Origin: Acidobacteriaceae bacterium
GTDB lineage: Bacteria; Acidobacteriota; Terriglobia; Terriglobales; Acidobacteriaceae
Assembly (NCBI GenBank): GCA_030039035.1
Contig: JASHQQ010000351.1
Coordinates: 1-64,000, forward strand
Direction: 5' to 3'
Length of the DNA: 64,000 nt
Shown here: in pieces, positions 1 to 64,000 of the stretch
Layout of the letters: every line of letters starts with the position of its first letter
Numbering within the stretch: the first letter of the stretch is position 1
Translations under genes and position numbers: made by a program
Notes under the pieces: generated by a model
The model's database searches: none
Seen by the model: only the letters and a program-made list of their open reading frames with translations
What the model was told of the DNA's origin: nothing

Positions 1-2166
1 GTCGCTGGGTGAGAATCCAGTCAGGATGCGCGATTCGGAGCGGAAGAGATGATACCCGTCGAAGGTGATGTCGTTCAGCATGGTTTCGTACGGCCCATAG
101 CTCCTGAAGGATTCATTCAATAGCGCGAGGGTCCTCACTGTCCGTGCCCGGTCGATCGAAATGCTTCTCAGCGGACAGATATAAGTCTTTCCACCGATCT
201 CCACTGGACCGTAGGAGATCATGATGTCCGACCGCGCCAGCGGAGTCGTCGATTGCAGGTCGGTATGGACGGTGAGCCGCAGAATCGCCCCGCTTTCAGG
301 GTCAATGGAAACTTCTCCCTGATACCCCGAATAGCGATTGAAGGCTTGCTTCCCGTCTCCGTCGGGAAGGCAGCAAAGCCACACCGGACGAATCGATTTT
401 TCCACTGGAACGACGTAGTGGAACACGGCTACGCGACCGCGCTCGCCTTGTTCCCATCGGCTCCACGTCAGTCCCGCCTGTTTGTCGATCATCTCGAGTA
501 CGCCCAGGAGAGCCGGACCGAAGACACCAATTGTGACCAATTCGCCCTCGTTCGGTTTATGCTTCGGAGGCCCGGTATCGACGATTTCAAGGCCGTTGTG
601 ATAGCGCACCGTGGTCGTCCAATGGTCAACAACATGAAGGCGCTGGTAGCCGATGCCGGTTCCGCCTGCTTGATAGAACGGCGTCTCCTGAAAGCGCATG
701 GTTGTCTGGCGCGCAAAGAAATCCGGCAGTTTGTGCACGGTCGTGCTGAGATACCTGGACGCGAGCGAGAGCATGTGCTGCTGCGCGTTCCGGCCGGGCG
801 CCGCATCCTTGGGAATGTCTTCTGCCGGCGGGTCGAGAAAGGCCGATGAATCGGCGAGAATGCGGAGTTCCTGGCGAGCTCGTTTCCCGCTTGCGATTGC
901 GTCGAGCAACTTCAGCCGGCGTTCGCTCAGCCGCTCGGTGAGAGCAAGGCCTGCAAGTTGCTTTGCGAGATCCGCGTCCGGCTTGCCGTGCGATGCGGAC
1001 AACAATTGCTCCAGTTGGGCTATCGATACGAGCGTGGGCGGAGGAATCGGATTCACCGAATAATAGGGCTCATCGTAATAGCCGGTGGTGGTGCGCGCGA
1101 TTAAGCCCGGCCCGTCAACTACGACCTTCAAGTCGTGATATTCGTGTGCATGATCGGCAGGAAGCGGGTCAAAGGAGATTCGATAAAAGGGACCAGCCTC
1201 CCGAACGCAGCTCTCGATCTGCTTTTCGAGGTCCTGGCTATTGTCCATCACGTTTCCGCCGGTCTGGACTGCCAGCACATCTCTGTCCAGGTTCATGAAG
1301 CTGGCTTTACGCGGAACCGTCACTCCAGTGAGGTAGTCCTTGTAGAGCAGATTCGGACTGGTTTCGCCGACCATGACACTGTAGAAAGCGAGGTGGGCTT
1401 CCCGCAGCAGGTCAGAGAACCGCCACACCGTGTCGAAGACCAGCAGGGACGGCGCTGGTTGTGTGTATACGCCGATCCATTTCTCGATGCCCCAGTCGGG
1501 GCCGACCCAGAGCAGCAGCTTTCTTCCAGGTACGGTTCGCTCCGATGTCGCGATCTGCCCCAGCGCCTTTAATGCCGATAGCGCGGGCGAATCCTTCGGT
1601 CCCATGTTGGGAACCGCAGCCTGCCAGCCCACGTTGTAACGAACGACCGTGAAATCGTGGTGTTCGATCTCTCGCGCCAACTCATTCCCATCCTCGGAAC
1701 CGTGCGCGACCGTCCACAATCCCGAGTCGGAGAACGAAAACACCGATACGGGTCGAGCGAGATGACCGCCGTTCCTTCGCAGATACGTCTCTACGGCAAC
1801 GCGCTCCTCGCGCGCCAGGAGGTCCGGTAGCGCGATCGTATCGATCAGCAGAATAATTTGGGCTGGAGGCTCGGTGGGTGAACCTTGACCGTCGAAAGCG
1901 TCAAAGGAAAGAATCTTCTGGCTGCTGCCCTGCTCGAAGAGGTTGAAATCCGCGCGGTTCAGACCTGCTACGGGCTTTCCATCTGCATCGGTCACCAGCA
2001 CATCGAGCTTGATCAGCCCTTCAGCCCTGTCTCTCGGTACCGGCGAGATTGTCACTGCGGGCGCGTCCGAAGCGTGCTGCGCGTCCGGCATGGCGATGGC
2101 TGGACCCGGCCCGCCTAGCAAGAAGAACGCGCAGGCGCAAAGACGCAGATTCCCATTCAGTGGCAA
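1..2166 (-). CDS. VWFA-related acidobacterial domain protein, exported (3' end runs off window start)
   Basis: Manual minus-strand translation is open from about 2166 to position 1 (not in ORF track because it leaves the window). Likely TTG start gives signal peptide MPLNGNLRLCACAFFLLGGPGPAIA, then IKLDVLVTDADGKPVAGLNRADFNLFEQGSSQKILSFDAF, typical of this family; GGGGTG RBS-like sequence upstream. Confidence 0.8.
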   Translation of the reverse strand, partial: MPLNGNLRLCACAFFLLGGPGPAIAMPDAQHASDAPAVTISPVPRDRAEGLIKLDVLVTDADGKPVAGLNRADFNLFEQGSSQKILSFDAFDGQGSPTEPPAQIILLIDTIALPDLLAREERVAVETYLRRNGGHLARPVSVFSFSDSGLWTVAHGSEDGNELAREIEHHDFTVVRYNVGWQAAVPNMGPKDSPALSALKALGQIATSERTVPGRKLLLWVGPDWGIEKWIGVYTQPAPSLLVFDTVWRFSDLLREAHLAFYSVMVGETSPNLLYKDYLTGVTVPRKASFMNLDRDVLAVQTGGNVMDNSQDLEKQIESCVREAGPFYRISFDPLPADHAHEYHDLKVVVDGPGLIARTTTGYYDEPYYSVNPIPPPTLVSIAQLEQLLSASHGKPDADLAKQLAGLALTERLSERRLKLLDAIASGKRARQELRILADSSAFLDPPAEDIPKDAAPGRNAQQHMLSLASRYLSTTVHKLPDFFARQTTMRFQETPFYQAGGTGIGYQRLHVVDHWTTTVRYHNGLEIVDTGPPKHKPNEGELVTIGVFGPALLGVLEMIDKQAGLTWSRWEQGERGRVAVFHYVVPVEKSIRPVWLCCLPDGDGKQAFNRYSGYQGEVSIDPESGAILRLTVHTDLQSTTPLARSDIMISYGPVEIGGKTYICPLRSISIDRARTVRTLALLNESFRSYGPYETMLNDITFDGYHLFRSESRILTGFSPSD

Positions 2167-2354
2167 CTCGCACCCCGGCGATTGTCCATCCCGCAGTATA
2201 AGCTTCGGACGATCGCTGTGGCTGTCCCCGGGCCCCCGAGCCAAGCGGGAAAAATCAGCCGGGGAACCGCAGCCTGCTTGCGAGCGTACTCCCCTATGAC
2301 CAGACCGTGCGAGCCGACGCAGACGCTTGCACCCAAGACGACAAGAGGTGGAAT

Positions 2355-4784
2355 ATGACCGCCGATCTACGCATCGCGCTGCGCCAGTTGCGCAAATCTC
2401 CGGGATTCGCGGTGACCGCGATCCTTACGCTGGCGCTGGCCATCGGCGCCAATGCCATCGTCTTCAGCGTGCTCAATGCCATCGTGCTGCGGCCGCTCAA
2501 CGTGCCGCACGCCGAGAGCCTTTTCACGGTGCAGCGAGCTTTCGAGAGGGGCAACACGCCGTCGCAGTCCTATCCCGACTTTCTCGATTTGCAACGCAGC
2601 AACCGCAGCTTCGATTCGCTGCTCTCCGATTGCATCGAGGGTCCGGTAGGGCTCGACACCGGGAGCGGCAATCCGGCTGTCGTGTGGCCCTACCTGGTCA
2701 GCGGCAATTACTTCGATTCGCTGGGCATTCAGCCGTATCTCGGCCGCTTCATCCACGCCTCCGACGAGCGCGGAAAAGACAGCGTTCCTTATGTTGTTCT
2801 GAGCTACGCCTACTGGCGCACTCATTTCAACAGCGATCGCACGGTGGTGGGCCGCGCGGTCAACATCAACAAGCACCCGTTCACCATCGTCGGCGTGGCG
2901 CCGCCGGATTTCCGCGGCACCGAGCTCTTCTTTGCGCCGGATTTGTGGGTGGCGCTGGTGGACATGAAGTTGATCGCCGGCTGGGATCCGATCGACGAAC
3001 GGGGGGACCATTTCACCTGGGTGCTGGGACATCTCAAGCCGGGCGTCACGCCTGCCGCAGCGACCGCGGACCTGAACCGGATCGCTGCCACGCTGGCGAA
3101 GACCTATCCGGCGGCCGATGACGGCCTCAAGTTTTCCCTGGCGCGGCCGGGGCTGGTGGGCGACACCCTGGGCCAGCCGGCGCGCGCCTTCATGGCCGGA
3201 GTGATGGGGCTCGCGGCGCTCATCCTGCTGGCTGCCTGCGCCAACCTGGGCAGCCTGTTTGCCGCACGCATCGCCGACCGCTCGCGCGAGATCGCCGTGC
3301 GCATGGCCCTGGGTTCGCGGCGCAAACTCATCCTGCGCCAGCTCTTCACGGAGGCATGCCTCGTTTCAATCTCCGGAGGAGTCGTGGGCATCGCGCTGGC
3401 CGTGGTGATTCTCAGGGTGCTGAGCGCGTGGCGGCCGATTCCCGACATTCCCATCAACGTGCCCGTCAATCCCGATATCAGGACCTATGTCTTCGCGCTG
3501 GTGCTGGCGCTATTGGCCGGCTTCCTCTTTGGCCTGGTGCCGGTGCGTCAGATTCTGCGGGCCGACCCCTGGCAGATCATCCGTTCCGGATCGATGAGCC
3601 AGCGCCTGCGCCGCTTTACCCTGCGCGACGTGCTGCTCGCCCTGCAGATCGCGATCTGCGCCGTGCTCGTCACCTCGTCGCTGGTGGCGGTGCGTGGGCT
3701 GGCGCGCTCGCTTACGAGCGACTACGGGTTTCACCCGCAGGGCGTGATGCTGGCACGAACCGATCTGCACATGTCCGGTTACGACGGCGACCGGCGTGTG
3801 CAAATGGAGCGCAAGATGCTCGATGAGGCCGCCGGCATTCCAGGCGTGACCGCCGCAGGCTACGCCGACCGGCTTCCCCTGAGCATTGGCGGCAACGACT
3901 CGAGCGTCTTCCGCGACACGACCTCGGACTTCCGCCCGACCAATTCCGTCGCCGATGCCCAGCAGTTCGACGTTTCGCCGGACTACTTTCGCGCCGCCGG
4001 CTCGGCCATGCTTGCCGGCCGCAGCTTAACGCTGAACGACGACAAGCAAGCGCCCACCGTTGCCGTGGTCAACCGCGAGTTTGCGCGCAAGGTCTTTGGC
4101 GGAGTCGAGAAGGCGATCGGCGGCCACTACAAGGTCTGGGGCGGCACGCGGGTTCAGGTAGTCGGAGTGGTTGAGGACGGCAAGTACGAGACGCTGACCG
4201 AAGATCAGCAGCCGGCGATGTTCTATTCGTTTCTGCAACAGCCGTCGAGCAACACCTGGATTCTGGTGCGATCGGACCGCGATCCGGAGGAGATTGCCGC
4301 GGCCCTGCAGCGCAAGTTGCGCGGCATCGATTCCTCGGTGCCGATCGAGATCAAGACCTGGACCAGTGAACTGGATTCGGCGCTCTTCGCGGCTCGTGTA
4401 GCCACGGTGGCGCTGGGCGTTTTGGGGTTGCTGGGCGCGATGCTCGCCATTACCGGCATCTTCGGCATGGCCTCGTACGCGGTGAGCAAACGGCTGCGCG
4501 AACTGGGCATTCGCGTGGCTCTGGGCGCAGATCAGCGCAAGGTGCTCAGCGCTGCACTCGGGCGCGCTTTCCGGCTTCTGGCGATCGGCTCCGCGGCGGG
4601 CATGATCCTCGGGTTGCTGGCCACCCGCGTGCTTTCCTACATCGTGTACCAGGCCACGCCGCGGGATCCGATGGTGCTCATGGGCGTCATCGTCACCATG
4701 ATGGGCGTGGGCCTTGTGGCCGCGTGGATTCCGGCGCGGCGGGCGCTGGCCGTCGACCCGATGATCCTGTTGCGCGACGAATAA
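2355..4784 (+). CDS. ABC transporter permease, MacB/FtsX-like, ADOP (acidobacterial duplicated orphan permease) family
   Basis: MTADLRIALRQLRKSPGFAVTAILTLALAIGANAIVFSVLNAIVLRPL N-terminus, two FtsX-like halves, C-terminal PARRALAVDPMILLRDE; ATG at 2355 preceded by agaggtgg. Confidence 0.9.
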   Translation: MTADLRIALRQLRKSPGFAVTAILTLALAIGANAIVFSVLNAIVLRPLNVPHAESLFTVQRAFERGNTPSQSYPDFLDLQRSNRSFDSLLSDCIEGPVGLDTGSGNPAVVWPYLVSGNYFDSLGIQPYLGRFIHASDERGKDSVPYVVLSYAYWRTHFNSDRTVVGRAVNINKHPFTIVGVAPPDFRGTELFFAPDLWVALVDMKLIAGWDPIDERGDHFTWVLGHLKPGVTPAAATADLNRIAATLAKTYPAADDGLKFSLARPGLVGDTLGQPARAFMAGVMGLAALILLAACANLGSLFAARIADRSREIAVRMALGSRRKLILRQLFTEACLVSISGGVVGIALAVVILRVLSAWRPIPDIPINVPVNPDIRTYVFALVLALLAGFLFGLVPVRQILRADPWQIIRSGSMSQRLRRFTLRDVLLALQIAICAVLVTSSLVAVRGLARSLTSDYGFHPQGVMLARTDLHMSGYDGDRRVQMERKMLDEAAGIPGVTAAGYADRLPLSIGGNDSSVFRDTTSDFRPTNSVADAQQFDVSPDYFRAAGSAMLAGRSLTLNDDKQAPTVAVVNREFARKVFGGVEKAIGGHYKVWGGTRVQVVGVVEDGKYETLTEDQQPAMFYSFLQQPSSNTWILVRSDRDPEEIAAALQRKLRGIDSSVPIEIKTWTSELDSALFAARVATVALGVLGLLGAMLAITGIFGMASYAVSKRLRELGIRVALGADQRKVLSAALGRAFRLLAIGSAAGMILGLLATRVLSYIVYQATPRDPMVLMGVIVTMMGVGLVAAWIPARRALAVDPMILLRDE

Positions 4785-4987
4785 GCGCAATGGCTCTTCG
4801 GATGGGCGGCAACCGCGATCCCCTCCCGAAATTGCGAACGGGCGGGGATGAAGCGCGGGAAACACGATCGGCAGGGTCGCAGAGCAGAGGTTGAAATCCG
4901 ATTCGTGACTTCCGGGCAGCCGGTCGCTATCCAGGATGGGGAGCCAAGAACATCTGCGACGGCGCATCCGGCGAATCAGCCTGCGAT

Positions 4988-5404
4988 TCAGGATTGCCGA
5001 AGGTGAGAGATGTGGGTGTCACACTCGCAGACGCCTTCATTCAGTCGAAGCGAACTGTAGAGGCTTTTGGCTTCTTCCCAAAGCTGCATCGCCAAAGCCT
5101 GGTTTCCCTGCTCTTCAATGAGGAGCGCATACGGTCTGACCGTATTCGCAAGGTCGAGAAGCTTTGTGTTGAGATTACTGCGGTAAATCTCCAGAGCCTC
5201 TTCGTACAGTGGCTGCGCCGGCACGGAATTGCGCTCTTGTCGATAGATGTCTGCGATGTGCCGGATGGTATGGGCATAGGACAGGACGTCGTTCTGCTCA
5301 CGGAAAAGCCTGGCGGCATCTGCGTAATGCTCGCGAGCCGCAGAAAACCTGCGTTCATTACGGGCCTGACGGCCCTGGGAAACAGCCTCGCTTGCAGCAG
5401 TCAT
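4988..5404 (-). CDS. Tetratricopeptide-repeat protein
   Basis: ARNERRFSAAREHYADAARLFREQNDVLSYAHTIRHIADIYRQ...PLYEEALEIYR TPR-like helices; internal ATG at 5404 preferred over ORF-track start. Confidence 0.65.
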   Translation of the reverse strand: MTAASEAVSQGRQARNERRFSAAREHYADAARLFREQNDVLSYAHTIRHIADIYRQERNSVPAQPLYEEALEIYRSNLNTKLLDLANTVRPYALLIEEQGNQALAMQLWEEAKSLYSSLRLNEGVCECDTHISHLRQS

Positions 5405-5621
5405 AAACTGAGAATACTGCACCAACGGTGACCGCGAGAAGTTGGCATCCGTAGCCCGAGCGCGGCTTTCCCTGCCGGGTTCCGCTCCCTTGGCCGAATG
5501 GCTGCCGACCCGGAAGTATCGCCTGCCCGGCTGACCAGGAGCCGGATCCGTTCCCCAAAGGTCCGGATGGCGGGCGCCCCGCGGAGGCTCGCAGTCTTCT
5601 GAACCGGATGAGACCAGCCAT

Positions 5622-6032
5622 CTACAAGTTCGAGCCAAAGGCCAGCAGACGGCCGTCGCAATCTTTCACCACGAACTCGCGCGTCTGCCAAGGCGTGTCG
5701 GCAAGCTCGCGGGTGAATTCCACACCTTTGGCCGCGAATTCGGCGTAGAGCGTGCCGGCGTCCTCGACATTGAGGTACGCGTCGAGCAGTTCGCCGGCAT
5801 ACTTGGCCGGATTGGCGGTGGGCGGCCCGGCGCAGCGAAAGTGAATCGCCCGGCCGTCGCGCGCCACAATGCCGTAGACCGGCGGTTCCGCGGTCTCCGC
5901 AGACGGGTCTTCGTCCGCGGGGACAGGTTCCTGCCATGTGCCCAAAGTGTCGAAGCCCAGCTTTTCCTTGTAATAGACGAGGGTGCGGGGGATGTCCGTG
6001 GTGAAAAACACAGGCGCGATCCAGCGAATCAT
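5622..6032 (-). CDS. VOC/glyoxalase-bleomycin resistance family protein
   Basis: MIRWIAPVFFTTDIPRTLVYYKEKLGFDTLGTW...HFRCAGPPTANPAKY...EFVVKDCDGRLLAFGSNL. Confidence 0.8.
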   Translation of the reverse strand: MIRWIAPVFFTTDIPRTLVYYKEKLGFDTLGTWQEPVPADEDPSAETAEPPVYGIVARDGRAIHFRCAGPPTANPAKYAGELLDAYLNVEDAGTLYAEFAAKGVEFTRELADTPWQTREFVVKDCDGRLLAFGSNL

Positions 6033-6302
6033 GGACCGAGTCTACCGCGCATTTTTGGGCCGGCGGAGCCGGAAGTAACGCCTGTTTCCCGATGCTGCGG
6101 TGTTCCAAATCACAGCTTGTGATCGGAAAGGATGCAGTCCATTATGATTCTGGCAATCAATTGCAGGCCGAGGGGTGTAGCGAAGCAAACAATGTGCCGA
6201 TAATACCGTTGGAAATGTGTCTCTGCAGCGACGCCTCAGGCCGTAGCGTGCCGCCGGGCCCAAAGCGTGGCGGGGAAGCGACCTGACCATAGGATTCAAC
6301 GC

Positions 6303-8600
6303 GTGAAGCGACTGATCTCAATTGCCGCGTTCTTTTCCGGCTGGGCCACAGTCGCTTGCGCAGCCGTCCCTCTTACCACCTTGCATTCGATCCATTCCCT
6401 GACGAACGCGGAGGCGGGCAAAGCCTTGCCGGTCGCCTTCGAGGCCACGATCACCTACTACAACCCGAAGGACATTGACATGTTTGTACAGGATGGCGAC
6501 GAAGCCATCTATGTGCAGGCCACCAAGGGCGCCGGCCTGGCTCGCGGCGACCGCGTACTTGTCAGAGGGCACACGGGGGTTTACTTCCGTCCGGATGTGA
6601 TTGAGGACAGCGTGACGCTGCTGCACCACGGCCCGGTTCCGGAGCCGATGGAAGCCACGTTCGACCAGATGATCCGCGCCGAGACCTTCTGCAAGCTGGT
6701 GAGGGTGCGAGGCGTAATCCAGAGCATCGACATGGTGGAGGATCAGGATCTGGATTTACGCACCATCAACATGCGCATGCTGATGGCCGGGGGATACGTC
6801 GACGCCTATGTGATCAGCGACGATGAGAACGCGACGAAAAATCTGCTCGATGCCGACGTGGAAGTGACCGCGGTCGTGCCCCTCAACTTCGACAACAAGA
6901 TGCAGCTCACCGGAATCCTGCTCGAGATTCCTTCGCTGGCGGACATCAAGGTGCTGAAGCGCGCAAGCACCGACCCGTGGTCGCTCCCGGTCACGCCGAT
7001 GGACGTTATTCTTGCCGGCTATCGGACGCAGAATCTCACGCAAAGAGTCCGCGTGCGGGGAACGATCACCTACTACCAGTCGGGCTCGGCGGTGGTTCTG
7101 CAAACCGGGGCCACAAGCTTGTGGATACTGACCCAGACCCGCAATCCGCTGCGCATCGGCGACCTCGCGGATGCAACCGGGTTTCCCGACGTCCATGACG
7201 GATTTCTCACCCTGACGATGGGCGAAGTCCGCGACAGCCTGGCGCCGGCTGCCATCTCGCCGAAACCGGCGACATGGTCGGATCTGGCGTCCGGCCTTTC
7301 CGCGTTCGACCTGGTCTCCACGGAAGGAAACGTGGTAGCGGAAGTGCGGTCCGCAGCAAGGGACGAATATGTCCTCGACGCGGGTGGACAGTTGTTCTCC
7401 GCCATTTACAACCACCCGGCAGCAGTGGGCAATTTCAAACCACTTCCGCCGAAAAGGGTGCCGGTGGGCTCCAGGGTCCGGGTTACCGGAATCTGCATCC
7501 TGCACAGCTCCAATGCGTTCCACGGTCCGGTAACCTTCGACATCCTGCTGCGCACATTCGACGACGTCGCGATTGTCGCCAGTCCTCCTCCTCTGAACGT
7601 CCGCAATCTTCTCATTGTCGTTGGCCTGCTGCTGCTGTTGCTGTCTGCCGCCGGCATCAGAAGCTGGGCCATGGAGCGGAAAGTACGCCGCCAGAACGCC
7701 GCCGTCGCCGAGATCGAGCGCCGGCGAAGCCGCATCCTCGAAGACATCAACAGCTCCCGTCCTCTCGCCGAGATCATTGAGGAGATCACCGAACTCGTCT
7801 CCTTCAGGTTGAGCGGCGTACCCTGCTGGTGCCAGATCATGGATGGGGCGCAACTGGGAAACTTTCCGCCGGGGGCCGAGTCGTGTCGCATCGTGCACGA
7901 GCCGATTCCCGCACGCTCAGGACCACCTCTGGGAACGATTTACGTCGCATTCGATCCGCGCACCAGACCGTGCGGCGACGAGTCGAAGAGTCTGTCCGCG
8001 GCGGCGGCGCTGGCCACTCTCGCGATTGAAACCCGGCGGCTCTATTCGGATCTGGTCCATCGCTCCGAATTCGATTTGCTTACCGACATCCATAACCGGT
8101 TCTCGCTGGAGAAGTATCTGGATCAGCAGATCGAGCAGGCGCGTCAGGAAGCCGGCCTCCTGGGACTGATCTATATCGACCTGAATGAGTTCAAGCAGGT
8201 GAACGACCTCTACGGCCACCAGACAGGAGATCTGTACCTCCAGGAAGCGGCGACCCGCATGAAGCGCCAACTGCGCGGAATGGATATGCTGGCCCGGATC
8301 GGCGGCGACGAGTTTGCCGTGCTCTTGCCCAGGGTGCGCAACCGGGCCGAAATCGAGGAAATCTCTCTTCGTCTGGAACGCTGCTTTGACAAGCCGTTTG
8401 TCGCCGAGGGATATGTCGTCCAGGGTTCGGCCAGCGTCGGCATTGCACTTTACCCGGAAGACGGAACGACCCGGGATTTGCTTTTGAGCGCCGGAGATGC
8501 GGCCATGTATGTGAACAAGCAGATCCGGCGGGAGGAGGCACTCCGCCGCGCCAACGACGCCAACCCGGAAACCTCTCGCAGGGACCGGGGGATACGGTGA
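6303..8600 (+). CDS. Membrane-anchored diguanylate cyclase (GGDEF) with N-terminal exported sensory region
   Basis: C-terminal DLLTDIHNRFSLEKYLDQQ...ARIGGDEFAVLLPRV GGDEF signature; TM segment LLIVVGLLLLLLSAAGI; GTG start at 6303 gives a signal-like N-terminus (ORF track opens at 6267). Confidence 0.88.
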   Translation: MKRLISIAAFFSGWATVACAAVPLTTLHSIHSLTNAEAGKALPVAFEATITYYNPKDIDMFVQDGDEAIYVQATKGAGLARGDRVLVRGHTGVYFRPDVIEDSVTLLHHGPVPEPMEATFDQMIRAETFCKLVRVRGVIQSIDMVEDQDLDLRTINMRMLMAGGYVDAYVISDDENATKNLLDADVEVTAVVPLNFDNKMQLTGILLEIPSLADIKVLKRASTDPWSLPVTPMDVILAGYRTQNLTQRVRVRGTITYYQSGSAVVLQTGATSLWILTQTRNPLRIGDLADATGFPDVHDGFLTLTMGEVRDSLAPAAISPKPATWSDLASGLSAFDLVSTEGNVVAEVRSAARDEYVLDAGGQLFSAIYNHPAAVGNFKPLPPKRVPVGSRVRVTGICILHSSNAFHGPVTFDILLRTFDDVAIVASPPPLNVRNLLIVVGLLLLLLSAAGIRSWAMERKVRRQNAAVAEIERRRSRILEDINSSRPLAEIIEEITELVSFRLSGVPCWCQIMDGAQLGNFPPGAESCRIVHEPIPARSGPPLGTIYVAFDPRTRPCGDESKSLSAAAALATLAIETRRLYSDLVHRSEFDLLTDIHNRFSLEKYLDQQIEQARQEAGLLGLIYIDLNEFKQVNDLYGHQTGDLYLQEAATRMKRQLRGMDMLARIGGDEFAVLLPRVRNRAEIEEISLRLERCFDKPFVAEGYVVQGSASVGIALYPEDGTTRDLLLSAGDAAMYVNKQIRREEALRRANDANPETSRRDRGIR

Positions 8601-8679
8601 AAACCCATCCGGGAGTGACGCACCTTCCCTCAGGGGCCAGGCGGTGTCTGACGAATCGAAAACCCGCGGATCCGGCGCG

Positions 8680-8825
8680 AAAAGCGGCCCCCAGGGGCTG
8701 AAGCCGCCTCGATATCTTGCGCCGAAATCCAGCCGCCTGAAGGCTGCTGCTCCCTCCAATTCGCGCACCGAAACCACGCCGAAGCGAGATCTCACGCGCA
8801 CTCCAAAGCCCATACCCTGCAAAAT
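8680..8825. repeat. Dispersed intergenic repeat, copy 1 (REP-like, with hairpin)
   Basis: Aligns by eye with 15150..15300: ggctgaagcc..tcgat..ttgcgccgaaa..cag..gcctgaaggctgctgct.c.ctccaattcgc.caccgaaa..tcacgc.cact.aaagccc. Confidence 0.7.
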
Positions 8826-8956
8826 GCACTTCGCCCCCGATCCTGATCGAGGTCGATGAATCGGAGAGTCCCCGCCGCACACCGCTCGCTCCCTGACCGT
8901 ACAATAGAAGCGGAAGCCGCATCGCCGCGGGCGGGAACCGCATCCATCCCTTCAGA

Positions 8957-10939
8957 ATGGCCGAAAAAGACCAGAAAGAGCGCGACAAGCTCGCTCGGCA
9001 AAGGCGCGACGAGGACCCGGTCGGCAAGGTCTACGACTCGCGGCTGATGGCGCGGTTGGGCCAATACCTCAAGCCCTACTGGCTGCAGGCCACGGTCTCG
9101 GCGCTGGCCATCTCGTTCAAGTCGGCGAGCGACGTGACCGGCCCGTACCTCGTGATGGTAGCCATCGACCGCTATCTCATCGAAAACCCGGCCTCGGCCA
9201 GGCACTGGCTCACGCACTTTTTGCCCGAGGACGCCGGCCGCGGCATCACGCTGCTGGCCGCGATCTACCTGGCGCTGCTCATCACCGCGTATTTTTTCCA
9301 GTTTCTGCAGACCTACCTGATGCAGTGGACGGGCCAGAAGATCATGTTCGACCTGCGCCGCGACATCTTTCGCCACATGCAGCGCATGCACGTCGGCTTC
9401 TTCGACACGCACGCCGTGGGCCGGCTGGTGACGCGGCTTACTTCCGACGTGGACGCGATCAACGAGATGTTCACCGCCGGCGTGCTGGCCATCGTGGACG
9501 ACTTTCTCAATTTGACGATCATGTCGATCGTCATGCTGACGATCAAATGGTGGCTGGCGCTGATCGCCTTCTCCGTACTGCCGCTCATTCTCATCGTCAC
9601 GCGCATGTTCCGCAACAGCGTGCGCGAGAGCTACCGCCGCGTGCGCGCCGCCATCGCCCGCATCAACAGCTTCATCCAGGAGCACGTCAGCGGCATGAGC
9701 GTGGTGCAACTGTTCAACCGCGAGCAGCGCGCCTTCGATGACTTCGAGGTGGTCAACCGCCAGCACATGGTGGCTTTCAAGGACACGATCTTTGCCTACG
9801 CGCTCTACTATCCGGCGGTCGATATACTTTCGTCGACAGCCATTGCGCTGGTGGTGTGGCGCGGCGGGCACGGAGTGCTCATGGGCACGGTGACCATCGG
9901 CGTGCTGGCCATGTTCATCCAATATTCGCAGCGCTTCTGGCGGCCCATCCAGGATTTGAGCGACAAGTACAACATCCTGCAGGCGGCCATGGCGGCCTGC
10001 GAGCGCATCTTCAAGCTGCTCGACACGCCGCCGGAGATTGTGGGCCCCGAGCGGCCGGTCGCCGGTGACGGCTCCAACCGCATCGAGTTCCGCCACGTCT
10101 GGTTCACCTACCAGAAGCTGACAGAAGCGGAGAAGGATGCCGTCGCGCGAGCCACGGCCGCGGAATCGCCGGGAGCCGCGCTAGCTGGGATCGGCAGCAT
10201 TGAGTGGATTCTGAAAGACGTTTCGTTTGTCATCGAGCCCGGCCAGACCATCGCCATCGTAGGCCACACCGGCGCGGGCAAAACCACGCTCACCAGCCTG
10301 ATGATGCGCTTCTACGACGTGACCGCGGGTCAGATCCTGATCGACGGCGTGGACGTGCGCCGGCACGACCTGAATTTGCTGCGCAAGCACTTCGCCGTGG
10401 TGCTGCAGGACCCGTTCCTTTTCACCGGCACGCTGAGCGAAAATATCCGCTTCGGCAACGATGAGATCACCGAGATCGAGCTGCGCCAGGCGGCGCGCGA
10501 CGTCAACGTGCTCGACTTCATCGAAAGCCTGCCCGGGCAGTTCGACGAGCCGGTGCGCGAGCGCGGCAACTCGCTCTCCACCGGCCAGAAGCAGTTGATC
10601 AACTTTGCCCGCGCGTTGGCTTGCAATCCACGCATCCTCATCCTCGACGAGGCTACCTCGAGCGTCGACACCGACACCGAGCTGCGCATCCGGGGCGCCC
10701 TGGACCGCATGGTCGAAGGGCGCACCAGCGTGCTCATCGCGCATCGCCTGTCCACCGTGCAGCGCGCCGACACCATCCTCGTGATGCACAAAGGCCAGTT
10801 GCGCGAGATGGGCAATCACCAGCAACTGCTCGTGCAGCGCGGACTCTACTGGAAGCTCTACCAGTTGCAGTACAAGGAGCAGGAGCTGGCGCTGCCGCAG
10901 CCCATCGCGCGAGAGAGATCCGAGGCGCCGGCGGTATGA
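8957..10939 (+). CDS. ABC transporter, fused permease/ATP-binding (MsbA/LmrA-like exporter)
   Basis: Six-TM N-terminal region; Walker A GHTGAGKTT, signature LSTGQKQ, Walker B ILILDEATSSVD, H-loop IAHRLST. Confidence 0.95.
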   Translation: MAEKDQKERDKLARQRRDEDPVGKVYDSRLMARLGQYLKPYWLQATVSALAISFKSASDVTGPYLVMVAIDRYLIENPASARHWLTHFLPEDAGRGITLLAAIYLALLITAYFFQFLQTYLMQWTGQKIMFDLRRDIFRHMQRMHVGFFDTHAVGRLVTRLTSDVDAINEMFTAGVLAIVDDFLNLTIMSIVMLTIKWWLALIAFSVLPLILIVTRMFRNSVRESYRRVRAAIARINSFIQEHVSGMSVVQLFNREQRAFDDFEVVNRQHMVAFKDTIFAYALYYPAVDILSSTAIALVVWRGGHGVLMGTVTIGVLAMFIQYSQRFWRPIQDLSDKYNILQAAMAACERIFKLLDTPPEIVGPERPVAGDGSNRIEFRHVWFTYQKLTEAEKDAVARATAAESPGAALAGIGSIEWILKDVSFVIEPGQTIAIVGHTGAGKTTLTSLMMRFYDVTAGQILIDGVDVRRHDLNLLRKHFAVVLQDPFLFTGTLSENIRFGNDEITEIELRQAARDVNVLDFIESLPGQFDEPVRERGNSLSTGQKQLINFARALACNPRILILDEATSSVDTDTELRIRGALDRMVEGRTSVLIAHRLSTVQRADTILVMHKGQLREMGNHQQLLVQRGLYWKLYQLQYKEQELALPQPIARERSEAPAV

Positions 10940-10944
10940 AGAGA

Positions 10945-11040
10945 GGGACTGAGGGACTGAGGGACTAAGGGACTGAGGGACTAAGGGACTGAGGGACTTA
11001 GAGACTAAGGGACTTAGGGACTTAGGGACTGAGGGACGGA
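10945..11040 (+). repeat. 8-bp tandem repeat, about 12 units of GGGACTGA/GGGACTAA/GGGACTTA
   Basis: Direct reading immediately after the ABC exporter stop codon. Confidence 0.95.
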
Positions 11041-11128
11041 GCGCGGTCGAAGGAGTTCAACCGCAATCGGTCACGGAGCGGGGTTCCACCCGGGACCATG
11101 AAGATTCAACCGCGGATCCTTCGCCTTC

Positions 11129-11387
11129 GGCTCAGGATGACAGGATGAGGAGTGGGCGAAGGCTTTTCCAAAAGCAGATCCTTCGAGTGCGTTTGGCCAT
11201 CCGTCGAAAACGTGACGGAATCTTGTCGCCCCTACGGGGCTTGCCGTTCAATGACGGCCCGGTTCCCAGGATTCCGCTTGGCTTCGTCCTGGGCTATCTT
11301 CGGCGATCCCTCCCGGAGCGTGTCCATCGCAACCGTCCTGATCTCCTTCCGTGGACCGCTTGCCTCGACGGGCGCTCAGGATGACAG
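11129..11387. repeat. Intergenic mosaic bounded by a 14-bp direct repeat (gctcaggatgacag) and containing two palindromes
   Basis: gctcaggatgacag near 11130-11143 and at 11374-11387; GCCCCtacGGGGC at 11228-11240; CCCAGGA/TCCTGGG at 11265-11271/11287-11293. Confidence 0.7.
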
Positions 11388-11455
11388 CTTGTTTTTGAGG
11401 CGAGCTTCAGACTCATGACGCCATGTTCCAAATATCGAAAGATGAGCCCCTGGCC

Positions 11456-11950
11456 CTACAGCGGATTGGGCATTGTATTGCGGGCAGCGGTCACGTTATC
11501 CGGCTCGTCGGTGAACGATTTGCCCATGTGATAGGCGTACTTCTGGAAGCGGTTGCCGACGTGACGGATCGCGTCCTGAGCGCCGTCGTCCCAGGTGATG
11601 CGCGCCTCGCCGTCCACATACTCCCAATGGCCGCGCACATTACCGAGCGTGCGCTTGGCTTCGCCGTCGTCAAAGAGGCTGATATAGAACGTGTTGCCGG
11701 CGCCGTCGCCGACCTCCCATTTCCCCAGGAACCGTTTGCGCGACGGACCGTTGGGGTTGGCCGCGGCGGCCTGTTCGCTCAAGGGAAACTCGATCCGCTC
11801 GATGTCGCTCAGATTGTAGGTCTGGCGGTGGCCGTCCTTGAAAACGATGGTGATCGTGCTCTTGTCGGCTGCGGGAGCCGGTGTGGAGTGCGCCGGGATG
11901 GCGAGCAGGAACAATACCGCGAGGCAAACTGCTCCAATGGACTTTCGCAT
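11456..11950 (-). CDS. Exported conserved hypothetical protein
   Basis: MRKSIGAVCLAVLFLLAIPAHSTPAPA signal peptide; then TITIVFKDGHRQTYNLSDIERIEF. Confidence 0.7.
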   Translation of the reverse strand: MRKSIGAVCLAVLFLLAIPAHSTPAPAADKSTITIVFKDGHRQTYNLSDIERIEFPLSEQAAAANPNGPSRKRFLGKWEVGDGAGNTFYISLFDDGEAKRTLGNVRGHWEYVDGEARITWDDGAQDAIRHVGNRFQKYAYHMGKSFTDEPDNVTAARNTMPNPL

Positions 11951-12045
11951 GGAATCCCCTTTGCTGAACGCGCGGCAAGCACCTCATGCCCGTGCCACGC
12001 CTATCTCCAGTACGCCATGCACCCGGCAGCGGTTCCCAAAAGCTT

Positions 12046-13623
12046 TCAGGGAACGATCTTCACCCCGTCCCTGGGTACCTCGGGGCGGCTGGTGACCTGC
12101 GCGCCGGTTTCGATCAGACGGACGTTCCGGCTCGTGGCGCCGGTGACGACAAGGGAGGCGACCTGCGAATCATGCAGGGTCACGCCGTCGGCATCGTTCA
12201 GACGCATCGCCGGCTGCGAAGAGTTGGGCGCGGGATCGAAGGCAGCATCGTTCACTTCGAGATCCTTCACCTGATCGGCTACGAAAGCCGATTGCCACGT
12301 CGCTGCGTGCGGCTCCTCCCAGTGAATTTCCACGCCGGTCATCTTCACGTCGCGCGCAAACTTCAGCGTCATCGCCGCGGAGGTGTCTTCATACGGAGCA
12401 TCGGCTCCGTGCGAGACGAACAGCCGCACGTTGCTGAGCCGAATGCCCTGCAGCCAGCTATCGGGATGGCCCTGCATCATCGACGTTCCCTGCCCGTGCG
12501 CGATCACGTTGGCGATAGTCACGTTGCGGATGATCCCCGCCGGCGGCTCATTCGGTTTGGGCTGGCCGTCGATCTCGCTGCGCCGCCTGACATTGAAGTG
12601 GATGGGGTCGCCGTCGCCCCACCAAAACCAGTCGAAGCGCCGCGTGTCGATGGTGACGCCGGAGATCACCACATCCTCGACAATGCCGCCATCGAAGACC
12701 ATGAACGCGAGGCCGCGATTGGAGTTGGTAATGTTCACATTGCTGATCACCACGTGGCGCACCGCAAGCATGTTGCCGTCGCAAAACTTGATGGCGCTCG
12801 ACGACGAGGAGAGCCGGCAGTTGGTCACGGTCACGTTTTCCGTGGGCAGAAGCGGCCCCCACATGTCGGTCGAATAGAAAACGATCGCGTCGTCGCCGGT
12901 CTCGATCGTCGAGTTCGAGATGTGCACGTCCGAGCAGCCATCGGGATCGATGCCGTCGGCCCACACCGCCTCCATCTGGCTGGAATAGATGTACACGCCG
13001 TCGATCGTCAGCCGCTTGCAGGCATACGGATTGATCGTCCAGCTTCGCGAGCGCACCAGCTTGATGCCGGCGATGCGCACGTCGGTACATCGCAGCAGCA
13101 GCACCATTCGCGGATAGACGGCCCCGGAATTCATGCCCACCGGGAACGACCGCAAAAGCGGCTTGCCGGTTGCCTCCATGCGCCGCTGGTTGGGCAGGAT
13201 GTAGTAATCGGTGAAGTCGCTGAGCCGCCATTCGTAGCTTGCCTGCCCGTCGAGCGTGCCCGCGCCCTCGATAGCGATGTTGTTCAGCCCGTCGCCATAG
13301 ATCAGGGCGGCGTGTTTGGAGTCGTCGTACTGGTGCGGATCGAGCGTGGCGAAGATCGTCGCGCCGGCTTCGAGGTGAAGCCGGATGCCCGACTTGAGAT
13401 GAATCTGCCCCGAGGTGTACTCGCCCGGCGGAACGTACACGCGCCCTCCGCCGGATTGGGCGCAGAAATCGATGGCCTTCTGGATCGCGGGTCGCGCGTC
13501 GTCGGCCTTGATGCCCGTCGCGCCGAATTCCTTGATGTTGCAGAATGGCTGGGCGGAAGCGAAGCAGCCCCAAACGATCAACGTTGCGAAAAGGAGCAAC
13601 CCCCACAGGTGGCGTTTCTTCAT
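12046..13623 (-). CDS. Glycoside hydrolase family 28 / polygalacturonase-like parallel beta-helix protein, exported
   Basis: FNIKEFGATG-type motif (CNIKEFGATGIKADDARPAIQKAIDFCAQSGGGRVYVPPGEYTSG), NPYACKRLTIDGV, ADGIDPDGCSDVHISNSTIETGDDAI; MKKRHLWGLLLFATLIVWGCFASA signal peptide. Confidence 0.9.
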   Translation of the reverse strand: MKKRHLWGLLLFATLIVWGCFASAQPFCNIKEFGATGIKADDARPAIQKAIDFCAQSGGGRVYVPPGEYTSGQIHLKSGIRLHLEAGATIFATLDPHQYDDSKHAALIYGDGLNNIAIEGAGTLDGQASYEWRLSDFTDYYILPNQRRMEATGKPLLRSFPVGMNSGAVYPRMVLLLRCTDVRIAGIKLVRSRSWTINPYACKRLTIDGVYIYSSQMEAVWADGIDPDGCSDVHISNSTIETGDDAIVFYSTDMWGPLLPTENVTVTNCRLSSSSSAIKFCDGNMLAVRHVVISNVNITNSNRGLAFMVFDGGIVEDVVISGVTIDTRRFDWFWWGDGDPIHFNVRRRSEIDGQPKPNEPPAGIIRNVTIANVIAHGQGTSMMQGHPDSWLQGIRLSNVRLFVSHGADAPYEDTSAAMTLKFARDVKMTGVEIHWEEPHAATWQSAFVADQVKDLEVNDAAFDPAPNSSQPAMRLNDADGVTLHDSQVASLVVTGATSRNVRLIETGAQVTSRPEVPRDGVKIVP

Positions 13624-13751
13624 CCAGCCATCATCCATAAATCGCCCGGAGGGCTGCAAGAGCGTTCCGATCGACAGTGGAAACACCGTGACACGGCAAA
13701 ACGGGGCGGAGCGGATCGGGAACGCGGAGCAATCGTCCTGAGACGACGACG

Positions 13752-14291
13752 TCAGCGCGAAGGCTGCCGGTAACCGTTCCCGGCCAGTTGCTTTCCCATT
13801 TCCGCATACATTGAGTGATCGCGTGGCTGCCATGTGTCGAGACCATCGACGTAGCGGTTGTACATGCTGAACGCCGCAGCAATGAGCACCGTGTCGTGGA
13901 TCTCGATATCGGTGGCTCCGCAGGCTTTTGCCTGCGCGATGTCGTCGGCCGAGACCCGCTTGCCATCCTGCTGCACCTTGCCGGCGATGGACAGCAGCGC
14001 CTTCAGCTTTGGTGTAACTGCAGCGTGCTGGAAGTCCGTGGTTACCTGCTGTACGATTTCGCCGCCACCGAGGTGGCTGGCAGCCGCGGCTCCGTGACTG
14101 GTCTGGCAGAAGTAGCAGTCATTTTGGGAGGACACAAAGGTCGCGATCAGTTCCCGCTCGCCCGGCGTGAGGCTGTTCGGTTCGTGGAGGAGAATATGCG
14201 CCAATTCGCGCATGGGTTTTGCCGTCTCCGGACGAAATGCGAAGCCGGCGGTTATGCCGGGCAGACCTTCGGGTAGCGAAATGTGCGGCAT
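13752..14291 (-). CDS. Carboxymuconolactone decarboxylase / AhpD-like peroxidase-related protein
   Basis: MPHISLPEGLPGITAGFAFRPETAKPMRELAHILL...LTPGERELIATFVSSQNDCYFCQTSHGAAA (CxxC then H) ...MYNRYVDGL. Confidence 0.85.
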   Translation of the reverse strand: MPHISLPEGLPGITAGFAFRPETAKPMRELAHILLHEPNSLTPGERELIATFVSSQNDCYFCQTSHGAAAASHLGGGEIVQQVTTDFQHAAVTPKLKALLSIAGKVQQDGKRVSADDIAQAKACGATDIEIHDTVLIAAAFSMYNRYVDGLDTWQPRDHSMYAEMGKQLAGNGYRQPSR

Positions 14292-14301
14292 TCTTTTTTC
14301 C

Positions 14302-14874
14302 TCAGCGAGCGGCGGTCTCCGCCGGCAAGTAGGTTTTGCTGACTGCGACATATCCTTCGCCAGCAACCATTCTGCCGCGCTCGCGATACATCGCTTCGTC
14401 CCGCGGCTGCGTGGTTCCCAGGCCATCGACGTAGCGGTTGTACATGCAGAAGGCGGCAGAGATGAGAATGGTGTCGTGGATCTCGATATCCGACGCGCCC
14501 AGACCGCGCGCGTGTTCCACGTCGGCGGCGGTAACGCTCTTGCCGCTTCTCTGCACCTTGCCGGCAATCACGAGCAGGGCTTTGAGCTTGTCGGAGATAT
14601 CGGCATGCCGGAAGTCTGCCTTGACCCGCCTGACCAGATCTTCATCCCCGCCGAGATGCGCCGCGGCGATGGCGCCGTGAACGCTGTGGCAATAGTGGCA
14701 ATCGTTCAGGCAGGAGACATACGTGGCGATCAGCTCGCGCTCGCCGGGCGTGAGGGTGTGGGGACCACGGAGAAGAACCTCGACAATCTCATTCAGCGGT
14801 TTTGCGGTTTCAGGGCGGAAAGCAAAGGCGCTGCGAATCCCGTGCAGCCCTTCGGGGAGAGCGATGTGTGGCAT
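14302..14874 (-). CDS. Carboxymuconolactone decarboxylase / AhpD-like protein (tandem paralogue)
   Basis: MPHIALPEGLHGIRSAFAFRPETAKPLNEIVEVLL...LNDCHYCHSVHGAIAAAHLGG; collinear with the adjacent gene. Confidence 0.85.
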   Translation of the reverse strand: MPHIALPEGLHGIRSAFAFRPETAKPLNEIVEVLLRGPHTLTPGERELIATYVSCLNDCHYCHSVHGAIAAAHLGGDEDLVRRVKADFRHADISDKLKALLVIAGKVQRSGKSVTAADVEHARGLGASDIEIHDTILISAAFCMYNRYVDGLGTTQPRDEAMYRERGRMVAGEGYVAVSKTYLPAETAAR

Positions 14875-15149
14875 CGACAATCGGTCCTTTCCGGCCGCAG
14901 CCGGATTTGTACTTCGCCCGAACGCATCGAGCGCAGGCTGCCAGCAACTTCTTCCGCCGGGCGAGGAGGAAGAGAACGGCGGCGGCATGACTTCGATGTA
15001 CATCGGAGAGACGCAGGTGGTCTTCCATCGAAAGGTGGAATTCGCCGGCAGGACAGGTGAGGCGGCCCGGGGCTTCAAAGGCTGTGGAAAAGCTCATGGG
15101 AGCCGGTTTCTGCCCGGCTGAAGTTTCTGCGTGGGAACCCGGGCCCAAG

Positions 15150-15300
15150 GCCATAAAGCCGGTTCCAAAAGACCCATGGCTGAAGCCACGTCGATGTTTT
15201 GCGCCGAAACCAGCAGCCTGAAGGCTGCTGCTCACTCCAATTCGCACACCGAAAATTTGCCCAACCGAGGTGTCACGCACACTCTAAAGCCCGCAGGAAA
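15150..15300. repeat. Dispersed intergenic repeat, copy 2 (REP-like)
   Basis: Matches 8680..8825; contains palindrome CAGCAGCC-TGAA-GGCTGCTG at 15211-15230. Confidence 0.7.
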
Positions 15301-15521
15301 TAGCCGGGACGACCGGGCGAAGACGCGAAAGGCCACCCGCCGTGCTGGCGGATGGCCTTTTCCGCGGGCGTCTTACGGCATTTTCAGAATTACCGCGACC
15401 GTTCTGGCGGATCTCCGATGTCACCGCTCCCCGATGGTCGCGTCGACCGGGCTTTTTCGCTTCGGACTACGCCCACACTGAAAAATGCTCCAGTGCGCCA
15501 TTTCAACGATTCCTGTCGATG

Positions 15522-15794
15522 TCAGAAGTTGGGTTTGACGTCGGCGTCCGCGGCAATCGTGCGCAGCTTGGAGACGATCGTGTTGGGGTCGTCGCTCAGC
15601 TTGACGAACGTTGTCTGGTTGGACGAAAGTCGCGAGATCACCGGAGAACTCCCGCGCAGCAACGCCTCGGGAGGAAGCCGATAGAGGTGTCCGGTCTCCC
15701 GCTCGATGTACGCTCCCGGCTGTTTGATGTTCTCCCATGTAAATTCGCTCAGGACCACGGTGGTAGCTCCGCTTTCCGATGTCTTCATGACCAT
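15522..15794 (-). CDS. Small conserved hypothetical protein
   Basis: ATG at 15794 preceded by AAAGGAGGAGAA; MVMKTSESGATTVVLSEFTWENIKQPGAYIERETGHLYRLPPEALLRG. Confidence 0.6.
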   Translation of the reverse strand: MVMKTSESGATTVVLSEFTWENIKQPGAYIERETGHLYRLPPEALLRGSSPVISRLSSNQTTFVKLSDDPNTIVSKLRTIAADADVKPNF

Positions 15795-16765
15795 TTCTCC
15801 TCCTTTCGTGCAGGGTCGGTTCTGTCGATCCAAAACACGCAAAGCCAGTCTCCACGGAAGGGCAGGCGAGCTCTCTCTGAAGACACACCTGCTTCCCTCT
15901 GCCGGAAGCGCTCCATCCACTGGAGCGCACGACAAGCTTTGCAGGACTCATGCTCCGGCATAGCCGGGCTGTTTTCGGGTGTTGCCGAATGCTGGCGCGA
16001 AGCTTTCAGCATGCTTCGCGAGCAGGCCTCCATAGCAAAGGCGAGCAATCGAAGGCGCAATGGAACGCGCGGTGCAATACGCTTATCCCGGCGAACCTTC
16101 CGGGTGCGTGTTATCGCGCAGAAACACGTCGGGTTTTCTGACTTGCGTTTCGAGCCGGGCTTGTCACCCGAATGCCTCTTTGAAAAGGAAAGCCCTGGCG
16201 CAAGATTGTGCGACCGGGCCGTTCCTTGTTCGTTCACCCGCAGGTTGCCATCGTGCGACTGACATCGATCTGCGGGGCTGCTGCACTTGTCGAGCCACGC
16301 AAGCCCGAGTGCAGTTGCGCGCCGTACAGGCAATTCTTCCGGCAGCGCACCAGGGTTTTTCCCTGCCACTCGCAACACCATACACCTCGACATCCGCCAA
16401 GGCAAGCCGCCGCGCCTCACTTCCCGAAGAATTTCCGGAGAATCGATGTGCCGATTGCGATCCCGTCAAAATCCGGGTGAGGCCGGCGAATGGCGTCGGG
16501 CAGGCCGTTAGGGCGGATCGATGCTCACTGGGCGCATCGGGCTGTTCGCGACAGTTGAACTCCGGAACGGCGGTTCACTGGCCTCCAGCCGACTTTTGAG
16601 GAGTTGTCCGGGACACGAGAAGAGCGGAGTCTTGTCTCCGCTCCAGCGGAAAACGCAAATCGAGCAAAGCTTCTGCAAGGTCAGGATGGACGGTTATTCG
16701 GCTGGAACCAGGTTTTTGAGTCAGTGAGTTACTTGCCGATGATGCACTCGCCGAGGTCCGCCGAT

Positions 16766-17500
16766 TCAGATTGCCGACATGCCACCGTCGACGGACAGCT
16801 CCACCCCATTCACGAAGCTCGAATCGTCTGAAGCAAGAAACAACGCGACCGTCGCGATTTCCTCAGGTTGACCCATCTTTCCCCGCGGGATCAAGGATTC
16901 GAACATCTCCTTCGCCTCCCTGGTGAGAACTTCATCCTGCATCGGTGTGGCGATCGGCCCCGGGCCCAGCACGTTCACCCGGATCTTCTTGCCCTTCAGT
17001 TCGTTTAGCCACGTGCGTGCGAAGGAGCGCAATGCCGCCTTGCTCGCCGCATACACGCCGAAACCAGGAAAACCCTTCACCGAAGCGACTGATCCGGTCA
17101 TGATGATCGATCCACCATCGTTGAACAGCGGCAACGCCTTCTGAACCGTAAACAGCGTGCCGCGAGCATTCAGGTCGAAAGCCGCATCGAAGTGCTGCTC
17201 GGTAATCTCGCCCAGTGGCGCGGCCTCGCCCTTGCCGGCGCTCGCGAACAGGACGTCGATCTTGCCCTTTTCTCGCCTGACCGTGTCGAACAGACGGTCG
17301 AGGTCGTCGAGATTTGCCGCGTCACCGCGCACGCCGGTCACGTTCCGGCCAATCAGCTTGACGGCCTGATCGAGCTGCTCCTGCCTCCTGCCCGTGATGA
17401 AAACGTAGGCACCCTCTTCAACGAAGCGCCTGGCGCTGGCCAGCGCCATGCCGCTCGATCCCCCCGTGACGACTGCGACCTTGCCCTCAAGTTTTCCCAT
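16766..17500 (-). CDS. SDR family oxidoreductase
   Basis: VAVVTGGSSGMALA (TGxxxGxG-like), NARGT, YAASKAAL catalytic motif, FLASDDSSFVNGVELSVDGGMSAI. Confidence 0.92.
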   Translation of the reverse strand: MGKLEGKVAVVTGGSSGMALASARRFVEEGAYVFITGRRQEQLDQAVKLIGRNVTGVRGDAANLDDLDRLFDTVRREKGKIDVLFASAGKGEAAPLGEITEQHFDAAFDLNARGTLFTVQKALPLFNDGGSIIMTGSVASVKGFPGFGVYAASKAALRSFARTWLNELKGKKIRVNVLGPGPIATPMQDEVLTREAKEMFESLIPRGKMGQPEEIATVALFLASDDSSFVNGVELSVDGGMSAI

Positions 17501-17620
17501 AGCTGCTCCCTTCGGTCGAGGCTTAACATTCCGTACAGTGGAGTAGATTTCTTTGGCGGTGGACGAGAACTGCTCGCGAGTCCTAATATTTTGTCTATTC
17601 GTCCAAACCGGGAGGCTACC

Positions 17621-18601
17621 ATGGACCCGATAACCGACATCTTCAGGACGATGCACGTAACCGCCTTCGGTCAGCACCGGCTCGAAGCCACAGCCCCGTG
17701 GGGCTTGAGACAGGAGAAACAGACCGAAGAAAAAGTCTTGCCTTCCGGCAAAAAGATCTCACCACCAGATTTGGCGCACTTCGCCATGCTGTCGCGCGGT
17801 AACTGCTGGCTCAGTGTCGAAGGCATTCCGGACCCGATTCCTCTCGCCGGTGGCGACTGCTTCCTGCTGGCCCGCGACACTTCGATCGTCATGCGCGACA
17901 GCCCGCGAACACGTCCAGGGTCGACCTTCCGCGAAATCGCCGCCAAAGCCAACAGTAATGTCGCTCATTACGGAGGCGGTGGCGCACCAACGACAGTCGT
18001 CTGCGGCTCCCTCAGTTTCGAACGAGCCAGCCTGAAGCCCATCACGCAACTATTACCGCGCTTCATTTTGATCAGGGCCGATCAGGCTCACACGCTTGCA
18101 CTTCACAACACAATGCAGGCGCTGGCCTCGGAAATGGCAGAGCAGGCGCCGGGATCGGAAGTCGTGGCGACCCGGCTGGCCGAGGTTCTGTTCATTCAGG
18201 CACTCCGGGCGCATATCGCGTCGGAAGTGGAGTGGCGCGACAAAGGATGGCTTCGTGCAATTTTCGATCCTCAAGTAGGCGCTGCCCTGAGTGCCGTTCA
18301 CGACAGTGTGAGTACACCATGGACAGTCGAGTCCCTGGCCGCAGCGGCGACCATGTCCCGCTCCGCATTCGCAGCACGTTTTAAGGAGCTACTCGGACAA
18401 ACACCACTTGGATATGTAACCGGGTGGCGGATGCAGAAGGCGATGCAGTTACTCGAACAGCGCGACAAAAAGCTCATCGACGTCGCCCGGTCGGTCGGTT
18501 ACGAGTCCGACGCTGCGTTCAGCAAGGCGTTCAAACGGGTTGTCGGGGCCAACCCTGGCGAATATCTCAAACGCGGTTATCAAAACCGAGGCCATGTCTG
18601 A
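17621..18601 (+). CDS. AraC family transcriptional regulator
   Basis: ATG at 17621 preceded by gggagg; AraC-type cupin N-terminus and HTH C-terminus: WTVESLAAAATMSRSAFAARFKELLGQTPLGYVTGWRMQKAMQLL...VARSVGYESDAAFSKAFKRVVGANPGEYLK. Confidence 0.93.
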   Translation: MDPITDIFRTMHVTAFGQHRLEATAPWGLRQEKQTEEKVLPSGKKISPPDLAHFAMLSRGNCWLSVEGIPDPIPLAGGDCFLLARDTSIVMRDSPRTRPGSTFREIAAKANSNVAHYGGGGAPTTVVCGSLSFERASLKPITQLLPRFILIRADQAHTLALHNTMQALASEMAEQAPGSEVVATRLAEVLFIQALRAHIASEVEWRDKGWLRAIFDPQVGAALSAVHDSVSTPWTVESLAAAATMSRSAFAARFKELLGQTPLGYVTGWRMQKAMQLLEQRDKKLIDVARSVGYESDAAFSKAFKRVVGANPGEYLKRGYQNRGHV

Positions 18602-18974
18602 AGGGCGGAGGTATTTGAAGTGGAGGATTCTGACTTTGGCGGCGGGTCCGGGCATCATGGAAGCGTGTTCTTCCATTGAAATGAATGCCCCAGGTCCTGC
18701 GCATTTGGGAATGCGAGACCACGGACCCAAAACCGACCGAAACAGACCACGATCAGTCCCGGTAAACGGGTTTCCGTCACGCCATCTGCTTTGCGCTCCC
18801 TGGATTCTCGGCGAGCGCCCAATCGCCGGGCCACCCAGCACGGCGCCACCGAAAGTCGGCTTTTCGGCATGTATCCCGGAGGGTCTGGACGCCGTTTCCG
18901 GGGTGTTCGGGCAGCCCGGAGGCCGTTCCCCGGGGCCCAAGCCAGCCTAACCGCCCGCGGAATACCCTTGTCTA

Positions 18975-19556
18975 ATGGAGCAAATGGGCGGGGACGACCA
19001 GGCGGCGATCCGGGCGGTTCTGTCGGGTGACAAGAATGCCTATGAGTCCCTGGTCCTGCGCCATAGCCGGACGCTTTTTCGCGTGGCCTATCGCATCACC
19101 GGCGACGAGGCCGATGCCGACGAGGTGGTGCAGGACGCGTTTCTGCGTGGCTACCGCAAGCTCGGGACATTCGAGCAGCGGTCCAACTTCGGCACGTGGA
19201 TCTACCGCATCGCGGTGCGATGTGCGCTCGACAAGGTCCACCACCGCAGGGGGGACGACGAAAGCCGCGTCGGGGAGGAAAGCGATCCGGAGGAGAACGA
19301 GGTCCAGGTGTCCGACCGAGCCCCCGGGCCGGATCGTCTTTTGCTCTCGCGGGAAATCGCCGGAATGCAGGAGGCGGCGATGCACTGCCTGACGCCGATC
19401 GAGCGGGCGGCCTTCATTTTGCGGCACATGGAGGACCGGACGACGGAGGAGATCGGCGCCGCTCTGGGGATTCGGCCCAACGCGGCCAAGCAGGCGGTTT
19501 TTCGCGCCGTGCAGAAGATGAGGCGCCGCCTGGCGGGATTGCGGGTGAACACATGA
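18975..19556 (+). CDS. RNA polymerase sigma factor, ECF/sigma-70 family
   Basis: Region 2 AYRITGDEADADEVVQDAFLRGYRKLGTFEQRSNFGTWIYRIAVRCALD; region 4 LTPIERAAFILRHMEDRTTEEIGAALGIRPNAAKQAVFRAVQKMRR. Confidence 0.93.
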   Translation: MEQMGGDDQAAIRAVLSGDKNAYESLVLRHSRTLFRVAYRITGDEADADEVVQDAFLRGYRKLGTFEQRSNFGTWIYRIAVRCALDKVHHRRGDDESRVGEESDPEENEVQVSDRAPGPDRLLLSREIAGMQEAAMHCLTPIERAAFILRHMEDRTTEEIGAALGIRPNAAKQAVFRAVQKMRRRLAGLRVNT

Positions 19557-20320
19557 AGCATCTGGTGGAAGAGGAGCTGGTAGGGCAGGCCTACGGCGAG
19601 GGTTCGGACGACGCCGGAAGGCATCTGGAGGCGTGCGGCGAGTGCGCGCAGGCCTACGCCGACCTGAAAAACGATCTCGCGGAGATGAAGCCGATCGAGG
19701 CGCCGGCGCGCGACGCCGCCTACGGCGAACGGGTGTGGGGCGCGATCGCCGATTCCCTGCCCGTCTACGAGCCGCGCCCGCGGACGTGGTTCGGCATGGG
19801 GCTGATTCGCGGCCTGAGCTACGCGGCAGCGGGCTTGCTGCTGGCCGCAGGCTCGTTCTACGCCGGATCGCGGTGGCAGCAGGGCAGGACGCCGACCACG
19901 GCGGAGAACAAGCCGCCGCAACCCAAACGGAATGCGCGGCCCATCGTTGTAGTGGTCCTGGGCGATCATCTCGACCGCTCGGAGAGGCTGCTGGTGGAGC
20001 TGAAGCACGTGGATGCGAACAACGCCGAGATGATGCCACCGCTGCGCAAGGAGGCGCGGAGCCTGCTGGCCGCCAATCGCATCTGCAAGGCCGACGCGAA
20101 GAAGGTCGACGATCCGGCGCTGCAGACCGCGCTCGATCATCTGGATCATTTGCTGAACGAACTGGCCAACCAGCCGGGCGGACTGAATGCCGCGTCCGTC
20201 TCGCGGCTGAAGGACGAAATGGACGCCGACGGTCTTCTCTTCGAAGTGCGCGTCTTGCGCTCGCGGACGCGCAACCGGGACCTGCGGTTTACGGATCGCA
20301 TGAGCGGAGGCGCGGCATGA
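19553..20320 (+). CDS. Putative zinc-finger anti-sigma factor
   Basis: HLEACGECAQAY (HxxxCxxC), single TM GLSYAAAGLLLAAGSFYAG; ATGA overlap with sigma factor stop. Confidence 0.8.
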   Translation: MKHLVEEELVGQAYGEGSDDAGRHLEACGECAQAYADLKNDLAEMKPIEAPARDAAYGERVWGAIADSLPVYEPRPRTWFGMGLIRGLSYAAAGLLLAAGSFYAGSRWQQGRTPTTAENKPPQPKRNARPIVVVVLGDHLDRSERLLVELKHVDANNAEMMPPLRKEARSLLAANRICKADAKKVDDPALQTALDHLDHLLNELANQPGGLNAASVSRLKDEMDADGLLFEVRVLRSRTRNRDLRFTDRMSGGAA

Positions 20321-22560
20321 GGAAAGCCAGGTCAACTTCGATTGCGCTGCTGGTGATGCTGGTTTTTGCGCCGCTCGCGGGCGGGGCGCGCGCCGCGCAG
20401 GAAGAAGGTTTCTCCGGAGCCGTTCCCTACGCGGTGGCGGCCGACGGCCAGGCCGCAACCGGCGCGGTTGACGGCATGGTATTCGCCGAGGGAACGGGCG
20501 CCATCAACGAAAGCCGATGGGGCGATGCGATCGCGATCTTCACCCAGATTGCGCAAAAGAAAACCGATCACGCCGATGGCGCCCTCTACTGGAAAGCCTA
20601 CGCCGAAAACAAGCTGGGCAAGACGGGCGACGCGCTCGCCTCGTGCGCCGCGCTGCGCTCCAGCTACCCCAGGAGCAGTTGGATCGACGATTGCGGCGCG
20701 CTGGAGATCGAGATACGAACGCGCACAGGCGAGCCCGTGCATCCCGGCACCGAACAGAGCGACGACCTGAAGCTGCTGGCGCTCAACTCGCTGATGCAGC
20801 GCGACGAGGCCAGCGCCCGCGAGCAGGTCGAGCAGATTCTCAACGACGAGGACGCATCGGGAAAGCTGAAGGAGGGCGCGCTGTTCATCCTCGGAAAGAA
20901 GAGCGCGGTGCTTGCGCTTCCCGAGATTGCGCGGCTCAGCTCGATCGAAGGCGACGTGCGCATCGCCCGCGGCGAGGAGAATGAAAAGGCAACCGGCGCC
21001 ACCTGGGAGAGAGCGGTCGCCGACCTGCCGCTCGTGACCGGCTACAACCTCGTCACCGGCGCGGGCCGGGCGGAGATCGAACTCGAGGACGCCTCGACGA
21101 TCTACCTGGCGCCGAACTCGGTGCTTTCGTTCATCGATCTGTCGACCACCAACGGCGTTCCCTATACCGAACTCGCGCTCCTGTCCGGCACGGCGACGCT
21201 CCATGTTCAGCCCTATTTGCCGGACGAAACCTTCCTGCTGCGGACGCCTTCGGATGACAATCTCGTCGCGAAGTATCCGAGCACGAGCTACATCCGCGTG
21301 ACGAGTTATGTGGATGCGACGGCAATCACGCCACTCGGCGGCGGTGTGCTGGTGGCGCCCGGCGTACCCGACCAGTCTGCCAACGGCCAAACGCTCTATT
21401 ACCGCAGCAGCCACCGCATCGAGGCTCCCGGCGCCGTCGATCCGAGCGCCTTCGCCGACTGGGACAAGTGGGTCGCTCAACGCATTGCCCATCGCTCGGC
21501 GGCAATGAACGCGGTGATGAAGGAGGCGCATCTCACATCGCCTTTGCCCGGACTTGCCGGGATGGAGGGCCAGGGGCGTTTCTTCGACTGTGCGCCGTGG
21601 GGGACCTGCTGGGAGCCCGCGGCAGCCGTGAAGCTCGACGAAGAATCCGACGATGCGGAAGCCGTCCTGCAACCGGAACTGGCGCCGGCTTCATTTCACC
21701 TGCATGGCAACGCAGCGAGGCTCGTTTCCGTTGCATTGCAGGCAACCGGGGCACAGGAAGCGGGGGCCGCTTCGCAGAGCCCGGCGGCCATCCTGCAACG
21801 GGATGAATTCTTTCCCTGCACGCCGGCGGGGGTCCGCTACAGCATGGCTCGCGACCCGGCGACCGGCCATGAGACCATCGTCGATTCGAACGGCGGCGAA
21901 AGCGCACTCACCTACACGTGGGCCGTTTGCCACGCGGGCTACTGGATTCACCACAACCATCATTACGTGTGGGTGGTGGGCAAGCGGCACCACCTTGAAC
22001 CGGTGCGCTGGATCCGGAGCGGACGCACTGTCGCCTACGTTCCCATTCATCCCCGCGATCTGACCGGCAGCACGCCGGTGAACGCGAAGTATGACGTCTT
22101 CGCGGTCACGCGCAAGGACGGCGTCCCGGTCGAGCGCATCATGCCCGCGCCCGATCGCCCCATCGAGATGCTCGCCTCGCCGCCCAGGGAGTTCCACGCG
22201 GTCTACCTGCGCCCGCTGGCGCGCGCCGAGGAACCGCGGATGGAGGCGCACACGATCCAGGACGCATTCCCGGGCAAGACCGCGATCGCCCGGGCCGGCA
22301 TTCCCATCACCTTCGATCGCAAATCGCAGAGTTTCACCATGCCCGTCGACATCATGCGGGGCAACCAGATGGTCACTGTCGCCAGGCCGATTTCGCCCCA
22401 CGTGGCCGGCGCTCAGCCCGGTTCGCGCGGCACGGCCGGCAGCGCATCGCGCGGCGGCTCAAGCAGCAGCGGGTCCTCGAGTGCCGGCGGTTCGCACGGC
22501 AGCGCAGGCGGTTCGCCGCCGGCCGGTTCCAGCAGCTCGAGCAGCGGGACGCATCACTGA
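20317..22560 (+). CDS. Exported FecR-domain protein with N-terminal TPR-like region and Gly/Ser-rich C-terminus
   Basis: Signal peptide; ARLSSIEGDVRIARG...LVTGAGRAEIELEDASTIYLAPNSVLSFIDL (FecR-like); low-complexity GGSSSSGSSSAGGSHGSAGGS tail; ATGA overlap with anti-sigma stop. Confidence 0.75.
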   Translation: MRKARSTSIALLVMLVFAPLAGGARAAQEEGFSGAVPYAVAADGQAATGAVDGMVFAEGTGAINESRWGDAIAIFTQIAQKKTDHADGALYWKAYAENKLGKTGDALASCAALRSSYPRSSWIDDCGALEIEIRTRTGEPVHPGTEQSDDLKLLALNSLMQRDEASAREQVEQILNDEDASGKLKEGALFILGKKSAVLALPEIARLSSIEGDVRIARGEENEKATGATWERAVADLPLVTGYNLVTGAGRAEIELEDASTIYLAPNSVLSFIDLSTTNGVPYTELALLSGTATLHVQPYLPDETFLLRTPSDDNLVAKYPSTSYIRVTSYVDATAITPLGGGVLVAPGVPDQSANGQTLYYRSSHRIEAPGAVDPSAFADWDKWVAQRIAHRSAAMNAVMKEAHLTSPLPGLAGMEGQGRFFDCAPWGTCWEPAAAVKLDEESDDAEAVLQPELAPASFHLHGNAARLVSVALQATGAQEAGAASQSPAAILQRDEFFPCTPAGVRYSMARDPATGHETIVDSNGGESALTYTWAVCHAGYWIHHNHHYVWVVGKRHHLEPVRWIRSGRTVAYVPIHPRDLTGSTPVNAKYDVFAVTRKDGVPVERIMPAPDRPIEMLASPPREFHAVYLRPLARAEEPRMEAHTIQDAFPGKTAIARAGIPITFDRKSQSFTMPVDIMRGNQMVTVARPISPHVAGAQPGSRGTAGSASRGGSSSSGSSSAGGSHGSAGGSPPAGSSSSSSGTHH

Positions 22561-22596
22561 GGCGTGATACAAAAAGCAGGGACGAGGGTCGATGCC

Positions 22597-24231
22597 ATGC
22601 GGTTCCGCCGGTGGTTGCGCCAGGCAGTCATGCTGTTCCCCTTCGTTGCCGTCAACGTGTTGTTCGCGCAGGACCAGCCGCAGGCGCCGCCCACGCCAAC
22701 CTTGCAGATCAATTCGAACCTGGTCATCCTCGACGTGACCGTGCTCGACAAGAAAGGCGACCCGGTGGTGAAGGGGCTGGCCCGCGACGACTTCGCCATC
22801 ACCGAGGACAAGACGCCACAGCGCATCTTCTCCTTCGAGGCGCCGGATTCCCATACTCTGAAGCGCGGCGCAGCCGGGAACGACGAGAGCAAGACGCCGG
22901 TGACGATTCTCGTACTCGACCTGCTCAACTCCAGCTTCGAGGAGATGGCCTATATCCGCTATGAAGTGAAGCGCTGGCTCATGGCGCAACCCGCGCAGCT
23001 CGGCTCACCGGCGGAGATGCTGGTGACGGGCAACGAATCGCTGGAGATGCCGCAGGGCTATACGCGCAGCCGCAGCGACCTCCTTTTCGCGCTCGACCAT
23101 CTGCCCGCCGCCCTCCCCTACAAATTCGATCAGAAAACATACTTCTGGGAGCGCTTTGCCCAATCGATGGACGCCCTGCAGCAGATCGCGCTGCAGAACC
23201 GCGGCGTGCCCGGCCGCAAGAACGTGATCTGGATCGGCCGCGGGGGCCCGGCGGTTTATCTCGAATCCCCCGATCTGACCTCGCCGGTCGTGCGCGATCT
23301 GAAAGAGTACGTCCACGACACGGTGAACATGCTGGTCGACTCGCGCATCAGCCTGTTTGTCGTTTATCCAGGGCTGAAGGTCGAGATGCCCGTCCTCCAG
23401 TTCAGCGCCATGCAGGCCGACGTCAACATCGGCAGCGACGATCCGTTCGCCGGCGACATCAACTTCGGCACCATGGTGGACGAAACCGGAGGCAGGCTCT
23501 TCTACAACCGCAACGACGTGGATGCGGAGATCGGGCAGTCCGAGCACATGGGCGCGGAGTATTACACGCTGAGCTACCAGCCGCGCGACGTGGAACCGGA
23601 CGGCAAATTCCGGCGCATTCGCGTGACCGTGCGCGACCCGAATCTGCGTGTGGTCACCAAGGCCGGCTATTACGCTCCCGAGATCCACGCGCGCCTTGAC
23701 CCGCGGCAACAGTCGCTGCAGAAACTGGTCGAGGCGACGGTTTCGACGATCCCTTTCACCGCGCTCGACGTGTATCTTTCCGACGTGGTGCGCCATTCCG
23801 ACACGCGCTCCGCCGGGTTTACCGTGATGCTGGCGCCGAAGAACCTGACCTGGCTGCCGGCCGGCGGGGGCCTAGACGCAGCCAAACTGACGCTTGCGGT
23901 CGCCAGCCTCGACGCCAACCGCGCTGTGCTGGCCTCGAAGATCGAGCACATCACGCTCGAGGTCGATCCGGCCAAACTGGACCGGTTGCCCGCGGTGGTG
24001 TCGAAGCTTCAGCTCACCATCCGCGTGCCGCGCAAGACCCAGTGCGTCCGCGTGGCCCTTGAAGACCTTGACGGCGCCGGCCTGGGCTCCGCGGAATTGA
24101 ATCGCAAGTCGATCGACGCCGCTCCGGAGGCGACGACGCCGGAGCCGGAGCTGAAACCGCAGCCCCCGGCCGGCGCGCAGCCCGCCGATCCGGCTGCGGC
24201 AAAGCCTGCAGAGAGCGGGCCGAAATCCTGA
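22597..24231 (+). CDS. VWFA-related acidobacterial domain protein
   Basis: NSNLVILDVTVLDKKGDPVVKGLARDDFAITEDKTPQRIFSFEAPD...TILVLDLLNSSFEEMAY; signal peptide from ATG at 22597 (track opens at 22564 GTG). Confidence 0.88.
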   Translation: MRFRRWLRQAVMLFPFVAVNVLFAQDQPQAPPTPTLQINSNLVILDVTVLDKKGDPVVKGLARDDFAITEDKTPQRIFSFEAPDSHTLKRGAAGNDESKTPVTILVLDLLNSSFEEMAYIRYEVKRWLMAQPAQLGSPAEMLVTGNESLEMPQGYTRSRSDLLFALDHLPAALPYKFDQKTYFWERFAQSMDALQQIALQNRGVPGRKNVIWIGRGGPAVYLESPDLTSPVVRDLKEYVHDTVNMLVDSRISLFVVYPGLKVEMPVLQFSAMQADVNIGSDDPFAGDINFGTMVDETGGRLFYNRNDVDAEIGQSEHMGAEYYTLSYQPRDVEPDGKFRRIRVTVRDPNLRVVTKAGYYAPEIHARLDPRQQSLQKLVEATVSTIPFTALDVYLSDVVRHSDTRSAGFTVMLAPKNLTWLPAGGGLDAAKLTLAVASLDANRAVLASKIEHITLEVDPAKLDRLPAVVSKLQLTIRVPRKTQCVRVALEDLDGAGLGSAELNRKSIDAAPEATTPEPELKPQPPAGAQPADPAAAKPAESGPKS

Positions 24232-24291
24232 CGCTGGCACACGAGGGCGCTTCCGGTTCCGCCGCCGCAGTCCGAAGCCGGGATGCCGCTT

Positions 24292-24795
24292 TCATCGCGC
24301 TTCTTTTTCGCCCATGACACGAGCATAGCTGGCCAGAATCTCTTCCCACGCGTCCTTGCCGTCGAAGATCGCGCGAAGCTTTTCCGCGCCAATGCCGTGC
24401 CGTTCGAGCTTGCTGTGTTCCAGCTCAACCCGTGTGGCGCCGCCTTCGGCCGAAAACCGGATCTCGACTTCGCTGGCCCGGCTGGTATCCGGCTCGTAGC
24501 CCCACTCTTCGGAATCGCGCTTCGGTCCAACATGCCACCGGAATCGCGCCCGGTGCGGGGGATCCCACTCAAGCACCGTGCCCCAGTCGCACTGCGCGCC
24601 TGCGGCATCCTGCTCGTACCAGCGCCCGCCCACGCGCGGCTCGATCACAACCAGTTCCAACTCCCTGGCGCCAATGTGATGGCTCTTCGGCCACCAGGTT
24701 TCCATCTGCTCCACAAACACGTGGAATGCCCGCTCAATGGACGCGTTTACGCGAACGCTCTTCTTGACGACTGCCTCTTCCACGCCGCTTTCCAT
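24292..24795 (-). CDS. SRPBCC/AHSA1 domain protein
   Basis: VRVNASIERAFHVFVEQMETWWPKSHHIG...VIEPRVGGRWYEQDAAGAQCDWGTVLEWDPPHRARFRW. Confidence 0.88.
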   Translation of the reverse strand: MESGVEEAVVKKSVRVNASIERAFHVFVEQMETWWPKSHHIGARELELVVIEPRVGGRWYEQDAAGAQCDWGTVLEWDPPHRARFRWHVGPKRDSEEWGYEPDTSRASEVEIRFSAEGGATRVELEHSKLERHGIGAEKLRAIFDGKDAWEEILASYARVMGEKEAR

Positions 24796-25114
24796 GCCTG
24801 TTCTCCTCCTCCGGCTTCTCCGCCGCTTGCTGGAACGCGCCCATCGCGCGAGTCCACATCTGATCAAAATGCGCCCGCAGCCGCGCCACACCCTCCGGGT
24901 CCAGCCGATACAGCCGGCGCGTTCCCTGCCGCGAATCCCTCACCAATCCCGCGTCTTTCAGCACCTTCAGGTGCTGCGAAACCGCGGGCCTGCTCACCGG
25001 CATGGCCCGCGCCAGTTGATTGACAGCCAGCGGCCCCGCGGCCAGCCTTTGGAAGATCGCCATCCGCGTGGCGTCGCCCAAAGCGTCAAGTCCGGCCTGC
25101 AGGTAAGTATTCAC
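24734..25114 (-). CDS. ArsR family transcriptional regulator
   Basis: LDALGDATRMAIFQRLAAGPLAVNQLARAMPVSRPAVSQHLKVLKDAGLVRDSRQGTRRLYRL; overlaps downstream SRPBCC gene. Confidence 0.93.
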   Translation of the reverse strand: MNTYLQAGLDALGDATRMAIFQRLAAGPLAVNQLARAMPVSRPAVSQHLKVLKDAGLVRDSRQGTRRLYRLDPEGVARLRAHFDQMWTRAMGAFQQAAEKPEEENRHGKRRGRGSRQEERSRKRVH

Positions 25115-25245
25115 TTACGTAAGTAAGAACTAACCGACTGGATTTGTCAACAGAAAAATGGAGCCGACAAAGGGTAGCGGCGCATTTCCCCGAAGGGGCT
25201 CGAGCCCACGCTGATTTTGCGCCGTTTGCGGTACGACCAAAGCCG

Positions 25246-25274
25246 CCCCGGCAAGCAAATTCGGCTTGTCGGGG
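25246..25274. repeat. Intergenic palindrome (hairpin) ccccggcaagc-aaattcg-gcttgtcgggg
   Basis: 11-bp inverted repeat with one G/T position, between the ArsR and enolase-superfamily genes. Confidence 0.7.
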
Positions 25275-25433
25275 ATCCCGGCAAGCCGTGCCCGGACTGG
25301 TGGTTTCGGCTCAACGGAGTTCTTCCGCAGCCTGTGAAATCCGTACCCTTCAAATTGCACCACTACCTGACGCCCATCAGGCAGCAATCCGCCGCTATAC
25401 TTGATCTCGTTTCGATATCGGAGCGTCATCACC

Positions 25434-26672
25434 ATGAATCGAAGATCGTTTTTTCGCGGCCTGGGAGCGGCTGCGGTTGTTGCATCGACGCCTCCGCGGC
25501 GCGCCTGCGCGGCGCTGGCGAAGATGAAGATCACGCGCGTGAGAGCGTACCTTCCGCCCAATCCCAACCCGCTCTTGAATCAGAGCGATGTCGTGGTGAC
25601 CGTCGAGACCGACGCGGGCATCACGGGGATCGGCGAGGGCGGCGCGAAAGATACGCTGTCACCCTCGGCCGGACGCCTGATCGGCCGGGATCCGCAACAC
25701 ATCGAGGCGCTGTGGCAGGATATGAATCGGGCGTTCTTCTACCCCGCCGGGCGCGAGCGGACCGATGCAATCGGCGCGCTCGATCTGGCTCTGTGGGACA
25801 TTCGCGGCAAGGCGCTGGGCTGCCCCATCCATCAGCTCCTCGGCGGGACGGTTCGCAATTACTGCGAGCTCTACAACACCGCGGGAATCATTCCCGGAAT
25901 CACTCCGCAGATGGGCATCCGGGAGCGGGCGCGGCTGACGATGGAAGCCGGTTATCGCGTCTTTCGCTTCGGGGCCATGGACCTGCCGGCCAACACGACC
26001 TACGACACGAGAAAGCAGATCACGCATCTGCGCGAAGAGTGCGCCGAGGCGCGCGAAGGCGTTGGCGTCGACGGGAACTGGGCCGTCGACTTCCACCAGC
26101 GATTCGATCTGGCCGACGCCATCCGCGGCTGCGACGAAATCGAAAGCCTGGCGCCGTTTTTTGTCGAAGACCCGGTTCGCACCGAGGCTTTTCTGCAGGA
26201 CCTGCCGATCCTTCGCCAGAAAGTGAACGTTCCCTTAGCCGCGGGCGAAGAGTGGGGCAACCGGTGGGATTTCAATCGGCTCGTCGAAGAGCATTCCATC
26301 GATTTCGTGCGCGCCACTCTTCCCAACGTCGGCGGCATTACGGAGATGATGAAGATCGCCGCCTTGTGCGAGACGCACTTCGTCGGCATTGTCCCGCATT
26401 TTACCGGCCCCATCGCTACCGCGGCGCTGGTCAACTGCCTCAGCACCTTTCCCGGCCCGCTGCTGATGGAGTACAACTTCCAGGGCCGGACCTTCGACTA
26501 TCTGCCGGTTTGTCTCGACTTTCGCGACGGCAAGCTCTATCCCAACGAGCGGCCCGGACTCGGCGTGGAGATCGACACCAGGCCACTGACGCAGATTGCA
26601 GAGATCACCGAACCGGTGACGGCGCGCGCGCAGACCTACTTCCGGCCCGATGGATCGATTACGAACTGGTAG
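25434..26672 (+). CDS. Tat-exported enolase superfamily protein (mandelate racemase/galactonate dehydratase-like)
   Basis: Tat motif RRSFFRGLGAAAVVAS; DALDLALWDIRGKALGCPIHQLLGG; VDGNWAVDFHQ; PLAAGEEWGNRW; IVPHFTGPI. Confidence 0.88.
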   Translation: MNRRSFFRGLGAAAVVASTPPRRACAALAKMKITRVRAYLPPNPNPLLNQSDVVVTVETDAGITGIGEGGAKDTLSPSAGRLIGRDPQHIEALWQDMNRAFFYPAGRERTDAIGALDLALWDIRGKALGCPIHQLLGGTVRNYCELYNTAGIIPGITPQMGIRERARLTMEAGYRVFRFGAMDLPANTTYDTRKQITHLREECAEAREGVGVDGNWAVDFHQRFDLADAIRGCDEIESLAPFFVEDPVRTEAFLQDLPILRQKVNVPLAAGEEWGNRWDFNRLVEEHSIDFVRATLPNVGGITEMMKIAALCETHFVGIVPHFTGPIATAALVNCLSTFPGPLLMEYNFQGRTFDYLPVCLDFRDGKLYPNERPGLGVEIDTRPLTQIAEITEPVTARAQTYFRPDGSITNW

Positions 26673-26759
26673 CCAGGCGGAGGCGCCCCGAAGCAACGGG
26701 TCGGCGTCGCCTCGGGGTGGGCGACGATCCGATCGAAACGCGGTGTGGAGAGACAGTTA

Positions 26760-28373
26760 TTATCGCTGTTCGCGCGAGACCAGGCTTTCAGCCGACTTCA
26801 ACTGTTCGCGCATTCCGTCCACGCTCCAATTGAGGACCTTGTCCTGCTGTCCCTGGCCCATATCGCAGGACTGCAGCAGGCGCGTTCCATCGGCCACCGG
26901 GCTGCCGCGCGCGTTGCAGCCGGAAAGGTCGAGCGCACCGAGGTAGCGCCCGGTTTCAGCGTTCCACACGCCCGTTCCACCGCCGGAAAACCGGCTCGAC
27001 CAGGGCGCGACGAGCCAACGGCCATCGTTCCACCAGACCGGTTGACCGTTGGGGTAGGACATCCACGCGACGGGCCACAGATCGCGCTCTTTTTCCCCAG
27101 CACGAATATCAAACAGGCTCAGGCGCATTCTGAAGATGTTGTCCGGGCCACTATAGATGGCTACGCGTGCGCCGTCGGGCGAAAAGGCTGCGGCCTGGAC
27201 CTCGGCATTCTTCGCGGTGTAAATGCGATGACCTTGCTTGTCCGTGATAACAGGAGGATCCTCGAGCTCTCCAAGTCCCGGGAGCTTCGATATCACGCGA
27301 TGCGACTGCCGATCCCAGACCAGGGCTTCGCCGGCATCGGTGACGGCGATACCCAGATCCCACTCGGGAGCAGGAAGATACTCTTTCAGATTCCGGGGAA
27401 ACAACTGCGGATCGGAGACCGGTTTCCAGCTCGCGGTATCGAAGAGCACCGCGCCGATTCGCTTGCCCCATGTAACCAGAAAATAGCGGCCGTCCGGACT
27501 GAATTCGCCGTTGACCGAATAGCCGCCGTAAACAGGGGGCTGCCAGAACTCGGGGATGACGCGGAGGATCTTGCCGCCCACCGGCATGCCGCCATGTTCC
27601 GGCCAGGTGCTTCCCTGATAGACGGTAAGGGTCTTCGTGACAAAGTCGTGCAGCACACCGATGGACCCGTCCGGGCTCACGGAAATATCGTCATAAGGCC
27701 TTCGCGGCGCCGGCAGGTCAAGGCTGCCGGCCTCGTCCGGCAGCAAAACCCTGTCGGGTTTCAAGAGCGGTGTCACCACCTGGATGCGAGCGCCGGTGAT
27801 ACGGAGCATCTCGAGGATGGCATCGGGCAGATCGGCGCTGTCGTAGACGCGCACGGTTGCGGAGCCGCCGCGCAGCACTTCGACGATGACCCGGCGGGTT
27901 GCGGGTGGAACGCGATGGCGATCGTCGGGAAGGTAGTCCCATAGCGACTGGAGGCGAGCGAAGTCCTCGGGCTCCAGCTTGCCGCCTCCGCCGCCGCGGA
28001 AAGAACCTTCGCCGTTCGCGAAACTCGCGACTTCGCCGGTGGTGGAGATTTCGACGCCGACCGAAAGCGTATTCCAGAAGCAGAAGCTGGGAGAAGCAGC
28101 GCTTTTTGCGTCGGCCGGCCGATCGCGGAATTCCGTGGCGCTGATGAGGAGCGCAACGGGGGATTGACCCATCTGGATGACTTGAGGCGATGGTGGGTTG
28201 CGCTCGTCGGCGGTGAGATCGTCGTAGGTTGCGTTGCCGCCGCAGATGCCGGCGGCGGCAACAGTGGCCGGCAGGGCAGGCGGCGCGCCCGGCGGGGATG
28301 CGGTTTGCGCCTGGGCCAGCAAACCTGAAGCCAGCACGGCAATGAGAAGCCCTGCGGACGCGTCGTGCTTCAT
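26760..28373 (-). CDS. Exported WD40/beta-propeller-like protein
   Basis: Signal peptide MKHDASAGLLIAVLASGLLAQAQ; VSPDGSIGVLHD, FSPDGRYFLVTWG, FSPDGARVAIYSG blades. Confidence 0.7.
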   Translation of the reverse strand: MKHDASAGLLIAVLASGLLAQAQTASPPGAPPALPATVAAAGICGGNATYDDLTADERNPPSPQVIQMGQSPVALLISATEFRDRPADAKSAASPSFCFWNTLSVGVEISTTGEVASFANGEGSFRGGGGGKLEPEDFARLQSLWDYLPDDRHRVPPATRRVIVEVLRGGSATVRVYDSADLPDAILEMLRITGARIQVVTPLLKPDRVLLPDEAGSLDLPAPRRPYDDISVSPDGSIGVLHDFVTKTLTVYQGSTWPEHGGMPVGGKILRVIPEFWQPPVYGGYSVNGEFSPDGRYFLVTWGKRIGAVLFDTASWKPVSDPQLFPRNLKEYLPAPEWDLGIAVTDAGEALVWDRQSHRVISKLPGLGELEDPPVITDKQGHRIYTAKNAEVQAAAFSPDGARVAIYSGPDNIFRMRLSLFDIRAGEKERDLWPVAWMSYPNGQPVWWNDGRWLVAPWSSRFSGGGTGVWNAETGRYLGALDLSGCNARGSPVADGTRLLQSCDMGQGQQDKVLNWSVDGMREQLKSAESLVSREQR

Positions 28374-28448
28374 CGAACCATCTCTCGCAGGTTAGACCGA
28401 AATATGGAGCGACCGTCACCAGGCGTGGCAACGTCGATTGGTTCGTCG

Positions 28449-28508
28449 CACCCTTGCGCCAGCCTCCGGACGGACAAAGCCCCCGGCGCGCGGAAGGATG
28501 GGGCACCG
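28449..28508. repeat. Possible short intergenic repeat (cacccttgcgcc ... aaggatggggcacc)
   Basis: Resembles 43720..43769 (cccacccc ... gcgcaaggatgaggcacc). Confidence 0.4.
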
Positions 28509-28524
28509 AAAGGGCGGGTTGCTC

Positions 28525-29235
28525 TCACTTCCGGAATGGAGCTTCGAAGCGCGTCTCCATTTTCAGCTCCCGGCCGGCGCTCTCTTCGCTCGCCTGAACC
28601 GCTTTCACCTCGAGCGTGGGCGAAAGCAGGCAACTGACGCGGAAGTCCGTCAGATCGGGCCCGGAGGATTTGTAGAACAAACTGCCCGCCACTGCGATGT
28701 CGTAACGATCCGCCTTTATTCCGGCGACCTTTACACCGGGCAGATACCAGGGCGAGACTCCCAGCGTGATTTCATTTACGGCTGTCGTGGGACCGAAAGC
28801 ATGGTCGAATCCATCGCGATTCACCTTTTCGCGAGCCGCTTTCAGACACACATCGTCAGCCTGTGCCTGGCCGGCCGCCGTATGCACGCCCGGCGAGAAC
28901 TGCTCGGGGCGAACCAGGCGCCACCAGGAATTCTCCACGGAATCCAGCGAGTCGGGCTCAAATACTCCCGTTTCTTCGTTCACGCGGCACTCGATCAGTT
29001 CGGGAACGACACCGTCCTCCGCGATGAACGTAGCGTCGGGATGATCGACTCGGGTCCGGTTCAGATAGTCCTGATCGATCAGGAACGGAACCGGGTTCTT
29101 TACCCTGGCTCGTTTTGCGCAGAGCGCCTCCTTCGCCGGATCGTTCCGGATCGCGCTGCCGGAGACCATCTGGCCGTCTGCGACCATCGACAAGAAGACG
29201 ATGAAGCCGGCGATGAGAAGTGGACACCGCATCAT
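28525..29235 (-). CDS. Exported hypothetical protein
   Basis: MMRCPLLIAGFIVFLSMVADGQ signal peptide and coherent 236-aa frame. Confidence 0.65.
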   Translation of the reverse strand: MMRCPLLIAGFIVFLSMVADGQMVSGSAIRNDPAKEALCAKRARVKNPVPFLIDQDYLNRTRVDHPDATFIAEDGVVPELIECRVNEETGVFEPDSLDSVENSWWRLVRPEQFSPGVHTAAGQAQADDVCLKAAREKVNRDGFDHAFGPTTAVNEITLGVSPWYLPGVKVAGIKADRYDIAVAGSLFYKSSGPDLTDFRVSCLLSPTLEVKAVQASEESAGRELKMETRFEAPFRK

Positions 29236-29480
29236 TCCTGTACCTCCTGTTCAGCGAAAAAGGCTTCGGCCGCTTGTATTGCTCCCGCTGCACCGCCAGG
29301 CCTGGCCCGGGCGCAACGAGCCGCCGGCTGGAAAGAGATTATCAGCAGGATCGCCGGATTGCCGGAAGAAAGCGCCTCTTGCCCCCGGCGTTCACACTCC
29401 GCTGACAAATCCCCTTGTACAATCGGCTTCGCCGGAGGGCCGCTCCCTCCGCTTCACTTCGCGGCGATGAAAGAGGGGCC

Positions 29481-29849
29481 ATGAGAAAACTCGTCAGCGT
29501 GGGTGTGGTCCTCGCGCTCATGTCGGCGCAACTGATGGCAGATCCGGCCACGGATGCAAGACACGCACAGAAGATCCGGATCAAAGCAGACCAGGCGCTG
29601 GAGCACCATCGCGTGGTGACCGTCGAGACGGCCGATCATCGGCGCCTGCAGGGCCTCGTGAGCGAAACCCAACCCGACCACTTTGTGCTCATTTTCGAGG
29701 GCCGGACCACAACGCTGACCTACGCGGAAGTGGAACGCATCACCTGGCCGCAACACATGCCCAGGCCGGTCGTTGCGGCCCTTACAGGACTGGCGGTCGC
29801 GGGCGTGCTCTACGGTGTCGTGCATCTGCTCCTTGCCAGGAACGGATGA
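29481..29849 (+). CDS. Small exported protein with C-terminal TM segment
   Basis: MRKLVSVGVVLALMSAQLMA signal; VETADHRRLQGLVSETQPDHFVLIFEGRTTTLTYAEVERI; VVAALTGLAVAGVLYGVVHLLL TM; ATG at 29481. Confidence 0.7.
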   Translation: MRKLVSVGVVLALMSAQLMADPATDARHAQKIRIKADQALEHHRVVTVETADHRRLQGLVSETQPDHFVLIFEGRTTTLTYAEVERITWPQHMPRPVVAALTGLAVAGVLYGVVHLLLARNG

Positions 29850-29883
29850 CGCGCGAATTGCGTGCCATCGGCTCGCCGACGTA

Positions 29884-30510
29884 TCAGACCTGCGCGGACC
29901 GCGTTCGCACGAGGAGCAGGAACGCGGTAGACCAGAGCACTGCGGCCATCACCAGCCCCACGCACAGCAGCCTTATACCGATTGCATGGATGAGAAGGCA
30001 GCCGAGCACGCCCAAAACCGAGAGTCCGCCCGTCCAGTAGTACAGCGGCACTTCAAAGACCCGGGCAAGAGGGAGAAAATGCAGGCCGACGATCAGAGCC
30101 ACGGCCACCGGAATCCAATCGCCGAAGCCCGAACTCCCCAAGACCGCTGAAACCAGCGCAATCAGACCGCACTCCACGCCGAATATGATGCCAAAGAACA
30201 TGCCGGCGCGTTTTCCTTTGGCGGCTGCGGCAGGATCGTCGCTTTCGGGCATCCTGGCGGACGCTGCCCACCGCAATCCGCATACGACGATCAGCAGAAG
30301 TGTCGTCGCGGAGGCTGCAGGGATTGCCCATACGGGACTCGCGGGCTGAAGGGCCAGAGCAAGGACGGACCAAAGACCGCCGAAGAGCGTGAGAATGGCC
30401 GCGCCTCCGACGATTCCCCGCATGCGCGCTTTCGTAAGCACAGGATGGGTCCTTTTCGGCACTCGTCGACGAACCTCCCGATCAACGAGCCTTCGCCCTG
30501 TTACCGACAT
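29884..30510 (-). CDS. Polytopic membrane protein, conserved hypothetical
   Basis: Multiple hydrophobic segments (GIVGGAAILTLFGGLWSVLALAL, MFFGIIFGVECGLIALVSAVLG, LLCVGLVMAAVLWSTAFLLLV). Confidence 0.65.
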   Translation of the reverse strand: MSVTGRRLVDREVRRRVPKRTHPVLTKARMRGIVGGAAILTLFGGLWSVLALALQPASPVWAIPAASATTLLLIVVCGLRWAASARMPESDDPAAAAKGKRAGMFFGIIFGVECGLIALVSAVLGSSGFGDWIPVAVALIVGLHFLPLARVFEVPLYYWTGGLSVLGVLGCLLIHAIGIRLLCVGLVMAAVLWSTAFLLLVRTRSAQV

Positions 30511-30763
30511 TCGAGGATCCGGCAGGGACAGGCGGGATTGCAGCCGACCGGATCAGGGTGGATCTCACTGAAGGGCCTCCTGGTCGTGATCGGATTGTAA
30601 GCTCCCATGCGCTCGTAGCCGAAGAGATTTGACGAACGCATGATTGCCAATGCCTCCATCGGAGGCGCGAGCCATCCTTTGAGATTGGCCGGGACCGGAA
30701 AGGCCGATGAGTTCATGGAGCAGGATCGTTCGGCGATTGTTGCGTCACCCCGGTGAAGTCGCC

Positions 30764-33700
30764 TTACCAGCTCTTTTTGATCATCGTGTCGAGCGCGAAT
30801 CCGCCATTGGGATCGCGAGTGGCGCTGATGGCGACGCGGGGCGAAACCTGGTATTGGCCCTGGATGGTCTGTCCCTGCGTGGTGGCCACGTTGGTCGAGA
30901 AGGTGACGAACAGCTTTCCCGTGACTCTCTGCTGCAGGGTCAGATTCGCTCCCGGAGGTCCGGCGGCGGTGCCGCCCGCGATGACCGGGCTGATCGATAA
31001 CTGCGAGATTCCCGCGGACTGGGAAATCCGGCTCGTCACCTGCCCGGAGACTTGGGACGCAACCAATCCTTCGGCCTGCTGATTCATGGGCGTGTTGTTC
31101 GTGGCGCTGGCCCCGGTTGTCTGGCCGAAGGCAAGCAGATGAATGATATCGGCGGGAGGGAGCGATGGGTCGGAGGTGTACTGGGTGCGCAACTGGTCAG
31201 CCGGTCCCTGGAATCGCAGATCGATCTTGTATTCCTGGATCGTCGTGTTCAGCGAAACATTCAATACGGGCCGCGTCATGGAGGGATCGAGAAACTGCAC
31301 CGTTCCTCCCGTCAGAACGAAGCGGTTTCCGTTCAGGATCACGTCGCCGCTGTTCAGGTTGACACGGCCCAGGATTACGGGCTGCGCGGCGGTCCCGCGA
31401 ATCTGGAGATTCGCCGAACCGGCGACGCTGAGCGTGCGGCTCACAAGGTTCGTATTGGCTGACGAATTGAGCGCGATGTTCAGGTCGAGGTTTTGCGCAA
31501 ATCCCGGTCCGGCCGGCGCCTCGACCCCGCCTGAAAACCGGTTGACCACCGCGGACAGATCGAACTGCGGCGTGAACGACATGTCGGCCAGATCGACCGA
31601 GCCGGTAAGCATCGCATGATCGGTCGACCCGTTGAGGCGCAGATTCACGTTGGCCGTCTCGCGCACGCCTGGAGGATACAGAAGTCTCGCATCCTTGACC
31701 GCGACGCCAAGGTCCATGTGAATTCCAGGTCGATAGAGAATGGCGCCCTGCCCTGTTATCTCGCCGCCGCCCAACTTGCCCTCGAGCCCTGCGATCTCGA
31801 TGCGATCGTTCGTAACTTTTAACACGCCGCTGAGGCCTTCCAAAGCAACGGGGGAGTCGGCGGTGGACAGGTTCGCACCGGCGATATCGATTTCTCCGCC
31901 CAGAAGGTTGCTCCCGAATGCGCCCTGGGAATGAATGTTTACTTTCAGTTGTCCCGAAGCGTGCAGATCGGGATCGAGAACCTGAAGGATCTGAAGGTTG
32001 ATGGCGCCGATGGCCTGCAGCGATGCAGGAGCCGCGCCGCCAAGGGGATAGGCGCCCCGAACCTTCAATTGCGTGCCGGTTCCCTGGAGCATTACCGGCT
32101 GCAAAGTGACGGTTCCATTGTGCAGATCGGCCTGGATCGGCGATGCAGAAACCTGAATTGCGTTATATGCCACGTTTGGCAATGAGAGCCTGACATGGGC
32201 CTCAAGCTGTTTCGGCTTTTTCAGAGGTCCGTGGATGGTCGCGTGAATTTCAGCCTGTCCGTTCACCTGGGCATCGGGAGCGTACAGCGCGAGAAGCGGG
32301 GCGAGAGCGAACGGTTGCGTATCGAGCGAAGCATCGGCCAGATCGTCGCCTTCAAGATTCACATTGGCTTTGCCGTGAAGGAGAGCGCCGGCGACCGACG
32401 AGGACGTCTCGAGGCGGGCAGTGCGGTTTGCCATCCGCACTTGCAATCTGGTCTGCGAAATGACCTGGCCGCTAACTGCAAGAGTCGGAATCTCGAGAGT
32501 TGCATCGATCCGGGGATTGTCAAAGCTCCCCTGGCCATGTGCTTGTAACTCGACGACCCCATTTGCATGGATGCCTCGGGATTGAACGGCCTGAAGTTTT
32601 GCGAGGTTGATGCCGCCCGATTGGAGCCCGGCGTTGAAGGTTTTTGCCTGGGGGTCTGCCGTGATGTGGGCCTGGATTGCTCCAGCGGGCAACTGAACCA
32701 CGGCGGAGGCTTGCACTTCCCTGCCCGAGCCGGTCAGATCGACTACGGCCTGGTTCACGGGTTCGCCTTGCACGGAGGCGCCGGTCAGTTTGATGTTCGC
32801 GTTTCCCGCAGGGTTCGATGCTTCTCCACGCAGATGGGCGGACAGATTCAGCGTTCCAGTGGCTGGAATCTGCCGGCCGGCGATCTTCGCGATCGAAGCC
32901 AGATTCAGTTGCGAAGCATTCAGGTCCACCTGAATCGGGCTCCCGCTGGAGGGCGACCCGTGACGAAGACCTATCCCGGCATTTCCGGACACCTGTTCGC
33001 GATCCACTCCCTGGAGATGAAGATCCTTGAGGCTTGCGCGATCGGCGCTGAACCCGACGCCGGCCCGCAGCGATCTCCATTGTGTGCCGCGGTATGCGAT
33101 GTTCTTCCCGGTTAATTGCCCGGTAACTTCGGGAGCCTCGATCGATCCGCGCACCATTCCCTGGAACGACGCTTGTCCGCGCAACTCGAGGCTGCTTCCG
33201 CCAGACCCGGACGCGCGAAACAGGTCGGCAAGCGTGTCCATCTCGCCCAGATCGCGTGCATCGAGGGAAACCGCAAGGCTCGAAGAACGACTTATCGCGC
33301 CATTCAGGTTCACGGTGGTTTGCGAACTGCGAAGATAGCTATGGTTCAATGTCAGATTCCGACCGGCGCGCGAGTAAGCCGCGTGAAAGGCGCCTTCAAA
33401 AGGGACCGCCGCGCCGCTACCCGGCCTTTGTCCGGCGAGGCTCGATCGAGCGATCCGGCTGTGCCGGGGCCCGGACCTCGTTGCCCTTCCCGCGACGGTC
33501 AGGTCTGCATGTGCCGTAAGGTCCCCGATCGTTTTTCCCCACGAGGCGGTGACCGATGCGCTTGTCCGGCCATCGAGCGAGGTGCCGTTGACCGGCATCC
33601 ATCGCCCCAACGCCGACCTGGCCTGAGCCAGCGACAGGTTCTGCAAATTGGCGTGGAAGCGGGAACGGGTATCGCCGCCGATCTCCTCCATGCTACCCTC

Positions 33701-34834
33701 CGCGGTCACGATGCCTCCCAGCGTTTCGAGACGAAGATCGTGCAACGCTGCGTTGCCGTTGGCGAGCGAATAGTGTGCCGCAAGGTTCGCCGCGTTGATG
33801 CGCGCTGCGCCGCTATCCAGTGCAAGCCTGGCGCTCATGAGGTCGCCGTTCACAGTGAGCGAGTCGATCACGCTGCGGTTCGCGGATCGCCGGAACTCAA
33901 GGACCCCGGCAGCCTGCACAATTCCGTCCGGAATCGCGGGCTGACGGAGAAACTGTCGCGCCTGTTTGCCATCGACAACAATCCGGTATTGCGCGTGTAC
34001 GGACGGATTGCCGTAGTTCTCGAGGGTCCCGCCCAATGTTGCCTCGGAGTCTCCGGCTTTGACGATCCCGTGCTTTAATGTGAATTCGCTTCGGCTTGCT
34101 ACGAACCCGGCATCGAGATCGTGTTCGAGCGGCCGGTATGAACCAACAGCCAGCCGTCCATTTGAATAGGCAAGCCTGCCGCTGTATTGCGCCAGCAGCT
34201 TGTTGAATGACGACCGGAATTCAAGGTCGTGCAAATCGGCAGACACGGCGGCGGGACGGGAGTTATACCAGACCTCGCCGCGCGCGATGGCGAAGCGACG
34301 GATTCCCAGATCGAAGAGATCCGTGTGAGACGATCCGCTGCTTTTGAAAACGGGCAGATTCGAGACACTGTCCTTGTCCTCAACCATCCAGACCACCGGA
34401 TGATCGATTTCAATCCTGTCGAAGTACCATTCCCGCCGCAAAACGGAAGCAATGCGAATTCCGACCTCGATGCGATCGGCCTGAAGCAGGGGAGGATCGG
34501 AATATGGCGCCGCGCCCGAGACGCGGATTCCATAGAGATCCAGGCTCAGCGATGCCGGATGGATCGCAAAATTCTCAACGCGCGCGGGCACGCCCAGCGC
34601 CTGGCTTGCCTGTCGTTGCGCCAACCCGAGCAGATAGCGATGGCCTGCGCCGGTATTGACCAGGCCGACGGCCAGAACACAGCAAAGAATGACCATCGCG
34701 GCCAGAGACGCGGCGATCCATCCCGACCAACGCAGAACTCGCCGCGCGGTACGGCGGCGCAAGGGTTTGGGCCGATCGCCGGGACGGTTGCCCCGATCGC
34801 CGGGGCTGCTGCCGAATTGATGTGCGGTTGCCAT
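30764..34834 (-). CDS. tamB: Translocation/assembly module TamB-like protein
   Basis: 1356 aa, N-terminal TM, long beta-rich AsmA/TamB-like repeats, C-terminal TamB-like region (ISATRDPNGGFALDTMIKKSW); directly follows a TamA/BamA gene. Confidence 0.87.
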   Translation of the reverse strand: MATAHQFGSSPGDRGNRPGDRPKPLRRRTARRVLRWSGWIAASLAAMVILCCVLAVGLVNTGAGHRYLLGLAQRQASQALGVPARVENFAIHPASLSLDLYGIRVSGAAPYSDPPLLQADRIEVGIRIASVLRREWYFDRIEIDHPVVWMVEDKDSVSNLPVFKSSGSSHTDLFDLGIRRFAIARGEVWYNSRPAAVSADLHDLEFRSSFNKLLAQYSGRLAYSNGRLAVGSYRPLEHDLDAGFVASRSEFTLKHGIVKAGDSEATLGGTLENYGNPSVHAQYRIVVDGKQARQFLRQPAIPDGIVQAAGVLEFRRSANRSVIDSLTVNGDLMSARLALDSGAARINAANLAAHYSLANGNAALHDLRLETLGGIVTAEGSMEEIGGDTRSRFHANLQNLSLAQARSALGRWMPVNGTSLDGRTSASVTASWGKTIGDLTAHADLTVAGRATRSGPRHSRIARSSLAGQRPGSGAAVPFEGAFHAAYSRAGRNLTLNHSYLRSSQTTVNLNGAISRSSSLAVSLDARDLGEMDTLADLFRASGSGGSSLELRGQASFQGMVRGSIEAPEVTGQLTGKNIAYRGTQWRSLRAGVGFSADRASLKDLHLQGVDREQVSGNAGIGLRHGSPSSGSPIQVDLNASQLNLASIAKIAGRQIPATGTLNLSAHLRGEASNPAGNANIKLTGASVQGEPVNQAVVDLTGSGREVQASAVVQLPAGAIQAHITADPQAKTFNAGLQSGGINLAKLQAVQSRGIHANGVVELQAHGQGSFDNPRIDATLEIPTLAVSGQVISQTRLQVRMANRTARLETSSSVAGALLHGKANVNLEGDDLADASLDTQPFALAPLLALYAPDAQVNGQAEIHATIHGPLKKPKQLEAHVRLSLPNVAYNAIQVSASPIQADLHNGTVTLQPVMLQGTGTQLKVRGAYPLGGAAPASLQAIGAINLQILQVLDPDLHASGQLKVNIHSQGAFGSNLLGGEIDIAGANLSTADSPVALEGLSGVLKVTNDRIEIAGLEGKLGGGEITGQGAILYRPGIHMDLGVAVKDARLLYPPGVRETANVNLRLNGSTDHAMLTGSVDLADMSFTPQFDLSAVVNRFSGGVEAPAGPGFAQNLDLNIALNSSANTNLVSRTLSVAGSANLQIRGTAAQPVILGRVNLNSGDVILNGNRFVLTGGTVQFLDPSMTRPVLNVSLNTTIQEYKIDLRFQGPADQLRTQYTSDPSLPPADIIHLLAFGQTTGASATNNTPMNQQAEGLVASQVSGQVTSRISQSAGISQLSISPVIAGGTAAGPPGANLTLQQRVTGKLFVTFSTNVATTQGQTIQGQYQVSPRVAISATRDPNGGFALDTMIKKSW

Positions 34835-34843
34835 AGCTTGTGC

Positions 34844-37800
34844 TCAGAACGCCTGGCCGATGCCGATGAAATACTGCGTGGCGTTGATGCCTGCCACGGG
34901 ATTCAGGTTGCGGCCGACGTCGATGCGGACGGGGCCGACCGGAGTGGAATAGCGCAATCCGAGACCCACATTGTTCGAATAGAGCGAGGTGAAGTCGTGA
35001 AATCCTGCGGAGGGAAATACGTTGCCGCCATCGTAAAAAGCGACGAGGCTCAGGCCCTTCTTGACCGGCAGCGGAATCCGCGCTTCGGAGTTGAGCAGCA
35101 GCAATTCGTTGCCGCCGCCGGGGACCTGAATAAAGACCCCGCAGTTGGAGGCTCCGCTGCTGCACACTTGCACCTGCCGCTGCGGGCCGGCGCCGTCCAG
35201 GGGAAATCCGCGAAGCGAATTGCCGCCGCCGCTGAAGAAGGCTTCGCTGAGCGGAACGAAACTGTTGGCAAATGGCTGGGCAAGGCCGATGCGGAGGCTT
35301 TCGGCCCACACGATATGGCGAAGCTTTTCGCGATAGATGGCAGCCTGACCGGTCAATTTCGCAAAACTCACGCTGGAGCCAAGCCTGGTGTCATTGAAGT
35401 CCAGTTCCAGCGAATCCAATGCACCCTTGTGCTCGTCCAGCGGGTTATCGCGGGTATCGCGCGTAATATTCGCGGAAACCGTCGAGAGTCTCACGTGCTG
35501 ATCCTTCGCCGGGACAAGGCTGGGAATGAGAACACGGGTCAGGTCCACCTGGCTGAATCCGTATTGCGCAAAGAAGATGGTTTTCCTCGACTTGTCCACG
35601 GGCCGCTGAAACTGCAGCGTTTCCTGCTCTTCCTGTGAGGAGAAGATCGGGTTTTCCTCATTGCGCTCGACGGAGAACGAAGCGGTCGATTTCCACGAGG
35701 ACCATCGGAAATCGGGATCGATGTAATAGAACGCGCCACGCTGGTCCAGCCGTCCGGCGAATCCCGTGACCGAAACCGATTGCCCTTTGCCGAAGAGGTC
35801 ATTGCGCGTGTACTGAAACGTGCCGCGCGGGCCCCAGAAGGTTGTCTCGCTGGTGGTGAAGGTGGATGGCAATCCGATGGGGGGCAGGTTCGGCAATGCG
35901 ACCGTTCCGCCGGGAATGCTGCCTCCGCGATCGATCACCTCGAATCCGAAACCGTAGGTGAATTCGTTCCGGTTCGACTCGTGCACCTTCACAAGCACGT
36001 CATCGACATTCTGCGTTGTGACGGGTTCCTTGGGATCGACCTCGGCCCAGTCGAACACTCCCGTGTGGTTATATAAATTGCTTCCGCCGATGAGCAGTTC
36101 CGACTCCGTGAGCGGCTGCCCCTTCCTGATTTGCTTTACGTCGTTGTTGATCATGCGCTGCCGCGCGTGATCTCTTCCCAATGTGAGGACATTGCCTGTC
36201 GTCACTCGCGGACCCTCGACGATGTGATAAACAACGTCGATGCGATGGGGTTCGGTTTTTGCGTGTTGACTTGCCGTCTCGCGAAAACTGGCAATGAGAT
36301 AGCCGGCCTTGAGATAGTTGGCCAGGATCCCGGCGCGATCGGACTGGACGTGCGCCTGCGAGTAACCGGACCCCGCCGTCAGCTCCAACCCTTTGGGGGC
36401 AAACTGCGACCGGGGAATCGTGTCAACACCTTCAATGGTAAGTGAATTGACGATGTCGCGCGGTCCTTCCACAACACGGAAGGCGATCCCGATATCGCCG
36501 TTGGTTTTTGTCGTGGCCGATGTGACGCGTACATGGCTCCAACCTTCGGACTGGTACACCGCTTCGAGGTTTTTGGCGCTCTTTTCGACAAGCTGATCGG
36601 AGAACTTTCCCGGAGAAAAGAGATGTTTCCTTTCGACAGCGATCTGCGGCTTGAGCCTCGCCGAAGGCAGATCCGCGTTGCCGGTCAATGAGACGGATGT
36701 AACCCTGTGTTTCTTCTCCTTCGTCACCGTATACAGGACGGCGGCGGCCGATGATTGCTTCTTCAGTTGCGACTCAACCTTCACATCGAAATAGCCTTTG
36801 GCCTGAAACCAGGAAACAAGCGCCTGCCGGCCCTCCGCGACGATTTCGTCGTCGACTCCGACGCCCTGATAGACAGGGAGCAACGACTTTTTCTTCCATG
36901 GCCAAAGGTGCGCCCCGGAGATCCGGACTTCGGTCCTGGGGCCCTGGCGAACGCTGAAGTGTATATCCGCACGGTTCGTTGCCGCATCGTATTCGGCGCC
37001 GGAAAGCTTCACCTGAGCATCCAGGTAGTCCTCCTTCTCGAGCTTGTTGCGCAGATAATTCGTGGCTTTGTCGACGGTCGAACGATGATAGGTCCTGCCG
37101 GGCCGGATGGCCGCGGAGTGAAGTCGCGCGCCGAAGGTGGTGAGCGAGTGCGCCAGCAAGGGTCCTTCACTTCCCGGAGCGTTTTCGATGACGACCGATC
37201 CGAATTTTGCCCGCCTTCCCAGCGTGGAGTCGAAGTGCAGGTTGGCGACTGCATGAGTTGAATCGATGGCAAGCCTGGGATCGACGTTTGCGCCAAAGTA
37301 GCCCTCTTGCCGAAAGAATGCAGTCAGATCCTCCTGGTCTGCCCTGATCTCCGACGGGTTGAAAACGTCCTGAATCGGGTAGTGCGCGGCCTGGATCAAC
37401 TGCGAATAGGGAAACTGCCTGGCGCCGGGAAAGGTGAAGATACCGACGTAAACGGCGGGCTCGAGAACAAAGACGATGCGCACGCCGTTGGCGTCCGGTT
37501 CCGCTTCGACCTCCACCCGGCTGAAGTTGCCCGCGGCTTTCAGTGCATTGGCGGTTTCATCCACCTTTTCCCTGGAAAACGGCTGGCCAGTCCGCTGAAC
37601 CAGACACGCGGGGCATCGGCCGGCATCGAAGTCCGGACGCCCCGCAATCCCGATCGAAGACACGACCTGTCCTTCATAAGCGGGCAGCAGGTCTCCCTCA
37701 GCCGTGCGAGGCAGCCCGTCGTCTTGTTGCGCCGGGCTCTTTTGGCAAGCGAGCTGGACGAGAACCATGCACGCCAGCAGAAACAGGGTCCCACGACGCC

Positions 37801-37900
37801 AGGGGAAGCGGCTTTCGACCGCTCCACGGGCCGCCGCAATGCATTCATCCGCGTCAGGGTGGAACTTCACCTCAGTGAGAGATGCCCTTTGAGTGCTCAT
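34844..37900 (-). CDS. Omp85 family outer membrane assembly protein (TamA/BamA-like, POTRA domains plus barrel)
   Basis: POTRA-like repeats (GPRTEVRISGAHLWPWKKKSLLPVYQG, EKKHRVTSVSLTGNADLPSARL, VEGPRDIVNSLTIEGVDTIPRSQF); barrel motif SGGGNSLRGFPLDGAGP; start 37900 or 37924. Confidence 0.9.
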   Translation of the reverse strand: MSTQRASLTEVKFHPDADECIAAARGAVESRFPWRRGTLFLLACMVLVQLACQKSPAQQDDGLPRTAEGDLLPAYEGQVVSSIGIAGRPDFDAGRCPACLVQRTGQPFSREKVDETANALKAAGNFSRVEVEAEPDANGVRIVFVLEPAVYVGIFTFPGARQFPYSQLIQAAHYPIQDVFNPSEIRADQEDLTAFFRQEGYFGANVDPRLAIDSTHAVANLHFDSTLGRRAKFGSVVIENAPGSEGPLLAHSLTTFGARLHSAAIRPGRTYHRSTVDKATNYLRNKLEKEDYLDAQVKLSGAEYDAATNRADIHFSVRQGPRTEVRISGAHLWPWKKKSLLPVYQGVGVDDEIVAEGRQALVSWFQAKGYFDVKVESQLKKQSSAAAVLYTVTKEKKHRVTSVSLTGNADLPSARLKPQIAVERKHLFSPGKFSDQLVEKSAKNLEAVYQSEGWSHVRVTSATTKTNGDIGIAFRVVEGPRDIVNSLTIEGVDTIPRSQFAPKGLELTAGSGYSQAHVQSDRAGILANYLKAGYLIASFRETASQHAKTEPHRIDVVYHIVEGPRVTTGNVLTLGRDHARQRMINNDVKQIRKGQPLTESELLIGGSNLYNHTGVFDWAEVDPKEPVTTQNVDDVLVKVHESNRNEFTYGFGFEVIDRGGSIPGGTVALPNLPPIGLPSTFTTSETTFWGPRGTFQYTRNDLFGKGQSVSVTGFAGRLDQRGAFYYIDPDFRWSSWKSTASFSVERNEENPIFSSQEEQETLQFQRPVDKSRKTIFFAQYGFSQVDLTRVLIPSLVPAKDQHVRLSTVSANITRDTRDNPLDEHKGALDSLELDFNDTRLGSSVSFAKLTGQAAIYREKLRHIVWAESLRIGLAQPFANSFVPLSEAFFSGGGNSLRGFPLDGAGPQRQVQVCSSGASNCGVFIQVPGGGNELLLLNSEARIPLPVKKGLSLVAFYDGGNVFPSAGFHDFTSLYSNNVGLGLRYSTPVGPVRIDVGRNLNPVAGINATQYFIGIGQAF

Positions 37901-38086
37901 GGGTTGACTGCCGGATGGCGTCATTCTTCAGTTGGAGGCAGAACGAAGCAAGCACGCGGGTTACCACCCATGCGGGCCTCGCATCCATATCTCAACGTGA
38001 GCGGCTTCGCGGCAAAACCGGCTTCATCCCTCGACCGTGATCGCTCAATCGCAGAGTTCGATGGCGCCGCGGGAAGATCCGGTCGC

Positions 38087-38464
38087 ATGACAGCGCTTTT
38101 GGGCGCCGGGGTTTCCATCCGTGAGTTGAGCCGCCGCATCTGGAAATCCACGGTTGCCGACCGGCTCTTCGGGCACGCCGCCGAGCCTGGTTTCTACTTC
38201 CTCTTCGCGCTTTTCCCGACGTTATGCTGTGCGGGCTCCATTCTGGGGCTCGTGGCCCGATCCGCGCATCAGATCTCCGACAAGCTCCTCGAACACCTTG
38301 CTCTCGTTATTCCCATTTCCGCGCTGGCAACCGTCGTCGTCACTTTCAACGAAACCACTGCAGCAGCCACCTCAGGGAAGCTGACCTTCGGATCCATCGC
38401 GGCCATCTGGCCGGCGTCGGGCGAGGCAAAGGCTGAGACGCGTCCGCGCGCTCCGAAGTCGTAA
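38087..38464 (+). pseudogene. Truncated YihY/BrkB-family membrane protein fragment
   Basis: RLFGHAAEPGFYFLFALFPTLCCAGSILGL...LSFGSIAAIWPAS-like N-terminal YihY pattern, then abrupt unrelated tail GEAKAETRPRAPKS and stop at about 126 aa. Confidence 0.6.
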
Positions 38465-38483
38465 AACGCATCCAATCAGGCGT

Positions 38484-41138
38484 ATGCCGTGTGCACCGAC
38501 GTCCTGTTATCGCCTGCAGCTCCACGCGGGATTCGCTTTTGCCGAAGCCATCGAGGCGGCACGATATCTGAAGCAACTGGGGATTTCGCATCTTTATTGC
38601 TCTCCGTACCTGCAATCGGTAAGAGGCAGCCTGCACGGCTACGATGTGGTCGATCCCCAGCGGGTGAATGCCGAGATTGGCGGCGAGGAGGGCCATCGCC
38701 GCTTCTGCGCCTCCCTGAGAGAGCTCGGCATGGGGCAGGTGCTCGACATTGTGCCCAACCATATGGCCACCGGACCGGAGAACAAGTACTGGTGGGATGT
38801 GCTGGAAAACGGCCCCTCGAGCCGGTTTGCCACATGGTTCGACATCGACTGGAATTCCGCCGAGGCGAAACTGCAGAACAAGGTCCTGCTTCCCGTCCTG
38901 GGCGACCAGTACGGGCGCGCGCTGAGCGCAGGCCAGCTCCCGATCGGATACGACGGCCAATCGTTCCAGGTGTCGTATATGGGGCTCGCTTTTCCGCTGT
39001 CGCCGCGTTCGCTGTCGATTCCTTTGAGCATGGCGGCGCAAACCATCCAGGCGCCGATTCTCAATTTCATCGCCGACAGCCTGGCGCGGCTTCTCTCGCC
39101 TGGCGCGCGCGACGAAGAAGCACAGGCAGCGCGTCATCGCGACAAGACCGTCCTTTACGAGCTGTTGCTGCGTTTTTGCCAGGAGAACCCGGGAGCGCCG
39201 GAAGCGATCAAGGAAGCCGTGGACGCGCTCAACCGCGACCACGATGCCCTGGATGCGATCCTGAATCTGCAGAATTATCGACTCGCCTACTGGCGCACCG
39301 CCGATCAGGAGCTGGGATACCGCCGTTTCTTCGACATCAACACCCTGGCGGGCGTGCGCGTGGAGCGATCCCGCGTCTTCCATGCGACCCATTCGCGGAT
39401 TCTGGCGTGGCTTCGCGATGGCGTCATCGATGGCGTACGCATCGATCACGTGGACGGACTGCGCGATCCGGAGGAGTACACGGTTCGCCTGCGCGGCAAC
39501 GCTCCCCAGGCATGGATACTGGCGGAGAAGATCCTGCAGCCGGGCGAATCGCTGCGCGCCAACTGGCCCATCGACGGCACCACCGGCTACGACTTCCTGA
39601 ACCTGTGCATGGCCTTGCTCGTCAATGGCGAGGGACTCCGCGAACTCGCAGAGATCTATGGGAAATTCGCCGGAGAATCGCAGGAATATGAAGGGCTTGT
39701 CCGCGCCAGAAAACTCGCCGTGCAGCAGGAGGCGCTGGGCAGCGAAGTGAATCGCCTGGCGCACCTGTTTGTGGGGATATGCGAGAACAACCGCGACCGG
39801 AGGGATTACACGCGTGCCGAGATACGGCGCGCAATCCGGGAAGTTGCCGCATGCTTCCGGGTCTACAGAACCTATGTGTCCCCGGAACGCGACGAGATTG
39901 CGGATGAGGACAGCGATGAAATCGGCCATGCCGTGGCCATGGCGAAGACGCGCCGAACGGACCTGGATCCGGACCTGTTCGACTTTATCGGCGATGTATT
40001 GTGGTTGCGCGCGCGCGGCGAGGTCGAAAGCGAATTCCTTTTGCGCTTTCAGCAGTTCACCTCTCCGGTGATGGCGAAGGGAATGGAAGACACGGTACTT
40101 TACTGCTTCAATCGTATGATCGGCCTGAACGAGGTGGGCGGCGCGCCGGACCGCGACGGGATCGCTCTTGAAGAGTTCCATGCGTACTGCGCCGCCGCGC
40201 TCGCCCGTCATCCGCAAACGATGAACACTCTCTCCACGCACGATACCAAGCGCTCCGACGACGTGCGGGCGCGGCTCGCGGTGTTGACGGAGATTCCCGG
40301 GCAATGGCGCCTGGCGCTGGGCCGGTGGTCGCGGATGAACAGGAGGTTCAGGACCGGGCAGTTTCCGGACCGCAACACGGAGTATTTCCTTTATCAGACA
40401 CTGGTCGGCGCCTGGCCGATTTCAAAGGAGCGGATCGCGGCGTACATGGAAAAGGCCGTGCGCGAGGCAAAACAATTCACGAGCTGGACGCAGCCCAACA
40501 AGGAGTTCGAAGATGCGCTGCGGACCTTTGTGGAACAGATCGTCGATTCACCACCGTTCATCGCGGAACTGGAGGCTTTTGTCGGCCGGGTTCTTCTGCC
40601 CGGCAGGATCAACAGCCTGACGCAGACCTTGATCAAATGCAGCGCGCCCGGCGTTCCCGACACGTACCAGGGAAGCGAACTGTGGGATCTTCGACTCGTG
40701 GATCCCGACAATCGCGGCCCGGTCGACTTTGCCCTGCGGCAGTCGATGCTGGAGGAGCTCAAAAGCGGGATGCCTGTCGAAGAGATCATGAAGAGGATGG
40801 ACAGCGGGATGCCAAAGCTTTGGGTTCTTTACAAGGCACTGCATCTGCGGAGGGAGAAGCCGGCCTGGTTCGATCGGACGGCCTCGTACAGGCCGCTGGC
40901 CGCGAGCGGCTCCAGAAAGGACCATCTCATTTCGTATCTTCGCGGCGAAGCGGTCGCAGTGGTCGCTCCCCGATGGAATGCCAGAACGGCTGGAAGCTTC
41001 GCATCGACAGCCGTGGAATTCCCGGACGGCGTCTGGAATCATCTGCTCACCGGCGAAGCGTTCAAAGGCGGCGCAATCCGGGCGCAGAACCTGTTCCGGC
41101 GATTTCCGGTGGCGCTTCTGGCAAAGAGCGGAGAGTAG
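38484..41138 (+). CDS. treY: Malto-oligosyltrehalose synthase
   Basis: TSCYRLQLHAGFAFAEAIEAARYLKQLGISHLYCSPYLQSVRGSLHGYDVVDPQRVNAEIGG, VLDIVPNHMA, DGVRIDHVDGLRDPEEY, LSTHDTKRSDDVRARL. Confidence 0.95.
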   Translation: MPCAPTSCYRLQLHAGFAFAEAIEAARYLKQLGISHLYCSPYLQSVRGSLHGYDVVDPQRVNAEIGGEEGHRRFCASLRELGMGQVLDIVPNHMATGPENKYWWDVLENGPSSRFATWFDIDWNSAEAKLQNKVLLPVLGDQYGRALSAGQLPIGYDGQSFQVSYMGLAFPLSPRSLSIPLSMAAQTIQAPILNFIADSLARLLSPGARDEEAQAARHRDKTVLYELLLRFCQENPGAPEAIKEAVDALNRDHDALDAILNLQNYRLAYWRTADQELGYRRFFDINTLAGVRVERSRVFHATHSRILAWLRDGVIDGVRIDHVDGLRDPEEYTVRLRGNAPQAWILAEKILQPGESLRANWPIDGTTGYDFLNLCMALLVNGEGLRELAEIYGKFAGESQEYEGLVRARKLAVQQEALGSEVNRLAHLFVGICENNRDRRDYTRAEIRRAIREVAACFRVYRTYVSPERDEIADEDSDEIGHAVAMAKTRRTDLDPDLFDFIGDVLWLRARGEVESEFLLRFQQFTSPVMAKGMEDTVLYCFNRMIGLNEVGGAPDRDGIALEEFHAYCAAALARHPQTMNTLSTHDTKRSDDVRARLAVLTEIPGQWRLALGRWSRMNRRFRTGQFPDRNTEYFLYQTLVGAWPISKERIAAYMEKAVREAKQFTSWTQPNKEFEDALRTFVEQIVDSPPFIAELEAFVGRVLLPGRINSLTQTLIKCSAPGVPDTYQGSELWDLRLVDPDNRGPVDFALRQSMLEELKSGMPVEEIMKRMDSGMPKLWVLYKALHLRREKPAWFDRTASYRPLAASGSRKDHLISYLRGEAVAVVAPRWNARTAGSFASTAVEFPDGVWNHLLTGEAFKGGAIRAQNLFRRFPVALLAKSGE

Positions 41139-41140
41139 GA

Positions 41141-42880
41141 ATGCATCGATTTGCGGTCTGGGCTCCATTTGCGAAGCGTATGTCAGTCCATGTGGACGGA
41201 GTGACACACGAAATGGAAGGACCCGATGCGCGTCAATGGTGGCGCCTTTCGGTTGGGGATGCAGGTCCCGGAACGGACTACGGCTTTCTCATCGACGATG
41301 ATCCGAAGATCCATCCGGATCCGCGCTCGATGTCGCAGCCAAATGGCGTGCACGGGCTGTCGCGGATTTACGATCACGAAGCCTTCTGCTGGACCGACGC
41401 GAAATTCCAGTCGCCTCCTTTGGCCAGCGGCATTGTTTACGAGGTGCACATCGGGACTTTTACGCCGGAAGGTACGCCGGATGCCGCAATTGCGAAGCTG
41501 GACCATCTGGTTGAACTCGGCGTGACCCATGTCGAGTTGATGCCCGTAGCCGCCTTCGACGGGGTTTACGGCTGGGGCTACGACGGCGTGGCGCTGTATG
41601 CCGTGCACCATCCGTACGGAGGTCCGGACGGATTGAAGCGCCTTGTCGACGCAGCGCATGCAAGGGGTCTGGCCGTGTTGCTCGATGTTGTCTACAACCA
41701 CTTCGGTCCGGCGGGGAGTTCGATCGGCAAGTTCGGACCCTATGTCACCGGGTTACACCAGACGCCCTGGGGCGGAGCGGTGAATCTCGAGAGTTACGGA
41801 TCGAACGAGGTGCGCCGGTTCTTCTGCGACAACGCGCTGATGTGGCTGCGCGACTTTCACATCGATGGGCTTCGTCTCGACGCGGTGCACGCATTCGTCG
41901 ACCGCTCGGCCATCCACTTCCTGGAACAGCTCAGCGAGGAGGTAAAGTCCCTGGAGGCGGCGCTGGCGCGCCGTCTCGTCCTCATCGCGGAGAGTGACCT
42001 GAACGATCCCCGCGTGGTTACGCCCCGTGAAGCGGGGGGATACGGCATCGACGCCCAATGGAGCGACGACTTCCATCATGCCCTCTTCGCCGTGCTCAAC
42101 CCGCACGAGAGAAAAGGGTACTACGCCGATTTCGGCTGCTTTGCCCATCTGGCCAAAGCGCTGGAGCACACCTTCGTGTACGACGGAATCTACTCGAACT
42201 ATCGAAGGCGCATTCACGGCCGTCCGGCCGGCGCGCTGTCGCCGCATCGATTCCTCGGGTACATTCAGACGCACGACCAGGTGGGAAATCGCGCGGTTGG
42301 CGACAGGATCAGCCACCTGGCCGGCATGGAGCGCGCCAAGGTCGCGGCGGCGATGGTTCTTCTCAGCCCCTTCGTTCCCATGCTGCTTCAGGGCGAGGAA
42401 TGGGCCGCGTCCACGCCGTTCCAATACTTTGCCGATCACCGCGATCCGGATCTGGCGCGCAGGGTCTCCGAGGGGAGGAAACGGGAGTTTTCGGCGTTCG
42501 GATGGGACCCCGAGTCGGTCCCCGACCCGGTCAGCAAGGAAACGTTTCAGGCGTCGAAGCTGAAGTGGGAAGAGGCGAGCGGCGAAAGACACGCGGAGAT
42601 GCTGGAATGGTACAAGGCGCTGATTCGTCTGAGACGGAGTACGCCTTGTCTCAACGATGGAGCCGCCGGCAGCACGCACGTATCTTACGATGAGGAAGAA
42701 AGATGGATCCGGCTGGAACGCGGAACCGTCACAGCGATCTGCAACCTCGGCGGGCAGGCGAAGGAGTTTTCTGTTCCTCGCGCCGGCAGCGTGGCGCTCG
42801 TTTCACGCAGCGGGACCGGGATTCGCGAGGATGCCGTGAATCTGCCGCCCGATACGGTCGTCGTAGTTTCGCACAATTGA
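41141..42880 (+). CDS. treZ: Malto-oligosyltrehalose trehalohydrolase
   Basis: VYEVHIGTFTPEGTPDAAIAKLDHLVELGVTHVELMPVAAFDG, VVYNHFGPAG, DGLRLDAVHAF, LQGEEWAASTPFQYFADH. Confidence 0.95.
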   Translation: MHRFAVWAPFAKRMSVHVDGVTHEMEGPDARQWWRLSVGDAGPGTDYGFLIDDDPKIHPDPRSMSQPNGVHGLSRIYDHEAFCWTDAKFQSPPLASGIVYEVHIGTFTPEGTPDAAIAKLDHLVELGVTHVELMPVAAFDGVYGWGYDGVALYAVHHPYGGPDGLKRLVDAAHARGLAVLLDVVYNHFGPAGSSIGKFGPYVTGLHQTPWGGAVNLESYGSNEVRRFFCDNALMWLRDFHIDGLRLDAVHAFVDRSAIHFLEQLSEEVKSLEAALARRLVLIAESDLNDPRVVTPREAGGYGIDAQWSDDFHHALFAVLNPHERKGYYADFGCFAHLAKALEHTFVYDGIYSNYRRRIHGRPAGALSPHRFLGYIQTHDQVGNRAVGDRISHLAGMERAKVAAAMVLLSPFVPMLLQGEEWAASTPFQYFADHRDPDLARRVSEGRKREFSAFGWDPESVPDPVSKETFQASKLKWEEASGERHAEMLEWYKALIRLRRSTPCLNDGAAGSTHVSYDEEERWIRLERGTVTAICNLGGQAKEFSVPRAGSVALVSRSGTGIREDAVNLPPDTVVVVSHN

Positions 42881-42913
42881 TCGATGCTGGCCGAGCGACA
42901 CAAATGTGCAGGG

Positions 42914-43669
42914 TTATTCGTGGCGTCCCATGCGGTAATCGAGATACAGAACATGCGCCTTGATCCGGTCGCCCGCATGGTAGCGCGGAAAATGCGCCAT
43001 CTTCAGCATGGCCACAATGGCACCGGGGTTCCCGTTGCTCCACTCGACAAGCTGACGCAGGACAGGCTCGAGATTTGAGAAACACAATCCCGTCCGGCGG
43101 GCCTCTCTCCGCGCAAATTCAAGAGCGACGGGCAGCGGAAACTCCTTCATTTCCAGCCGCTCCGATTTGCCGGCGCACATGGGCCGCAGGGCGCCGATGT
43201 CTTCCATGTGCGGGGTGCGAGCCACGAAAACGACCGGAGTGCGATCGAAGTAGTTGAGATCCTTGATCAGACCGGTTACGACACGGGATGGGCCGGCAAG
43301 ATGATCCAGGGCAAGAAGAAACGGCTGCTGTCCGAGAGCCCGCTGTACGATGCCCTTGAGAGATCCGGTGCCCGACGATGTGAAACCGGCGGGGAGATCG
43401 AGTCCGGGTTTTGCGACGCGGCGCAGCTCTTCAACGAGCGTGAGCAATAATTCGCGCGGAGATTTCACCTGCGGGGCAAAGAGGACGAGCGGTTGCGTCT
43501 GGACAAAGCTCCGCAGCAGGCGCGTCTTGCCGATCCCTTCCGGTCCGTAGACCAGCATGGATTTCCGTCTCAGCGCCTGCGCCTGCAATCGGGCCAATTC
43601 CCCGCTGCGCTCGACGATTGCGGCGTACTGCCCGGGATCGATGCCGCCGTTGACGGTGAGCGTGGCCAT
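42914..43669 (-). CDS. P-loop/AAA-type ATPase, last gene of the putative fluoride operon
   Basis: Walker A MLVYGPEGIGKTRLL; Walker B-like PFLLALDHLAG; VFVARTPH. Confidence 0.75.
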   Translation of the reverse strand: MATLTVNGGIDPGQYAAIVERSGELARLQAQALRRKSMLVYGPEGIGKTRLLRSFVQTQPLVLFAPQVKSPRELLLTLVEELRRVAKPGLDLPAGFTSSGTGSLKGIVQRALGQQPFLLALDHLAGPSRVVTGLIKDLNYFDRTPVVFVARTPHMEDIGALRPMCAGKSERLEMKEFPLPVALEFARREARRTGLCFSNLEPVLRQLVEWSNGNPGAIVAMLKMAHFPRYHAGDRIKAHVLYLDYRMGRHE

Positions 43670-43719
43670 GATGGAGCCTTTCGGGAGCGAAGCAGGGATA
43701 CGACAGGGTGAATTCGTTG

Positions 43720-43769
43720 CTCCCACCCCATGCGGCGGAAACAAAGACGGCGCAAGGATGAGGCACCGA
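43720..43769. repeat. Possible short intergenic repeat (cccaccccatgcggc ... gcgcaaggatgaggcacc)
   Basis: Resembles 28449..28508; lies between the GTPase stop and the ATPase start. Confidence 0.4.
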
Positions 43770-43773
43770 GGTG

Positions 43774-45546
43774 TTACATATTCACGAGGTCATTGCCCTG
43801 TACGAGGGCCGAAACCTCCTGTTCCAACCGGTTGAGCCGTTCCATGGCTGCCTGTACAGCCGGAGCTCCTTGTTCCCTGACCTTCCGCGCCCGGTCGAGC
43901 GCCTGCTCGGCGATGCGCCTGATTTCGTGCAGCAGCCTGCGGATCTCAACCTCCAGGCGATCCCGGCTTTCCTGAATGCGATTGAGGACGTCGTTTTGCA
44001 CGCGCGAGCTGTTCACCTCCAGAAGGCGCCGCAGAAGTTCCCGGGCGCCGTTCCCGATCAGCCTGCGTCCGCCTGCAAGCGCCAAAAAGACGTCGGCGAT
44101 CCAGCGCAACGGCGATGGAGGTTGCGCAGTTCCGATAAAGTCCTCGAATGTAAACCCCGATCGCACGCGGAAGCCTTTCTCCGGGTCCAGCGCATGGGGC
44201 ATACGCGCGAGTTCGCCGAGACCTGCATCGGCGAGCTTTTTCAAAAAGCTGTTGGCCATTTCCACGAACCGGAGGGCCACAGCCCGATATTGGCGCTCGC
44301 CCTCCAATTGCTCAAGTTGGAGCCAGGGAGCGACCTTGCGACGCGAGATCTCCTGGGCAAGGCGCATCAGCCGGCGACGGGAGTGCGGACCGAATCCGCG
44401 GGAGAGGGACTGCAAATTTCCATCGAATTCTCCTTCCGATTCCGCCCACGCGGAGCGGAAAAACTGCTGGCGCCTTTCCACAAGGAGATCCGAAATCCGC
44501 TGCTGCTCCGCCAGGAACAGGAAGCCCAGCTCGCGCATGGATCGCTCGGCCTCGGCGATCGTTTGCCTCATCAGCCCGATGCGCCGTTGGGATTCCCCGA
44601 TGGGCCGCTGAAGCGCGTCGCGTTCTTCACGGATCATGGCCAGCAATTGTTCGCCCAGGCGCTGCAGGCCCCGGTCGCAAGCGGCGCGAACAAGTTCACT
44701 GGCCGAGTCTTCCACCAGACGATGCAGACTTTCCAGCAGCCTGTCCCAATCCCTCAGCGGACCGCGGCCTTCCATCCGTTCGGTGGCGCTGACCTCGAAG
44801 ATCTGACCCATTGGGCGATGCAGCCGCTGCTCCAGAATTTCGCGGGTGAACCTTGCCGCGGCCGCACGTTCCGGATCGGTGGTGCGGTCGGATTTGTTGA
44901 TCACCAGGATCAGATCCTGCACCTGCCGGCTGGCGGATTCCACCAGCGCCAGTTCCTCGGCGGCAATGGGCGGATCGGCCCCGACGACGACCAATGCCGC
45001 GTCGATGTGAGGGATGAACGCCTGCGTGGTTGACGTATTTCCCATGAAGACCGAGCCCAGGCCCGGCGTGTCCACAAAACACATGCCGGAAGACAACAGC
45101 GGGCTGGGTACGAATACCTCAGCGCCTTCCACGGCCTTTTTGTTTTCGGGGTTTCGTTCTTCGCTGACGAACTCCCCCAGATCGGCAATGGCAACATCCT
45201 GCCAGGACCCGTCGCGCATGCGAACGCGCGCCTGAAGTTCGCCGCCAAAGCGGACCACGGTAGGCACGGCTGTAACCGGAACAAATCCGGTGGGAAGAAC
45301 CTGGCGGCCGACGAGGGCATTGAGCAGTGTGGATTTGCCCCGCTTGAACTGACCGACACAAGCGACATAGAAACGCCCTTCGGCAACCCGCGCGGCAAGT
45401 TCGCGGGCTTCATCGGCGACAGGCACGGCTCCAGGTTCCTGAGCCAGAGCGGCAAGATGCAACAGACGGGAGGCGCCATCCATATATCGGGATGTGTCGG
45501 CCGATGAGGCGCCGCAATCCTGCAATGCCGATCGACCGGAGGTCAT
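43774..45546 (-). CDS. Dynamin-like GTPase (bacterial DLP), copy 1
   Basis: G1 GQFKRGKST, G3 DTPGLG, G4 NKSD; long helical stalk-like C-terminus; ATGA overlap with the upstream DUF190 stop. Confidence 0.85.
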   Translation of the reverse strand: MTSGRSALQDCGASSADTSRYMDGASRLLHLAALAQEPGAVPVADEARELAARVAEGRFYVACVGQFKRGKSTLLNALVGRQVLPTGFVPVTAVPTVVRFGGELQARVRMRDGSWQDVAIADLGEFVSEERNPENKKAVEGAEVFVPSPLLSSGMCFVDTPGLGSVFMGNTSTTQAFIPHIDAALVVVGADPPIAAEELALVESASRQVQDLILVINKSDRTTDPERAAAARFTREILEQRLHRPMGQIFEVSATERMEGRGPLRDWDRLLESLHRLVEDSASELVRAACDRGLQRLGEQLLAMIREERDALQRPIGESQRRIGLMRQTIAEAERSMRELGFLFLAEQQRISDLLVERRQQFFRSAWAESEGEFDGNLQSLSRGFGPHSRRRLMRLAQEISRRKVAPWLQLEQLEGERQYRAVALRFVEMANSFLKKLADAGLGELARMPHALDPEKGFRVRSGFTFEDFIGTAQPPSPLRWIADVFLALAGGRRLIGNGARELLRRLLEVNSSRVQNDVLNRIQESRDRLEVEIRRLLHEIRRIAEQALDRARKVREQGAPAVQAAMERLNRLEQEVSALVQGNDLVNM

Positions 45547-45914
45547 TCCGCTCGCCCCGGGGGTGTCTTCTGCCCTTGTTCGGGAGTGCGCGAATAGCGA
45601 ATCACGTCCACACGGGACATGGCGATCAGGCCTTCCTGCACCATTTCGTCGAGGTGCGGAATCAGCTTTTCGATCTGCTCCTCCCTGTCGATGACAGTCA
45701 GCATGATGGGCGCATCTTTGGAGAACTTCCAATGACTGCCATGGTGAATCCTGGAGCTCGCCCCGTACCCTTCAATCCCCCGATACACGGTCGCGCCGGC
45801 CACTCCCAGTTCCATGCATCGGGAAACGATTGCCTCGTGCAGGGGCTTGCCGTTCCATTTGTCTCCCTCGCCGAAGTGAATGCGCAACATCCTGGCCTGA
45901 AACTGTTCCTTCAC
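45543..45914 (-). CDS. DUF190 protein (PII-like), single domain
   Basis: MLRIHFGEGDKWNGKPLHEAIVSRCMELGVAGATVYRGIEGYGASSRIHH...IEKLIPHLDEMVQEGLIAMSRVDVIRY. Confidence 0.9.
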   Translation of the reverse strand: MKEQFQARMLRIHFGEGDKWNGKPLHEAIVSRCMELGVAGATVYRGIEGYGASSRIHHGSHWKFSKDAPIMLTVIDREEQIEKLIPHLDEMVQEGLIAMSRVDVIRYSRTPEQGQKTPPGRAE

Positions 45915-46672
45915 GGTCGCGCCTCCGTTCCCGGAAACGTGCTGTCTGCCGACGTCCCTGCCGGATTCACATCCTGGGCGCGACAGGAGTACTTGATGAT
46001 GTCCACGTCGGAGAAAACAACCAGGCCTTCCTCCACCATCTGATCGACGAGGGGAAGAAAGGCGCGGAGCTTTTCCCCGGAGTCCACGGCCGAGAGCATG
46101 ATGGAGCAGTCGCGCGACAGGTGCAAAGCCTTGTCCTTGTGCACGCGACGATGCGCGCCGTAGCCGAGGATGCCGCGATAGACGGTGACTCCGGCAATGT
46201 CGTTGGCCCGCATGGCTTCGACAAGCGCCTGATAAAGGGGTTTGTCCTTCCAGCGATCCGATTCGCCGATATAGATCCTCATCATCTTGGCCCTGCCCTC
46301 CATCCGGACGTGAGCGGGAGGAGCAACCGTCTTCGGCTTCGAAACCTGGGCAGGCTTGGCAACCGTGGTCTCCTGGATCTCGATCATGCCGGTGCCCGCC
46401 AGTTCCTCAAGCTTGCCCAGAATCTCATTCACCTTTTCGGGCGTCTCGATGAACTCGATCTTGAGCGGCATGTGGTCAGAGATCTCGACGATGCTCGCCG
46501 AATGCATGTGATGATCGGCGCCGAATCCGGCGATGCCCTTCACGACCGTGGCCCCGGAAACGCCGCGATAGAAAAGAAAATCGAGAATGCCCGAGTACAC
46601 CGGAACGCCGCGGCGCCTGGACCCTTCGCTGACGTAGATTGAGACCTTGAGCGCTTTTCCCGCTTTCAGCAT
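45911..46672 (-). CDS. Two-domain DUF190 protein (PII-like)
   Basis: Domain 1 LKVSIYVSEGSRRRGVPVYSGILDFLFYRGVSGATVVKGIAGFG; domain 2 MRIYIGESDRWKDKPLYQALVEAMRANDIAGVTVYRGILGYGAHRRVHKDKALHLSRDCSIML. Confidence 0.9.
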   Translation of the reverse strand: MLKAGKALKVSIYVSEGSRRRGVPVYSGILDFLFYRGVSGATVVKGIAGFGADHHMHSASIVEISDHMPLKIEFIETPEKVNEILGKLEELAGTGMIEIQETTVAKPAQVSKPKTVAPPAHVRMEGRAKMMRIYIGESDRWKDKPLYQALVEAMRANDIAGVTVYRGILGYGAHRRVHKDKALHLSRDCSIMLSAVDSGEKLRAFLPLVDQMVEEGLVVFSDVDIIKYSCRAQDVNPAGTSADSTFPGTEARP

Positions 46673-46750
46673 CCACCCTCCCTGCTCCGCGACCTCGTAT
46701 TGATGAGATGTTATCGACGCCGGTCCGGCCGTTGATGGTTCAGCAGGTTC

Positions 46751-47128
46751 TCACCCCAGCACCTCGGCGAGAAGCGAGCCACACCAAACGGCGACAAGAC
46801 CAAGAAGCAGGCTGCCAACAGCGTAAAGCGCGGCGAGCAGAAAAGCCCCCGAGCGAAGATTCGACAGTGTTTCCCACTCGAAGGTCGAGAACGTGCTGTA
46901 GGCGCCCACAAAACCGACTGCGATGAGAAAACGCCAGGCCGTATTCAGTTCGGCGCGCCTGCCGAGCCACGTGAGCGCGAATCCGATGATGACGCAGGCG
47001 GTCATGTTGATGACGAACGTTCCGTAGGGGAACCGTGTGCCGAGGCGACCGGAGATGGTGGAGCCCAGCCAATAACGGGCGATCGAACCCAACGAACCTC
47101 CCACCGCGATATACAGGTATTTCTCCAA
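46751..47128 (-). CDS. crcB: Fluoride channel CrcB/FluC
   Basis: YLYIAVGGSLGSIARYWLGSTISGRLGTRFPYGTFVINMTACVIIGF...FLIAVGFVGAYSTFSTFEWETLSNL; start uncertain (TTG 47128; track opens at 47179). Confidence 0.92.
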   Translation of the reverse strand: MEKYLYIAVGGSLGSIARYWLGSTISGRLGTRFPYGTFVINMTACVIIGFALTWLGRRAELNTAWRFLIAVGFVGAYSTFSTFEWETLSNLRSGAFLLAALYAVGSLLLGLVAVWCGSLLAEVLG

Positions 47129-47145
47129 AATGCGAACCCCCCTGT

Positions 47146-49206
47146 TCAGCTTCGGATCTCTGCCGTCTCGGCGTTCCACTTCATCAGCCGCGAAAGATCG
47201 TTCCCGAGTTCCGGCGAAACGGTCCCATCGCCGGATGGGCCGCGCATCCTGTTCAGTTGGGCGCGATACGCATCAGCGTGGGAGCCAACCATGGCCTGCA
47301 TTCCACGAGTCGTGTGCGCGCTCCATTGCCTGAGAGCGCCTCCGTAACGATGCAGTTCCACCCTGAAGGAATCGCCGAACGCCGCGCGCAGACTGCGCCG
47401 GGCAAGCGCCATTGCCGCGCTCCGCCCCAGCCATCTCCACAGGCGCGCGCCCACCGGCCCGGGAATCGCCGCCATTTCAAATCGGGGCGCATCGCGAAGG
47501 AGGACGCCGGCTTCCTCGAGGGATGGCGCATCCGGCCGGTTCATTTGTTCCGCAATCGCGTTGAGGCCGTCAACCGCCTCCCGGATCGCGCCCCGTGTCC
47601 GCACGAGGGCGCGATCCACATGCTTCTGAATTACGTCCTGAGTCCACTCCGCCAGCACCGGCGATCCGATTCGCCTTGCCGGGCCGGCATGGATGTGGGC
47701 GACGGCCATTTCCGCCAGCTCGTCGACGATCAGCTCCGGCCGCTCGCCCAGCTCAAAGAACGCGTGATCGAGATGAGTGCGCTGCTCGCCGATCTCGCCG
47801 CTGATATGGCGCAGCCTGTCTTCGATTTGCTTCGCATCGACTTCCGGAAGAGCTTCCCGCCTGCTGCTCCGGAGCAGCGTCTCAAGCGTGGAGATCACCG
47901 ACTCGCGCAATGCGCCGATCTTGCGGGCGATGGATGCGTCCCGCAGGCTGCGCGCCTGATGAAACCGGGGAAGCAATTCCTGCCCAAAGAAGCGATCCAC
48001 CAACGTCGCATGACTGGCAAGCGCACTGACCGGCTCAATGTGAATGCCGAGTCCCAGTTCGTTCCGGACCTGGGCTTCAATGTAACCGGTGACTCGTCCA
48101 AGGTCCGGATCCGTCAACAGATCGGACTTGCTCAAAAGGACGAGCGCAGGTATTCCGCCTTCGAGGAGAAGGCGCAGGGTGCCAATATCCTCGTCATTGA
48201 GAGTCGCGCCCGCGTCGATCAGCAGGATGGCAAGGTCACACGCCGGAAGATAGGCCATGGTTTCCGCGGCGCCCCTTCTGGCGAGGGAGCCGAGTCCGGG
48301 GGTGTCCACGAGCACAATGCCCTCGCGCAGACGCGCGGAAGGTACCTCCACCACCGCGCGGATCACGTTGCGTTGATTGCCGGGGTTGCCGTCCTCGCTC
48401 ACGAGGTTCCGGAACCCGTCGATCGACACTTCTTCAGTACGTCCGCTTGCGAAGCCGACCTCGGCGCGCAGCGTGGCGCCGTAGCGCAGCCGTGTTGGAA
48501 CCGCGGTGATCGGGTTGACTCCAACGGGCAGCACATCGGTCCCAAGGAGAGCATTGAGCAGCGACGATTTTCCGCTGCTGACCCGGCCGAACAATGCCAC
48601 CTCAAGGTTGTTGTCCTCCAGACGGGAAGCAAGCGAGGCAATCCGCGAGCGAAACTCGACGAGGCCGTGCCGCGTGACTACAGCTTCAATCGTCTCCAGA
48701 AGCGCGACGTCGCAGCCTGCGTGCTCCAGTTTTTTCAGACGGGATTCGAGACTGGTTCCCAGCTCCTGGCGCAGGTAGCGTTCCATGCTTTGCGCAACGG
48801 AGCGAAGCTCGTGAACCACGCCGTTAAGTTCCTCAGCCACATCGTCGGGAACAACGCCCGAGCCGCGCATGTAGCCCGGCTTCAATTCCTCGATCGCGAT
48901 ATCGATGAACGCAAGGTGGGTGAGAGCGGCGCGTGTCGCCGGAATCCGTGGCGGATCGGGGGCGATTCCCTGCCAGGCGAGAGCGCGCAGAAGCTGTTCG
49001 CGGATGCGGCGAATATGATCCTCCACCACGCGTGTCTGCGCCGGAGTCACATCGACGAGGTGCCTGGGAAACGGGGATTCCGACGCAGTCTCATGGAGAA
49101 CCTGTTCCACTTCGCACAGGAGTTTGTCGATGTAGGAGCAGGTCACGCCCAGCCGCCGGCGCTGGGCATCGTTGAGCTCTCCATGTTGCGGCGTTTCCAT
49201 GCTCAT
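47146..49206 (-). CDS. Dynamin-like GTPase (bacterial DLP), copy 2
   Basis: G1 GRVSSGKSSLLNALLG, VNPITAVPTRLRYG, G3 VDTPGLG, G4 LSKSD; long coiled/helical regions both sides. Confidence 0.85.
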   Translation of the reverse strand: MSMETPQHGELNDAQRRRLGVTCSYIDKLLCEVEQVLHETASESPFPRHLVDVTPAQTRVVEDHIRRIREQLLRALAWQGIAPDPPRIPATRAALTHLAFIDIAIEELKPGYMRGSGVVPDDVAEELNGVVHELRSVAQSMERYLRQELGTSLESRLKKLEHAGCDVALLETIEAVVTRHGLVEFRSRIASLASRLEDNNLEVALFGRVSSGKSSLLNALLGTDVLPVGVNPITAVPTRLRYGATLRAEVGFASGRTEEVSIDGFRNLVSEDGNPGNQRNVIRAVVEVPSARLREGIVLVDTPGLGSLARRGAAETMAYLPACDLAILLIDAGATLNDEDIGTLRLLLEGGIPALVLLSKSDLLTDPDLGRVTGYIEAQVRNELGLGIHIEPVSALASHATLVDRFFGQELLPRFHQARSLRDASIARKIGALRESVISTLETLLRSSRREALPEVDAKQIEDRLRHISGEIGEQRTHLDHAFFELGERPELIVDELAEMAVAHIHAGPARRIGSPVLAEWTQDVIQKHVDRALVRTRGAIREAVDGLNAIAEQMNRPDAPSLEEAGVLLRDAPRFEMAAIPGPVGARLWRWLGRSAAMALARRSLRAAFGDSFRVELHRYGGALRQWSAHTTRGMQAMVGSHADAYRAQLNRMRGPSGDGTVSPELGNDLSRLMKWNAETAEIRS

Positions 49207-49302
49207 TTCCCGAATTCCCGGGTGAAATTCCGCTGACTTGTCCGCAGGGCCGTGACGAATGAAGGCGGCCTCTTCTCCATGACGAATAGCACGATTCCTG
49301 TC

Positions 49303-49740
49303 TCAGTGGACAATCATGACCGGACAATGCGCGTAGCGCAGCACGCGCTCGGAGTTCGATCCGATCATCCAGCGGTGCAGAATCGTGTGGCTGCGCTTGC
49401 CCATCACGATCACGCTGGCTTGCATCTGGTCTGCCATGTGAATGATCTGCTCCGCGGGGTGACCGACGACGATTTCGGTTTCGAGCTCAATCTCCTTCTG
49501 CCTGGCAATTTCCCGGATCGCGACGTAGCTCTTCTCGTATTTCTCGCGCGCGTCGTCGACGACGGCGTGGAACTCGGCGCTTTCCGCCGGTTCGGGAGGG
49601 CGGATCACGGAGATGACGAAGAGTCTGGCTTTAAGATCGCCGGCCATCGACAAGGCAACATTCATGGCGTGCTCGGAATGAGGCGACCGGTCGTAGGCAA
49701 CGAGGATTCTCTGAAATCCGACAAAGACCGTGCTTCCCAT
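49303..49740 (-). CDS. Universal stress protein (UspA family)
   Basis: RILVAYDRSPHSEHAMNVAL...EIVVGHPAEQIIHMADQMQASVIVMGKRSHTILHRWMIGSNSERVLRYAHCPVMIV. Confidence 0.92.
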   Translation of the reverse strand: MGSTVFVGFQRILVAYDRSPHSEHAMNVALSMAGDLKARLFVISVIRPPEPAESAEFHAVVDDAREKYEKSYVAIREIARQKEIELETEIVVGHPAEQIIHMADQMQASVIVMGKRSHTILHRWMIGSNSERVLRYAHCPVMIVH

Positions 49741-49749
49741 CGTTCCCTC

Positions 49750-50967
49750 CTAAGCCTCTTCCGCGGCAGCGGCCTGCTGCGCGGGTTGTTCCGCGGTCCT
49801 GGACGCGTGCGGATGCGTATGGGGAAGAAGATGCCGGGGAAGAAAAAATGCATTGGCGATCATGGTGAGAATCACCGCGCTGGCGATCACCGTTCCCACG
49901 AGAAACGAGTATTGCGCCTGGGTGATGATGTGGTGATTGAGGCCGAAGAGCGAGGAGATGGTGCCGAACGTGAGGCCCGTCGACATCATCAGCGTGTAGT
50001 AGGCTCCCGCGGAACCGTCGTACCGGTGAGCGCGAACGGCGGGATAGACCGCAACGGCCTTCGAGAGCGACTTGGCCATGAAAAGAATCAGCAGAACCAG
50101 GGGAGCGGCAACCAGCGCCGGCACCGATACGAACGATCCGGCACGGATGAAGTAGAACGGCGTGAGCAATCCGAAGGTGAGAGTACGCAGGCGGCGAACG
50201 AGCGCGTGGTCCTTGCCGACGGTGCCGGCGAGCACCATGCCGATGAGGTAGGCGGGGAGAACCGCTTCGCTTCCCGCCCACACGGCCAGTCCGCCGAGCG
50301 CGAACAAAAGGAAGAGAAGATACTTGGCTTCAAGTTCAGACACCCGGCCGCCATATTTCCTGAAGAACCACGGCGTGAGAAACGGAAGGATGGCAAATGC
50401 CGCGGCCGATACACCCACGAAGACCAGCGTCCTGACGGTGAACGGCGAGAAGATCAGGCCGAGCGCGATCACCGTTCCCAGGTCGTTGATGAAGCAGGCG
50501 GCAAGAATCGATTTTCCGTATTCGGTGACGTTGAATCCAAGTTCGAGCATCACGGCATAAACAACGGCAACCGAGGTTGTCGAAAGGGCGACACCCGCAA
50601 GCCAACTGGGCATGATGGACCAGTGCAGGAGGAAACGGGCGATGGCCGTGCAACCAAGGAACGGCCCGAAGAATCCCGCCAGCCCCACGGCCGACGCTTC
50701 ACGCCATTTGGTCCTGAAGATGGCCGGATCCAGCTCCGCGCCGGCCAGAAACGTGAGCACGATGGCGCCCGTTCCGGCGAGAAAGGTGATCCACTGCGTG
50801 TTGCCTTGCAGACCACTGGTGCCCAGCATGACGCCGATGACCAGTTGCGCGACCGTGCCGACCACGATTTCGGAGAGCGCCGTCGAGATCCTGAACCAGA
50901 TCGCGAGCAGCGTGGCGACCAATGCCAATCCCACCCACAAGGCAGAAAGGGCCCATGCGTTTGTCAT
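49750..50967 (-). CDS. Cation:proton antiporter, CPA2/Kef-like
   Basis: About 12 TM segments; SEIVVGTVAQLVIGVMLG, FLAGAELDPAIFRTKWREASAVGLAGFFGPFLG, ALSTTSVAVVYAVMLE, NDLGTVIALGL. Confidence 0.9.
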   Translation of the reverse strand: MTNAWALSALWVGLALVATLLAIWFRISTALSEIVVGTVAQLVIGVMLGTSGLQGNTQWITFLAGTGAIVLTFLAGAELDPAIFRTKWREASAVGLAGFFGPFLGCTAIARFLLHWSIMPSWLAGVALSTTSVAVVYAVMLELGFNVTEYGKSILAACFINDLGTVIALGLIFSPFTVRTLVFVGVSAAAFAILPFLTPWFFRKYGGRVSELEAKYLLFLLFALGGLAVWAGSEAVLPAYLIGMVLAGTVGKDHALVRRLRTLTFGLLTPFYFIRAGSFVSVPALVAAPLVLLILFMAKSLSKAVAVYPAVRAHRYDGSAGAYYTLMMSTGLTFGTISSLFGLNHHIITQAQYSFLVGTVIASAVILTMIANAFFLPRHLLPHTHPHASRTAEQPAQQAAAAEEA

Positions 50968-51012
50968 GGAACCAGGCTCCTTCAGTTGTGTTCAGGGATC
51001 GCTGGCGGGAAT

Positions 51013-51043
51013 GACTCCGCAACAGGATTCCCTGTCAGGAGTC
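51013..51043 (-). promoter_or_regulatory. Candidate expression-platform hairpin overlapping the riboswitch 3' strand
   Basis: Minus strand GACTCC-tga-CAGG-gaat-CCTG-ttgc-GGAGTC: perfect 6-bp plus 4-bp inverted repeats; GACTCC is also the pseudoknot strand. Confidence 0.6.
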
Positions 51044-51140
51044 ATCATCTGCCCGGCCTGTCGACCACCCCGGCGACCTTGACCCGTCGCCGGGATCCCG
51101 AAAGATGCGGGACAGCGGTTAAAGGTGAACTCCCTCACCT
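51031..51140 (-). ncRNA. Fluoride (crcB-motif) riboswitch
   Basis: Minus-strand read: AGGTG-AGGGAGTT-CACCT-TTAACCG-CTGTCC...GGGCAG-ATGATGACTCCTG. P1 AGGTG/CACCT, CTGTCC/GGGCAG stem, pseudoknot GGAGTT/GACTCC, and TGATGACTCCT agree with the crcB consensus as I recall it; located 5' of an antiporter/crcB operon. Confidence 0.85.
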
Positions 51141-51297
51141 CAACGTTGAGTGAATCGTAGGAGCCTGAGCCGCCAAAGTCAAGTAACCACGGAGATACAG
51201 GCTGCCGGTCATTTGAAGGGTCTTAATTCGAAACACCACCCGGCGTGTCGCGCCCAGGCGGACATTCCTTGTGCAGCGATCAACACTCACACGATTC

Positions 51298-53121
51298 TCA
51301 ATGCGCTGTGAGTGCCTGTGCACCCGGCCGGGCCGGTTGCCAAGCCGGTCCACCCTCCTCCCATTGATCGTCGGTGAGCTGCTCGACGTGCGTTCCGTCG
51401 GCGTTCATTACAAAGATTTCGCCATACGGCTGCGGTCCGCCCGTGTAGAGCGCCTCGTCCTTGAATCCCTTGCGCGAGCTGGTGAAGAGCAGCCGCTCAC
51501 CGTCGGGCGACCAGGCCAGATGCGCGTCGATTCCATGCGTGTCGGTGAGCTGCGTCAGGTCCTTGCCATCCGGGCGAATGGTGAAGACCTGAAAATCCTC
51601 GCCGGTTTTTCGGACAAACGCGATGCGGTCTCCCTTCGGCGACCAGATGGGAAAGTTGTCCCACTCAGTAGTGATCTGCAGGGTGGAGCGGTCATCGAGA
51701 TTCATGATGCGCAGGCCCTGTTCGCCGGCGCCCATGGTCCGGTACACGATGCGCTTGCCATCGGGAGAAAATGACGGAAACGCATTGTTGTTCGGCCCCG
51801 CGGTGATGACCCTGAAGCCGGAGCCGTCGGCGTTGATGATGCCCACCTGTGCTCCGCCGTTGACCGGATCGAACGGCTTCTTTTCGCCGATCGAGAAGTC
51901 GAGAAAGGCGGAGAATGCGCCAATGCCGAAGACGAGCTGCCTGCTGTCGGGTGACCATTGCGGAGCGAGAAGGAGGGTGGGGTAGTGCTCCGTGTGGAGG
52001 ATGCGCTGGTTGCCCTCTTCGTCCAGGATCTCCAGTGTGATCGATTCATCCGGATTGGATCGGGTAACCGCCAGATACGCGCCCGTCGGGTCGTATGCCG
52101 GCAACCAGGCGGTCGAGTACAAGTCGAAGTTCGGGTTTCGGCTCCAGAGCCTGACCGGTGCGACAGGGTGTTTGGCGGAGAAGCGACTGTAGACCACCTG
52201 CTTGCCGTCGGGCGACCAGGAAGGGAAACGGATATCGCTCCCGGAAGGACCCTTGCTCCCGTCGGCATAGAACACGCCGTGCGCACTCTTGTCGCGCCGG
52301 AGCCACGCGACCGCGCCGGACGGCAGGACCGACGGCGCCAGCTTGACTCCCGGACCTGCCGGCACGGGTGTCGGCGCGCCGGCGGCAAGATCGATCTTCA
52401 GCAACCGGTCGTCGCCGTCTCCGCTGCCGAAGCGGTTCGACAAGGTATCCTGGGCCGACATGCAATACGCAATCACGCTCGTGCTGTCGGGCAGCCATTT
52501 GGGAGTTCCGCAAAAGCCGCCGTGCCCGGAGATGCGCCTGAGGCCCGTGCCGTCGGGACGGATCACGAAGATATCGACCAGATGAAGCCGCTCCCAGCGT
52601 CCTTTGCCCGGGGGCGCATCGCTCTCGCGGTCGGAAGAGAATGCAATCCATTTTCTGTCCGGCGACCACGCCGGCCGAAAATCTCCGCCCCGCCCCGATG
52701 TGAGCGGCGTTGCTTTGTGCGTGGCCACATCGAGAATCCACAGATTGGCGAATCCGGCAGCGCGCGTCGAAACGAAGACGATCTGCTTCTCGTCGGGAGA
52801 GAAGGCCGCCTGATCGTCGAATGCGGGATCGTCGGTGAGCCGTTCCAGGCCGCTTCCGTCTGGATGCATGCGGAAGAGGTCGGCCGAGCCGTCCCGCTCC
52901 GACGTAAAGGCGATCCAGTCTCCTTTGGGAGACCACGCGGGATTGTAGTTCACCGATCCCGGCTGCGTGATCGCGCGCTCATCTGTGCCGTCGGCGTTGG
53001 CGACGAAGAGGGTTGCCTCGGTCGGCGCGATGCGAACCAGCGCAACGCGATCGGTCGCGCCGCAAATTGCGGACGGGAGTACGAGCCCAACTGCGCACAG
53101 AAAGCCGCGAAAAGGAGACAC
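51298..53121 (-). CDS. TolB-like exported WD40/PD40 beta-propeller protein
   Basis: Signal peptide; repeated WSPKGDWIAFTSERDGSADLFRMHPDGSGLERLT / WSPDGKQVVYSR / FSPDGKRIVYRT blades. Confidence 0.9.
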   Translation of the reverse strand: MSPFRGFLCAVGLVLPSAICGATDRVALVRIAPTEATLFVANADGTDERAITQPGSVNYNPAWSPKGDWIAFTSERDGSADLFRMHPDGSGLERLTDDPAFDDQAAFSPDEKQIVFVSTRAAGFANLWILDVATHKATPLTSGRGGDFRPAWSPDRKWIAFSSDRESDAPPGKGRWERLHLVDIFVIRPDGTGLRRISGHGGFCGTPKWLPDSTSVIAYCMSAQDTLSNRFGSGDGDDRLLKIDLAAGAPTPVPAGPGVKLAPSVLPSGAVAWLRRDKSAHGVFYADGSKGPSGSDIRFPSWSPDGKQVVYSRFSAKHPVAPVRLWSRNPNFDLYSTAWLPAYDPTGAYLAVTRSNPDESITLEILDEEGNQRILHTEHYPTLLLAPQWSPDSRQLVFGIGAFSAFLDFSIGEKKPFDPVNGGAQVGIINADGSGFRVITAGPNNNAFPSFSPDGKRIVYRTMGAGEQGLRIMNLDDRSTLQITTEWDNFPIWSPKGDRIAFVRKTGEDFQVFTIRPDGKDLTQLTDTHGIDAHLAWSPDGERLLFTSSRKGFKDEALYTGGPQPYGEIFVMNADGTHVEQLTDDQWEEGGPAWQPARPGAQALTAH

Positions 53122-53278
53122 GCGCGCTCCAGGTGTTGACTTTCGGATTGGGGAAGGACGGCGTAAAGGCTACCACTCAACCCGGCCGCGGGGCAAGGCG
53201 GCCAAACCATTCCGCCAGCAAGGCGCGGTCACCTCCCTCGCTGCTGCGACAACCCGCACAGCATTGCCCACTTGTCTC

Positions 53279-54961
53279 TCAATAGATGCTGACGTCGGTA
53301 TTCGTCATGCCGACGGTGTAGATGAAATGTTGCGACAAGTCGACTGCCGCGCCAACCAGCGGCGGCGCCGAAGCGATCGGGTAAAAGTCTCCAAACGCGA
53401 CATTCTCGTCGATGAGATCGATGAACAGTCCCATGTGTCCGGCCGGTACGCTGAAGTCCTTCCCGCCGGTGGTGGTCAGCCTTGTGCTTGTCCCCGTCGC
53501 CAGATCGACCAGGCTTACGGCTCCTCCGCCCCAGCCGCGGGTATCGGTAATTCCCGTCACCTGCCAGATGGCGGGGACGGAGTTGACGACCAGCGCGCCG
53601 CCGTAAGCGGTGTCGGCCACAGGCGACTGGTTGTATGGGCCGCCGAGCGGGATCTTGACGCTGGAGAACTTGTAGGTCGCCTTCGACTGTGTGCTGAGCG
53701 GGTGCGAGATGTCGATATAGACGTCCGGTTTGGCCGTGGACGAAGCCTCATCCCAGAAGCCGGTGACAAGGCCGTCGTACGGACCGCCGATTCTGGTGGC
53801 GCTTGCCGAGTGCGCGCCTACTGGAATGGTGTAGACGGATGCCGTAGCCTCGACGTCGTCCTCATTTCCGGCGACTACCGGCACGGTGGCGAACTGGAAG
53901 ATGAGCGTCGAACCGGTCGCGCCGATCCAGCGGTACGACGAATTGGCGGCGACGGCCCCGGTATACAGGAGCCTGGGAGAACCGCCGGTCAGAGGCACCT
54001 GATAAAAACTGCTCGAAGCGGACCCAGGAACGATGTAGTAGAAGTTCGCGCTGTCGGCGATGCCGCCTCCGGTGAGCGGCACCGGAGAAGCGACGGTAGC
54101 GACTGTCGAGAGAGTCAGCGATCTGGAATCGATTCGATACAGGCGGGAAGACCCCGTCAGCCCGAATACCTCAAAATAGACAACGTCCTGGCCGAATTCG
54201 GTGCCGTCTTTGATGGTGGCGTCACCCACCGGAAGGGCCAAAAAGCCGCTCGCCAGCGACTTCGACTCCAGTTGCGCGGAGTAGAGATAGGCCTCGCCGG
54301 TCAATACACCGTATGCGACCGCGCCCTTGAACACGCCGTCGTCGTAAAGAGCATTGAATTGGTACGCGGGCAGCGATGTGATCTCCGGCGCTTTGGATGG
54401 CGAATCGGTGAAGTGCACCACCTGCTGGACTGTCGAGAGACACCCTTCGGCCCCGGCTGTGCCGATCCCAAGAACGACAAAAAGCGAATCCGGTTCCTTG
54501 AGGCTGGTTTGCGCAGAGGCAGCGCCGCAAATCTGCCCCGATGCCGAAGCCAGCGAGAAGCTGCCGATCTGGACCGGCGTGGGAACCGACGAGGTATCGC
54601 TCAGGTTCAGGCCGTAGATGTGAGTTTCGCCGTTGGAGCCGGCCGAGGCGTACATCAGCAGATCGGGCGTGAAGTCGCTCACTGTGCTCCCGTACGCATA
54701 GGCTGCGCCCAGGATCGTGACTGCCCTGGTGGTGATCCATTTCGGCGCCGGCGAGCTGGTGATTTCATTCGAGGCGATCAGAAACAGGCCGTTGCTGCCT
54801 CCCTTTGTTCCCGACTCGGGGTAGGTGAAGTAAGGAATCCAGAATGAGCCGGCGCCGCCGCTGGATGTGTTGGCTGCCCCAAGCGCGCTGACCGTCATAG
54901 CGCCGGATACGGCCACGCACAAAACCGTGGCCCTGATTGCCTTCAGCAATTCCCTGCTCAT
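53279..54961 (-). CDS. Exported hypothetical beta-propeller-like protein
   Basis: MSRELLKAIRATVLCVAVSGAMTVSALGA signal; Ser/Thr/Gly-rich beta repeats; ATG at 54961. Confidence 0.65.
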   Translation of the reverse strand: MSRELLKAIRATVLCVAVSGAMTVSALGAANTSSGGAGSFWIPYFTYPESGTKGGSNGLFLIASNEITSSPAPKWITTRAVTILGAAYAYGSTVSDFTPDLLMYASAGSNGETHIYGLNLSDTSSVPTPVQIGSFSLASASGQICGAASAQTSLKEPDSLFVVLGIGTAGAEGCLSTVQQVVHFTDSPSKAPEITSLPAYQFNALYDDGVFKGAVAYGVLTGEAYLYSAQLESKSLASGFLALPVGDATIKDGTEFGQDVVYFEVFGLTGSSRLYRIDSRSLTLSTVATVASPVPLTGGGIADSANFYYIVPGSASSSFYQVPLTGGSPRLLYTGAVAANSSYRWIGATGSTLIFQFATVPVVAGNEDDVEATASVYTIPVGAHSASATRIGGPYDGLVTGFWDEASSTAKPDVYIDISHPLSTQSKATYKFSSVKIPLGGPYNQSPVADTAYGGALVVNSVPAIWQVTGITDTRGWGGGAVSLVDLATGTSTRLTTTGGKDFSVPAGHMGLFIDLIDENVAFGDFYPIASAPPLVGAAVDLSQHFIYTVGMTNTDVSIY

Positions 54962-55034
54962 TTTCGACCTCCCCTTGTGTTGGCTTACCGGGAATAGTGC
55001 GCCTTCGACCACATGTCGTGTCAAGCTATTCCAA

Positions 55035-58000
55035 TCAAGAACTCGCCCGTGCGGCCATCGATTCGCGACCCAGTAAAGTAACTCGTCCTGAGGGCCCGGT
55101 TGAACCCTTCGTGCCGGTTCCCGTCGCGGGAAGCTTCTTTGCACCGCCGGCGGACGCGCTCACTGTGATGACATTTATGTCCTGAACCGAGATTGTTTCC
55201 GCGTCATTCCCGTCGTTGCGCGAAACGGTCGCGACATCGTTGACCGAGACCGACTCGTTGTCGGAAACGTTGTTGAGCGGAACGGTAACGATGTCATTGG
55301 CCGCAACCGATTCGTTATCGAAGACGTCGATGAGCGGAACCGTTGCGACGTCGATGACCGCGACCGATTCGAAGACGGAATCGTTCACAGCGGCTCCCGC
55401 GCTGATGGTGAGCCGGTAGGTTTTGAGAGCATTGTCTCCCAAAGAATCCTTGACCTCGACGACAAGGCTCACGGCCCCTGCCAACGAGGGTGTACCGGAG
55501 ATCGTTCCAGTTGCCGTGAAGGCGAGGCCGTAATGCGCGAGGTTGCCGGAGACCAGGGACCATTTGTATCCCGTTCCGCTTCCTCCATGGGCCCCGAGTG
55601 TCTCCAGGTATTTCTTCTTCAAGGTCGCCGGCGCCAGTGACGCGGGATCGATCGTCAAAGCGGGAAGAATCGTGAGATCGTACTTTGCGGTTGCGACGTT
55701 GCCCAGCGAGTCCGTTACCTTGACCGTGACCTCGGCCGACGTCTCCTCCTTCGTCGGCGTTCCGGAGATCGCTCCGGAACGCGAAAGCCTGAGGCCGACG
55801 CTGGAAAGCGCTGTTCCCGAGGAGACGCTCCAGACATAGCCCGTCCCGCTTCCGCCGGAGGCCGCGAGCGTGACCGAGTATCTTCCGCCGACGATGCCGT
55901 CCAGCAATTTTGCGGTTTCAATCCTGATTGTGGACAGGATCGTAAGGTTATAGCTCCTGGTTGCCGTGTTGCCTTCGGAGTCGGTGACCTTCACCGTGAG
56001 CGCTGCCAAGGTCTCAGCTTTGGATGGCGTTCCCGAGATGGCTCCGCCTGGCGAAAGCTTGAGCCCGACAGCCGAGAGCGCCGTACCCGAGGCAACGGTC
56101 CAGGTGTACCCGGTCCCGCTGCCGCCAGTGGCCGTCAGCGTCTGCGAATACGCGGCTCCCACCGTGCCTTTCGGCAGAGCAGAGGGGCCGATGGTCCATG
56201 GCTTGTAGATGATGAGCTCGATCCGGATGGAGTTGGCGTTGTAATTCCCGTCTCCGGGATAACTGACGGTTACGGTGTAAATGCCTGCCGCGAGAGTGCC
56301 CGGCACGGGAATGCTTGCCGTTCCATTGGCGACGAGGAGCGAGCCCGGCCCGAAGGCTTTGCCGGTCACGCTGTAGTTCAGGCCTCCGCTTGGCGGAGCA
56401 ATTCCGTTGCCTGCAAATTGCCCAGCGATGCTGATTTCGATGGACCCGCTTTGGCCGGTTTCAAGACGGACCGGCTCCGTGGCAGGGCCCTTCAGCGTTA
56501 CGTTTGCTTCGCCGACCACCACGGCTGCAGACGCATCGGTCAAGGCACTCTCGGCAAAGTTCGTATTGCCCAGGTACTGTGCTGCGTAAGTGTGGGAGCC
56601 AACGGTGGGAACACTCACCTTGTAACTGGCCGAGGCGCCGGAGACCGTCGAGTTCGGAGTCAGCGCGGTCGCTCCGTCATAGAAAGTCACGGAACCGGAA
56701 GGCGTCGAGCCGCCTGCGTTGGAAGGGCTGATCGCGGCGGTGACGGTTACCGGCTGTCCGTAGACGAGCGGGTTGGCCGATGGCGTGACCGTCAGCCTGG
56801 TTGCGGCCTGCGTATTCGTCAGCGCGAACGTGGCCGGAGTGGAAACGCCTGACACCGTTGCGCTGACACTATACGCAGTCGAACCGGCGATCCCGTTGGC
56901 CTTTGCTGTTACGGAGGCTTCTCCGTTGCTGCCGGTCACAGCCGTGGTGGAAGACAGGATCGCGCTCGCGCCGGAGGACGGAGCGGCAAAGGTAACCGTG
57001 GTATTTGAGACCGGGTTTCCACTCGCGTCGGTGACTTCAACCACCAGTGGATTGCCAAACGACTGGCCGATGGCCGTGCTCTGGCTGCCTCCCGAGACCG
57101 GCACAATGGCTGCCGGGAACGAGGACTCGGAGCATGTGTTCGGCGGCGGTGCAACAAATTCGAGAGTGTTTGCCGGCGGGTATCCGCTGCCCGGAAGAAT
57201 GGCATAGATGTATCCCGTGGCGAGATTCACCACCGGAGGACCGAACGGCGTTGACGAGCCTTGGGCGCCGACAAGCTGGGTCAGTGACGGGCTGCCCGAG
57301 CACAGTGGGGAAATGACGCCCAGCGCTGCCGTTTGCGTGCCGTTTGTCCCCTCCCCTGCCCACAGCGCGATCTGGGTCGATTCGGAGTCGTAGTTGAGCT
57401 GTGTCCATGGGCCGTTGTAATCGTAGGCCACGGGTTGGGCCACGCTGCTGCTCAGCACGGTCTCAGCCGTGGTCTGCCCCGGGGGCCAGGATGCGCTCGG
57501 GTTGAGGTTGAATTCGAGCAGCATGCCAGCCTGCGTGGCGGTCGCGCTGTAAGCGTAGGCGTACACGAGCCCGGCGGCCGTGTTGATGTCCGCCGAGCCG
57601 ATGGCGGCGTATTGCGCCGTAGCCGCTATGGTGGAAAGGCCCGTGCCCGGAGTGATATCCACGGTGCTGTTGTTGTTCGAAGCACTTTGGGTGTTCTGGA
57701 AGAAGCTGAATTTCGTGGTGTCAAGCAGAATGAGGGGAACGGCATCGTTTGTTTTGGTATAGCTCGTATTTTCCATCACCAGCACCAGCGTTCCAGAGCC
57801 GTTGTCGAGCAGTGTGCTCACGTAAAGCGGCGTGGCCGTGGTGCTGCCGGAGGTCAGATAGCCCACCACCCATACCAGGTTGCTGGCCGGCGTGGCGCTG
57901 TGGGTTGGATCGTAGACAAACAAGCCGGATGTGCCGTAGGTTCCGGCGTTTTCATCCGCGCTTCCGCCCAGATCGTCGATGTAGACCTGATGATTGGAGG

Positions 58001-61000
58001 GATCGATGACGATGGGACCGTAGGCCACGGAGTAATCGAGGGTGACCTGAGCCGGCGCGGGCAGCAACGACGGATTCCACGGCGCGGCCGGCACAATGTA
58101 CAACGAGTCGAAGTTCACGCCGAAAGAATTGAGGATGTAGATGTTCCCCTGCGCAACGTCGACGTTCATCTCCACATTCGACTGAGCGGTGGAGGTGATC
58201 CTGAGCAGCGGTCCCTGCGTGCAGTTGCCTTGCTGGTCGAGCGATTCGTACGCCGCGTAGAGCGCGCTGCCGGAGATCATGGCGAGATAGATGCGATTGT
58301 TCGCCGCGTCGAGAAACACCGCCCCCGATGACACACCGTTGGTTTCAAGACTGGAGAATGCCGGGCATCCCTCGCCGGACAACACGGCTCCGTTCTGCAC
58401 CAGGCTGAGGGAAGAATCGGTATTGAGGATCGCGCTGTAGAGCAGCCCCGGCGTGCTGTTGGAGTGGATGGCGACGGGATTTGTCTTACCGCTTACCTTG
58501 GCCACAAGCGGCATCGTTCCCTGATTGACCTCGAGGTCGACAGCCGGGCTGTTCTCCGGCTGGTTAAGACTGTCGCCGCCAAAGCTGGCGCTGATGGTGT
58601 ACTGGCCGGCGATGTCCCCGGTAAACGTGCACGGGAACTGCCAGGCGCCATCATTCAGCGTGCCTTGTACGTTCGAACAAAGCGTCGATGAGTTGTTATT
58701 GAAAACAGCGGTAAATGTGACCGTGCCGGTGACGGTAGAAGCTGTCGTGGTGAGCGTGGCCGTCGCCGTAATGTTTGCGCCGGTGGTTGCCGGGTTCGGG
58801 GTGATATTGGAGATCGCGAGCGACGGGGTGACGGGCGCGGCGAAGACGCCCTGGACGACGTTGCTGGCCAGATTCGTGCTGCCGTCAAATTCCACGGCAT
58901 CGATGACCGTGTACGCGCCCAGGACCAGGTTCACCGTGCATGGGGAGGTGGTGCAGATCCTGTTGGTGGGGGAACCCATGCCGGGCGGGGAGCCGTCTGT
59001 TGTGTAGAAGATCAGGTCGCCGGTGTTCGAGAAGTTGATTGTGACCGGCTGGCCGACCGAAGACTGCGTGAACGTTGGTGTGGGCGTGGGCGTCCACTGC
59101 GGTTTGTTGAAAAGCCACAGCAAACCGTTCACGTGGTCGAGCAGATAGGCCGCGTGGTTGGTGGAGTCGACCATGAGATGGCCGCCGCCGTTGTTGGGAA
59201 CAGACGCCGAGAGCGGGACGGTCCGGGTGGTGGAATCCCATATCTTTACGAATCCGCCGTCACTCGAATCCGAGCCGGAGATCCAGGCCTGGTAGCTCGA
59301 GGTATCGGGCTCGGCGTCGAACATGAGCTGGGAGTTTACGCCAGAGGGAAAGACGGGGATGGGCACGGAGGTCAGCGTTTCGTTGTCGGGAGAAACGTTA
59401 TCCAGCCCGGTCACCATGGCGGCGTTGGAGGAAGGACCGGACAAACTGCCATCGAAATCCGTGACGTAGAAGACGCGATTGAGAGCGTCGAGAGAGACGG
59501 TAATCGGGGCCCAGTTGTATTGGAGGTATGCGTAGCCGGATTGCGGCAACTGAAAGAGGTCTTCCAGGTCGAACGACAATGCGAAGAGGGGGTCGATCGA
59601 ACTCATGCCGGCGGTCAGCAGGCTGCCGGTCTGGGGATCGACGGCGATCGAGTTGGGAATGAAATCGGGCAGAAAGATGGCTTCGTTTTCGGGGAGCGGG
59701 ACCGTGCTCTCAGACAGCACGCCGGTGATGGAATCGGGCGTCAGCGTAAACAGGTCCTCCACGTAGCCGCTATTCACGTTGCCGCCCTCGCCAACCGCGT
59801 AGACCACGTGCGTGCCTGGATCCACGCTGATGGAAGAAACCGGTTCGGCGAGGCCGGTGAGGGTGGGGGTGATCATCGCCGGTGACGTTCCTCCGTGGAT
59901 GGCGCTCACTGTGGTGGTGGTCGGACCGGCCGCGTAGACCTCGTGGGAAGCCGTATCGACGGCGAGAAGGCTGGCTCCGGCATTGTCGAGAGGCAGCGAG
60001 CCGACCAGCGTCCAGGTCGACCCGTCGATGACATAGAGATTGCCATCGGCCGTATTGCTCACATAAATCAGGTTGAGGCCGGGATCGATGGCCAGTGTGA
60101 GCGGGGAGGGTGAGCCGGATTGTCCGGCCGCGCCCACCGGAATCGACGCGAAGATGCGCTCATAGCCCTGGACAAGGTAGTTCGATCCGGTGTTGATGAC
60201 GTTGACGTTGTTGGCTCCCGAGACGTAGAAGAAGTCGCCCGTGAGAGGATTCAGCACTCCCTGCAAAGAGCCGAACTGCACGCCGGAGTTCTGCGGAACG
60301 CTCGCATTCACCCGCTGAAGCGTCGTTGGTCCGGGCACGATGCCGTGAAGAAAGCGGACACGCTGATTCTCCGAATCCGCAAAAAAGACGTTGCCCGACG
60401 AATCGATCGTGATGCCGTCGACGCCGTTTACCTCCGCGCTGGTCGCCAGCCCGCCATCGCCGGAATAGCCCGGCGTACCCGTGCCGGCGAGGACGGTGGT
60501 GTCGCCCTCGGGCGTTACCTCATCGACATACGAGGTATAATCGCCCGGTCCTGTGGCCTGAGAGATGAGAAAATTGCCGTTGCTCTCCACGGCGAGTCCG
60601 CCGACGTTGAAGAAGACATTGTTCGCCGAGACACCCGCGGTGTTCCTGGTGATGTTCTGAATGCTGCCGGCATTGAGAAGAGGCGTGCCGAGCCACTCTT
60701 CGCCCGCCTGTGCGGCCTGGATGGCGAACAAATCGCCGCTGTTGGGATCGACCGCGAGGGCCGGGTAGGCCTGGTCGAGGGCATTGGAGACGAGAGTTGT
60801 CCAGGTGCTGGACGAAGATGGGAGCTCCTGGATCTGGCTGAAAAGCCCGCTGTCCGACGCCTCGTTATAGTACGAGCTGACATAAACATTCCCAGAGGAG
60901 TCGCAGGCGAGCGCAACCGGATAGAGCGGCCCGGCTCCAGGCACGCCGCCGATTGACGGTAGCAGCGAAATCGCTCCGCCGGAGGAGACTTCAAAGACAT

Positions 61001-61520
61001 TACCTTCCGCAGGCAGGAGCTTCGCCGGGGGGGTTGGTTTGGGGGGACACGGTTGCTGATCCGTCCCACCACAAGGCAGGCCAAGGTTGATGCCGTAAGT
61101 GGCGATGAACAGGCTGTTACCGTCATTGTAGAAGGCAAGCGAGACCGGATATGCAAACGTGGTGCTGGTGGGCGTAGACCCCAGGCTGTCGATGCACGTC
61201 CCCAATTCGCCCGCATAAATGCTGGTCTGGCCGTTCTGGGTCTTCCAAACCACGCAGTTGTTCGTGTCCGCGGTGTAGATGATCGCTCCCGTTCCGGAGC
61301 CGCTGACCGCGACGCCGGTGGGCAACTGCAGCGAATCGCCGTTGGCGGGGCCGTACAGTCCGGGTCCGACCAGCGTGGTGATGATGTCCTGTCCGAAGGC
61401 TGTGCAGGCGCAGACCAGGAGGGGCAGCACGGCGAGGACAGCGTGGATGCCCAGCGAGGCAGTCACGGTCGCGCGCGGGTCCGCTTCGGCATCACGAATT
61501 GGCTGCGTCTGTTTACCCAT
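55035..61520 (-). CDS. Giant exported protein: NHL repeats, Ig-like (Big_3_5) and three putative-Ig (He_PIG-like) modules, repetitive C-terminus
   Basis: 2161 aa from ATG 61520 (GGAGGAAGACACATG); NHL-like GTPGYSGDGGLATSAEVNGVDGITIDSSGNVFFADSENQRVRFL; three GGSGTGYxW..SGTxLS..G..G.ISGTP modules. Confidence 0.85.
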   Translation of the reverse strand: MGKQTQPIRDAEADPRATVTASLGIHAVLAVLPLLVCACTAFGQDIITTLVGPGLYGPANGDSLQLPTGVAVSGSGTGAIIYTADTNNCVVWKTQNGQTSIYAGELGTCIDSLGSTPTSTTFAYPVSLAFYNDGNSLFIATYGINLGLPCGGTDQQPCPPKPTPPAKLLPAEGNVFEVSSGGAISLLPSIGGVPGAGPLYPVALACDSSGNVYVSSYYNEASDSGLFSQIQELPSSSSTWTTLVSNALDQAYPALAVDPNSGDLFAIQAAQAGEEWLGTPLLNAGSIQNITRNTAGVSANNVFFNVGGLAVESNGNFLISQATGPGDYTSYVDEVTPEGDTTVLAGTGTPGYSGDGGLATSAEVNGVDGITIDSSGNVFFADSENQRVRFLHGIVPGPTTLQRVNASVPQNSGVQFGSLQGVLNPLTGDFFYVSGANNVNVINTGSNYLVQGYERIFASIPVGAAGQSGSPSPLTLAIDPGLNLIYVSNTADGNLYVIDGSTWTLVGSLPLDNAGASLLAVDTASHEVYAAGPTTTTVSAIHGGTSPAMITPTLTGLAEPVSSISVDPGTHVVYAVGEGGNVNSGYVEDLFTLTPDSITGVLSESTVPLPENEAIFLPDFIPNSIAVDPQTGSLLTAGMSSIDPLFALSFDLEDLFQLPQSGYAYLQYNWAPITVSLDALNRVFYVTDFDGSLSGPSSNAAMVTGLDNVSPDNETLTSVPIPVFPSGVNSQLMFDAEPDTSSYQAWISGSDSSDGGFVKIWDSTTRTVPLSASVPNNGGGHLMVDSTNHAAYLLDHVNGLLWLFNKPQWTPTPTPTFTQSSVGQPVTINFSNTGDLIFYTTDGSPPGMGSPTNRICTTSPCTVNLVLGAYTVIDAVEFDGSTNLASNVVQGVFAAPVTPSLAISNITPNPATTGANITATATLTTTASTVTGTVTFTAVFNNNSSTLCSNVQGTLNDGAWQFPCTFTGDIAGQYTISASFGGDSLNQPENSPAVDLEVNQGTMPLVAKVSGKTNPVAIHSNSTPGLLYSAILNTDSSLSLVQNGAVLSGEGCPAFSSLETNGVSSGAVFLDAANNRIYLAMISGSALYAAYESLDQQGNCTQGPLLRITSTAQSNVEMNVDVAQGNIYILNSFGVNFDSLYIVPAAPWNPSLLPAPAQVTLDYSVAYGPIVIDPSNHQVYIDDLGGSADENAGTYGTSGLFVYDPTHSATPASNLVWVVGYLTSGSTTATPLYVSTLLDNGSGTLVLVMENTSYTKTNDAVPLILLDTTKFSFFQNTQSASNNNSTVDITPGTGLSTIAATAQYAAIGSADINTAAGLVYAYAYSATATQAGMLLEFNLNPSASWPPGQTTAETVLSSSVAQPVAYDYNGPWTQLNYDSESTQIALWAGEGTNGTQTAALGVISPLCSGSPSLTQLVGAQGSSTPFGPPVVNLATGYIYAILPGSGYPPANTLEFVAPPPNTCSESSFPAAIVPVSGGSQSTAIGQSFGNPLVVEVTDASGNPVSNTTVTFAAPSSGASAILSSTTAVTGSNGEASVTAKANGIAGSTAYSVSATVSGVSTPATFALTNTQAATRLTVTPSANPLVYGQPVTVTAAISPSNAGGSTPSGSVTFYDGATALTPNSTVSGASASYKVSVPTVGSHTYAAQYLGNTNFAESALTDASAAVVVGEANVTLKGPATEPVRLETGQSGSIEISIAGQFAGNGIAPPSGGLNYSVTGKAFGPGSLLVANGTASIPVPGTLAAGIYTVTVSYPGDGNYNANSIRIELIIYKPWTIGPSALPKGTVGAAYSQTLTATGGSGTGYTWTVASGTALSAVGLKLSPGGAISGTPSKAETLAALTVKVTDSEGNTATRSYNLTILSTIRIETAKLLDGIVGGRYSVTLAASGGSGTGYVWSVSSGTALSSVGLRLSRSGAISGTPTKEETSAEVTVKVTDSLGNVATAKYDLTILPALTIDPASLAPATLKKKYLETLGAHGGSGTGYKWSLVSGNLAHYGLAFTATGTISGTPSLAGAVSLVVEVKDSLGDNALKTYRLTISAGAAVNDSVFESVAVIDVATVPLIDVFDNESVAANDIVTVPLNNVSDNESVSVNDVATVSRNDGNDAETISVQDINVITVSASAGGAKKLPATGTGTKGSTGPSGRVTLLGRESMAARASS
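55185..55365. repeat. 57-bp (19-aa) imperfect in-frame tandem repeats in the C-terminus of the giant protein
   Basis: DVATVPLIDVFDNESVAAN / DIVTVPLNNVSDNESVSVN / DVATVSRNDGNDAETISVQ. Confidence 0.8.
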
Positions 61521-61606
61521 GTGTCTTCCTCCTCGCTTGTTCGCGCACCGCATGGGTTTGCGCGCTCGCGGAGATTACTGGAAGGTGATCGCGACCGACA
61601 CGTTAA

Positions 61607-61831
61607 TCATCTGGTTGGCCAGAATGCCGGTGATTTCAAAGGAGTTCTCGCCGCTGGCGCCGGCGTCGAGGCGGTTGCTGCCGGAAGCGCCGAAGGCGCC
61701 GGCGCTTGCGCCCGGGCGGCAGGCCAGGCGAGGCTCACGGCGAACGACACCGGAATGAGCGCCCATGACCTGATCGCGCTGCTGAAAACGAAAGGTTGAC
61801 AAAGCGGCAACGCTTTCCAGGATGCTCGCAT
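61607..61831 (-). CDS. Small exported protein, possibly frameshifted
   Basis: AAAGGAG RBS then MRASWKALPLCQPFVFSSAIRSWALIPVSFAVSLAWPAARAQA signal peptide; Ala/Pro-rich tail looks out of frame. Confidence 0.4.
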   Translation of the reverse strand: MRASWKALPLCQPFVFSSAIRSWALIPVSFAVSLAWPAARAQAPAPSALPAATASTPAPAARTPLKSPAFWPTR

Positions 61832-62114
61832 GAGGATTCTCCTTTGCCGACACATTCGACGGGTTCAGACCCTGCCGAACTTCCGGCCAATTTATGGAGC
61901 ATGGTGAAGGAGAGTCAATGGACCGAATCTGACTTCTGTCTGAACTGTTTCTGAACATCCAAGAACCTGAAAGAACGAGGTTTATCGATAGCTTCTTCGT
62001 CCCGCGCGAAACAAACTGTGCTATTGTTATGACCAAAACAGGGTTTGGAGTCTGGCCTGCTCTCCTGGGAGTTCCAGCCCGCTCTTTTGCTGCTCTGGCC
62101 TGGTCTGGTGTGTA

Positions 62115-64000
62115 ATGGCATCCACTCCGACCTTGATCTCGTATCGCTTTGGTTCTTTCGAGCTCGACCTGCGCTCCGGCGAATTGACGAAGAACGGCCG
62201 GCGGATCCGCCTGCAGGAAAAGCCTCGCAGTCTGCTGATGGCGCTCGCCGAGCATCCGGGCGAAGTCATCACGCGCGCCGATCTGCACGAGCGCTTATGG
62301 CCGGGAGATACCTTCGTCGCCTTCGAGGACGGCCTGAATACGGCCATGCGCAAGTTGCGCGATGCGCTGGACGATAACTCCCAGGCGCCGCGTTATATCG
62401 AGACCGTGCGCGGGCGAGGCTACCGCCTTGTAGCAGCGATCGAACCGGTCATCGCGGAAAACGGGCGAACGCAGGCCGTTCAATCCGGGCAGGCAGAAGA
62501 TGTGGAGGTTGCCGTCTCATCGACTGCGCCAGCGGACGCTCCGGTTGTTACTCCCGCCGCTTCTCCGTGGCTTTCATCGCGTGGCAAAACGGCCGCTGCC
62601 TTTTTCCTTGGTTGTCTCGTCGCCGCGGGCGCCGGAGGCCTGTGGTACTGGCTCGCGCACGCGCGTCCCGTGCTTTCCTCGGGCAGCCACGACCCGATTC
62701 TGGTTTCCGATTTCGAGAATCAGACCGGCGATCCGCGATTCGACCGCGCTTTGGGCACGGCATTCAGCGTGAGCCTTCAGCAGTCGCGAGCCGTCAGCAT
62801 TTACTCGCGTCTGCAGACGCAGACGGCCATGCGCATGATGAAGAGGACGGACGTCGAGCCGATTACCGCGGCGGTCGGACGGGAGATCTGCCAGCGGGAA
62901 AACCTGCACGCGCTGCTGGTTCCCGGCATCACGCGCGCCGGCCACGAGTATCGGGTGACGGCCCTGCTGATCGATCCCTCGACTGGCGTCGCGATTCGAT
63001 CCTACGCCGAATCGGCCCGCGATCCGGACCACATCCTCGATGCGCTGGACACGATTGCCAGCCGGATACGCCGGGATATGGGCGAGTCCCGCTATGAAAT
63101 TCACCAGAATCACCGCCCGCTGCCCCAGGTAACCACGTCGTCGATGCAGGCGCTCGAAGACTACGTCGAGGCCGCGGAGTCGTTTGGCAAAGGACGCATC
63201 CACGATGCCAATCGCATGTACCACGCTGCCATTGCCGCGGACCCGGGCTTCGCCATGGCCTGGGCCGGGCTGGCGTACATGGATTACAGCTTCTACGTAA
63301 ATCGCCCGGACCTGGGAGAAAGCGAATTCCGCACCGCGCTGTCGCTTGTGGGGCGGACGACCGAACGCGAGCACGCGTGGATCGAGATGCGCTATGCCGA
63401 AAGCCAGGGCCGCATCGACGACGCGCTCCGGCTATACCGGCAGTTTTTGCAGAGCTACCCGGGCGACTGGACGGCGGAGTATTCCTACGCGCGGTTGCTT
63501 CGCATGCACGGTCACGCGCAGGAGGCCGTGCCGATCTACCAGCAACTGATTCCGCAGCAATCCGAGAATGCCGCAACCTGGGTGGAGCTGGCCACTGCGT
63601 TCGCCGATCTCGATCAATGGAACGACTCGATCAAGGCCTATGAAAAAGCCTTCTCGGTGGATCCGTCGCAGCTCTCGAATGCCGATTTCAATCATGAGTA
63701 TGGCGTCACGCTCATTCGCGCCGGGAACGATGCGAAGGCGGAGGAGGTCTTTTCGGCGCTGCTGGGAAAACCCAATTCCTACCCCTATGGGCTGCGGTCC
63801 CTGGCGCTGCTGGACATGTACCACGGCAAGTTCGAGTCGGCGCGTAGCAGGATGATGCTGGCACTGGGAGCCTCGCATGATGCATTCGCCGTGGCGCGCA
63901 TTCGTTACTGGCTGGCGGCGATTGCCGAAGCCGAGGGCAATCACCGCGAGGAAATCGCGCAGCTCGACCGCGCCATGGCCGAATTCGATGCTCTGGGCCC
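62115..64000 (+). CDS. CadC-like winged-helix regulator with TM segment and TPR region (3' end outside window)
   Basis: Open frame to window end: YRFGSFELDLRSGELTKNGRRIRLQEKPRSLLMALAEHPGEVITRADLHERLWPGDTFVAFEDGLNTAMRKLRDALDDNSQAPRYIETVRGRGYRL; TM AAAFFLGCLVAAGAGGLWYWLA; TPRs after residue about 350. Confidence 0.9.
   Translation, partial: MASTPTLISYRFGSFELDLRSGELTKNGRRIRLQEKPRSLLMALAEHPGEVITRADLHERLWPGDTFVAFEDGLNTAMRKLRDALDDNSQAPRYIETVRGRGYRLVAAIEPVIAENGRTQAVQSGQAEDVEVAVSSTAPADAPVVTPAASPWLSSRGKTAAAFFLGCLVAAGAGGLWYWLAHARPVLSSGSHDPILVSDFENQTGDPRFDRALGTAFSVSLQQSRAVSIYSRLQTQTAMRMMKRTDVEPITAAVGREICQRENLHALLVPGITRAGHEYRVTALLIDPSTGVAIRSYAESARDPDHILDALDTIASRIRRDMGESRYEIHQNHRPLPQVTTSSMQALEDYVEAAESFGKGRIHDANRMYHAAIAADPGFAMAWAGLAYMDYSFYVNRPDLGESEFRTALSLVGRTTEREHAWIEMRYAESQGRIDDALRLYRQFLQSYPGDWTAEYSYARLLRMHGHAQEAVPIYQQLIPQQSENAATWVELATAFADLDQWNDSIKAYEKAFSVDPSQLSNADFNHEYGVTLIRAGNDAKAEEVFSALLGKPNSYPYGLRSLALLDMYHGKFESARSRMMLALGASHDAFAVARIRYWLAAIAEAEGNHREEIAQLDRAMAEFDALG

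Follow-up and report, generated by a model that had tools for sequence, protein, structure and literature searches.

A Fluoride Riboswitch with an Enlarged P3 Loop and a Putative Hairpin-Exchange Platform Ahead of an Acidobacterial Operon

A Riboswitch in the Leader of an Eight-Gene Operon

We analyzed a stretch of 64,000 nucleotides from an Acidobacteriaceae bacterium (hereafter the window) and found a complete crcB-type aptamer on its minus strand, at 51140-51037. Judged from its sequence and from its orthologs, the element is a genuine fluoride riboswitch and a structural variant of the known class. We propose, with a probability of roughly 0.78, that this fluoride-sensing riboswitch switches on a fluoride-resistance operon by an exchange between two hairpins, P4 and P5. 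When fluoride is absent, the strand GGAGUCAU would capture the 3' pseudoknot strand AUGACUCC in P4, leaving the aptamer broken and expression low. With fluoride present and bound via Mg2+, the aptamer would keep AUGACUCC in its pseudoknot, helped by the contact between positions 6 and 38, and P4 would be blocked; the downstream RNA would then fold into P5, and the operon would be expressed. We infer that fluoride is the ligand, that the switch works in the ON direction and that its last step is translational; ligand and direction are assigned by analogy, because both are established knowledge for the RF01734 family.

Identity of the Aptamer

The element was compared with the Rfam Fluoride model, RF01734. 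The match extended over model positions 1-64, which is the full length (window 51029-51148, minus strand, 33.5 bits, E = 1.1 × 10−7), and its alignment carried 58 inserted nucleotides, all in the P3 loop. The gathering score of the model is 34. Because the riboswitch scores 0.5 bit below this cut-off, the gathering-level Rfam scan of the whole 64,000-nt window listed nothing. Several orthologs at the same antiporter gene exceed the cut-off, reaching 36.6-41.2 bits. An earlier note on this DNA had counted the lack of a match above the gathering threshold as a refutation; taken to the letter this applies by half a bit, but not in substance, given the scores of the orthologs.

P1 (51123..51140) is formed by AGGTG (51140-51136) and CACCT (51127-51123), and a UA/CG double change was seen in this stem among the orthologs. 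The P1 loop AGGGAGTT (51135-51128) holds A6, G7 and G8, followed by the 5' pseudoknot strand, and the pseudoknot consists of five pairs between 51132-51128 and 51043-51039, the last being U-G. The conserved joining segment AACCG (51116..51120) lies within TTAACCG. The outer six pairs of P3 (51049..51115) join CTGTCC (51115-51110) to GGGCAG (51054-51049) with one G-U, and this six-pair stem is paired in 99% of the cells of 38 orthologs. The 3' core, TGATGACTCCTG in DNA or UGAUGACUCCUG (51036..51047), includes U38, A40, the 3' pseudoknot strand and U48, and doubles as the 5' strand of P4. P1, the pseudoknot, AACCG, P3 and UGAUGACUCC / UGAUGACUCCU were all present and aligned to RF01734. The elements named in the earlier note (P1, its loop, the pseudoknot, TTAACCG, CTGTCC/GGGCAG and TGATGACTCCTG) were thus each recovered on the minus strand. 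The element departs from the Rfam consensus in two respects: position 7 has G for U, and P3 has a G-A apposition at its base.

The Operon and Its Orthologous Leaders

Eight co-directional genes run from 50967 to 42914 on the minus strand, with the riboswitch leader in front. Gene 1 encodes an antiporter of the CPA2-type Na+/H+ exchanger family (49750..50967; PF00999, 1.3 × 10−28). It is followed by genes for a universal stress protein, Usp (49303..49740; PF00582), a dynamin-like GTPase A (47146..49206; PF00350), CrcB of the fluoride channel family (46751..47179; PF02537, 1.2 × 10−26), a two-domain DUF190 protein (45911..46672; PF02641), another DUF190 protein (45543..45914; PF02641), a dynamin-like GTPase B (43774..45732 as listed, with the true start probably further in; PF00350) and, at the end of the run, an AAA ATPase (42914..43744), whose matches to AAA_16 and AAA_22 are weak and below the curated cut-offs. 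The next open reading frame (40304-42880) has the opposite direction. The eight-gene operon claimed in the earlier note is upheld, as is its placing of the element in the leader of a CPA2 antiporter gene with crcB in the same run; the leader sits 5' of fluoride-resistance genes, with antiporter and CrcB in one operon.

Genome contigs were scanned with the antiporter, and 80 loci were kept, over half of them from Acidobacteria MAGs. About 40 of the 80, from Acidobacteriia, carry the aptamer at the same place, its 3' core lying some 80 nt upstream of the antiporter start. In relatives, leaders of this type are also found ahead of crcB, and wherever the gene next to a leader of the clade type was identified, it belonged to the operon set, chiefly the antiporter or CrcB. 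The RF01734 match, the orthologous leaders at the same gene and these crcB leaders bear out the earlier identification as a fluoride riboswitch. Many Acidobacteriia have the gene set after the antiporter, in a changed order or with members missing, and part of it is kept there in Nitrospirae, Rokubacteria and Proteobacteria. The two dynamin-like GTPases, often together with the AAA ATPase (window 42914-49206, minus strand), are recurring members of this fluoride operon in Acidobacteriia.

A search of 60 related genomes with RF01734 gave matches in 46, above the cut-off in 42. Many riboswitches can occur in one genome, with up to nine matches (G020:C317, G014:C438, G022:C225, G006:C246, G042:C12), and such genomes contain divergent and tandem pairs, for example G020:C317 7492-7562 and 7645-7713 on one strand. 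The genome of the window itself has further matches, two of them above the cut-off (54.8 and 39.8 bits), and a second P4-type copy with a short P3 loop (C83, L002). Two other kinds of element were observed, each with a copy there. The first, at C83:4196-4240 (L006) and also at the related loci L060, L061, L065 and L138, resembles a fluoride aptamer with U6-A38; its anti-pseudoknot strand GGAGGAGUCAUG appears to hold the Shine-Dalgarno (SD) sequence and start codon of a gene. The reading frame at L006 resembles dynamin-like GTPase A, giving an apparent second switch within a fluoride operon; no switch of this type is found in the operon of the window. The second, at C348:4315-4404 (L004) and also at L051-L056 and L196, is a subtype with ACCCC as the 3' pseudoknot strand and A7; the next reading frame at L004 begins MRIVVISDIHAN and is metallophosphoesterase-like by its start.

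A Proposed Exchange between the P4 and P5 Hairpins

P4, the putative anti-aptamer hairpin (51011..51045), pairs AUGACUCC (51045-51038) with GGAGUCAU (51018-51011) and has an inner stem ACAGG/CCUGU. Its stems are paired in 96-99% of the cells of 38 orthologs, with some double changes. The P4 loops, CAGGGA, GCGGAU, GCGGAA, AGGAUUC and AUGAU, generally match, by complementarity, a strand located 3' of them (UCCCUG, AUCCGC, UUCCGC, GAAUCCU and AUCAU, respectively). In the window this second pairing, P5 (50993..51034), joins CAGGGA (51034-51029) to UCCCUG (50998-50993) with an inner CUG/CAG. Since GGAGUCAU sits in the P5 loop, P4 and P5 are mutually exclusive.

The P5 pairing was evaluated by an alignment-free cognate test, in which the energy of hybridising a loop to the downstream strand of its own sequence was compared with that obtained with the strands of others, each loop type being represented once (n = 22). 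The cognate energy was −14.65 kcal/mol versus −11.17 kcal/mol for permuted pairs (z = −6.5, 0 of 20,000 permutations). Controls in which the downstream strand was letter-shuffled or reversed were null, and each of two clades alone gave the signal (P = 0.0045 and 0.00005). In a structure-blind MAFFT alignment of 36 platforms, the nine P5 pairs, which had been picked after inspection of the sequences, contained 21 double-change cells, where shuffles gave 7.9 ± 2.4 (0 of 500), a shuffle-based count that kinship can inflate; the covariation score on the same alignment was 0.293, and slid versions did not exceed 0.161. The positive within-clade tests and the negative test of the SD by the same method speak against the choice of pairs and kinship as the cause. 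The first count came out weak: it used alignment A1, in which MAFFT had offset the two clades.

ViennaRNA folds of nine leaders were also considered. When the pseudoknot was imposed, P5 appeared in six (window, L058, L061, L094, L101 and L110); unconstrained, P4 appeared in seven, L094 and L110 being the exceptions. An extension of P4 into P3 (GCCGG/CCGGC) is complementary in many leaders, with covariation not beyond conservation (z = −0.55). Pairing and covariation thus support a platform that may alternate between P4 and P5 in this clade. The earlier note was right about the identity of the element and about the extended P3; it does not mention the expression platform, in which the more informative novelty lies.

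The P3 Extension

The two strands of P3 enclose 55 nt in the window (51055..51109, minus strand) versus 7-16 nt in the orthologous leaders compared. This loop contains a CCCGGCGAC/GTCGCCGGG hairpin and an insertion of roughly 40 nt that is lacking in those leaders. The closest ortholog, L058, whose antiporter has about 90% protein identity, has the P3 CTGTCC-CATCCAATAGGCT-GGACAG with a 13-nt loop, and the extension is therefore considered a lineage-specific insertion. None of the other CPA2 leaders examined has it, and the insert itself is without comparative support. When folded in isolation, the extended P3 forms a single rod (−38 kcal/mol, z = −3.55) that is capped by the CCCGGCGAC/GTCGCCGGG hairpin. 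A CCCG/CGGG hairpin overlaps the 5' strand of P3 and is not formed in this best fold. Thus, of the long P2/P3 extension described in the earlier note, the P3 part stands and P2 is not extended; of its two hairpins only CCCGGCGAC/GTCGCCGGG was recovered; and its expanded variant holds for P3, as an insertion confined to a single lineage. A mobile repeat was considered as the origin of the insert and rejected: the 64-nt stretch has one other strong match in the genome, 27 nt at 93%, which lies in a different hairpin.

Insertions at other sites were found in relatives: a P2 hairpin between P1 and AACCG in L038, L040, L041, L042, L043 and L090, another P3 hairpin, unrelated to the insertion of the window, in L039 before crcB, and an insertion in the P4 loop in L178. 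The stem loop enlarged by the P3 insertion is of variable length in the family, and sensing is probably left intact. The expanded P3 offers a natural case of the place at which this aptamer accepts an insertion, and such a site is of use in the design of sensors.

Position 7 and the 6-38 Contact

The aptamer loop of the window begins AGG, not AUG. Among 123 distinct aptamers collected, those with the platform of the clade have A (54), U (15), G (14) or C (7) at position 7; U was found in 28 of 33 aptamers with other platforms. Since all four bases occur in the clade, G7 is normal for it and not a sign of damage.

A scan with neither base fixed showed that the tertiary 6-38 contact, which is A-U in the solved structure, swaps as a pair, with A-U in 78, U-A in 13 and G-C in 8 aptamers and three exceptions among 102. 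The related loci concerned are L023, L026, L028, L029, L060, L061, L065, L093, L095, L096, L100, L101, L103, L106, L109, L110, L111, L114 and L138, together with L006 in the genome of the window. Rfam may already contain such variants, since a number of them exceed its cut-off. The freedom at position 7 and the 6-38 swap in relatives may serve as a probe of the requirements of the binding pocket.

The Output Step and Alternative Explanations

A candidate sigma-70-type promoter, TTGACT-17-TACGAT (51154..51182, minus strand), was located by a consensus scan and ends 14 nt before P1; one was found against 0.0 expected in shuffles, which by itself is no evidence of function. An SD-like GGAG (50977..50980, minus strand) lies 12 nt past P5. 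The search for terminators returned 0 terminator-like sites, and no U-run follows P4 or P5 in the window or in the Acidobacteriia leaders. Outgroup leaders of the same antiporter gene (L112, L125, L127 and L131) end in GGAGUUUUU terminators. Imposing the pseudoknot lowered the cost of opening the SD from 8.0 to 4.3 kcal/mol in the window; the mean change over 39 leaders was small (5.6 to 4.8 kcal/mol). Masking of the SD by the 3' strand of P5 is not supported, the cognate test giving z = +0.9 and no covariation with the ribosome-binding site. Because a terminator or U-tract is missing in either state, our first choice, and most likely the output step, is initiation of translation at this SD downstream of P5, Rho being its main rival. 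According to that rival, the same riboswitch would have a transcriptional output: P4, or RNA exposed by P4, would promote Rho-dependent or U-tract-less termination, and P5 would prevent it. Such an output would accord with the covariation result for the SD and with the same P4/P5 platform being kept before crcB, where the start codon is some 50 nt more distant. However, the window leader has no terminator-like site, and in antiporter leaders P5 lies at an almost fixed distance from the start codon, so that we regard a transcriptional output as unlikely.

The remaining alternatives question the element itself. The insertion and G7 could have turned the copy in the window into a dead or fluoride-insensitive relic, with the operon constitutive or expressed from elsewhere, and both the unique 55-nt P3 loop and the second P4-type copy (C83, L002) with its short loop would fit this. 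However, the copy has kept an intact core and the complementarity of P4 and P5, its extended P3 has a strong fold, and conserved orthologs have A, G, C or U at position 7; we therefore find a relic improbable. That the element is a chance resemblance or an unrelated leader structure, as the empty gathering-level scan might suggest, is scarcely credible: the match has nearly all core nucleotides at E = 1.1 × 10−7, the runner-up Rfam matches have E = 1.1 or weaker, and the ortholog set, with its orthologous position and fluoride genes across genera, contradicts it. A functional fluoride riboswitch acting through P4/P5 exchange remains our preferred reading. More tentatively, this leader type may represent an Acidobacteriia subtype that uses P4/P5 exchange with neither an intrinsic terminator nor direct masking of the SD, in which U7 is dispensable and insertions in side stems are tolerated or add a contact.

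Comparison with Known Systems

Published work describes the aptamer with its tertiary pairs A6-U38 and A40-U48, platforms with terminators and the existence of translational variants (PMC2864571, PMC11586693, PMC8004769, PMC13273304), and in some variants the switching stem extends through P3 (PMC13273304). A P5-type platform, or any platform from Acidobacteria, was not found described in the accessible papers that were searched. Fluoride riboswitch platforms have been detailed mainly for terminators, and the P4/P5 exchange would be a covariation-backed alternative. The leaders of the same gene also suggest that one aptamer can be coupled to different outputs.

With the crcB motif aptamer (RF01734; Weinberg 2010, PMC2864571; Thermotoga petrophila, Bacillus cereus) the element shares P1, the five-pair pseudoknot, AACCG, P3, the UGAUG-ACUCC-U core, the A6/U38 and A40/U48 positions and its place in the 5' leader of fluoride-resistance genes; it differs in its 55-nt P3 loop, in G instead of U at position 7 and in the G-A with which P3 begins at its base. 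Fluoride riboswitches that act on transcription through an intrinsic terminator (PMC13273304, PMC11077080) likewise use a downstream strand that captures the 3' pseudoknot strand without ligand. However, the window leader has no U-tract, and P4 has a competitor in P5, a second hairpin that covaries. Like the translational fluoride riboswitches of Pseudomonas syringae and Burkholderia pseudomallei, so named in PMC13273304, it has no intrinsic terminator. An SD-like sequence inside the anti-pseudoknot strand was seen in the genome of the window at C399 and C83:4196. In the window leader the anti-pseudoknot strand and the SD are distinct, the former about 30 nt upstream of the latter with P5 between them, which probably sets it apart from the translational riboswitches of those two species.
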